A stretch of DNA of 32,239 bases from a virus, in IMG/VR virus record IMGVR_UViG_3300025853_000366, positions 1-32,239 of that record, one strand, 5' to 3'. Under the pieces are notes generated by a model. That model saw only the letters and a program-made list of their open reading frames with translations. It ran no database searches and was not told the DNA's origin. Position 1 is the first letter of the stretch. The number at the start of each line of letters is the position of its first letter. A program made the translations under genes and the position numbers. This document shows, in pieces, positions 1 to 32,239 of this stretch.

Positions 1-2
1 AA

Positions 3-119
3 GAAATCGTTCTTGGTTGGGTTAAAGCTGAAGTAGGCGAAGAAGATGTTGAAGCAAGTATAACGGCACAAATCGAAGCAAAAAAGAATCCTGCGACTTT
101 GAAAGGATTGGCTTGGTAG
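3..119 (+). CDS. 3' end of a gene cut by the window start
   Basis: An open frame runs in from the window edge for 39 codons and stops with TAG; the visible C-terminus reads EIVLGWVKAEVGEEDVEAS and ends KGLAW. The start lies outside the window. The tail is charged, shows no membrane segment and matches no family I can name. It runs in the same direction as the next small gene, and a Bacteroidetes-type promoter begins inside its last codons, so the downstream genes probably have their own transcript. Confidence 0.5.
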   Translation, partial: EIVLGWVKAEVGEEDVEASITAQIEAKKNPATLKGLAW

Positions 120-128
120 TTATATTTG
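99..128 (+). promoter_or_regulatory. Bacteroidetes-type promoter
   Basis: TTG at 99-101 is followed by 19 bases and TATATTTG at 121-128, matching the known Bacteroidetes sigma-ABfr pattern (TTG at -33, 19-21 bases, TAnnTTTG at -7). It lies 26 bases before the ATG at 155. Assigned by pattern only. Confidence 0.5.
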
Positions 129-154
129 GGCAACCTTTAACATAATTATACAAG

Positions 155-298
155 ATGACATTAGAAGAAAGAATCGAAGAACTTAAAATTCAAGAAGCAC
201 GTTTACAGATGCAACTTGATGAGATCAGATATGTAAAGCAAGGCTATGAAAATACCCTAAAGGCTCAAGCTGAAGAAGCCGAAAAAACTGAAGAATAA
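155..298 (+). CDS. Small predicted coiled-coil protein (47 aa)
   Basis: ATG at 155 to TAA at 296-298 gives 47 residues, MTLEERIEELKIQEARLQMQ onward, ending EEAEKTEE. Heptad-like spacing of L and I with many E, K and Q residues predicts one long amphipathic helix or coiled coil, with no cysteines and no membrane segment. It sits behind a good promoter match and ahead of the metallophosphoesterase. The function is unknown. The composition and the promoter in the right place argue for a real gene despite its size. Confidence 0.5.
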   Translation: MTLEERIEELKIQEARLQMQLDEIRYVKQGYENTLKAQAEEAEKTEE

Positions 299-328
299 TT
301 CTAGTGTGTGGGCAACTTGTTGGTAATT

Positions 329-358
329 TTGCTTTTCAGATAAAAAGTCATAATTTTG
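329..358 (+). promoter_or_regulatory. Bacteroidetes-type promoter for the metallophosphoesterase
   Basis: TTG at 329-331, 19 bases, then TAATTTTG at 351-358: a full match to the Bacteroidetes -33/-7 pattern. It ends 24 bases before the ATG at 383, with the same spacing as the promoter at 99-128. Confidence 0.5.
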
Positions 359-382
359 TTAAACCTTCACTAATCAAAGGTA

Positions 383-1270
383 ATGAGGTTATACTCCGAG
401 GCTTTATCTGAGAATGTTCATTTATTTGAATATCAGAATGTACGATCAACCGATGTCGTACCTACTCTTTTTTGTTCTGATATTCACCTAGATTCCATAG
501 GTTGTAAGCGTGATATTTTAAAAAGGCACTTTGATGAGATCAAGAAGGCGAATGGATTAATATTTATTTTTGGAGATCTTCTTGATGTTATGGGGAGTTA
601 TGGTGACAGAAGATTGCAAAGGGAGGACATCGATCCGCAATTTATTCAGCAAGGAAGAACATATTTAGACCTTGTTGCGGAATATACTATTGAGTTTTTA
701 AAGCCTTATGCTAAAAACATTGCATTGATTTCCTATGGCAATCACGAAAAGACAATAAACAAGTTTCACAACCACGACATACTAAGATCAATAGTATGGG
801 CGTTGAATTTAGAAGATGGTGTAAATATACATCTTGGATCGTATTCGGGTTGGGTGTTTATCAGAATGAAAAAAGATAGGGCAAGCCAAATCTGTCGAAT
901 ACATTACCATCATGGTTTTGGCGGAAACGCTAAACGATCAAAAGGTATGTTGGATGTTCAGATTGAAGCGATGAAGTACCCTGATGCACACATATTAGTA
1001 AGAGGTCATACGCACCAAAAATGGTTTGATCCTTCTACTGCTCGAATGAGGGTAACACCAAATGGTAGAATTTACAAGGATAAGATCAAATACATACAAT
1101 CAGGATCTTATGTTGATGGTATCGGAGCAGGAAAGGCAGGTTGGGCAGTAGAAAAAAACTTTAATCCTACTGATATAGGAGGATGGTTTGTTGATTTTAC
1201 CTTTAGAAAGTCAAATGCTGAATCATTTATCACTACTCAGATAATAGAAACACCAGTCGATACATTCTAA
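383..1270 (+). CDS. Calcineurin-like metallophosphoesterase
   Basis: This 295-residue protein has the full metal-binding motif set of the calcineurin-like phosphoesterase superfamily: D33-x-H35 (SDIHLDS), GDLLD at 64-68, GNHE at 119-122, a histidine cluster at 174-177 (HYHHG) and GHTH at 208-211. These residues hold two metal ions and hydrolyse phosphodiester or phosphomonoester bonds. Phage members can be nucleases (SbcD/Mre11-like) or phosphatases, and the substrate cannot be read here. There is no signal peptide, so it should act in the cytoplasm. A clear promoter lies 24 bases upstream. Its 3' end overlaps by four bases the end of the converging recombination operon (ERF, NinG), which fits a DNA-processing role, but that is inference. 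Confidence 0.85.
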   Translation: MRLYSEALSENVHLFEYQNVRSTDVVPTLFCSDIHLDSIGCKRDILKRHFDEIKKANGLIFIFGDLLDVMGSYGDRRLQREDIDPQFIQQGRTYLDLVAEYTIEFLKPYAKNIALISYGNHEKTINKFHNHDILRSIVWALNLEDGVNIHLGSYSGWVFIRMKKDRASQICRIHYHHGFGGNAKRSKGMLDVQIEAMKYPDAHILVRGHTHQKWFDPSTARMRVTPNGRIYKDKIKYIQSGSYVDGIGAGKAGWAVEKNFNPTDIGGWFVDFTFRKSNAESFITTQIIETPVDTF

Positions 1271-1596
1271 GGTGATACTATACTATTATAGGTATCTGAC
1301 AAGCTTATAACTACATTGTAACGAGGTATCTCTCTCCAAGGGTATAAAGATCTAAGTATTGGCAAGATCGGGCTGTAAATCGAAATTTTGTACCTACTAC
1401 ATCTTACACCGTTAGAGTAATAGGTATCGTTTTCGATCTGATAACCATATTTGGTTCGTAATTCGCTTACTCTTGTATTGATCTGAAAACACTCAGACTT
1501 ACATACTTGCTTGGTATAGTTTCGGATATCATTGATACCGCACCAATTGTTATTGTTTCTCAAAAGAAAAACCAATACTGCTTCTAAGTGACTCAT
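1267..1596 (-). CDS. Small helix-turn-helix-like protein
   Basis: This 109-residue protein is the last gene of the minus-strand operon. Residues about 5-60 (LEAVLVFLLRNNNNWCGIND, then INTRVSELRTKYGYQI) read like a winged-helix domain that ends in a short beta wing. Similar small phage proteins open with a helix-turn-helix and a 'RVSELR' recognition helix, so DNA binding is plausible but not shown. Its start overlaps the NinG stop by four bases, implying translational coupling. Its end overlaps the converging metallophosphoesterase by four bases. Confidence 0.6.
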   Translation of the reverse strand: MSHLEAVLVFLLRNNNNWCGINDIRNYTKQVCKSECFQINTRVSELRTKYGYQIENDTYYSNGVRCSRYKISIYSPILPILRSLYPWREIPRYNVVISLSDTYNSIVSP

Positions 1597-2015
1597 AATT
1601 TTATTCCTTTTTGTTCTGATATTAGCTTCGCTTCATTAGCATAATGTAGAGCAATTATCATGTAGTCGTTTTTTTTTAATTGCTTTATTTCTTTTGACAT
1701 ATCTAAAAGATAACCTGCTGTACCCTCGCCGTACATATGATCAATAGCTAGGGCGTGCTTGTATTGCTCGCCTGAATTGTACTTGTTACATCTCTGACAC
1801 TGAGCGTGACAGTTTTTACTTTCGTATCGGGTTGCGTTGTATCTTCTAGAGATAAAGTGTCCGGCATCCATTTCCTTCCAATGTTTTTTTGTACCGCAAG
1901 TGATACAAGTACATACGCCCAAGGAATCACTATCCCTCAGGCGTACATATTTTGAAAACCATAGGTCGGCAGTTGATTTTGCAGTCTTTACATTTTTACT
2001 ACGATTCAGCCCCAT
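1593..2015 (-). CDS. ninG: NinG/Rap-like recombination protein
   Basis: The 140-residue sequence carries the NinG pattern: a zinc-binding C37-x2-C40 (CITCG), DAGHF at 50-54, then C69-H70, C73-x2-C76 followed by N77. In lambda, NinG (Rap) is a structure-specific endonuclease that helps RecBCD- or phage-promoted recombination on branched DNA; its zinc and HNH-like core is the same layout seen here. It sits beside an ERF annealing protein, so the two probably serve phage recombination or replication repair together. The start at 2015 lies 17 bases inside the preceding gene, consistent with a compact operon. Confidence 0.82.
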   Translation of the reverse strand: MGLNRSKNVKTAKSTADLWFSKYVRLRDSDSLGVCTCITCGTKKHWKEMDAGHFISRRYNATRYESKNCHAQCQRCNKYNSGEQYKHALAIDHMYGEGTAGYLLDMSKEIKQLKKNDYMIIALHYANEAKLISEQKGIKL

Positions 2016-2190
2016 TGTTCATAAACAATTGTAAGGTTCGTATTATCTTGAATGAAGGACAGAATACTCTTTTATTGGAGAACATTCTTAGGGTGTGAGG
2101 AGCAATATGAACCTTGTAGGACAATTGTTCTTGATTCTGAGATCTTACCCACTCCCTTACTTCTTCGAGTTCCTTAAGTGCTTGTTCCAT
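1999..2190 (-). CDS. Small HTH-like protein (63 aa)
   Basis: The 63-residue protein starts MEQALKELEEVREWVRSQNQ. Residues about 20-58 (EQLSYKVHIAPHTLRMFSNK, then FKIIRTLQLFM) resemble an XRE/Cro-type helix-turn-helix: a short helix, a turn, a TLR recognition-like helix and a hydrophobic closing helix. It could be a small DNA-binding regulator of this operon. It follows the ERF gene by six bases and overlaps NinG by 17 bases. The HTH reading is by eye and moderate at best. Confidence 0.6.
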   Translation of the reverse strand: MEQALKELEEVREWVRSQNQEQLSYKVHIAPHTLRMFSNKRVFCPSFKIIRTLQLFMNNGAES

Positions 2191-2196
2191 AATTAT

Positions 2197-2718
2197 TTAG
2201 TTTTGTAATGATTTGAAGTATTCACGATTAGATTTTGAAACTTTGTATTTTCTAAATATATCCTCAGGATTGCCTCCTTCCTTAACATACTCTTCAGCTT
2301 TCATCCATCTGTCTTTGTCGTATTCATTGAGCCATTCCTTATCGTCATTGTTGTTGTATCTTGGAATTGCTTTGTTACCATCGTCATCTTCTGCTTCTAT
2401 ACCTAGCAAAGATCCAAGAGTATATCTACGGAAATAAGTTATGGCGCTTCCTAGCTTTTGAGGATCGTCAATATTAGGCAAAGTGATTGATGACTCTACA
2501 AATTCAGCAGGATTGTCAACATCGATAATACGAGTAACAACCTTGTCGTTTTCTATTGGCTGAAGAATTAATAGGTTGGCTCCGATCAATTCAGGGCGAA
2601 GTGCCTCTAATAGTGCATTGATGTCAAAATACTTGCTACCATAAAAAGGATTGGTAGTATCTTTCTTCATCTTATCCATTGTACTTGTTAGCTTGAAAAG
2701 CTTAGTGTATATGTTCAT
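2197..2718 (-). CDS. erf: ERF-family single-strand annealing protein
   Basis: The 173-residue protein has the ERF signature at 90-115: GSAITYFRRYTLGSLLGIEA followed by EDDDGN. This motif is diagnostic for the ERF superfamily of phage single-strand annealing proteins (P22 Erf and relatives). These bind single-stranded DNA and pair complementary strands during genome circularisation and recombination. The N-terminal half (FYGSKYFDINALLEALRPEL) also fits the family. The C-terminal 60 residues are acidic and charged, as usual for the variable tail. It sits in an operon with NinG. No partner exonuclease is obvious here, although the metallophosphoesterase gene converges on the operon. Confidence 0.9.
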   Translation of the reverse strand: MNIYTKLFKLTSTMDKMKKDTTNPFYGSKYFDINALLEALRPELIGANLLILQPIENDKVVTRIIDVDNPAEFVESSITLPNIDDPQKLGSAITYFRRYTLGSLLGIEAEDDDGNKAIPRYNNNDDKEWLNEYDKDRWMKAEEYVKEGGNPEDIFRKYKVSKSNREYFKSLQN

Positions 2719-2721
2719 TGT

Positions 2722-3129
2722 TTATCCTCTGTGTGTTTCTAATTTTAAGTATGATTTTCCTTGACTCTTTGTTACTGGTTCGATGATCTCACCAGTTTCG
2801 GAATCAATGATTTGTACGTTATCTGTTGTTGCAGTTTTGATCAGTCTTTCTATACGTTTACGCTCCTGATCAGCTTCCATCCATTTGGAATTTTCTTTGT
2901 AATGATATGTAGTTCTTCCTTGTACCTCAATAATTTTTTTGCCATAGACAACGAGGTCTTCGTAATTGTTCATTCTGACTAATTCATCCATTACATTATC
3001 TTCGATTGACTTAAGTGCCATATCAATATCATCCTTTAGCTTACGAAGTTCTACATATATTTGACTCGCAGGTCTTTGACCTTCTTCCCATTGCTTAATT
3101 AACTCTGTATGATTCTGTCCTGCTTCCAT
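2722..3129 (-). CDS. Hypothetical charged helical protein beside ERF
   Basis: The 135-residue soluble protein is rich in E, K and D. Residues 20-100 look helical and probably coiled-coil (YVELRKLKDDIDMALKSIED, later ADQERKRIERLIKTATT), and the stretch near 110-120 reads IDSETGEIIEP. Siphovirus genomes often place a small helical protein of unknown role next to the annealing protein, and this fits that position. No catalytic motif is visible. It ends three bases before the ERF start and its own start overlaps the small membrane protein upstream. Confidence 0.65.
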   Translation of the reverse strand: MEAGQNHTELIKQWEEGQRPASQIYVELRKLKDDIDMALKSIEDNVMDELVRMNNYEDLVVYGKKIIEVQGRTTYHYKENSKWMEADQERKRIERLIKTATTDNVQIIDSETGEIIEPVTKSQGKSYLKLETHRG

Positions 3130-3242
3130 ATTAATATGCTTAATGGTATGAATATTAATACCGCTTGTACTGCGATCTGAAAAAAAGAGTTTGCCTCAAG
3201 ACACATTCCTAAGGCAAACATTAAGAGTAATAAGTATTTCAT
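3099..3242 (-). CDS. Small membrane protein (47 aa), overlapping on both sides
   Basis: ATG at 3242 overlaps the upstream stop as ATGA, and the frame ends with TAA at 3099, inside the next gene. The product begins MKYLLLLMFALGMCLEANSF and continues with a second hydrophobic stretch, AVQAVLIFIPLSILIW, then a charged end (KQDRIIQS). Two membrane helices, or a signal-like N-terminus plus one helix, are predicted. The cysteine at 14 is not in a good lipobox. The coupled start and strongly hydrophobic composition support a real gene. The role is unknown. Confidence 0.45.
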   Translation of the reverse strand: MKYLLLLMFALGMCLEANSFFQIAVQAVLIFIPLSILIWKQDRIIQS

Positions 3243-3499
3243 CTTTGACCTCCTAATACTAATGCAACCTCAAGAGCAACACTACGATTGAAGTCTTCCT
3301 CTATCTCTTCACATACCTCTTGTTTAAATTCTGCAAGTGACTTATCACTACTGAAAGCATAATATTCAAAGTCTTTGTTTCTGAAATCAGTAATCTTGAC
3401 TTCCCAAATTGAATAAGCATACTCGCCTTGAATCGTTTTAACTACTTTGGTTAAAAAGTTTATTTCCTTTACATCTGTAATTTGTACTACATTATACAT
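3239..3499 (-). CDS. Hypothetical acidic protein (86 aa)
   Basis: I chose the ATG at 3499 (MYNVVQITDVKEINFLTKVV) over an upstream in-frame ATG, because it follows the previous stop by one base and is preceded by GGAGG within the end of that gene. The 86-residue product is soluble and predicted mixed alpha/beta, with a conserved-looking EYAYSIWEVKITD core and an acidic helix (KQEVCEEIEEDFNRS). I do not recognise the family. It is the second gene of the minus operon. Confidence 0.65.
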   Translation of the reverse strand: MYNVVQITDVKEINFLTKVVKTIQGEYAYSIWEVKITDFRNKDFEYYAFSSDKSLAEFKQEVCEEIEEDFNRSVALEVALVLGGQR

Positions 3500-3500
3500 A

Positions 3501-3629
3501 TCATTCCTCCTCATTGTTAAGTTCATCAGGATTCCAAGAATCTTCGTCATCTTCCATTCTTGCAAGATCCATGTCTGTTAAATATTCTTCTTCGTATATA
3601 TTAATTGGGTTGTACATAATTTTATCCAT
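3501..3629 (-). CDS. Very acidic small protein (42 aa), first gene of the minus operon
   Basis: The ATG at 3629 opens 42 codons to TGA at 3501-3503. The peptide begins MDKIMYNPINIYEEEYLTDM, and its last 23 residues contain nine D or E. The start context ATGGATAAA recurs at other genes of this phage (11361, 11627, 12044, 3839), and a matching promoter lies 17 bases upstream, which supports real translation. Small acidic early phage proteins can be DNA mimics or inhibitors of host enzymes, but nothing here proves that. Confidence 0.5.
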   Translation of the reverse strand: MDKIMYNPINIYEEEYLTDMDLARMEDDEDSWNPDELNNEEE

Positions 3630-3645
3630 TGATTAATAACTTACT

Positions 3646-3676
3646 TAATAATAAGCACTTGAGTAACTAAGTGCAA
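3646..3676 (-). promoter_or_regulatory. Promoter of the minus-strand ERF/NinG operon
   Basis: Read on the minus strand, TTG (3676-3674), 20 bases, then TATTATTA (3653-3646), followed by AAGTAAGTTATTAATCAATG into the first gene. The same layout (TTG, 20 bases, TATnnTTr-like box, then TAAG and ATCAA before ATGGATAAA) is seen on the plus strand at 11313-11343 and 11996-12026. That shared layout is the main evidence. Confidence 0.5.
3655..3674. promoter_or_regulatory. Operator-like dyad inside the minus-strand promoter spacer
   Basis: GCACTTGAGTAACTAAGTGC is a near-perfect dyad (GCACTT against AAGTGC, inner AGT/ACT, one extra base). It lies entirely between the -33 and -7 elements of the minus-strand promoter, the usual place for a repressor operator. 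The binding protein is unknown; the HTH-like proteins of the same operon are candidates. Confidence 0.4.
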
Positions 3677-3765
3677 ATAAAAAAAATAATTTTTTTTTAA
3701 ATTTTTTCATTTCCTTTGTTTACTTATCATACTACCCATTTCCGTATGTTATTGTTTATCATATT

Positions 3766-3846
3766 TTATCCATTTAAGCCTTGGCGATTGAACTTCGTCA
3801 AGGTTTTTTTATATTTATTTACAAACGATAACATTTAAATGGATAA
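3766..3846. repeat. 12-base inverted repeat flanking a terminator hairpin
   Basis: TTATCCATTTAA at 3766-3777 is the exact reverse complement of TTAAATGGATAA at 3835-3846. The right arm contains the ATGGATAA leader motif next to the DUF4373 gene start at 3849, and the terminator hairpin lies between the arms. Folded as RNA the arms would cover the translation start region. Confidence 0.55.
3779..3810 (+). terminator. Rho-independent terminator in the divergent region
   Basis: CCTTGGCGA (3779-3787) pairs with TCGTCAAGG (3795-3803) over nine base pairs, with one G-U, around the loop TTGAACT, and is followed by seven T. Its orientation ends plus-strand transcripts just before the gene at 3849. 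No plus-strand gene lies upstream in this intergenic region, so it may end a short leader RNA or act as an attenuator. Confidence 0.65.
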
Positions 3847-3848
3847 GG

Positions 3849-4298
3849 ATGAAAGACGCATATTACTTTCCGCATTTTAGTAATGCACGACACGACAGAA
3901 AAATCAAAAGGATAAGGCTAGATTGGGGGAATCAAGGATACGCCCTCTATTTTATGACCTTAGAAGTACTTAGAGATCAAAGTGACTTTAGTTATCCGAC
4001 TTCTGATATTGACCTCTTAGCTGATGAGTTCAATGTAACTGAAGCAGAACTTAAGGCGATCATATTTGACTACAAGTTATTTGAGATCGTAAAGGTTGAT
4101 TCGGAAGAGGTATTTACCTCTCCTAAATTGCTTGACTATATGCAACCATACCTTGAAAGGTCAAAAAAAGCAAGGAACGCGGCTAAAAAACGATGGAATG
4201 CTAATGGTATGCAGGAGCATAGCCCGAGCATAACAAGTAAAGTAAATGAAGTAAAAGAAAAGAAAGAAAAGAAAGTAAATGTAAATATATATGAGTAA
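3849..4298 (+). CDS. DUF4373 / Lin1244-type replication-initiation-like protein
   Basis: The 149-residue protein has the DUF4373 N-terminal pattern: YYFPHFSNARHDRKIKRIRL at 5-24, followed by GNQGYALYFMTLEVLR. This domain occurs in phage and plasmid replication-initiator or DnaD-like proteins of Bacteroidetes and Firmicutes. Residues 100-125 are basic (ERSKKARNAAKKRWNAN), the usual linker, and the C-terminus is a lysine-rich tail. It seems to carry only the N-terminal domain. The next gene may supply the missing partner domain. A short out-of-frame leader ORF (3839-3880) overlaps its start. Confidence 0.75.
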   Translation: MKDAYYFPHFSNARHDRKIKRIRLDWGNQGYALYFMTLEVLRDQSDFSYPTSDIDLLADEFNVTEAELKAIIFDYKLFEIVKVDSEEVFTSPKLLDYMQPYLERSKKARNAAKKRWNANGMQEHSPSITSKVNEVKEKKEKKVNVNIYE

Positions 4299-4303
4299 AG
4301 GAA

Positions 4304-4846
4304 ATGAAAATAGCAGAAACAAAAAAACAAGCCTTATTGTACTATGAGGAAGAGATTGATTTTAGTTATGATAGGAATGTGCTAAATACTCTTTATATTT
4401 TTTTAGTTGATATAGGAGCAAAGAGGACTATACCTATTGATCTTACTGAGAAGCGTGCCTATTTAATTAGGTTACACGAATCAATGACTACTAAGAATCC
4501 TATGTTTAATCCGAACATACCTTTTGCTGATATATACCCTAAATTTTTTATGGATGTACTATATGAGAAGACGAGCAGATCAGGAAACAACATCTCGGCT
4601 TTATCAGTATGTTTTAATAATTGGTACAAAGAGAATGCGAAAAACTACTTACCAACTAATCAGCCTGAGGTAGTTAAAAAACATTCAAGTGGCACTATTG
4701 AGAATTTATCAGATCAAGAACTGACCAACATATACTCAACGATTATGTTGTTAAATTCTAATGGATTAAAAAGTTTATTCGATAGCCAAAAAGCTGATTC
4801 ATACTTTAAAAGAATTAAAGAGGAATACGATAAAAGATTTCCATAG
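4304..4846 (+). CDS. Hypothetical protein following the DUF4373 gene
   Basis: The 180-residue soluble protein lies five bases after the DUF4373 gene and is surely co-transcribed with it. It is predicted mostly helical: an N-terminal helix (MKIAETKKQALLYYEEEIDF), a central part with FNNWYKENAKNYLP, and a C-terminal helical part ending FKRIKEEYDKRFP. The position next to a replication-initiator-like gene suggests a replisome-loading or initiation accessory role, but no Walker or zinc motif is visible and I do not recognise the family. Confidence 0.65.
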   Translation: MKIAETKKQALLYYEEEIDFSYDRNVLNTLYIFLVDIGAKRTIPIDLTEKRAYLIRLHESMTTKNPMFNPNIPFADIYPKFFMDVLYEKTSRSGNNISALSVCFNNWYKENAKNYLPTNQPEVVKKHSSGTIENLSDQELTNIYSTIMLLNSNGLKSLFDSQKADSYFKRIKEEYDKRFP

Positions 4847-4921
4847 TTTTTCAAAGTTTTCCAATTTGAAAAGATGTGAAAAGGTTACTTTTTTTATTCA
4901 GAAAAAAAACTATATTTAATT

Positions 4922-5458
4922 ATGGAAACAAAATTAGTACCGATTAACTCGGTAATACCTAACTCAGAGAATCCTAGATACATAAAAGAGGATAAGTTTG
5001 AAAAGCTAGTAAAGTCTATTAAGGACTTTCCTGAGATGCTTCAGTTACGACCTATTGTCATTAATGATCAGAATGTTATACTTGGTGGCAATATGAGGTA
5101 CAAAGCTTGCGTTGAGGCAGGCGTAAAAAAGATACCAGTAATAAAAGCAGATCAACTTACGCCCGAACAACAAAGGGAGTTTATCATAAAGGATAATGTT
5201 TCAGGTGGTAACTGGGACTGGGATATTATTGCAAATGAATGGAACACAGATGAACTTGAAGATTGGGGACTTGATGTTATTAATGTTGATTGGGATGAAC
5301 TTGACTATATTGATGAGGATGTTGAAAAACCTGAACTATCTAATGATCTAACTATAAAAGTTAGCGTTCCAAAAGAACTAGAAGGAGACTTATCAATGAT
5401 TCAGGAAGGATTAAGGCTTTGGCTAAATGATAATTATGTTGGATGCGAAGTTAAATAA
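4922..5458 (+). CDS. ParB/Sulfiredoxin-fold protein heading the modification cassette
   Basis: The 178-residue protein has a ParB N-terminal-like domain in residues 1-90: LVPINSVIPNSENPRY (a ParB box I-like start), then RPIVIND and ILGGNMRYKAC (the G-[GE]-x-R-xxA box). Phage proteins of this kind often sit beside or are fused to DNA-modifying enzymes and probably bind DNA or nucleotides; some relatives hydrolyse NTPs or cut DNA. The acidic C-terminus (DWDIIANEWNTDELEDWGLD) matches the longer phage form. Its last 32 bases overlap the DpdA-like gene, so translation is likely coupled and a role in the same DNA modification is inferred. Confidence 0.8.
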   Translation: METKLVPINSVIPNSENPRYIKEDKFEKLVKSIKDFPEMLQLRPIVINDQNVILGGNMRYKACVEAGVKKIPVIKADQLTPEQQREFIIKDNVSGGNWDWDIIANEWNTDELEDWGLDVINVDWDELDYIDEDVEKPELSNDLTIKVSVPKELEGDLSMIQEGLRLWLNDNYVGCEVK

Positions 5459-6362
5459 CGACAAACAATACAGAAATATACTTTGTTCCTATGCTTATCT
5501 AAGAAGTAAGAGTTCCTTCAATGATATACTTTTTGATTATGCTGATAGTGGTAAAATCAACTTAATGATTGATTCCGGAGCATTTACAGTATTTAATTCC
5601 AATGTTAAGCCTATATATGTTGAGGATTATGTTGATTGGTTGAAGCTATATGGAAAATACTCTCAGAAGTATGTTATGTTAGATGTTATAAACAATCCTA
5701 AGGAAAGTGCAATAAACTACAAGAAAATGGTTGAATCAGGATTATCGCCAATGTTTGTAATGACTATGGCTGATGAGGACTATTCAATTCTTGAGTTTCC
5801 ACTTAAAGTTAACAAACATTTATGCGTTGCAGGAGGGGTAACAAGTAAAGGAAAGTGGATTATTAAAAGATTTCAAGATATAGCAAAATTATATCCTGAA
5901 GCACTTATACACGGATTAGGTTATGTTACTTTTCCAAGTATGCTTCAGCTACCTTTATATTCAGTAGATAGCAGTAGTTGGATAGTAGGCTCACAAAAAT
6001 TTGGTCAATTGTATTGGTGGGATAATGGACTTAATCAACTTAGGTATCATGATATACTAACTCGTAAGAAAAAAATACCTGAAAGTCTTAGACTTGAGAT
6101 GCAAAGAAGCAAAATAACTCCTAAAATGTTTAGTGATTTAGAGAATCATAGAACTGATTATTCAATAGGAAGTTATCTTGGTATTAAATGTTATATCACC
6201 TATCAAAAATATTGCAAGGATAGAGGATTAGACCTTTTTTTAGCATTAAGCGGTAAGGGTCAATTCGAAAAGTATATAGGAGTAAATTATCTTATAGCTA
6301 TAAATGAATGTACTTATCCCAATTACATACAATACTTAAAAAATATTAAAGGCAAAAAATGA
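5427..6362 (+). CDS. dpdA: DpdA-like DNA-guanine transglycosylase (TGT fold)
   Basis: The 311-residue protein matches the phage DpdA-like branch of the tRNA-guanine transglycosylase superfamily. Visible markers are D49-S-G-A-F53 (equivalent to DSGGF of TGT, with the general-acid aspartate), MLDVI near D86, AGGV at 135-138, HGLG at 162-165 and VDSSSW at 180-185, where D181 is the likely nucleophile. Known DpdA proteins exchange guanine in DNA for preQ0 or another 7-deazaguanine. Genes for making that base lie just downstream. ATG at 5427 and at 5436 are both possible starts. The four-base overlap with the next gene indicates an operon. Substrate choice cannot be read from sequence. Confidence 0.82.
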   Translation: MIIMLDAKLNNDKQYRNILCSYAYLRSKSSFNDILFDYADSGKINLMIDSGAFTVFNSNVKPIYVEDYVDWLKLYGKYSQKYVMLDVINNPKESAINYKKMVESGLSPMFVMTMADEDYSILEFPLKVNKHLCVAGGVTSKGKWIIKRFQDIAKLYPEALIHGLGYVTFPSMLQLPLYSVDSSSWIVGSQKFGQLYWWDNGLNQLRYHDILTRKKKIPESLRLEMQRSKITPKMFSDLENHRTDYSIGSYLGIKCYITYQKYCKDRGLDLFLALSGKGQFEKYIGVNYLIAINECTYPNYIQYLKNIKGKK

Positions 6363-6688
6363 AAATAGTTATACAGTTTAGGATTGAAGGCTTACACCAA
6401 TGGAAAGAGTGTCCTTTAGATGAGGTAGGATATTTGAGAGATCTACATAGGCACGAGTTTCATATAAGGATGGAAAAAAAAGTAGATCATAATGATAGGG
6501 ATATTGAAATCATAATGTTCAAGAGACAAGTCATTGATGGTTTAAAGAAAAATTTTTACTCAGATCAATTTAATTGTTGCAACTTCGGTAATATGAGTTG
6601 TGAAGCGATTGCAGAATACCTAATGGATAAATACAATTGTACTTTAGTAGAGGTATTAGAAGATGGAGAAAATGGAGCGGTAGTATGA
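6359..6688 (+). CDS. Divergent QueD/PTPS-like (T-fold) protein
   Basis: The 109-residue protein reads like a shortened 6-pyruvoyl-tetrahydropterin synthase fold. H13 (GLHQW) with H30-R-H32-EF resembles the zinc triad (H and HGH) of QueD. DRDIEIIMFK near 46-55 matches the 'DF..lK' strand. MSCEAIAEYL near 79-88 and VEVLEDGENGA near 97-107 match the 'SE.lA' helix and the late glutamate strand. The catalytic cysteine is not at its normal spacing (C18 is the only candidate). It is distinct from the ordinary QueD two genes downstream. It may act on a pterin-like or 7-deazaguanine precursor, or be a structural paralog. Starts with ATGA-type overlap. Confidence 0.6.
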   Translation: MKIVIQFRIEGLHQWKECPLDEVGYLRDLHRHEFHIRMEKKVDHNDRDIEIIMFKRQVIDGLKKNFYSDQFNCCNFGNMSCEAIAEYLMDKYNCTLVEVLEDGENGAVV

Positions 6689-7650
6689 TATACTACTTAC
6701 CCTTTGAAAATATTGACGAAAGATATACTAAGCACTTTAACAGAGATGTTATTAATTATTTACAAAATAATCACTTTCAAAATTATAGGATAGTAAATGG
6801 ATTAACTGATGAGATAAAAATAGTAAATGGATCGTTTTTAGATAGTAGTCTTACAGTTCAACATAAAAGTATTCAGATTAGCGAACTAGCAAAAATTTAT
6901 CAAAAAGGAATGATCACTGATAACGATATTATTTTTGTACCTGATGTATGGTATACTGGTATTCTATCTATTCCATACATGAATTATTTCCATAAAGTAA
7001 AACCTAAATTAGTAGGAGTTCTGCACGCAGGAAGCTTTACTGATACTGATCACATAAGAAAAATGGAAAGATGGGCAAAAAATTATGAGGAAGCTATCTT
7101 TGATGTGTTTGATACAATTTTTGTAGCAAGTGAGTTTATAAAAGAAGATGTACTACAAAAAAGGTTAATTGATAAAAGAAAAGTTCAGGTTAGCGGATTA
7201 ATAATTGATGAACTACAACTAAGTATATATGATTGTAACAATAAGAAAGATCTAGTAGTATTTAATGGTCGTAATGACGCTGAAAAACAACCTTGGCTAT
7301 TTGATAAACTTGCAGATATTTTTCCATCGACTAAATTTGTTAAGACTTATGAAAATTCGCTCTCTAAGCACGAGTATTACGAACTGCTATCTCAGAGCAA
7401 GGTAGTAGTAAGTTATGCGCTACAAGAAAATTTTGGCTATGGAATCGTAGAAGCAACTAAGTTAGGGTGTATTCCAGTATTACCCAACCGATTAGTATAT
7501 CCTGAACTATATGACGAAAAATATTTATACAATACTTTTGATGAATCAGTTAATTTAATTGAAAAAGCATTGTCAGGAAAACTTGAAACGACTAAACCAA
7601 AAATACCTACAAATAACGAAACACTTAAAACTTGGTTTCCAAATGTATAG
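6685..7650 (+). CDS. GT4-type (GT-B) glycosyltransferase in the deazaguanine cassette
   Basis: ATG at 6685 overlaps the previous stop as ATGA and is preferred over an upstream in-frame ATG; this gives 321 residues. The C-terminal half has the GT-B donor site of family 4: VVFNGRNDAEKQPWLFDKL near 191-209, then ENFGYGIVEA at 248-257, the E-x7-E-like motif that grips the nucleotide sugar. The N-terminal half (DIIFVPDVWYTGI, LVGVLHAGSF) would bind the acceptor. Its place between two QueD-like genes suggests the acceptor is a modified base or DNA. Family 4 also contains the tRNA-queuosine mannosyltransferase, a useful comparison but not shown homology. The last eight bases overlap QueD. Confidence 0.75.
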   Translation: MIYYLPFENIDERYTKHFNRDVINYLQNNHFQNYRIVNGLTDEIKIVNGSFLDSSLTVQHKSIQISELAKIYQKGMITDNDIIFVPDVWYTGILSIPYMNYFHKVKPKLVGVLHAGSFTDTDHIRKMERWAKNYEEAIFDVFDTIFVASEFIKEDVLQKRLIDKRKVQVSGLIIDELQLSIYDCNNKKDLVVFNGRNDAEKQPWLFDKLADIFPSTKFVKTYENSLSKHEYYELLSQSKVVVSYALQENFGYGIVEATKLGCIPVLPNRLVYPELYDEKYLYNTFDESVNLIEKALSGKLETTKPKIPTNNETLKTWFPNV

Positions 7651-8077
7651 CATTAAAAAAAAATTCGGACCTTATCCCTTTGCACATCGCCAACATTCTC
7701 ACGATGGCCATTGCCAGTATGTTCATGGACATAATTGGTACTTTGAGGTTGAGATGCAGAGTGAAAAACTTGACTCAACTGGTTTTGTATTCGACTTTGG
7801 AAGATTTAAACCTTTCAAGAATTGGTTGGAGTATATGTTTGATCATACCTTACTAATCAATCAAAACGATCCATACATTGACTTGTTTATTAAAGAAAGT
7901 TCCTTATTATGGGATATGAGAGAAGTCAAAAGTGGCTCCTCTGAAGAGATTGCAGTGATGGTATATAACTATTTATCTGATTGGCTTAAGGATGATGCAG
8001 ATAAGCTTGTAAGCGTTACTGTTATAGAGGATGAAAAAAATGGAGCAACATATCATGGAGGAAACATACTTAGGTAA
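7643..8077 (+). CDS. queD: QueD, 6-carboxy-tetrahydropterin synthase
   Basis: I chose ATG at 7643 (MYSIKKKFGPYPFAHRQHSH), which overlaps the previous stop as ATGTATAG, giving 144 residues, close to typical QueD. Zinc ligands H15, H28 and H30 (AHR and VHGHN), catalytic C24, DF at 51-52, DH at 67-68 (FDHTLL), SSEEIAV near 99-105 and E129 are all present. QueD converts dihydroneopterin triphosphate, the FolE product, to 6-carboxy-tetrahydropterin, the second step of 7-deazaguanine synthesis. FolE and QueE lie downstream in the same gene string. Confidence 0.9.
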   Translation: MYSIKKKFGPYPFAHRQHSHDGHCQYVHGHNWYFEVEMQSEKLDSTGFVFDFGRFKPFKNWLEYMFDHTLLINQNDPYIDLFIKESSLLWDMREVKSGSSEEIAVMVYNYLSDWLKDDADKLVSVTVIEDEKNGATYHGGNILR

Positions 8078-8450
8078 TGCTTTTTTGGAAAACATTGAAG
8101 CATACAAAGAGCAAATACAATCAGGTAGTGTAGGAGCAGATCTTAATACTTATGGATCTGACAAGCTATATAATACCGAAATGCCTTTACCAAGTGGTTG
8201 GAAAAAAGAGGAATATGTCAAAAGAAAAAAAACAATGGATATGACAAAGAAAAAAGAAGTTACTAACTTTGTAATAAAGACTGGTAAAGATGTCCTAGAC
8301 AAGGTACATACCGAGGTGATGGAATCAATCAGCAAAAAGTCAAAAGAGTATTTGGATGCAGATTCATTACAAAACTATGAAATGTTACAAAATGTTAAGT
8401 TAGGTGTTCAGGTACTATACCAAAGATTAAAGTCAGAGTATGAAAAATAA
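8055..8450 (+). CDS. Hypothetical protein between QueD and QueE
   Basis: ATG at 8055 (MEETYLGNAFLENIEAYKEQ) gives 131 residues; ATG at 8031 and 8040 are alternatives that overlap QueD further. The protein is helical and lysine/glutamate-rich, with a middle segment EMPLPSGWKKEEYVKRKKTM and a helical C-terminus ending LYQRLKSEYEK. There are no cysteines, membrane segments or catalytic motif that I recognise. Both ends overlap enzymes of the deazaguanine pathway, so it is part of the operon. It may be an accessory factor or an unrelated small passenger gene. Confidence 0.65.
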   Translation: MEETYLGNAFLENIEAYKEQIQSGSVGADLNTYGSDKLYNTEMPLPSGWKKEEYVKRKKTMDMTKKKEVTNFVIKTGKDVLDKVHTEVMESISKKSKEYLDADSLQNYEMLQNVKLGVQVLYQRLKSEYEK

Positions 8451-9216
8451 AAAACACACACTACCAGTAAGCGAAGTATTTTACTCTCTGCAAGGAGAAG
8501 GAAAGACAATAGGAGTACCAAGCGTATTCGTAAGGCTAAGCGGTTGCAACCTTTTGTGTGGAGGTAATGGAACTCAGAGAGATGGAGAACTTCACGATGG
8601 AGCAACTTGGAGATGCGATACAATAGAGGTTTGGACTAATGGTACTGAAACCTTGTTTGACAACATTCTAAACCAAGAACAACTTAAACACCTAAAGAAT
8701 GGCGCACACCTAATAATTACTGGTGGTGAGCCTATGTTGTATCAAGAGAGAATACTTGACTTTATCGAATGGCTAGACCATACCTTATTCTTTGATCAGA
8801 ATACAAAGAAGTTTAAAGATCAAGAGTTTTTTGTTGAGATTGAAACCAATGGTACTATTATGCCAAGCCCTGAATTTTTGAGTGAGATCAATCAGTTCAA
8901 TATATCTCCTAAACTTGCCAATAGCGGTATGCCATTACAAAGAAGATGTAAGGAAAATGTAATTACTGCTTTTGAAGATTCAGACTCAAACCTACAATAC
9001 AAATTTGTAGTAAGTTCTGATTCAGATTGGAAAGAGATTCAACAAGACTACTTGCACTTGATAAGGAGAGAGAATATATACTTAATGCCTGCAGGAAGTT
9101 CGCAGGATGAATTGTCAGCAACCTATCCAATAGTAGCTGATATGTGCAAAAATTATGATTTAAAATTTTCACCAAGACTACATGTAGATATATGGAACCA
9201 AAAGACTGGGGTATAG
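8440..9216 (+). CDS. queE: QueE, 7-carboxy-7-deazaguanine synthase (radical SAM)
   Basis: The 258-residue protein starts with the QueE pattern FYSLQGEGKTIGVPSVFVRL, then SGCNLLC. The three cluster cysteines appear to be C36, C40 and C59 (WRCDT). TGGEPML at 94-100 is the SAM-binding GGE motif, and EIETNG near 133-138 and SPKL follow as in QueE. The enzyme rearranges 6-carboxy-tetrahydropterin into 7-carboxy-7-deazaguanine, using SAM and a [4Fe-4S] cluster. The cysteine spacing (x3, then x18) carries an insertion after the second cysteine. It overlaps the genes on both sides (11 and 25 bases). Confidence 0.9.
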   Translation: MKNKKHTLPVSEVFYSLQGEGKTIGVPSVFVRLSGCNLLCGGNGTQRDGELHDGATWRCDTIEVWTNGTETLFDNILNQEQLKHLKNGAHLIITGGEPMLYQERILDFIEWLDHTLFFDQNTKKFKDQEFFVEIETNGTIMPSPEFLSEINQFNISPKLANSGMPLQRRCKENVITAFEDSDSNLQYKFVVSSDSDWKEIQQDYLHLIRRENIYLMPAGSSQDELSATYPIVADMCKNYDLKFSPRLHVDIWNQKTGV

Positions 9217-9740
9217 CCGAAGAAGCAGTTCGTAGAGTTATAAGTTGTTTTGATGATCCGAACAGAGAAGGATTACAAGAAACTCCAAAGAGATATGTAA
9301 AGTTCCTAAAGGAGTTTTTATCTCCACCCGATTTTAACTTTACAACTTTTGATGCTGAAGGAATGGATCAGATGATCGTGCAGACTAATATACCTTTTTA
9401 CAGTCTATGCGAACACCACCTAGCACCATTTTTTGGGGTTGGTCATATTGCATACATACCCGATAGAAAAATAGTAGGGTTGAGTAAGCTTGCAAGAACT
9501 TTGGATACTTATTCTCGAAGGTTTCAGAATCAAGAGCGTATAACAATGCAAGTAGGAAAAAGGTTGGTTGAAGAATTGGAACCAAAAGGAGTTGCGGTTG
9601 TGTTAGAGGCTCAACATCTTTGTATGAGTATGAGGGGAGTAAAAAAACACGATACCAATACCAAGACCAGTTACGTTTGGGGAGGATTCAAGGAAGACCT
9701 AAATTGTCGTAATGAGTTTTTACAATTAATCGAGAAGTAA
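9192..9740 (+). CDS. folE: FolE, GTP cyclohydrolase I
   Basis: The 182-residue protein is a type I GTP cyclohydrolase: FYSLCEHHLAPFFGVGHIAY at 69-88 holds the zinc residues C73 and H76; VGLSKLART follows at 95-103, and EAQHLCMSMRGV at 139-150 supplies C144. It converts GTP to dihydroneopterin triphosphate, the entry step for folate and for 7-deazaguanine. Length and order are normal for the family. It is the last gene of the cassette, overlaps QueE by 25 bases, and is followed by terminase after one base. Confidence 0.93.
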   Translation: MEPKDWGIAEEAVRRVISCFDDPNREGLQETPKRYVKFLKEFLSPPDFNFTTFDAEGMDQMIVQTNIPFYSLCEHHLAPFFGVGHIAYIPDRKIVGLSKLARTLDTYSRRFQNQERITMQVGKRLVEELEPKGVAVVLEAQHLCMSMRGVKKHDTNTKTSYVWGGFKEDLNCRNEFLQLIEK

Positions 9741-9741
9741 A

Positions 9742-10116
9742 ATGGCTTACAAAAAAGAAGATCTATACAATCAAGCAGTTGATCTTATCAGAAGGAATAG
9801 GCACTTCTTTATTGAGGATGTTATCAGTTATATGGGAATAAGTAAAAGCACATTTTACAAACACTTCCCGATTGATTCGAACGAAATGAACTCCCTAAAA
9901 GACGAGTTATCCAAAAATAAAATTGAGATTAAAACATCAATTCGAAGTAAGTTACATTCAAGCAATTCTCCTACTGCCCTGCTTGCCTTATACAAGCTTG
10001 TATGTTCTGATGAAGAAAGGAGAAAGCTATCAATGGAGTATCGTGATCATACTACAAATGGCGAACCAATAAACAAGGTTGTCTTTGAACTCAGGAATCC
10101 ACAAGATACAAACTAA
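9742..10116 (+). CDS. Terminase small subunit
   Basis: The 124-residue protein begins MAYKKEDLYNQAVDLIRRNR and has an N-terminal helix-turn-helix (FIEDVISYMGISKSTFYKHF, about 23-42) typical of small terminase subunits of Bacteroidetes phages, which recognise the packaging site. The remaining helical part (KIEIKTSIRSKLHSSNSPTA, then LLALYKLVCSDEERRKL) would form the oligomerisation core. It lies directly before and overlapping the large subunit. The role is given mainly by position and domain layout. Confidence 0.8.
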   Translation: MAYKKEDLYNQAVDLIRRNRHFFIEDVISYMGISKSTFYKHFPIDSNEMNSLKDELSKNKIEIKTSIRSKLHSSNSPTALLALYKLVCSDEERRKLSMEYRDHTTNGEPINKVVFELRNPQDTN

Positions 10117-11281
10117 TCCTATTTTCTTTTGGACTGCTGATTCAAATAAACAAATAGTAGTTCATCAAGGGGGGACAAGTAGTGGCAAGACCTATTCCAT
10201 TATTCAATACCTGATTTACGAAGCCTGCTCTAAAGACGATTTGATCATAACTGTTGTAGGGCAGGATATACCCAACCTCAAGGTAGGAGCCTATCGTGAT
10301 GCAGAGAAGATAGTTTACTCCGATCCGTTCTTTGTTTCTTCTCTAATTAATCATAACAGATCAGAACGCAGTATGTTGTTTAATACTGGAAGTAAGATCG
10401 AGTTTACAAGTTACTCTGATGGCATTGACGCAAGATCAGGAAAGCGTACCCATTCTTTTTTTAATGAGGCAAATGGTATTAACTATGAAATCTTTGAACA
10501 AGTAAGCCTTAGAACATCGGAAAAGGTTATTATTGATTTCAATCCTTCGTCAGCTTTTTGGGCGCACGATAAACTATTCGGAAGGGACGATGTTGATTGG
10601 TTTGTAAGTACATTTAAGGACAACCTTTACATACAACCTTCAATCAAAGAAAAGATACTTAGTTACGAGCCTACTCCTGAGAATATCAAGAGGGGTACTG
10701 CTAATCAGTTTAGATGGCAAGTGTATGGGCTTGGAGAGATTGGTAGGCTTGAAGGTTTAGTATTCCCTGACTTTGAGGTTGTAACTGATTTTCCTAAAGA
10801 TTACAAATGGAATTGCTTCGGTATGGACTTTGGATTTACTAATGATCCGACTGCATTGGTTGAGATTAGATACGCAAATGGTGCGTTATATTGGAAACAA
10901 CATATATACAGAAGAAACCTTACCAACCAACATATTAGTAATTTGATCAAAGATATAGGGATAACGGATGAAATAGTAGCAGATAGTGCCGAGCCAAAAA
11001 GTATTGCAGAGATCAAGAGAGAGGATATATGGATCGTACCTGCGGTAAAAGGAAGAGATAGCGTAAACTATGGTATTCAGATATTGCAAGACTATCCTAT
11101 TAAGATATTAGCAAGCAGTAAGGACTTGATTGAAGAGTTCAGCAGTTATACTTGGGCAAAGGATCGAGATGGAAGACCTACCAACAAGCCAACAGATAAA
11201 AATAACCACGGAATTGATGCGGGTAGGTATGCAATTATGAGGCGTTTAAGTAGGCGTACACTTGAATTTTCCATTGTTTGA
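10079..11281 (+). CDS. terL: Terminase large subunit (packaging ATPase-nuclease)
   Basis: The 400-residue protein has the ATPase Walker A G31-GTSSGKT38 and a Walker B-like FFNEAN near 127-132. A C-terminal RNase H-like nuclease follows, with FGMDFGFTNDPTAL, VADSAEP and HGIDAGRYA supplying the metal-binding aspartates. It is a PBSX/Terminase_3-type motor that pumps DNA into the prohead and cuts it. The frame opens after TAA at 10070-10072 and has no ATG before residue 99, so a TTG start (10079, or 10085) is needed to include Walker A. It overlaps the small subunit by 38 bases. Confidence 0.92.
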   Translation: MSLNSGIHKIQTNPIFFWTADSNKQIVVHQGGTSSGKTYSIIQYLIYEACSKDDLIITVVGQDIPNLKVGAYRDAEKIVYSDPFFVSSLINHNRSERSMLFNTGSKIEFTSYSDGIDARSGKRTHSFFNEANGINYEIFEQVSLRTSEKVIIDFNPSSAFWAHDKLFGRDDVDWFVSTFKDNLYIQPSIKEKILSYEPTPENIKRGTANQFRWQVYGLGEIGRLEGLVFPDFEVVTDFPKDYKWNCFGMDFGFTNDPTALVEIRYANGALYWKQHIYRRNLTNQHISNLIKDIGITDEIVADSAEPKSIAEIKREDIWIVPAVKGRDSVNYGIQILQDYPIKILASSKDLIEEFSSYTWAKDRDGRPTNKPTDKNNHGIDAGRYAIMRRLSRRTLEFSIV

Positions 11282-11312
11282 TAAAAAAATTAATTTTTTT
11301 TTTAAAAAATAC

Positions 11313-11343
11313 TTGACCTATTGTACTTAAGTCATTATCATTA
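11313..11343 (+). promoter_or_regulatory. Promoter before the zinc-protein gene
   Basis: TTG at 11313-11315, 20 bases, TATCATTA at 11336-11343, then TAAG and an AT-rich leader with ATCAA before ATGGATAAAAAAATG. It shares the preceding AAAAAATACTTG block and this layout with 11996-12026. The spacer contains the palindrome ACTTAAGT. Confidence 0.45.
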
Positions 11344-11360
11344 AGTAAGATATAAATCAA

Positions 11361-11615
11361 ATGGATAAAAAAATGAAAGATGTCGAAATGTATTACGGAA
11401 ATTATCAAGTTGATAAACAACGATTAAGAAAGCTGTTACAAGAAAGAGCAGAAAATGGTGGTGATGTTTGGTTCTGCACAACTTGCAAAGACTTCAAAAA
11501 TGATGACAATGTAGTGAGTTGTAGAAACGATCAGTATTTACTATGTGAAGAGTGTGGACACGATTCTGAAGTAGCTTGGGATGAGTATGATCCTGCAGAT
11601 TTTACTTGGAAATAA
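11361..11615 (+). CDS. Small zinc-ribbon-like protein (84 aa)
   Basis: Starts in the repeated context ATGGATAAAAAAATG (MDKKMKDVEMYYGNYQVDKQ). The C-terminal half has four cysteines in zinc-finger spacing: WFCTTCKDF, then VVSCRNDQYLLCEECGHDSE, a C-x2-C plus C-x2-C knuckle pair. The protein may bind nucleic acid or be a small regulator. The last residues are acidic and aromatic. It opens a run of small genes placed between terminase and portal, a common site for accessory genes. Family not recognised. Confidence 0.65.
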   Translation: MDKKMKDVEMYYGNYQVDKQRLRKLLQERAENGGDVWFCTTCKDFKNDDNVVSCRNDQYLLCEECGHDSEVAWDEYDPADFTWK

Positions 11616-11626
11616 ATAATAACTTA

Positions 11627-11965
11627 ATGGATAAAAAAATGACTAGAGAATTACATGACAGACGAGATGAATTTGAAAAAGCTTATTTCAAATACTATGT
11701 ATGGGCAAAGGATAACTTTATGACAAAATGGGGTAACGATTGCGGTAGATTAGATAACGCAGTCAGCTATGCCGTTTGGTTTGTAAAAGATTCAAACCGA
11801 GCAGATCAAATGTTTAAATGGTTAATGGATCGTGACGAGATGAGCAATATTTATATTGGAGTATCTGTTTCGTTTGAGAACAATGTAGCTTCAATGAATA
11901 ACAAAACAAAAGGTTATCACATCTCAACATATCCCACACACGAACACCGTTGTTTCAAAGATTAA
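11627..11965 (+). CDS. Hypothetical protein (112 aa)
   Basis: I chose ATG at 11627 (MDKKMTRELHDRRDEFEKAY) over an ATG seven codons upstream, because it repeats the ATGGATAAAAAAATG start context found at 11361. The soluble product is rich in aromatic and charged residues (YFKYYVWAKDNFMTKWGND, AVWFVKDSNRADQMFKWLMD). There is no motif I recognise. It follows the zinc-ribbon gene by 11 bases and is probably co-transcribed with it. Confidence 0.6.
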   Translation: MDKKMTRELHDRRDEFEKAYFKYYVWAKDNFMTKWGNDCGRLDNAVSYAVWFVKDSNRADQMFKWLMDRDEMSNIYIGVSVSFENNVASMNNKTKGYHISTYPTHEHRCFKD

Positions 11966-11995
11966 AAAAAAATTAAAAAAAAAATTAAAAAATAC

Positions 11996-12026
11996 TTGCA
12001 CCTTTGTATGTCTTAACATATATTGG
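11996..12026 (+). promoter_or_regulatory. Promoter before the 12070 gene
   Basis: TTG at 11996-11998, 20 bases, TATATTGG at 12019-12026, then TAAGTTATTAATCAA leading to ATGGATAAAAAAAT. The AAAAAATACTTG block and the leader match 11313-11360 and, on the minus strand, the promoter at 3676-3646. Confidence 0.45.
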
Positions 12027-12069
12027 TGTAAGTTATTAATCAAATGGATAAAAAAATAGGAGCAATAGG

Positions 12070-12336
12070 ATGGCAAGTATCGAATATCTAAATAAGAACA
12101 ATTCAGTAGAGTTATTCAATGATCAGTCAAAATACTTCGGATGGTACAAGGAGTATTTTGCTAAGTCAGGAAGCAAGATCATAGGATTAGGATATATTCA
12201 AGTTGATGCTCCTGACCGACCTTATGTAGGCTACGAAGGCAGAGTCTACGAACCAGTAGATCCTCGATTGAAGAAGGCAAAAAAAGTGCGATCTGATGAC
12301 GAGGTGTATAGTATTCTTTATCCTTTATGTAAGTGA
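12070..12336 (+). CDS. Hypothetical protein (88 aa)
   Basis: ATG at 12070 is preceded by AGGAGCAATAGG, an unusually clear Shine-Dalgarno for this genome. The soluble product begins MASIEYLNKNNSVELFNDQS and contains a proline/aromatic part (DAPDRPYVGYEGRVYEPVD) and a basic stretch (RLKKAKKVRSDDE). A 15-codon out-of-frame ORF (12044-12091, MDKKIGAIGWQVSNI) overlaps its start and could be a leader peptide. Family not recognised. Confidence 0.6.
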   Translation: MASIEYLNKNNSVELFNDQSKYFGWYKEYFAKSGSKIIGLGYIQVDAPDRPYVGYEGRVYEPVDPRLKKAKKVRSDDEVYSILYPLCK

Positions 12337-12337
12337 T

Positions 12338-12469
12338 ATGGAAGCTTTAAATTTTTTACTCGACGGTATGGATTTGTTTGCAAAGATTCTTGGTTACCTT
12401 GCTTTGTATGGTATAGCAATGGCATTGATAGATTGGAGAAGGACAGAAAGATTTAAAAATGGCAGGTGA
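12338..12469 (+). CDS. Small single-span membrane protein (43 aa)
   Basis: ATG at 12338, one base after the previous stop, to TGA at 12467-12469. The product is MEALNFLLDGMDLFAKILGY followed by LALYGIAMALIDWRRTERFK and a short end. It is one hydrophobic helix (about 13-31) followed by a strongly basic tail, which predicts an N-out, C-in membrane protein. Its end overlaps the DnaA-like gene by 11 bases. The size and topology would allow a lysis-related or host-membrane role; nothing specific can be said. Confidence 0.5.
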   Translation: MEALNFLLDGMDLFAKILGYLALYGIAMALIDWRRTERFKNGR

Positions 12470-12803
12470 CTACTTGATCTTAGGAACATTTTACGAATCA
12501 ATGGAGTATCTGTATAGATTACGAGCAGATTCAACAAGGGAGTACGAAGATGATGAACTCACAAGATTCTGCAACGCACTTGACTATTCAGCTTCTTGGT
12601 TTATGAATAAAAGCAGAAAAGCCAATGTTATAGTCTATCGAAGGTTGTTCATAAATTTCAGTGCCAAAACGCACTCTGAGGTTGCAAAATTTTTAGGTAT
12701 GCACCATAGCACAGTCATACATCATAGGCAACTACACAAAGATTCTTTACTATATGACAAAAAATATCGTACTTTATGGAATAGGTTAAAAGATTTACCA
12801 TAA
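12459..12803 (+). CDS. DnaA domain IV-like DNA-binding protein
   Basis: In this 114-residue protein, residues about 68-110 (SAKTHSEVAKFLGMHHSTVI, then HHRQLHKDSLLYDKKYRTLW) match the C-terminal DnaA-box-binding domain of DnaA: a 'vakflg.dHSTVihh' helix-turn-helix core. It has no AAA+ ATPase part, so it is not an initiator by itself. It could bind DnaA boxes, control phage replication or repress or switch late transcription. It is the last gene before a terminator and the portal promoter. Confidence 0.72.
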   Translation: MAGDYLILGTFYESMEYLYRLRADSTREYEDDELTRFCNALDYSASWFMNKSRKANVIVYRRLFINFSAKTHSEVAKFLGMHHSTVIHHRQLHKDSLLYDKKYRTLWNRLKDLP

Positions 12804-12823
12804 CTGTAGATGTAATCATACTT

Positions 12824-12856
12824 AGCTTACTGGGCTGAATACCTTGTAAGCTTTTT
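12824..12856 (+). terminator. Rho-independent terminator before the portal gene
   Basis: AGCTTAC (12824-12830) pairs exactly with GTAAGCT (12846-12852), and the T-run follows directly. GGG in the loop can add pairs with CCT. It separates the accessory genes from the structural genes. Confidence 0.65.
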
Positions 12857-12863
12857 CTGTTTT

Positions 12864-12890
12864 TATGTTTGATTTTTCTTGTTATTTTTG
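12864..12890 (+). promoter_or_regulatory. Two -7-like elements upstream of the portal gene
   Basis: TATGTTTG at 12864-12871 and TATTTTTG at 12883-12890 both match the Bacteroidetes -7 consensus TAnnTTTG. No well-spaced TTG -33 element is visible for either. The second lies 22 bases before the portal ATG and just after the terminator, so it is the better candidate for the structural-gene transcript. Confidence 0.35.
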
Positions 12891-12912
12891 GTAAACCAAA
12901 AAAGTCAAGCCT

Positions 12913-14313
12913 ATGAGATTCTCTGACATTCTTCCCTTCTCCAGTACTAAGGCACATCAAGGTAGGAGAGCCGAACTTATAAATAATTTAAACAAACAAT
13001 TGTTTAGGTTTCATAGTGGCACTCCTATCTCTCTTGATGATACTCAGAATGCCTATGTACAAGATGGCTACGAATCCAATCCTGATGTTTACTCAGTAAT
13101 AAACGGGATCACGAAGGCTTCAGCTTCAGTACCTCCAGTCGTTCATAAAGTAATGAATCAAGAGAAGGCGAACAGATACAATCAGGTTCGTAAATCTCTC
13201 AGGTATAAAGCTAATCAGAAGGCATTGGATACATTACTCGAATTAAAAGAGCAGGCATTCGTTGAAGTTGAACACACAGATCCTTTGTATAAACTGATCA
13301 ATCAGCCAAACCCATTACAAGGCTATCCTGAATGGTATGAAAATATGAAAGGCTTCCAGTTGCTTACTGGTAACGGATATACTCATTTCGTTGAACTTGG
13401 TGATGGTAGTTTTGGAGAGATGTGGGTAATGCCTTCGCAATGGACTAAGATCGTAGCAGATGCAAGTTACGAAACTCTGATAAAAGGATATGTCATTGAT
13501 ATGTATGGAATGGTTGATGCTCCTTTGCCTGCTGAAACAGTAATGCACTGGAAGTATTGGAATCCTGATTATGATGCGGTCGGATCTCACTTATATGGTA
13601 TGTCCCCTCTCAAGTCTGCACGAAGATCCATAAGGTTAGGCAACGATGGTGATCAAGCATTGAGTAAGGCATTTATGAATGGGGGTGCTTCAGGTCTTGT
13701 GTATCCTGCAGGTGATAACTTCGATCAGTTAACTTCAGTTCAGCGAAGTCAATTAGAGTCATACCTTCGAGATATGGGTGGTCCTGATAACTATAAATCT
13801 TGGTTGGTAAGTTCAGTAAAATTAGGTTTTCAAGCTTTTGGACTACCTCCAGTTGATTTAGAGATCCTAGAGGCAGGCAAGATGAGCCAAAGAGATATTT
13901 GTAACATATATAACTTTCCTTCTGAATTACTCAACGATCCTGATAACAAAACCAATGCAAACAAAGAGCAATCAAGAAAACAATTGTACCTTGATAATGT
14001 GATACCTGCATTGATCAGAGATTACGCAGAGATGAACCGTTGTATTGTTCCAAGATTTAACGAGGTATATGGATGTGAGTACCATTTAGAGTTTGACATA
14101 AACGCCATTGATGCAATCAACCAAGATAACTCGGATAAGGTTGAATGGTTAAACAAGGCTTGGTGGTTAACTGCTGATGAAAAAAGAGTAGAAATGGGGT
14201 ACGAGCCTATCGGAGATACTAACCGATACATACCTATGAATTTAGTTCCTGATGGATCAAGTGAACTTTCTGATGAAGATGCACAACTAATAACTGATGA
14301 CTACGATGTATAG
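12913..14313 (+). CDS. Portal protein
   Basis: The 466-residue protein has the HK97-type (Phage_portal) layout. An N-terminal wing region carries ESNPDVYSVINGITKASASV, a central part reads VMHWKYWNPDYDAVGSHLYG and MSPLKSARRSIRLGNDGDQA, then FMNGGASGLVY. A C-terminal clip/crown region reads NFPSELLNDPDNKTNANKEQ. The dodecameric portal forms the unique vertex through which DNA is packaged and ejected and which carries the tail. It follows a terminator and promoter, so it opens the structural operon. Its end overlaps the endolysin start by eight bases. Confidence 0.9.
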   Translation: MRFSDILPFSSTKAHQGRRAELINNLNKQLFRFHSGTPISLDDTQNAYVQDGYESNPDVYSVINGITKASASVPPVVHKVMNQEKANRYNQVRKSLRYKANQKALDTLLELKEQAFVEVEHTDPLYKLINQPNPLQGYPEWYENMKGFQLLTGNGYTHFVELGDGSFGEMWVMPSQWTKIVADASYETLIKGYVIDMYGMVDAPLPAETVMHWKYWNPDYDAVGSHLYGMSPLKSARRSIRLGNDGDQALSKAFMNGGASGLVYPAGDNFDQLTSVQRSQLESYLRDMGGPDNYKSWLVSSVKLGFQAFGLPPVDLEILEAGKMSQRDICNIYNFPSELLNDPDNKTNANKEQSRKQLYLDNVIPALIRDYAEMNRCIVPRFNEVYGCEYHLEFDINAIDAINQDNSDKVEWLNKAWWLTADEKRVEMGYEPIGDTNRYIPMNLVPDGSSELSDEDAQLITDDYDV

Positions 14314-14668
14314 GTATTTTTCAGATATTGAGTTTCAAAGATGCACACCACCTTGTAGTATAAATGATATGGATGCAGACTTTATGTTTAAGCTTGACAA
14401 CGCTCGTCATATATCTAAGATACCCTTTGTACCATTATCGGGCTTTAGAAGTGAAATTTGGGAACTAGAAGAAGGCAGAGATGGTAGTAGTTCACATACA
14501 AAAGGAATTGCTATAGATTTAAAGGCTGATAATAGCAGTAGTAGGTATCAAATATTACAAGCACTTATCCTTAGTGGCTTCAGCCGTATTGGTATCGGCA
14601 AGAATTTTATTCACGCAGACCTTGACAAAAGCAAGGCACAAAACGTAATTTGGCATTACTATGGATGA
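14306..14668 (+). CDS. M15-family peptidase endolysin
   Basis: ATG at 14306 overlaps the portal stop as ATGTATAG (an in-frame ATG also lies at 14297); this gives 120 residues. The zinc peptidase M15 motif set is present: SGFRS at 45-49, SSHTKGIAIDL with H64 and D71, and H103-A-D105 (FIHADLD). These enzymes cut peptide bridges of peptidoglycan. The next two genes look like a coiled-coil membrane-anchored protein and a holin-like protein, so the three form a lysis cassette, placed inside the head module. Confidence 0.88.
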   Translation: MYRYFSDIEFQRCTPPCSINDMDADFMFKLDNARHISKIPFVPLSGFRSEIWELEEGRDGSSSHTKGIAIDLKADNSSSRYQILQALILSGFSRIGIGKNFIHADLDKSKAQNVIWHYYG

Positions 14669-14921
14669 GATCAAACCCTTAAAACACGATATTGAAAAAT
14701 TGGAACAATTAATTGAGATCCTTACTAAAGAAGTATTGGAAATAAAAAAAGCTTTAATAGGTAGCGAATATGGAGAACAAGGACTTGTTAAGAGGGTAGA
14801 AAAGGCAGAGGCAGAGATTTATCAGTTAAAAGATTTTAAAAAAAAGATACTAGCATGGGCTACTGGTTTAGGCCTTGGCTCTAGTACGTTGGTTAATGCA
14901 ATATCGGAGTTGATAAAATGA
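14661..14921 (+). CDS. Coiled-coil protein with C-terminal membrane helix (lysis cassette)
   Basis: The 86-residue protein has a coiled coil from about 6 to 60 (LKHDIEKLEQLIEILTKEVL, later VEKAEAEIYQLKDF) and a hydrophobic C-terminal segment ILAWATGLGLGSSTLVNAI. This architecture is like XhlA-type hemolysin or holin-associated proteins. It overlaps the endolysin stop by eight bases (ATGGATGA) and the holin-like gene by four bases, which fits a lysis role. The function is inferred from architecture and position. Confidence 0.65.
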   Translation: MDEIKPLKHDIEKLEQLIEILTKEVLEIKKALIGSEYGEQGLVKRVEKAEAEIYQLKDFKKKILAWATGLGLGSSTLVNAISELIK

Positions 14922-15226
14922 CAAAAATAAAAGACTGGAAAATTGTACGTATCATACAAAAAACTGCCTCAGGAGAAAACAAAGCAGGAGAAATCATTCA
15001 TGGAGCGTTGGATATTCTGCCGTTGCCTAATCAATTCTTGGGCAAAGCTATCAAGGCGATCTTAAATGGCAAATGGAATGAAACTAAAGCCGAAATACTT
15101 GAAGCTTTTACCTTACGAAACATAGTAGCAATCGCACTTACTACTGCTCTTATAATGGGTTGGTTGACACCTGAAGAGATTGCAACTTTTAGTGATACAT
15201 TAAACCAAATACTTCAGCAACTGTAA
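14918..15226 (+). CDS. Holin-like protein with one clear membrane segment
   Basis: The 102-residue protein starts MTKIKDWKIVRIIQKTASGE. It has an amphipathic middle (HGALDILPLPNQFLGKAIKA) and one clear membrane helix at about 79-95 (NIVAIALTTALIMGWLT). The end is TFSDTLNQILQQL. Start and length suit a holin or holin-like lysis protein of the kind that follows phage endolysins. ATGA overlap with the preceding gene implies coupling. It could instead be a structural membrane-associated protein. Confidence 0.6.
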   Translation: MTKIKDWKIVRIIQKTASGENKAGEIIHGALDILPLPNQFLGKAIKAILNGKWNETKAEILEAFTLRNIVAIALTTALIMGWLTPEEIATFSDTLNQILQQL

Positions 15227-15230
15227 TGGT

Positions 15231-16226
15231 ATGCCAATACCAAAGCCAATATCAGGAGAAAGCCGAGGAGACTTTCTCGATAGGTGTATAACATTCTTAG
15301 CAGATGAAGGTAAACCGACCGAGCAGGCAGTAGCAATATGTACCCAACAATATGAGGATCGAGATGAAAAAGGAGAACATCTCAAGTTCTTAGCTTGGAA
15401 AAAGATTGATAACCAAAGGGAGGTATTTATCAGCTATGCAAGGAATGTTTTTTATAAGGCGTTACGAACCCAATTAAAACAATACCTTGATGCAGTCAAG
15501 CAGTTTGACAAAATCGATCTACCTACCGAACTTATTGTCAAGGATGAGCCTATGTTTGAAGCATACCGAAAGGTGTACAAAAGAGTTGTACCAGTCTTTG
15601 CTCAACAAACATACGATCAGATGATCGCAAGCGTTCAGAAAAGAGCCAAACCTACTTGGGATGAGATTATCGACAAATGGATGGAGGGTAACAATACTAA
15701 TTTGATAGTAGGAGTTTCTGCTAAAACAAGGCAAAGAATAGAAAAGCAAGTAGCCATTGCTTTGTCTGAAGGCTATGGAGTTGCTAAGTTTTCGAGAGAG
15801 TTACCGAAGGAATGGGGATTTAGTCGAAAGAGAGGCGAGTTAATAGGTAGGACTGAAATTATCAGAGCCTCAAACTTAGGAAGTTTAGAGGGAGCGATTG
15901 CAAGCGGTGTACCTGCAAAAAAAGTATGGCTATCTACAAGAGATGGGCGAACAAGAACATTTGCTAAGGGATTGTTTGATCACCTGATAATGGATGGAAC
16001 AAAGGCTGATGAACTACAAGGTATTTTTGATGTAAATGGAGAACCAATGTTATTTCCTGCTGATAATTCACTCGGAGCAAGTCCAGGCAATACAATTAAC
16101 TGTCGATGCACAATAATATACGAGCCAATAGAACAACAAAGAAGTGGCGTAGATTCTTCGCGTATCATTTCTGATGCTTCTTTAATTGCAACTAGTTTGG
16201 CTATAAATAATGATTTTAATTTTTAG
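15231..16226 (+). CDS. Mu F-like head morphogenesis protein
   Basis: The 331-residue protein ends with the Phage_Mu_F (SPP1 gp7-like) signature: VWLSTRDGRTRTFAKGLFDH, later MLFPADNSLGASPGNTINCR then CTIIYEP, where NCRC is diagnostic. An N-terminal extension carries a short 'DRCITFL..AVAICTQQY' block, often seen in such phage head proteins. Mu F-type proteins are minor head proteins that attach to the portal and help DNA packaging or ejection. It overlaps the first gene of the glycosyltransferase group by 17 bases. Confidence 0.88.
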   Translation: MPIPKPISGESRGDFLDRCITFLADEGKPTEQAVAICTQQYEDRDEKGEHLKFLAWKKIDNQREVFISYARNVFYKALRTQLKQYLDAVKQFDKIDLPTELIVKDEPMFEAYRKVYKRVVPVFAQQTYDQMIASVQKRAKPTWDEIIDKWMEGNNTNLIVGVSAKTRQRIEKQVAIALSEGYGVAKFSRELPKEWGFSRKRGELIGRTEIIRASNLGSLEGAIASGVPAKKVWLSTRDGRTRTFAKGLFDHLIMDGTKADELQGIFDVNGEPMLFPADNSLGASPGNTINCRCTIIYEPIEQQRSGVDSSRIISDASLIATSLAINNDFNF

Positions 16227-16872
16227 TTACAATCGCCTAAATATGTTGGAGCAATTATTGGATGAGTTGAACTATAAATTCTCAACAGAGAGGATAATAG
16301 TTATAGACGATGGTAGTCAATACGATCCGATGCCATTTGTACAAAGGTGCGAGTATCATAGATTGAACCATAAAGGCAAAGAAGAGTTTTATCTTAATTG
16401 GAAGTACGCTTTTGAAATCTGCAAGGATTCAGATGAGAAATTTTTTATGTTTTTGCCTGATGACTTTAGCTTTATTGATAGTCAAAGAGTAAAAAAAATA
16501 TATCAGCACCTAAAGGATGATTTGTATGTAATGAATTTACTTAATGATAACAGACCGCCTATTTGGACACCATTTAAACATACAAAAACTACTATCGGTG
16601 ATGAAGCAGTTACTCGAGTAAGCTTTTGTGACTGCGGATATTTTACAAATAGAAAAACTTTGGAAAGTATAGATTTCAAACAAGGCTACATTTCGATAGA
16701 AAGATTCCAAATACAAGATATAAGTTCAGGTGTTGGTGAATATCAGAGCAGAACCTTTTGGAAAAAAAATATACCTATGTATGTTTGTGATAAAAGTTTA
16801 GTGTACCACGGAACACATAAAAGTGAGATGCACACAGAGTTACGAAAACGACAACCACTTACAAACCAATGA
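16210..16872 (+). CDS. GT-A (family 2-like) glycosyltransferase
   Basis: The 220-residue protein has the GT-A nucleotide-binding start MILIFSYNRLNMLEQLLDEL, then IIVIDDGSQ (DDG) and FMFLPDDFSF (the D-x-D site near 80). It should transfer a sugar from a nucleotide donor. Acceptor and sugar cannot be read. It overlaps the Mu F-like gene, is coupled by ATGA to a small membrane protein and is followed by a FkbM-like methyltransferase and a second glycosyltransferase. The group probably decorates a virion protein, DNA or a host-surface glycan. Confidence 0.75.
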   Translation: MILIFSYNRLNMLEQLLDELNYKFSTERIIVIDDGSQYDPMPFVQRCEYHRLNHKGKEEFYLNWKYAFEICKDSDEKFFMFLPDDFSFIDSQRVKKIYQHLKDDLYVMNLLNDNRPPIWTPFKHTKTTIGDEAVTRVSFCDCGYFTNRKTLESIDFKQGYISIERFQIQDISSGVGEYQSRTFWKKNIPMYVCDKSLVYHGTHKSEMHTELRKRQPLTNQ

Positions 16873-17036
16873 ATAAACTAGGAATTTCAACTGGAATACT
16901 TTGTTTAATATTATCGTTAATATATGATTGGCAGTTAACTTTGATATTAATACTTTACTTTGTAGCTACCAAAACCGATACGGTTATATTTGTTGAGCAA
17001 AAAGTAGAAGATTTATTGGGCAAAATTAAACAATAG
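16869..17036 (+). CDS. Small membrane protein (55 aa) in the glycosyl group
   Basis: ATG at 16869 overlaps the previous stop as ATGA. The product begins MNKLGISTGILCLILSLIYD and continues WQLTLILILYFVATKTDTVI, then FVEQKVEDLLGKIKQ. Two hydrophobic helices (about 7-18 and 22-33) are followed by an amphipathic helix. It may anchor the neighbouring enzymes at the membrane or affect the host envelope. Its overlap and spacing to the next gene (two bases) support a real gene. Confidence 0.55.
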   Translation: MNKLGISTGILCLILSLIYDWQLTLILILYFVATKTDTVIFVEQKVEDLLGKIKQ

Positions 17037-17038
17037 GT

Positions 17039-17602
17039 ATGATAGTCGAGATAGGTACAAGCGATTTCAGAACAAAAGCAGGTCAGGTTGATGGGTTATT
17101 TATTGAACCAGTTAAGCCTTACTTTGATAGGCTTCCTGATTGCAGAAAGGAGAATGTAGCGGTATCAAACAGAGTTGGAGAAGTATATGTATTTTATATG
17201 CTCCCAGAAGATATTGCAGAGTTAAAACTACCTGATTGGGCAAGGGGTTGTAATTCGATCAACGCACCCCACCCGACAGTACAAAAACTTCTTACCAATA
17301 GGGTTGGCGCAGGAGCAATGGATCAATATATACAGAAGAGTCTAGTTAGAGTTGAGCGAATCAAGAATTTACTTACCAAACATAAAATTAAAAAAATTGA
17401 CTACCTAAAGATTGATACAGAAGGTCACGATACAGTTATACTTAATGATTATTTGGAAACGGTAGATATAAAACCAAGAGGCATACAATTTGAGGCGAAT
17501 CAGTTAAGCAAGTCCAATGACATAGCAAAAATAGTAACAAAGCTGAAGAATAAAGGGTACTCGGTAAAGAGATATAAAACAGACCTAATAGCTGAATTAT
17601 GA
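17039..17602 (+). CDS. FkbM-like methyltransferase
   Basis: The 187-residue protein has SAM-methyltransferase features of the FkbM family: the N-terminal motif VEIGTSDF (3-10), FIEPVKPYFDRL near 21-32, ENVAVSNRVGEVYVFY (39-54), and LKIDTEGHD near 122-130 where the aspartate-rich strand and H bind metal and substrate. FkbM enzymes usually O-methylate sugars or natural products. The two glycosyltransferases on either side suggest the substrate is a phage-made glycan. It overlaps the next gene by four bases. Confidence 0.8.
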   Translation: MIVEIGTSDFRTKAGQVDGLFIEPVKPYFDRLPDCRKENVAVSNRVGEVYVFYMLPEDIAELKLPDWARGCNSINAPHPTVQKLLTNRVGAGAMDQYIQKSLVRVERIKNLLTKHKIKKIDYLKIDTEGHDTVILNDYLETVDIKPRGIQFEANQLSKSNDIAKIVTKLKNKGYSVKRYKTDLIAEL

Positions 17603-18258
17603 TAACTGCAAATCTTGCAACCATCAAGGCACGAAAACATACCCTTCAGGGTGTAGTTGATAGTTTAAAAGATCAGGTTGATACCGTTAGGGTATATGGC
17701 AATGACTACTTGCCTGAGGTTGAGGGCAGTAATGTAAAAGTCTATACTGGTAAAGATTATACAGATAATGCAAAGTTTTGGTGGCTACCTGAGAGCAAAG
17801 GAATATATCTCTCTTGTGATGATGATATAATATATCCACCTGACTATGTAAAAACGATCGTAAACGCAATGAATAAATATCCTGATACTTGGATAACCTT
17901 TCATGGTCGTAGGCTCTTAGGAGTTAACTTAGGCTACTATAACGATCACGAATGCTATCAGTGCCTACGCAATGTAGATGGTGACTATATGATCGATGTG
18001 CCTGGTACTGGGGTAAGTGCATTCCATACTGATTTGATTAAGTTTGACATGAGGAATTGGAGAGACTATCGTATGTCAGATCTTATGGTAGGTTTAGAGT
18101 TAGCTAAGGCTAAGGTTAGGGTAATTTGTATCGGTCACAAGATTTTTTGGATCAATAATGCAGATACGCACAGATTGCAGTCAATTCATCAGAGAGAGAA
18201 AAAAAATACAAGGCAAAATGAAGTAGCTAACGAGATTTTTTTAGTTCGTAGCAGTTAA
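17599..18258 (+). CDS. GT-A type glycosyltransferase, second of the group
   Basis: The 219-residue protein begins MITANLATIKARKHTLQGVV, a 'natlatipaR...L...v.SL' start common to small phage/bacterial GT-A proteins, and has YLSCDDDIIYPPDYV near 70-84 as the D-x-D metal and nucleotide-sugar site. VPGTGVSAFHTD near 134-145 and MSDLMVGLELAKAKVRV near 158-174 fit the acceptor half. It ends the glycosyl group. The sugar and target are unknown. Confidence 0.78.
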   Translation: MITANLATIKARKHTLQGVVDSLKDQVDTVRVYGNDYLPEVEGSNVKVYTGKDYTDNAKFWWLPESKGIYLSCDDDIIYPPDYVKTIVNAMNKYPDTWITFHGRRLLGVNLGYYNDHECYQCLRNVDGDYMIDVPGTGVSAFHTDLIKFDMRNWRDYRMSDLMVGLELAKAKVRVICIGHKIFWINNADTHRLQSIHQREKKNTRQNEVANEIFLVRSS

Positions 18259-18314
18259 AAAAGGCGATACTATACAAATTGATGAGATAACTTCCAAATG
18301 TAATCGGAAAGTTT

Positions 18315-18322
18315 TATCTTTG
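18315..18322 (+). promoter_or_regulatory. Promoter -7 element before the prohead protease
   Basis: TATCTTTG matches TAnnTTTG and lies 16 bases before the ATG at 18339. About 20 bases upstream stands TTC rather than TTG, so the -33 element is weak. A separate transcript for protease and capsid is plausible. Confidence 0.4.
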
Positions 18323-18338
18323 TAAAAATTATACGCCT

Positions 18339-19403
18339 ATGTCCTACACAGATTATCCAAAGTCAGCTTCAAACAACGCAAAAAAAGCGTTGAACTACAA
18401 AGAAGAATCAGGCAATCCAAAAGGTTGTGGTACTTCTGTTGGATGGAGAAGGGCTACGCAACTAGCTAATCGTTCTCCTTTAAGCGAAGATGTTGTTAAA
18501 CGTATGGCAAGTTTTAACAGACATCGACAACATAAAGATGTTCCATATACTGAAGGATGTGGTGGTTTGATGTGGGATGCTTGGGGTGGAACTTCAGGTA
18601 TAGATTGGGCAATACGAAAGTCTAAACAAATTGACGAAGAAAAGGCATTACGAAAAATACAAGACATCAAGACTATGAACTTACCTTATAATACCAAACA
18701 AACAAACGCAAAGATAAAGTCAGTCGATGTAGATAGGAGAATAGTCGAGGGCTATTTCTCTGTATTTGACTTTAAAGATTCAGATGGTGATGTTATCCTT
18801 AAAGGAGCATACGAAAAGACTATCAAAGAGAACGGTCCTGCAGGTAAAAACAGAATTATGCACTTGTATCAGCACGACCCTCTGATGGTGCTTGGCAAGC
18901 CAACGAGCCTAATGGAAGACGAGAAGGGCGTATATTTTAAAACCATAATAACTGATACTACTCTTGGTACTGATGTTCTCAAGCTATACAAAGACGAGGT
19001 ACTTACCGAGCATAGTGTTGGTATCAATTTTGTACAAAGAGATTACTCAACTGCTGATGAAGCTTACATAGTCAAAGAAGTAAAGATGTGGGAAGGTTCA
19101 ACAGTTACTTGGGGATCTAATGAAATGGCAATCGGGGGAATGCACAAAGGCAACTCTAAGGATTTGTTTGATCAGTATAAAAAGTTGCACAAAGCCTTCT
19201 ACGATGGCACATATTCAGACGAAACATTTTTGTTAATCGAAAAACAAATACAGCACTTGGAATTAGTAATTAAAGAATCACTCCATCCTACCGAGCCGAC
19301 TCAAGTCACTCCTATTGAAGATAGAGCCGAAACTATTGCTAAAGCATTCCAAAAATTTAACAATCAACTACAAATAGAAAAGGAGTTCAAACTATGGACT
19401 TAG
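18339..19403 (+). CDS. Prohead maturation protease with N-terminal extra domain
   Basis: In this 354-residue protein, residues about 120-275 form the HK97-type prohead serine protease: VEGYFSVFDFKDSDGDVILK, QHD with H179, GKPTSL, and LTEHSVGINF with S226 as likely nucleophile. It cleaves the capsid delta domain during maturation. Residues 5-95 form a separate domain (PKSASNNAKKALNYKEESGN, GTSVGWRRATQLA, GLMWDAWGGTSGIDWA) that recurs in other phage head proteins and has no assigned function that I know. The last ten bases overlap the capsid gene. Confidence 0.87.
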   Translation: MSYTDYPKSASNNAKKALNYKEESGNPKGCGTSVGWRRATQLANRSPLSEDVVKRMASFNRHRQHKDVPYTEGCGGLMWDAWGGTSGIDWAIRKSKQIDEEKALRKIQDIKTMNLPYNTKQTNAKIKSVDVDRRIVEGYFSVFDFKDSDGDVILKGAYEKTIKENGPAGKNRIMHLYQHDPLMVLGKPTSLMEDEKGVYFKTIITDTTLGTDVLKLYKDEVLTEHSVGINFVQRDYSTADEAYIVKEVKMWEGSTVTWGSNEMAIGGMHKGNSKDLFDQYKKLHKAFYDGTYSDETFLLIEKQIQHLELVIKESLHPTEPTQVTPIEDRAETIAKAFQKFNNQLQIEKEFKLWT

Positions 19404-20623
19404 AAAAAACTATATCCGAAGGACTTGAGTCGGTGAAAGGTCACATGGATGGCTTAAAAGCTGACTTAGAGAACCGTTACGATAAACTTCAAGAAGAAGT
19501 TAAAAGTGCGGGTGTTGCTGATGAAGCAACCAAGAACGAGATCAAAAACCTTGAGGCTTTGATTTCAGGACAAAAAGACCGATTGGAAGCAATCGAAAAG
19601 TCTAACAACCGTATTGGTGGAAGCATAGCACCAATGTCAATGCAAGGTAAAATACAAGAAGCTTTAGAAAGCAAAGGCGTTCAGGATCAGATCCAAGCCT
19701 TCAAAGCAGGACAAACTTCAGGTTTTACTATGGACACCAAAGCAGTAATCACAGAAGCAGATGCCTATACTGGTGATGTTGTTCCTGCTGATTATGTGCC
19801 TGGTATGAAGTACGATCCTGAGCGAAGAGTACACGTTCGTAATTTCTTATCTACTGGTACTACTAATTCTGATAAGATCCGTTACATCAAAGAAACAAAC
19901 TTCACAGATAATACTGGAGTTGTTGCTGAGGGTGATGCTTCAGGTCAGAATGACTTTGACTTGGTTGCTACTGATGCAGTAGTTGAAAAGATCGCGGCTC
20001 ACTTCAGAGTTTCCAAAGAAGCTTTGAACGATACTGCAGGTCTTGCTACTCATATATCTACTCGAGGTATGGAGAAGTATATGAAGGAAGAAGATTCTTG
20101 GTTACTATATGATTCAACTTATGGTCTAACTGTAACTTCTACTGATTATACTCTTGACCTTTATACTGGCGATGCAGATGCACAAGAACACGATGTACTA
20201 CTTGAAGCAATCAAACAAGTAGAAAACCGTAACTTTGCTCCTTCTGCAATTATGATGTCAATTGGTCGTTTCTACGAAATGATCAGACGAAAAGATGCCG
20301 ATGGTCGTTACATCTTCCCAAATGATGTTGTATTTGGTCAACGAGTACCAGTTATTCGTGGTGTACCTATAATTGCAACCAATGCAATTAACAACACCGA
20401 TGGAAGTATCAATGACTTCCTAGTAGCTGATTTTGCACAATTAACTACCTTGTTTGATCGTGAATCAATGCAGGTACGTTTCTACGAGCAAGATCAAGAC
20501 AATGTTATCAAAGACCTTGTTACTGTTCAAATTAGTGGCCGTTTAGCTTTACCAACTTACCTACCTAACGCAGGTGCTTTTGGTAACTTTACTTCTGCCA
20601 TCACTAATGCAGGTAATTCTTAA
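19394..20623 (+). CDS. Major capsid protein (HK97 fold)
   Basis: The 409-residue protein shows the HK97 capsid layout: an N-terminal coiled coil of about 75 residues (scaffold-like delta domain: LKADLENRYDKLQEEVKSAG), then the mature part with VVPADYVPGMKYDPERRVHV and VAEGDASGQNDFDLVATDAV. A C-terminal P-domain and E-loop region includes FYEMIRRKDADGRYIF and VIRGVPIIATNAINN. The protease directly upstream and connectors downstream fit. Codon use in this gene is notably regular, as in highly expressed genes. A tandem repeat and tRNA-like element start at its stop codon. Confidence 0.92.
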   Translation: MDLEKTISEGLESVKGHMDGLKADLENRYDKLQEEVKSAGVADEATKNEIKNLEALISGQKDRLEAIEKSNNRIGGSIAPMSMQGKIQEALESKGVQDQIQAFKAGQTSGFTMDTKAVITEADAYTGDVVPADYVPGMKYDPERRVHVRNFLSTGTTNSDKIRYIKETNFTDNTGVVAEGDASGQNDFDLVATDAVVEKIAAHFRVSKEALNDTAGLATHISTRGMEKYMKEEDSWLLYDSTYGLTVTSTDYTLDLYTGDADAQEHDVLLEAIKQVENRNFAPSAIMMSIGRFYEMIRRKDADGRYIFPNDVVFGQRVPVIRGVPIIATNAINNTDGSINDFLVADFAQLTTLFDRESMQVRFYEQDQDNVIKDLVTVQISGRLALPTYLPNAGAFGNFTSAITNAGNS

Positions 20624-20656
20624 AATTGCCCAACGGTAATTCTTAAAATTGCCCAA
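20612..20656 (+). repeat. Tandem duplication over the capsid stop codon
   Basis: A 22-base unit at 20612-20633 is repeated exactly at 20635-20656 (period 23). The first copy contains the last capsid codons and TAA; the second is outside the gene. Each unit ends in TTGCCCAA, which can pair with TTGGGC at 20670-20675. The copies are identical, suggesting a recent event or selection for the TTGCCCAA arm. Confidence 0.9.
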
Positions 20657-20698
20657 GGAAGTTTGGAACTTGGGCAGGTTCGATTCCTGCCCTTCCTT
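20651..20698 (+). ncRNA. tRNA-like minihelix after the capsid gene
   Basis: AAGGAAG at 20655-20661 pairs with CTTCCTT at 20692-20698, and GGGCAGG at 20672-20678 pairs with CCTGCCC at 20686-20692 around the loop TTCGATT (20679-20685), which is the tRNA T-loop consensus. Stacked, the two stems give about 12-13 base pairs, as in the acceptor/T-arm of tRNA. Only ten bases lie where the D and anticodon arms should be, so it is not a functional tRNA. GCCCAAG (20651-20657) can alternatively pair with CTTGGGC (20669-20675). Possible relics: deleted tRNA, attachment-site core, or a structured mRNA element. Confidence 0.55.
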
Positions 20699-20716
20699 CT
20701 AACCAATTTTACTATT

Positions 20717-21004
20717 ATGCAATACAGATGTCGTAGAAACTTTAGAGAAAAAAATACGAGATACAAAGTTGGTGATCTCTACAAAGGAGATAAGGTGATG
20801 GTATCAGATCTACTTAACAGAGGTTTGATATATGAAACAAAAGAAGACAAAAGACCTTATCACAGAGATACCAAATACACCCTTGAAAAAGACGAGAATA
20901 CTAAAACTATGTATTACGTTATAAAAGGAAACCAAATAATAGATCGATTAAACAAAGCTAAGGCAAAAAAACTTGTTGAGGAATTAAACAATGGCGTTTC
21001 TTAG
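20717..21004 (+). CDS. Hypothetical protein after the capsid gene (95 aa)
   Basis: I chose ATG at 20717 (MQYRCRRNFREKNTRYKVGD); an in-frame ATG at 20663 would lie inside the tRNA-like structure. The protein is basic (20-50) and has mixed charged residues in DKVMVSDLLNRGLIYETKED and a C-terminal helix (NQIIDRLNKAKAKKLVEELN). It might be a head decoration or connector-associated protein. It overlaps the gp6-like connector by 14 bases. Confidence 0.6.
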   Translation: MQYRCRRNFREKNTRYKVGDLYKGDKVMVSDLLNRGLIYETKEDKRPYHRDTKYTLEKDENTKTMYYVIKGNQIIDRLNKAKAKKLVEELNNGVS

Positions 21005-21596
21005 AAGCAGTTTGGCAACTCCTGATTATGGAAAAAATGGAGCAGTAAGCGTCTCTCTAACTGATAGCGGATCCAATGTCGCTACTGATATTATTTCCTT
21101 GAGCGATGCCAAGGAATGGTTGCGAGTTGATTATGATACTGATGACTCCCTTATCACAAGATTAATTGATCGAGTTGTCAGACATACTGAAGCGACATAC
21201 AATTTCCATCTTATTGAAAAAACCGTTGTAGCTGAATGGGAGTATTTTGCAAGAACTGTAAACTTACCTGAAACACCTGCAACCTCTATTACTTCGATAA
21301 AAACTGTTGATAATAATGGCGCAGAGACTACCCTCACAAACAACCAAGATTACTATTTGACTGGTGATACCTTGGTCTTTGATAAGATCTACGACTATGA
21401 AAGCCCATTTACAAGGGTGAGATTGAAGGCTACCTATACTGCAGGTTATACAACTATTCCATCTGATATAAAGTTAGGATTGGAAAATGCCATCGCAAGC
21501 AAGTACGAAGATCGTCAAGACATCGCAGGAATGAATGTGAGCGAAATGGTCAATGGCTCCAAAAGCTTCTTCAGAAACTATGTAAAAATGTTCTAA
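20991..21596 (+). CDS. Head-tail connector protein (gp6-like)
   Basis: The 201-residue protein has the gp6/gp15-type connector pattern: IISLSDAKEWLRVDYDTDDS then LITRLIDRVVRHTEATYNFH, a strand-rich middle, and a C-terminal helical end (DIKLGLENAIASKYEDRQDI). Such proteins form the ring that joins portal and tail completion proteins. It begins inside the previous gene (14-base overlap) and precedes the head-closure protein by three bases. Order and domain agree. Confidence 0.82.
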   Translation: MAFLRSSLATPDYGKNGAVSVSLTDSGSNVATDIISLSDAKEWLRVDYDTDDSLITRLIDRVVRHTEATYNFHLIEKTVVAEWEYFARTVNLPETPATSITSIKTVDNNGAETTLTNNQDYYLTGDTLVFDKIYDYESPFTRVRLKATYTAGYTTIPSDIKLGLENAIASKYEDRQDIAGMNVSEMVNGSKSFFRNYVKMF

Positions 21597-21599
21597 GTC

Positions 21600-21974
21600 G
21601 TGAAGACCAAAACAACGACATATAACATAGGTAAGATGAAGCAGAGATTACAATTCCAATACTATTCTCTGAGTTCTGATGGTATGGGTGGTAATACTCA
21701 AACTTGGAATAACTTGGTGTCGGTTTGGGCTGATGTTATGCCTTATTCAGGAAAAGAAGAATACGAGTTAGGTGGGTTAAAAGGAAAGAATCTCTACAAG
21801 ATCGTAACTCGTTACCGAGGCGATCTGATAAGTGCAGGATATACCCGAGGCACATACGATTATCTGCTAAGGATTTTGTATGATTCTAAAACCTTAAATG
21901 TTCTAAGTGTAAAGAATTTAGGCGAAGAAAATACCTATGTCGAGATTTTAGCAGAGGAGGAAGTAAATGCTTAA
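21600..21974 (+). CDS. Head closure/head-tail joining protein
   Basis: The 124-residue protein starts with GTG at 21600, three bases after the connector stop (MKTKTTTYNIGKMKQRLQFQ). The pattern 'IGKMKQRLQFQYYSLSSDGMGGNTQTW' with 'VSVWADVMPYSGKEEYELGG' is typical of the phage head-tail joining (Phage_H_T_join, SPP1 gp16-like) family. An alternative start is ATG at 21636 (MKQRLQFQ). The protein seals the connector channel. It overlaps the gp10-like gene by eight bases. Confidence 0.85.
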   Translation: MKTKTTTYNIGKMKQRLQFQYYSLSSDGMGGNTQTWNNLVSVWADVMPYSGKEEYELGGLKGKNLYKIVTRYRGDLISAGYTRGTYDYLLRILYDSKTLNVLSVKNLGEENTYVEILAEEEVNA

Positions 21975-22401
21975 AGTTCAAGTCAATCAGTTAGAGTTAA
22001 ATAAGACAATTGGTAACATTAATCGATTGAATGGACAAATGCGTAGAAGAGCAGGACAGATAATAAACTATCACGCTTTGATTATTGAGAGTAACGCAAA
22101 GAAAGCAGTACCAGTTGATACTGGAACATTGAGGGCAAGTATTATGACTGTTAAGGAGAGTAGTTTTAACAGAACAGTAGGTACTCGTGTTGAATATGCT
22201 CCCTATGTTGAATTTGGTACAAAAGACAAAGTTGATACCACTATTTCAGGCGTTGATTATTCAAGAGTAGCAAAACAGTTTAAGAAGTCAAACGGAGGCG
22301 CAGGAGGCGTAAGACCGCGTCCGTATTTGTTCCCTGCTTTTGAAGCTGAAAAGCCTAAAGTTCAAAACGCACTTAGGAGGCTTGTAAAGTATGGCAGGTA
22401 G
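21967..22401 (+). CDS. HK97 gp10-like tail completion protein
   Basis: The 144-residue protein contains the gp10 signature: AKKAVPVDTGTLRASIMTVK around 41-60 followed by VGTRVEYAPYVEFGT. The C-terminal end (GVRPRPYLFPAFEAEKPKVQ) is also standard. HK97 gp10-type proteins take part in tail completion or in joining the tail to the head. Its end overlaps the next gene by 11 bases. Confidence 0.9.
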   Translation: MLKVQVNQLELNKTIGNINRLNGQMRRRAGQIINYHALIIESNAKKAVPVDTGTLRASIMTVKESSFNRTVGTRVEYAPYVEFGTKDKVDTTISGVDYSRVAKQFKKSNGGAGGVRPRPYLFPAFEAEKPKVQNALRRLVKYGR

Positions 22402-23278
22402 TGGAATAAAAAATTTACACAGAACTACTGGTCGTATGATCAGAGAAGACGAGAGCTACATCAATATGGCTGATTACGAGGCTAACAGTCATAGAGACTA
22501 CTACAAAAAAGTCCTGGATTTCCACGTTGAAATGTCTTTGGGTAATGTGCCTAATTTTAGCATTATACATAAGTTTGGGAGAAATGCTAATGTAGGAAGT
22601 ACGTTTGCACCAATTACACAATCGGGATTTTATAGAATGCCAACTTCCAATACGGCACTAGAGATTGTTTCTAATAGTGCAGATGATAATGCTTCGGGTA
22701 TTGGAGCTAGAACGGTGTATTACGAAGGGCTAAAAGAGGTGGCAGGTGAGTTAATTATCACTTCGAACACAGTAACTATGAACGGTCTTACACCGGTTGC
22801 CCTACCTGATTCTCTTATAAGATTATACAGATGGTATGTTGCAACAAGTGGAACGTATGCAACTCAATCACTTGCAAGCCATCAAGGAGAATTAACTATT
22901 CAAGAAAGCGGAGCAGGTGATATTTGGTCGGCTATAAAAGCCAATGGAATTTTTAAAGGACAGTCTCAAATAGGATGCTATACTGTTCCTAGTGGTTATA
23001 CTGCTTTAATAAATAGAATAGCTTATTCAGTTCAAGCAACACTTGAGGCTGAAATAATATTCATGCAAAGGAATGGGGTTTTGAATACAACTGCACCATT
23101 TGATGCACTTAGAGTAATTACAGATATTGATTCAGCAAAAGGTACGACTTCGGTTGATTTTGTCGCTCCTATAAATATACAAGAAGAAACGGATCTAATT
23201 TTTATGGGTAAAAGTAAAGGCGGTCAAACGCTCCCTATGACGATAGATTTTGAAATTAAACTTGTACAAAATGGCTAA
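22391..23278 (+). CDS. Uncharacterised virion-type protein inserted among tail-completion genes
   Basis: The 295-residue protein begins MAGSGIKNLHRTTGRMIRED. After residue about 50 it is beta-rich (IHKFGRNANVGSTFAPITQS, GIGARTVYYEGLKEVAGELI, GQSQIGCYTVPSGYTALINR). Similar 'IHKFG...GTGART..GL' proteins occur in many marine phages as structural or unassigned proteins; this is memory of a sequence pattern, not a search. Its place between gp10-like and DUF3168-like genes is unusual, since those are normally adjacent. It may be a capsid or tail decoration. The last eight bases overlap the next gene. Confidence 0.7.
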   Translation: MAGSGIKNLHRTTGRMIREDESYINMADYEANSHRDYYKKVLDFHVEMSLGNVPNFSIIHKFGRNANVGSTFAPITQSGFYRMPTSNTALEIVSNSADDNASGIGARTVYYEGLKEVAGELIITSNTVTMNGLTPVALPDSLIRLYRWYVATSGTYATQSLASHQGELTIQESGAGDIWSAIKANGIFKGQSQIGCYTVPSGYTALINRIAYSVQATLEAEIIFMQRNGVLNTTAPFDALRVITDIDSAKGTTSVDFVAPINIQEETDLIFMGKSKGGQTLPMTIDFEIKLVQNG

Positions 23279-23699
23279 AGATGTAACAACCCAATTGCAG
23301 ACTGCATACTATTCACTTCTGAATAATAATGTAACCCTATCAGGATCTCCAGTTCCAGTCTATGACGAAGTACCTTCTAATGGTACTTACCCTCACATTC
23401 AATTCAATGTAACTACTTTGACTGATCGATCAACCAAAACGAGTTTTATGGATGATGGAACTTTTAGTTTATCAGTTGTTGATAGATTCAGTTTGGACAG
23501 TGGTTCACGCTCAAAAATTAATAGTATAGTGAATCAAGTGAAGGAAATTATAAGAGTTAGACCAGTACCATTTAGTCTTGCTGACTTTAATGTCATCACT
23601 TCTGTTGTCGATAATGACATTTCCTATAAGGAGAAAACCTCTACCTATACATATTTTGTTCGTGAGATTAGATTTAGGCACATCATTGAAGAAAAGTAA
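23271..23699 (+). CDS. Tail completion protein (DUF3168-like)
   Basis: I chose ATG at 23271 (MAKDVTTQLQTAYYSLLNNN), seven codons after an in-frame upstream ATG, because it starts at the overlap with the previous gene. The 142-residue product has the DUF3168 pattern: N-terminal helix, 'VPVYDEVPSNGTYPHIQFNV', then strands with 'SLSVVDRFSLDSGSRSKINS'. Such proteins (SPP1 gp17-like) fix the tail to the connector. It ends with a terminator 24 bases downstream. Confidence 0.8.
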   Translation: MAKDVTTQLQTAYYSLLNNNVTLSGSPVPVYDEVPSNGTYPHIQFNVTTLTDRSTKTSFMDDGTFSLSVVDRFSLDSGSRSKINSIVNQVKEIIRVRPVPFSLADFNVITSVVDNDISYKEKTSTYTYFVREIRFRHIIEEK

Positions 23700-23722
23700 C
23701 TTTACTCAAAATAATCCTCTGT

Positions 23723-23757
23723 AAGGATTGGGGCGTGATAGCACCAATCCTTTTTTG
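23723..23757 (+). terminator. Rho-independent terminator after the connector genes
   Basis: AAGGATTGG (23723-23731) pairs perfectly over nine bases with CCAATCCTT (23744-23752), followed by a T-run to 23756. This is the cleanest terminator in the window. It separates the head/connector genes from the tail genes. Confidence 0.85.
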
Positions 23758-23773
23758 TTTGATTTTATTTGTG

Positions 23774-23781
23774 TAATTTTG
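23774..23781 (+). promoter_or_regulatory. Promoter -7 element before the major tail protein gene
   Basis: TAATTTTG matches TAnnTTTG and lies 40 bases before the ATG at 23822, right after the terminator. The nearest TTG is 16 bases upstream rather than 19-21, so the -33 element is weak. Confidence 0.4.
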
Positions 23782-23821
23782 TAACACTAACTCAAACAAC
23801 CTCAATCAAAACAAGAGAATT

Positions 23822-24238
23822 ATGGCCGCAATTAATGGAACCCTTATACTTTTACAAGACAATGGTACAGCTTTTGCGTTAACTACTTCTGCTACTTTGA
23901 ACGTTGAAATGGATCTTCCTGATGCTTCATCAAAACAATCAAGTGGCTGGGCGAATCACATACAAGGACAACGATCTTTTTCTGTTGATCTTGATGGGCT
24001 TGCCGATTTTGAAGTTAACGGATCAGTTCAAGTACTAATTGATCACATCCTTGACAGAACTACTGTTTCTATCGAGTTCGAACCTGACGCAGGTTTTGCA
24101 GGTGGAACAAAAGGTTACTCGTACCAAGGTAGTGCTTCAGTTTCATCTGTAAGTGTAGTTGCCTCGAATGAAGATACTGCAACACTTTCAGGATCATTTG
24201 TTGGAACTGGTGCATTGACCAAAGTAATTATGTCATAA
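23822..24238 (+). CDS. Major tail tube protein
   Basis: The 138-residue protein begins MAAINGTLILLQDNGTAFAL. It has the tail tube pattern of 'TLNVEMDLPDASSKQSSGWA' and 'FSVDLDGLADFEVNGSVQVL', a beta-sandwich of the TP901-1/Phage_tail_2 type, with a glycine-rich strand near 'GTKGYSYQGSASVSS'. It is the tube building block and has its own terminator/promoter before it, fitting strong expression. Next genes are tail chaperones and tape measure. Confidence 0.88.
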   Translation: MAAINGTLILLQDNGTAFALTTSATLNVEMDLPDASSKQSSGWANHIQGQRSFSVDLDGLADFEVNGSVQVLIDHILDRTTVSIEFEPDAGFAGGTKGYSYQGSASVSSVSVVASNEDTATLSGSFVGTGALTKVIMS

Positions 24239-24239
24239 T

Positions 24240-24536
24240 ATGGCAGGAACAAAAACTATTACCATTGATGGCGAGTCATATTCCTTCAGATTTGACCTCA
24301 ACGCTTTAGAGCGTTTTACCGAAGAAGCAGGAGTTGGCTTAAATAGTATTGACGAAGCACTTGACAAAGTTGCTAACATCAAACTATTTATACAAGCCCT
24401 CTCGGCTTCGGGTGGTAAAGAAGTCCCGAAGGAAGCGATCGGCACAATGGATTTTATGCTTCTACAAGAAGTGTTTGACATAGTCAGGGATTCTGTGGGA
24501 AACCTGACAAGCCCTCAGCAAAGGAAAAAGAAGTAG
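24240..24536 (+). CDS. Tail assembly chaperone (G-like, upstream half)
   Basis: The 98-residue protein begins MAGTKTITIDGESYSFRFDL, typical of the small tail assembly chaperone lying between tail tube and tape measure. It is acidic and helical with 'LNALERFTEEAGVGLNSIDE' and 'ALDKVANIKLFIQALSASGG'. The slippery heptamer GGGAAAC at 24497-24503 lies in frame as G-GGA-AAC near the end of the gene, the same layout as lambda gpG (GGGAAAG). This predicts a minority fusion with the downstream frame, as in the G/GT system. Confidence 0.85.
   Translation: MAGTKTITIDGESYSFRFDLNALERFTEEAGVGLNSIDEALDKVANIKLFIQALSASGGKEVPKEAIGTMDFMLLQEVFDIVRDSVGNLTSPQQRKKK
24497..24503 (+). promoter_or_regulatory. Programmed -1 frameshift slippery site
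   Basis: GGGAAAC in the 0-frame of the chaperone gene (codons GGA 24498-24500 and AAC 24501-24503). It fits X-XXY-YYZ exactly. After slipping, the reading frame continues without stop into the downstream ORF (from 24503: PDKPSAKEKEVGSFEDM). The -1 frame is closed only upstream of 24479. Confidence 0.8.
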
Positions 24537-24850
24537 GCAGTTTTGAGGATATGCTTGTGCTTGGTTACCGAATGGGACTCAAGCCTCACAATATTCGACA
24601 AACTTTGGTCTATGACTACAATCTGATGACGAGGGCATTCAAGGAGCAGATTACTCACGAGTATAACTTGATGCGTACCAATTCCTATTTGATTTCTGTA
24701 TATTCAGGATTAGATAGCAAATTCCGAAAAAAATTAACTCCTAATAAAATGTTTCCTCTTGATTCAGATATTACAAAAAAGCAAAAGTTATCCAAGCAGG
24801 AAGTCAAAGCTATTTTTGAGCGATCAATGAAAAGGAGAGGAATATGTTAG
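24503..24850 (+). CDS. Tail assembly chaperone, T-like half reached by -1 frameshift
   Basis: This downstream frame is open from 24479 to TAG at 24848-24850, with its first ATG only at 24551 (MLVLGYRMGLKPHNIRQTLV). If translated as the fusion after GGGAAAC, the product is about 203 residues. The part is basic and helical (YDYNLMTRAFKEQITHEYNL, later FRKKLTPNKMFPLDSDITKK). In lambda the T domain binds the tail tube protein, while G binds the tape measure; the same division is expected here. It overlaps the tape measure start by seven bases. Confidence 0.78.
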   Translation, partial: PDKPSAKEKEVGSFEDMLVLGYRMGLKPHNIRQTLVYDYNLMTRAFKEQITHEYNLMRTNSYLISVYSGLDSKFRKKLTPNKMFPLDSDITKKQKLSKQEVKAIFERSMKRRGIC

Positions 24851-27240
24851 GTGGATTTAATGTAAAACTTGGTGTAGATCTTAAAGGCCTCTCTGCAGGA
24901 TTAAACAAAGCCTCAGGGATGCTGAAGAATTTTGGAGGCTCGGTAAAACAAGCAGGACAAACTCTTACAAGATCCTTAACAGTTCCGATTACTGGAGCAG
25001 GTACTGCGATGCTCAAAACTGCGATGGATTTTGAGAAAGCGATGAATCAAGTCGGTGCAGTAACTGGTGCGGTAGGTCAAGATTTTGAAGCGTTAAGAGA
25101 TCAAGCAAAACAATTAGGATCAACAACTAAATTTACTGCAACTCAAGCCGCGGAAGGTATGAGTTTCTTGGCTATGGCAGGTTTTGAAACCGAACAGATA
25201 ATGACTGCTATGCCTGGAGTTTTGAATCTTGCAAGTGCAGGAGCAATGGATTTGGCAACTGCTTCCGATATTGCTTCTAATATTCTTACTGGTTTCAACT
25301 TAGATGCAGAGGAAATGGCAAGGGTAGTCGATGTAATGGCTAAAACATTTACATCTTCTAACACAAATCTGATGCAGTTAGGTACTGCGATGAGTTTTGT
25401 TGCGCCAGTTGCCGCGGGATTTGGAGTTTCAATTGAGGAGACCTCAGCCATTATTGGTATGTTATCGGATGCAGGTATTCAAGCAAGCCGAGCAGGTACA
25501 AGCTTACGAGGTATTATGGTTCAGCTTGGAGAAGCTTCAAAAGAGTTAGGATTTAGTTTAAAAGATTCAAGTGGTCAAATGAGACCAATGGCAGATATAC
25601 TTGATGACTTAACTGCAAAAGCAGGAGGTACTCAGTCTGCTATCGATATGTTTGGACAAAGAGCAGGACCTGGCTTGGTATCTCTGCTACAACAAGGATC
25701 TGATAAACTCCGACAATTTGAGCAAGAATTAAAAGACTCAGGAGGTACTGCCGAAAAGATTGCAGACAGACAAATGCAAGGGCTTGCAGGTGCATTAACT
25801 GAACTTCGATCAGCAGTTGAGGGTATGTTTATTGCCTTTGCTGATATTGGAATACTTAAAAGAGTTGAAGAAATAGTAGATAGTATAACATCAAGAGTAA
25901 GAGCATTTACTCAAGCGACTGACGAGCAAAAGGAAGCAGTAGTGAAATTATTAGCTATACTTGCAGGTCTTGGTCCTGCATTGATTGCGGTAGGTACTGC
26001 GATAGGAATAGTTGCAGGTACTATTGCCTTATTAGGTGGCCCAGTAACTGCGATAATAGCAGGCGTAGTTGCTATTGTAGGAGTATTGTATTACTTGCTT
26101 GATAATTGGAACGCAGTAGTAGAAAGAATGAGTGATACTGCTTGGTGGTACAATACTATTATATCAATGAGGCAGATTTTACTAAAGATCAATCCTCTTT
26201 CCTTGTTGCTCGATTTATTTCTTGTGATGACAAGATTTGTAGCTAAACATTTTTCGGATTTTTTCAACTCAATAGGTTCAGGATTTTACACTCTAAAAGC
26301 AAGGGTACTTACCATATTAGCCGATATAGTTGCGAAGGCTTCAGAAGGATTAGGTAAGTTGCCATTTATGGATGGTTGGGCTGATACTGCTGAAGAATTT
26401 GGCAAGACTTTAGGAATACAAGCAGAACTTGCAGAGAAGATGGCAGGTACAGACTTTGCAGGTCCTACTGTAAAAGCCCTTGAGGATATAAACAAAGTTA
26501 ATCCATTTAGGATATGGGCTGATAGTTTAGATGAAAGTAGAAAAGAGACTAAAGAATATACGCACGAATTTAAGTCCTTAAACGATTATGTAAGTCAGGC
26601 TGGTTCAGGGTTGCTTGAGATGCTCGGACTGTCTGAGTTGTTAAATATAAGCCTCTCAGAGCAACCTACTACTGATACTGAAGCTGATGAGCCTGCAAAG
26701 GTAGTAGATAGTGAAGGAATTGTTGAGGCTCTCGGATTATTTGGTAGATTACGTGAAGGTTTCAGAGATATACTTAACGATACCAAATTAATTGAGAGAG
26801 CATACAAGTCATTTGGCGAATCAATAGCAGAAGCGTTTACTCGTGCAATTATGACTGGTAAGTCTTTAGTTGATCAATTAGCAGAATTAGGTCGTTTGCT
26901 ATTAGGTAAAGGAATACAGTTTGCTATCTCTACTTTACTAGGTGGCGGATTAATGATTGGTGGAGAGATGACTTCAGGATTTCTAGGTCAAGGAGGAGGA
27001 TTGTTCGGTAGTTTTTTAAAAGCAATTAATGTAAACGATGCCTTAATTACTGATCAAGGTAAGATTGTTAAGTTTCATCCTAATGATAACATACTTGCAA
27101 TGCAGAACCTAGGAAGCTTGCAAGGAGGAGATGGTAGTAGTTCTGTTAAAGCGTTTGAAACTGCCCTTGATAATTTTACCTCAAGGATAGGACCTGATGA
27201 AGTATTCATTCTAACTCAAAAAGGCAGGTATGGATTCTAA
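24844..27240 (+). CDS. Tail tape measure protein
   Basis: The 798-residue protein has the TP901-type tape measure core: KAMNQVGAVTGAVGQDFEAL, LGSTTKFTATQAAEGMSFLA and MAGFETEQIMTAMPGVLNLA, with SDAGIQASRAGTSLRGIMVQ around 209-228. A long hydrophobic region lies near 367-420 (LAILAGLGPALIAVGTAIGI, later TAIIAGVVAIVGVLYYLLD). The length sets the tail at about 1.5 Angstrom per residue (roughly 120 nm). It starts seven bases inside the chaperone frame and ends one base into the tail-tip gene, both typical of this gene order. Confidence 0.93.
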   Translation: MLGGFNVKLGVDLKGLSAGLNKASGMLKNFGGSVKQAGQTLTRSLTVPITGAGTAMLKTAMDFEKAMNQVGAVTGAVGQDFEALRDQAKQLGSTTKFTATQAAEGMSFLAMAGFETEQIMTAMPGVLNLASAGAMDLATASDIASNILTGFNLDAEEMARVVDVMAKTFTSSNTNLMQLGTAMSFVAPVAAGFGVSIEETSAIIGMLSDAGIQASRAGTSLRGIMVQLGEASKELGFSLKDSSGQMRPMADILDDLTAKAGGTQSAIDMFGQRAGPGLVSLLQQGSDKLRQFEQELKDSGGTAEKIADRQMQGLAGALTELRSAVEGMFIAFADIGILKRVEEIVDSITSRVRAFTQATDEQKEAVVKLLAILAGLGPALIAVGTAIGIVAGTIALLGGPVTAIIAGVVAIVGVLYYLLDNWNAVVERMSDTAWWYNTIISMRQILLKINPLSLLLDLFLVMTRFVAKHFSDFFNSIGSGFYTLKARVLTILADIVAKASEGLGKLPFMDGWADTAEEFGKTLGIQAELAEKMAGTDFAGPTVKALEDINKVNPFRIWADSLDESRKETKEYTHEFKSLNDYVSQAGSGLLEMLGLSELLNISLSEQPTTDTEADEPAKVVDSEGIVEALGLFGRLREGFRDILNDTKLIERAYKSFGESIAEAFTRAIMTGKSLVDQLAELGRLLLGKGIQFAISTLLGGGLMIGGEMTSGFLGQGGGLFGSFLKAINVNDALITDQGKIVKFHPNDNILAMQNLGSLQGGDGSSSVKAFETALDNFTSRIGPDEVFILTQKGRYGF

Positions 27241-30200
27241 TGGCTTATGGATTAAGAGCAAGATACTCTCGTGACAATCATAATGGTACAACCGATTACA
27301 TAAGTATCTATCAAGATGGTTACTCAGGATCGGTGCTTACTCTTAATAAGGTTAGGAACTTTCGATTCAGACATCAAGAGATAACAAGCGATAGTTCAGA
27401 TGGCTACCTAAACCCTACCTACAACAAGATTCTGATGGGTGTCCTTGATTTTTATTTTTGGGGACACGATACCGATACTAAGGCCTTAATTGATGACATC
27501 AAGACTGCCAATAAAAAAGAATTTTATATAGAGTGGGCACAAGGAACAACTGGTAATATACTATGGCAAGGTTATCAATCAGGAAGGGTAAATAGTTTTC
27601 CTGAAAAGGAAAAGTACCTTGCACATCTTCAGTTTAAGGATTTTGAATGTCTTAAGAGTCAAGAATATACTCCTAATGATACAAGGCAAAAAGTTATACA
27701 GACTATTGCAGATCTAATAAGTGAGATTGGATTGTCATCATTAAGATTTACTGGAAATGTTCTTCAAACATATACAAGTTGGCAGGCTCAAGGAACTACA
27801 TTATCTGATGACTTCCTTAATCAGATTTATCACGATACAATTCAGCTTAGAGACTATGGTAGGCTAGGGCAAGAAGATGATACTGCGATCTCAGTCTTTG
27901 AAGCTTTACTACTCGTATGTGCGCCTCAACTTCTGATTTATCAGATGAATGGAGCGTGGAATGTTGTACAATTAAGTGCCTTTGAAGATTCTCAAAATGT
28001 ATTAAGAGCTGACTACTCATTAAATGGAACACAAAGTGCTACTACAACAGTAGATTTAGAGGTAAGTACCTTTGCGACTGTTGACCTTGGGACACCAGTC
28101 ATAACTGATCAAACTCAAAATACAAACTATCCTGCTCTTCAAGGCGTATCAGTCGAATTTGATCACAAGAGTCTTAATGCAAACATAACTGTGCCTCAAA
28201 CAGTTACTATCAATGGTGAAGGTGAGCAGAAGTACACAATGAATGTTCGGCTTACTGGTGATGAGAAAATAGTATTTAGTGCAAGAAACTTATCACGAAT
28301 AACAACGCCATATTATCATTACACAACTTTTAACAATACTGATGTTAATGTAGCAGGTGATACAATTAACATAACACCCTCTCTTGATTTAGACCAGAGA
28401 GTTAAGTTTAAAGCTACTGTTGGATCTGTACCTGGAGGATTGAATGAATCAACTATTTATTATTCAAAAAATGGTGGTTTTGATACCTTCCCATATCGAA
28501 TCGGTAACAATATTGACATTACAAGTGATGGGGGTGCAGGTTCGGTATCTCGAGTATTAACTATTGAAGAAGTAACCATTAAGAACGCAGAGTTTGCCCT
28601 GACATTAGGTCCTACGTTCTTAGATACTGGTACTGGTACTTTTATTAGAGCAGGCCTTAGCTATGCAGGTATGGCTACTACCTTGACACCATTTACACCT
28701 GCAAATGTTGACATTATTACTGATACAATAACCATTACTGGTCATGGGTTCAAAGATGGGCAACTATTGATTTTCAGCGATAACGGCACAACCCTACCTT
28801 CAGGCATTGATGCTGATGTATATTACTATGCAATTAATACTACTACCAATACATTTCAGATCAGCGAAACCTATAGTGGATCAGTAATCGATATTACCTC
28901 AACTGGTATTGGTTCATTTACCGTACAAAGAGCCTCAATGGTTCGCGGTCTTACCGATACAAACTCAACTGCTGAATATATCGGTAACTATGATTTCGAG
29001 TTAACTCAGCTTATACTCAATACAAATGTTGAACTTAATTTACACCTATTTGGATCACGAACCATTCAGGAAGATGAAATGACTTCGGATCGTTTCTTTG
29101 AAACAAATTGGTTAGATACAGTAGTTCAATTTATTGATCCATCAAATCCTGAAAGTACAAGTATTGAGTATTTGTTAGAGCAGAATACTCAGGTTGCTTC
29201 AGATACCTTACAACTCTCTCCAATCGTTTATGGTGATGGTCCTTATGTTTGGAGTAGGAGTGCGTATCGTACAAGTACCAATCTTGAAGATATAACGACT
29301 GGTTGGAAACGAAGATCTCAAGTGTCGTATGTTGGTTTTGAACAATTGTTACTTAAGGAAGTACTTGATACACAAAGAAGCAGACCAAGTAAATTAGATG
29401 CAAACATTGTTGGTGATTACAGTCCAATTAGTGTTTTAATTTATGATTCTAAATACTATGCCTATGTAGGTGGTTTTTATGATGGCAGATGGAATCCAAC
29501 TTTAGTTGAGATCAATCTAACTACTGGATCTGATACTCTTACCGAGGTCAAAAAAGTTGATCCATCAGGCAATCAAGGAATCATATATACTCCTACTGAA
29601 AGTGAAGGACTTACTGAATCTGAAGCTGACTCTAGATATTTACGTATTTTAAATAATTTAGGTGATGTAAATGATGTAGATACTAGCCGTACAAACTTAG
29701 GGCTAGGTACTGGTGATACGCCTACATTTAATGGTATTGTAAGCACTGGCACTATAATTACCGATGAAATTGATACAACAAGTATCGTATGGGATGCCTT
29801 AACACCTGAGGTTTTTTGGGCTACGAGCGAAGAGAAGTTTAACAATCCAGTATTTATTGGAACGAGTTTAGACGTTGATAATGGTATTAATGCAGACCAA
29901 CACATTCACGCAGGAACGTATCTTAAAGCAGATACCTATCTAGAAGTAGGAACAAGTGCAACGATAGGAACTACGCTAGATGTAGGAAGTAACACAACGG
30001 TAGGCGGTACGCTAGATGTAACTAGCAATACCACAGTCGGTGGTACACTAAACGTAGCAGGTAATACTACAATATCGGGAACACTAGATGCTCCTACATT
30101 GAATACTGGTCAAGGTGATAATGAGTTGTATGCAATGAATCAAAACGTTCGCACCTCTGATAGTGTAACTTTTGATACGTTATCTGTTACAAATAACGCA

Positions 30201-31868
30201 TCGGTAGGTGGCTCTCTAACCTTGACTGGTGAGGCTGACTTTAATAGCACAATGAACCTGCAAGGCAATCTTACTACTCAAGCAAATTTAGCAGACGATG
30301 GATTTAGCGAAGGTTGGGCAGGTACTAATTGGAAAATAAATGCAGATGGTTCGGCTGAATTTGAAGAAATGCGGATTCGTGGAGCGTTACGAGTTTATGA
30401 GTTTATAGCCAAACAAATTAGCACGATAGGCGGTTCGGAGATTTTAAGTATAGCGCAGGGTAGAGTTTCAAGTGTAAACGCAGGAGCAGAAACAATTACG
30501 GTCGAAAATGTTACGGGTACGGCAGGAAATGCCTTTAAAGCGAATGACCTTTGGATTTGTCAAGTAGTAGATATTAACAATGATTTAGAAAGCGGTGGAA
30601 CTGGTTCTATTGTTAAGTCGGTTCGGGGTACGGTTACAAGCGTATCAGGCAACGATATTGTAGTTACTATTGATGCAGGAGATATTACACAATTAGAGCA
30701 GGGCGATTTAATTATTGCATACGGTAATACTTCGGATGCTGATAGGCAGGCTATAATGTATCGAAACGTAGATAGGTCAGAAGATAACCTAATTATGCGA
30801 CTTCAAACGGAAGTAAATTCGTTTGCGGACCTGCAAGCCGTAACTAATACTAGAGTAGCTTTTGGCGATCTTAACGGATATTCAGAATTAAGTACGGAGA
30901 CCTTTGGATTCTTTGCAGGTGACAATTCAAATGAACACATACTTGTGACTGATGGTGGTCTTTTCTTAAAAGATGGAACAACCACACTTGCTCAACTTAC
31001 AAGCAACACATTCAAGGTTGGTGGTGATACTAAGTATTTGGAATTTGATGGTACGGATTTAGATGTACAAGCTGAAGATTTTAAGTTGGAAGCAGGTGAA
31101 TTAGTCATCAATAGTTCACTTGACAAAAAAATTGTGGTGTCTGATGGTGGGGAAGAGATCATTGCCATTGGTGATTTTGATTTTGGTGCAGAAGTAGAAG
31201 ATTCAAGTACTGCTTCTGCAACTTCTAGTTCAACAACGGCAACAGTCACAAGTGGAACACCTACAAATTCAAACACAAACATGGACACTTCAATTGGCAC
31301 ATTGAATGCCAATGTTGCTCAAGACAGTCCAATTGTGACACTTTCAAGGACTTACAATGTCACAGGTAAATGGGTAAGGGTTCAGTTTAATTATGAGGCT
31401 CCACCATATGACAATGAAGCATTGGGTGAAAGGGCAGTTGGTTTTTCAATCACTTACTTTGGCGAACAAATACAAGAACTTGGAAGGGATGAATTTGATT
31501 CAAGCACAATAAGTGGTTCAGTTGATGAAACATTGTTTGTACCTGATACTGCTACATTCAACACAATACAAGTGCAATCATTGGCTTCTAGTGGTGGACT
31601 GTCACAATTTGAAGTGCATGGAAAAATAAATGTGACAAGTTTATCTGTCACAGTATATGATGACACTTATTCATATACTGATATTGGCAATGATGGTTTT
31701 AGGGTGTACAATTCAGGTGGTCGCAAAAAGATTGAATTCAAGGATGGGAATGCAACTGCAACACTTGATCAACTAAGTATCGGGTCATGGGATTTTGAAC
31801 TTGCATCAAATGGGGATTTGGTTTTGAAGTATGAAGGAACAACAGTTCAGACATTTACTAAACCATAA
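27240..31868 (+). CDS. Large tail-tip / fibre protein (1542 aa)
   Basis: In this long protein the N-terminal 250 residues (LRARYSRDNHNGTTDYISIY; FWGHDTDTKALIDDIKTANK; PQLLIYQMNGAWNVVQL) resemble the Dit/Tal-type distal tail and hub part of siphoviruses. Residues about 350-800 are strand-rich with repeated 'ITGHGFKDGQLLIF' domains. Residues 900-960 are a run of 12-residue repeats. The C-terminal third (ADDGFSEGWAGTNWKINADG, then SAEFEEMRIRGALRVYEF) resembles a phage tail/fibre attachment domain. The C-terminal part is likely to be the host-binding end. It starts one base inside the tape measure gene. Confidence 0.8.
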   Translation: MAYGLRARYSRDNHNGTTDYISIYQDGYSGSVLTLNKVRNFRFRHQEITSDSSDGYLNPTYNKILMGVLDFYFWGHDTDTKALIDDIKTANKKEFYIEWAQGTTGNILWQGYQSGRVNSFPEKEKYLAHLQFKDFECLKSQEYTPNDTRQKVIQTIADLISEIGLSSLRFTGNVLQTYTSWQAQGTTLSDDFLNQIYHDTIQLRDYGRLGQEDDTAISVFEALLLVCAPQLLIYQMNGAWNVVQLSAFEDSQNVLRADYSLNGTQSATTTVDLEVSTFATVDLGTPVITDQTQNTNYPALQGVSVEFDHKSLNANITVPQTVTINGEGEQKYTMNVRLTGDEKIVFSARNLSRITTPYYHYTTFNNTDVNVAGDTINITPSLDLDQRVKFKATVGSVPGGLNESTIYYSKNGGFDTFPYRIGNNIDITSDGGAGSVSRVLTIEEVTIKNAEFALTLGPTFLDTGTGTFIRAGLSYAGMATTLTPFTPANVDIITDTITITGHGFKDGQLLIFSDNGTTLPSGIDADVYYYAINTTTNTFQISETYSGSVIDITSTGIGSFTVQRASMVRGLTDTNSTAEYIGNYDFELTQLILNTNVELNLHLFGSRTIQEDEMTSDRFFETNWLDTVVQFIDPSNPESTSIEYLLEQNTQVASDTLQLSPIVYGDGPYVWSRSAYRTSTNLEDITTGWKRRSQVSYVGFEQLLLKEVLDTQRSRPSKLDANIVGDYSPISVLIYDSKYYAYVGGFYDGRWNPTLVEINLTTGSDTLTEVKKVDPSGNQGIIYTPTESEGLTESEADSRYLRILNNLGDVNDVDTSRTNLGLGTGDTPTFNGIVSTGTIITDEIDTTSIVWDALTPEVFWATSEEKFNNPVFIGTSLDVDNGINADQHIHAGTYLKADTYLEVGTSATIGTTLDVGSNTTVGGTLDVTSNTTVGGTLNVAGNTTISGTLDAPTLNTGQGDNELYAMNQNVRTSDSVTFDTLSVTNNASVGGSLTLTGEADFNSTMNLQGNLTTQANLADDGFSEGWAGTNWKINADGSAEFEEMRIRGALRVYEFIAKQISTIGGSEILSIAQGRVSSVNAGAETITVENVTGTAGNAFKANDLWICQVVDINNDLESGGTGSIVKSVRGTVTSVSGNDIVVTIDAGDITQLEQGDLIIAYGNTSDADRQAIMYRNVDRSEDNLIMRLQTEVNSFADLQAVTNTRVAFGDLNGYSELSTETFGFFAGDNSNEHILVTDGGLFLKDGTTTLAQLTSNTFKVGGDTKYLEFDGTDLDVQAEDFKLEAGELVINSSLDKKIVVSDGGEEIIAIGDFDFGAEVEDSSTASATSSSTTATVTSGTPTNSNTNMDTSIGTLNANVAQDSPIVTLSRTYNVTGKWVRVQFNYEAPPYDNEALGERAVGFSITYFGEQIQELGRDEFDSSTISGSVDETLFVPDTATFNTIQVQSLASSGGLSQFEVHGKINVTSLSVTVYDDTYSYTDIGNDGFRVYNSGGRKKIEFKDGNATATLDQLSIGSWDFELASNGDLVLKYEGTTVQTFTKP
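29967..30110 (+). repeat. 36-base coding repeats in the tail protein
   Basis: Four consecutive 12-codon units (29967-30002, 30003-30038, 30039-30074, 30075-30110) encode GTTLDVGSNTTV, GGTLDVTSNTTV, GGTLNVAGNTTI and SGTLDAPTLNTG. These strand-turn units probably stack as a beta-helix or trimeric shaft. DNA identity between the units is clearly lower than protein similarity. Confidence 0.85.
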
Positions 31869-31915
31869 TTTCAAAAGATATAAAATTTTTTTAAATTGAA
31901 GAAAAATGTAAAACT

Positions 31916-32239
31916 ATGGCTCAAATCAGAACAACTACAATCACAAGTGGTCAATCTGTTTCTTCAGCAGTAGAGATTGATGGCAGAAACATAGACTATG
32001 AGATGGGTTCTTTAGTCCTAGAAGGAACGTACACGAACACATCATTTGACGTACAAGTCGAGATAGATGGAACGTGGTTCGACATATACGATACGTTTGG
32101 AAACAAGTATAGTGTAACGGTAGCAACTGGTAAGCATTCATTGCCTGCTGATGTGTTCAAAGATGTAAACAAAGTCAGACTGAAAGGAGCGCAAAACGAA
32201 GCGAGCGACAGAACGGCTAAATTTCTTTTAATAGATATA
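31916..32239 (+). CDS. Start of a further tail-associated gene, cut by the window end
   Basis: ATG at 31916 opens a frame that is still open at the window end, 108 codons later. The product begins MAQIRTTTITSGQSVSSAVE and continues with strand-rich text (MGSLVLEGTYTNTSFDVQVE, later VATGKHSLPADVFKDVNKVR). Low-charge beta text and position right after the tail-tip gene suggest a small tail or fibre-associated protein. Its gene is shifted into the same direction after a 47-base gap with no clear promoter. Confidence 0.7.
   Translation, partial: MAQIRTTTITSGQSVSSAVEIDGRNIDYEMGSLVLEGTYTNTSFDVQVEIDGTWFDIYDTFGNKYSVTVATGKHSLPADVFKDVNKVRLKGAQNEASDRTAKFLLIDI

Follow-up and report, generated by a model that had tools for sequence, protein, structure and literature searches.

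What does a tRNA-like fold do directly behind the capsid gene of a virus? The window, the whole 32,239-nucleotide (nt) stretch of IMG/VR virus record IMGVR_UViG_3300025853_000366 analysed here, carries at 20655–20699 the 45 bases AAGGAAG-TTTGGAACTTG-GGCAGG-TTCGATT-CCTGCC-CTTCCTT-C, read directly from the sequence and starting 31 bases past the end of the capsid gene. As in tRNA, an acceptor-like stem and a T arm form a coaxial helix of 12–13 base pairs (bp) capped by a canonical T loop (TTCGANT). A preliminary description had recognized two 7-bp stems, AAGGAAG/CTTCCTT and GGGCAGG/CCTGCCC; both arms exist, but C20692 is claimed by each of them, so the helix is either 13 bp (7 + 6) or 12 bp (6 + 6) plus an A:T pair. 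The insert between the acceptor and the T stem, put at ten bases in that description, is in fact 11 nt, TTTGGAA followed by CTTG. The features of the locus are as follows.

19394–20623, plus strand: major capsid gene of HK97 type, upstream of the element (phrog_10 major head protein, E 7e-38).
20655–20661, plus strand: 5′ strand of the acceptor-like stem, AAGGAAG, pairing with 20692–20698; double changes in 6 of 7 pairs across A2 and A3.
20662–20668, plus strand: mini D arm, TT-TGG-AA, a 2-bp stem with an NGG loop; based on pair counts in 50 elements whose bulge was not imposed.
20669–20672, plus strand: linker CTTG, variable in sequence and length among relatives.
20673–20678, plus strand: 5′ strand of the T stem, GGCAGG, pairing with 20686–20691; 100% of cells paired in A2 and A3.
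20679–20685, plus strand: canonical tRNA T loop, TTCGATT; TTCGA is invariant and positions 59 and 60 vary as in tRNA.
20686–20691, plus strand: 3′ strand of the T stem, CCTGCC; pairing kept across A2 and A3.
20692–20698, plus strand: 3′ strand of the acceptor-like stem, CTTCCTT; pairing kept across A2 and A3.
20699, plus strand: near-invariant C past the helix, a C in nearly all elements listed; it takes the C74 position when the helix is read as 12 bp, and 3′ processing is predicted around here.
20717–21004, plus strand: downstream gene of 95 amino acids, function unknown and without a PHROG match; its ATG lies 18 bases past the element.

Standard searches pass over this element: in the window, ARAGORN calls no tRNA at its position and Rfam yields no matching family, mascRNA-menRNA included, and a model scan for the element finds exactly one copy in the whole window. 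The folding energy is modest (z −1.9 for the element alone and −3.2 with its flanks) and by itself only suggestive; the element stands far above chance because it is conserved with compensatory changes in relatives. Its fold has a possible competitor in the window, an 8-bp pairing of TGCCCAAG (20650–20657) with CTTGGGCA (20669–20676), the upstream half of which differs in most of the capsid clade.

That clade was assembled from a search with the capsid protein, which gave 79 loci from viral contigs. The element lies just 3′ of the capsid gene in all 64 relatives with at least 63% capsid identity and readable sequence after the stop (L008–L072 minus the incomplete L029), in line with the earlier view that an acceptor/T-arm mimic sits right after this gene and is not a decayed remnant. 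Acceptor pairs change together within the clade (AAGGATG/CATCCTT, AAGGAAA/TTTCCTT and AAGGAAC/GTTCCT), and the T stem keeps its pairing through the variants GGCAGG, GCAGGG, GGGAGG, GAGCGG, GGGCGG, GGGTGG and GTAGGG, while TTTGGAA and TTCGA remain constant. In 13 distant capsid relatives (33–38% identity; L074–L086) the element is missing, and many of the stretches read there have a terminator-like hairpin, often with a T run, at its usual place. Among phage records, identities to the window capsid do not exceed about 32%.

A second conserved hairpin, which goes beyond the preliminary description, spans the capsid stop codon and is duplicated in the window.

20612–20630, plus strand: stop-codon hairpin, copy 1, GGTAATT-CTTAA-AATTGCC, with the capsid stop TAA (20621–20623) in its loop.
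20635–20653, plus strand: stop-codon hairpin, copy 2, in tandem with a period of 23, directly before the element.

A stem of at least 6 bp is present here in 39 of the 43 distinct upstream stretches of the capsid clade, against 13% of shuffles, and compensated variants occur. The tandem duplication (20612–20653, GGTAATTCTTAAAATTGCC) is shared between the window and L002–L005 and L007, five of the six first-found relatives; L006 and other relatives have a single stop-codon hairpin. Two coding interpretations of this region were rejected. A short open reading frame through the element (ATG TTT GGA ...) has lost its ATG in the compensated variants AAGGAAG, AAGGAAA and AAGGAAC, and readthrough of the capsid stop fails on inspection because relatives differ by one base in spacing and do not keep the frame.

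The bases around the GG form an arm of their own. A mechanical search that left the bulge unconstrained finds them as a 2-bp stem with an NGG loop, the stem occurring as TT/AA, CT/AG, CA/TG, TA/TA, AA/TT, AT/AT or GA/TC. Of the 50 elements found without any constraint on the bulge, 44 retain the outer pair, against a shuffled mean of 16 and maximum of 26, and 42 retain the inner pair, against a shuffled mean of 23 and maximum of 36. In Gordonia phages this D arm can reach several pairs, for example GCTC-TGGT-GAGC. The 11-nt insert, for which the preliminary description had offered no structure, thus holds a covarying mini D arm that displays the GG. In the tRNA elbow, G18 and G19 of the D loop dock on the T loop (PMC4810234). 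By analogy, the GG of the mini D arm would dock on the T loop of the element and rebuild an elbow, with G20665 and G20666 as the probable equivalents of G18 and G19.

The element turns out to be one member of a widespread class of phage RNAs. In looser pattern scans, dozens of unrelated phage contigs show this architecture, and every stem sequence has been replaced. In other phages it lies 3′ of genes for SPFH proteins and of small hypothetical genes, which argues against the capsid-specific role considered earlier. A free-stem pattern (TTTGGAAN{6,12}GGTTCGANTCC) returned at least about 20 further distinct elements with unrelated acceptors, on contigs of up to 238 kb; acceptor pairing was a selection criterion for these matches, and by our estimate about one such match is expected by chance. 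A second pattern, in which TAACC...GGTTC and the T loop were fixed and the bulge and the other pairs left free, matched 29 contigs, nearly all with the same fold, and the bulges of these matches (for example CTTGGAGCAAG, TATGGTAGCAAG, AAAGGAACGAG and ACGGTTCAAG) all contain GG. The letters of the T loop were imposed in the wide scans, and its invariance there is not evidence. Across 38 diverse members, 98.2% of cells are paired, and covariation reaches 0.916; shuffles give 0.183 and slid structures no more than 0.21. The check for compensatory changes in related phages that had been proposed at the outset is therefore strongly positive, for both stems.

Most members have only 10–15 nt from the acceptor to the T stem, and at the elements tested ARAGORN called no tRNA, there being neither an anticodon arm nor a cloverleaf. 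True tRNAs that entered a loose TTTGGAA scan through their Gln and Pro anticodon loops were removed by acceptor pairing and ARAGORN. BLAST matches in Gram-positive, Streptomyces and Yersinia phages were likewise discarded, as they extend barely beyond the T arm, and in two cases ARAGORN makes a partial tRNA call that overlaps the match. The element was not found in Maribacter phage Panino or in two crAss-like SPFH loci. In one array phage (L341, G038), the reverse-strand elements at 3460, 7426 and 8389 have the T loops ATCGTTT or ATCGTCT, in which positions 54 and 58 switch together from T/A to A/T, as if covarying.

The model gave 46 matches in ten multi-copy stretches, all of them intergenic and in one direction per stretch. 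Copies per contig number 8 in G038, 7 in G020, 6 in G019, 5 in G021 and 4 in G022, which are lower bounds because viral contigs are fragments; many other contigs have a single copy. For those elements with an identified upstream gene, the stop of that gene is usually no more than about 10 bases away or overlaps the element (T|AACC); the next start usually follows within about 50 bases. In the 84.5 kb of the cultured Gordonia phage VanLee, a strict descriptor picks out 13 copies, against 0.05 expected by chance, all 13 on one strand and each within an intergenic gap of one operon. When 3 relaxed matches are added, an element is present in 16 of the 17 gaps of at least 78 bases, with a 362-base gap set aside. 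In VanLee, as in G019–G022 and G038, sense-strand elements separate the genes of one transcription unit. Many VanLee elements, in the 12-bp register, end in a G1–C72 pair followed by A and C. Behind most of the VanLee elements stands either a hairpin or a GGCACCCAAC-type conserved leader, then a likely ribosome-binding site, then the start of the next gene. Apart from one tRNA, the genome paper of this phage lists no RNA element (PMC8320454).

A short perfect hairpin also stands behind many array elements in L355, L356, L340 and L342, and in Gordonia phages GGCACCCAAC is conserved between that hairpin and the ribosome-binding site. On an Ignavibacteria MAG contig, possibly a phage contig or a prophage, two elements (L266:3308–3351 and 3761–3804) each overlap the TAG stop of the preceding gene.

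We consider it probable that the class consists of anticodon-less tRNA mimics that punctuate polycistronic phage mRNA through cleavage by RNase P and RNase Z, because the phage elements keep exactly the features that these enzymes use and have dropped the anticodon arm. RNase P binds the stack of acceptor and T arm, measuring from the elbow (PMC4919913), and the elbow is also recognized by RNase Z (PMC4810234). In mascRNA, which has a reduced D arm with two conserved G, both enzymes cut through elbow mimicry (PMC11693755). An element within a polycistronic transcript would stack its acceptor stem on its T arm (12–13 bp), with the GG of the reduced D arm docking on the T loop, and so would fold like the part of a pre-tRNA, from the elbow to the helix end, that RNase P and RNase Z measure. 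RNase P would then cut on the 5′ side and RNase Z or an exonuclease on the 3′ side, so that the messages before and after the element come apart, and nearby short hairpins, before the element in the capsid clade and after it in the array phages, may protect the new ends. At the window locus, such cuts would define where the capsid mRNA ends and where the downstream message begins. Among the roles first suggested was the recruitment of RNase P and RNase Z for cleavage of the mRNA behind the capsid frame; it is the best explanation here, with cleavage itself as what we infer.

Several observations count against punctuation. The first bases of the element are shared with the stop codon in many phages, and a 5′ cut there would damage the stop of the upstream message. 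The 3′ side of the elements is C followed by T, A or G, not CCA; in array phages the elements are restricted to one genome region; and at the window locus the alternative 8-bp pairing could compete with the fold.

A rival reading is a role in translation, with the tRNA mimic engaging the ribosome or translation factors near the stop and controlling termination, recycling or re-initiation on the next gene. Stops overlap or shortly precede most elements, the next start is usually close, and the capsid clade has a hairpin across the stop codon itself. Such a role is nonetheless unlikely: distances and frames from stop to element to start vary freely, the anticodon arm is missing, and the next gene in VanLee comes with its own hairpin, conserved leader and likely ribosome-binding site.

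We find it quite unlikely that the elements act uncut, as stable barriers at mRNA 3′ ends that block exonucleases or tune transcription termination. A compact, GC-rich fold would suit such a barrier, as would the terminator-like hairpins that take the place of the element in many of the distant capsid relatives. However, in the window and in most of its relatives a C and then mixed A/T come after the helix, with no direct T run, and most elements of the class have no T run behind them; a plain hairpin would need neither the invariant T loop nor the GG and covarying D arm; and presence in nearly every operon gap would mean repeated termination.

A decoy or binding site for a tRNA-binding protein (a tRNA-modifying enzyme, an anticodon-nuclease defence or a Ro-like protein), rather than a processing signal, is very improbable, given that single copies in many contigs and a strictly intergenic position speak more for a role in cis and that no Ro-like gene is found among the window proteins scanned, which cover part of a window that is itself a fragment. 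Two gene neighbourhoods point towards it: in VanLee, the gene for a Ro-like RNA-binding protein (L359:23471–25087, equal to VanLee 65751–67367) adjoins the only tRNA gene, and a TROVE gene lies near the SPFH gene of the crAss-like phage cr106_1, which is a relative of the SPFH gene of one carrier.

The sampled bacterial genomes essentially lack the element. Its exact 33-base core occurs in none of 84,980 prokaryote genomes. A loose GTDB-wide scan gave 35 raw matches, about the chance expectation, of which 5 have structure and one of these is identical to a viral element (L274/L199). Among 395 Bacteroidota genomes, with the best 15 first-look candidates per genome scored, only the seed genome was recovered. 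Although the T loop and T stem look like the 3′ half of a tRNA, the idea of an attachment core copied from the 3′ end of a host tRNA, as the preliminary description had entertained, or of a fragment with that origin, has next to no probability. It is refuted for the class as a whole by the absence of the core from the 84,980 genomes, stem letters that change with pairing kept, arrays of many copies and a complete 5′ acceptor strand, and no integrase is found among the ten window proteins scanned.

In the reading we favour, punctuation by RNase P and RNase Z, the principle is a variant of tRNA mimicry and punctuation, and parts of it are found in several known systems. The acceptor/T-arm minihelices used as model RNase P substrates are laboratory constructs; the phage elements would be their natural equivalent, extended by a mini D arm. 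Such minihelices consist of the tRNA part that RNase P measures (PMC4919913). The phi80 M3 RNA and the P1/P7 C4 antisense RNA are also phage RNAs, cut by host RNase P, which is known to cut mRNAs as well (PMC11143913). Unlike the elements, they are single special RNAs. We know of no conserved intergenic arrays of M3 or C4 RNAs.

Mitochondrial tRNA punctuation (Ojala 1981, as cited in PMC4394434) similarly places tRNA-shaped marks between the genes of a polycistronic transcript; mitochondria use real tRNAs for this, whereas the phage marks, which have no anticodon arm and only a small part of a D arm, are not tRNAs. The tRNA-like structure of the plant virus TYMV is a viral mimic of the tRNA elbow too (PMC4810234) and, according to a reference listed in PMC11143913, an RNase P substrate, but such structures lie at the genome 3′ ends of RNA viruses, have a pseudoknotted acceptor and are aminoacylated. 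The nearest Rfam model to one VanLee element is mascRNA-menRNA (RF01684), which matches over its full length with E 0.04 and 26.8 bits, against a cut-off of 42.5. This tRNA-like 3′ module likewise has an acceptor stem, a reduced D arm with two G, a T arm and an elbow; it belongs to animal lncRNAs, measures about 60 nt and has an anticodon-like stem, whereas the phage elements are about 45 nt long, lack that stem, lie between protein genes of DNA phages and score below the threshold. No family in Rfam 15 reaches threshold for the element class, and a search of the open-access literature found no description of it.

On balance, we lean towards a broader proposal, that DNA phages of several bacterial phyla carry a dedicated, previously undescribed family of mini-tRNAs for operon punctuation, which hijack host RNase P and RNase Z to produce separately controlled messages, as a counterpart of mitochondrial tRNA punctuation. 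If true, this would amount to a general phage system of RNA-processing punctuation built on the tRNA part that RNase P measures, and would account for the long conserved gaps of phage operons over which standard tRNA finders pass. The elements would also serve as minimal, naturally occurring substrates of RNase P and RNase Z and as compact parts for cutting multi-gene transcripts; to our knowledge, no smaller natural tRNA mimic has been described. Because arrays occur in cultured Gordonia phages, the idea is testable now.

Elsewhere in the window, a gene at 5427–6362 resembles queuine tRNA-ribosyltransferase (phrog_887), which suggests 7-deazaguanine DNA modification or tRNA modification.
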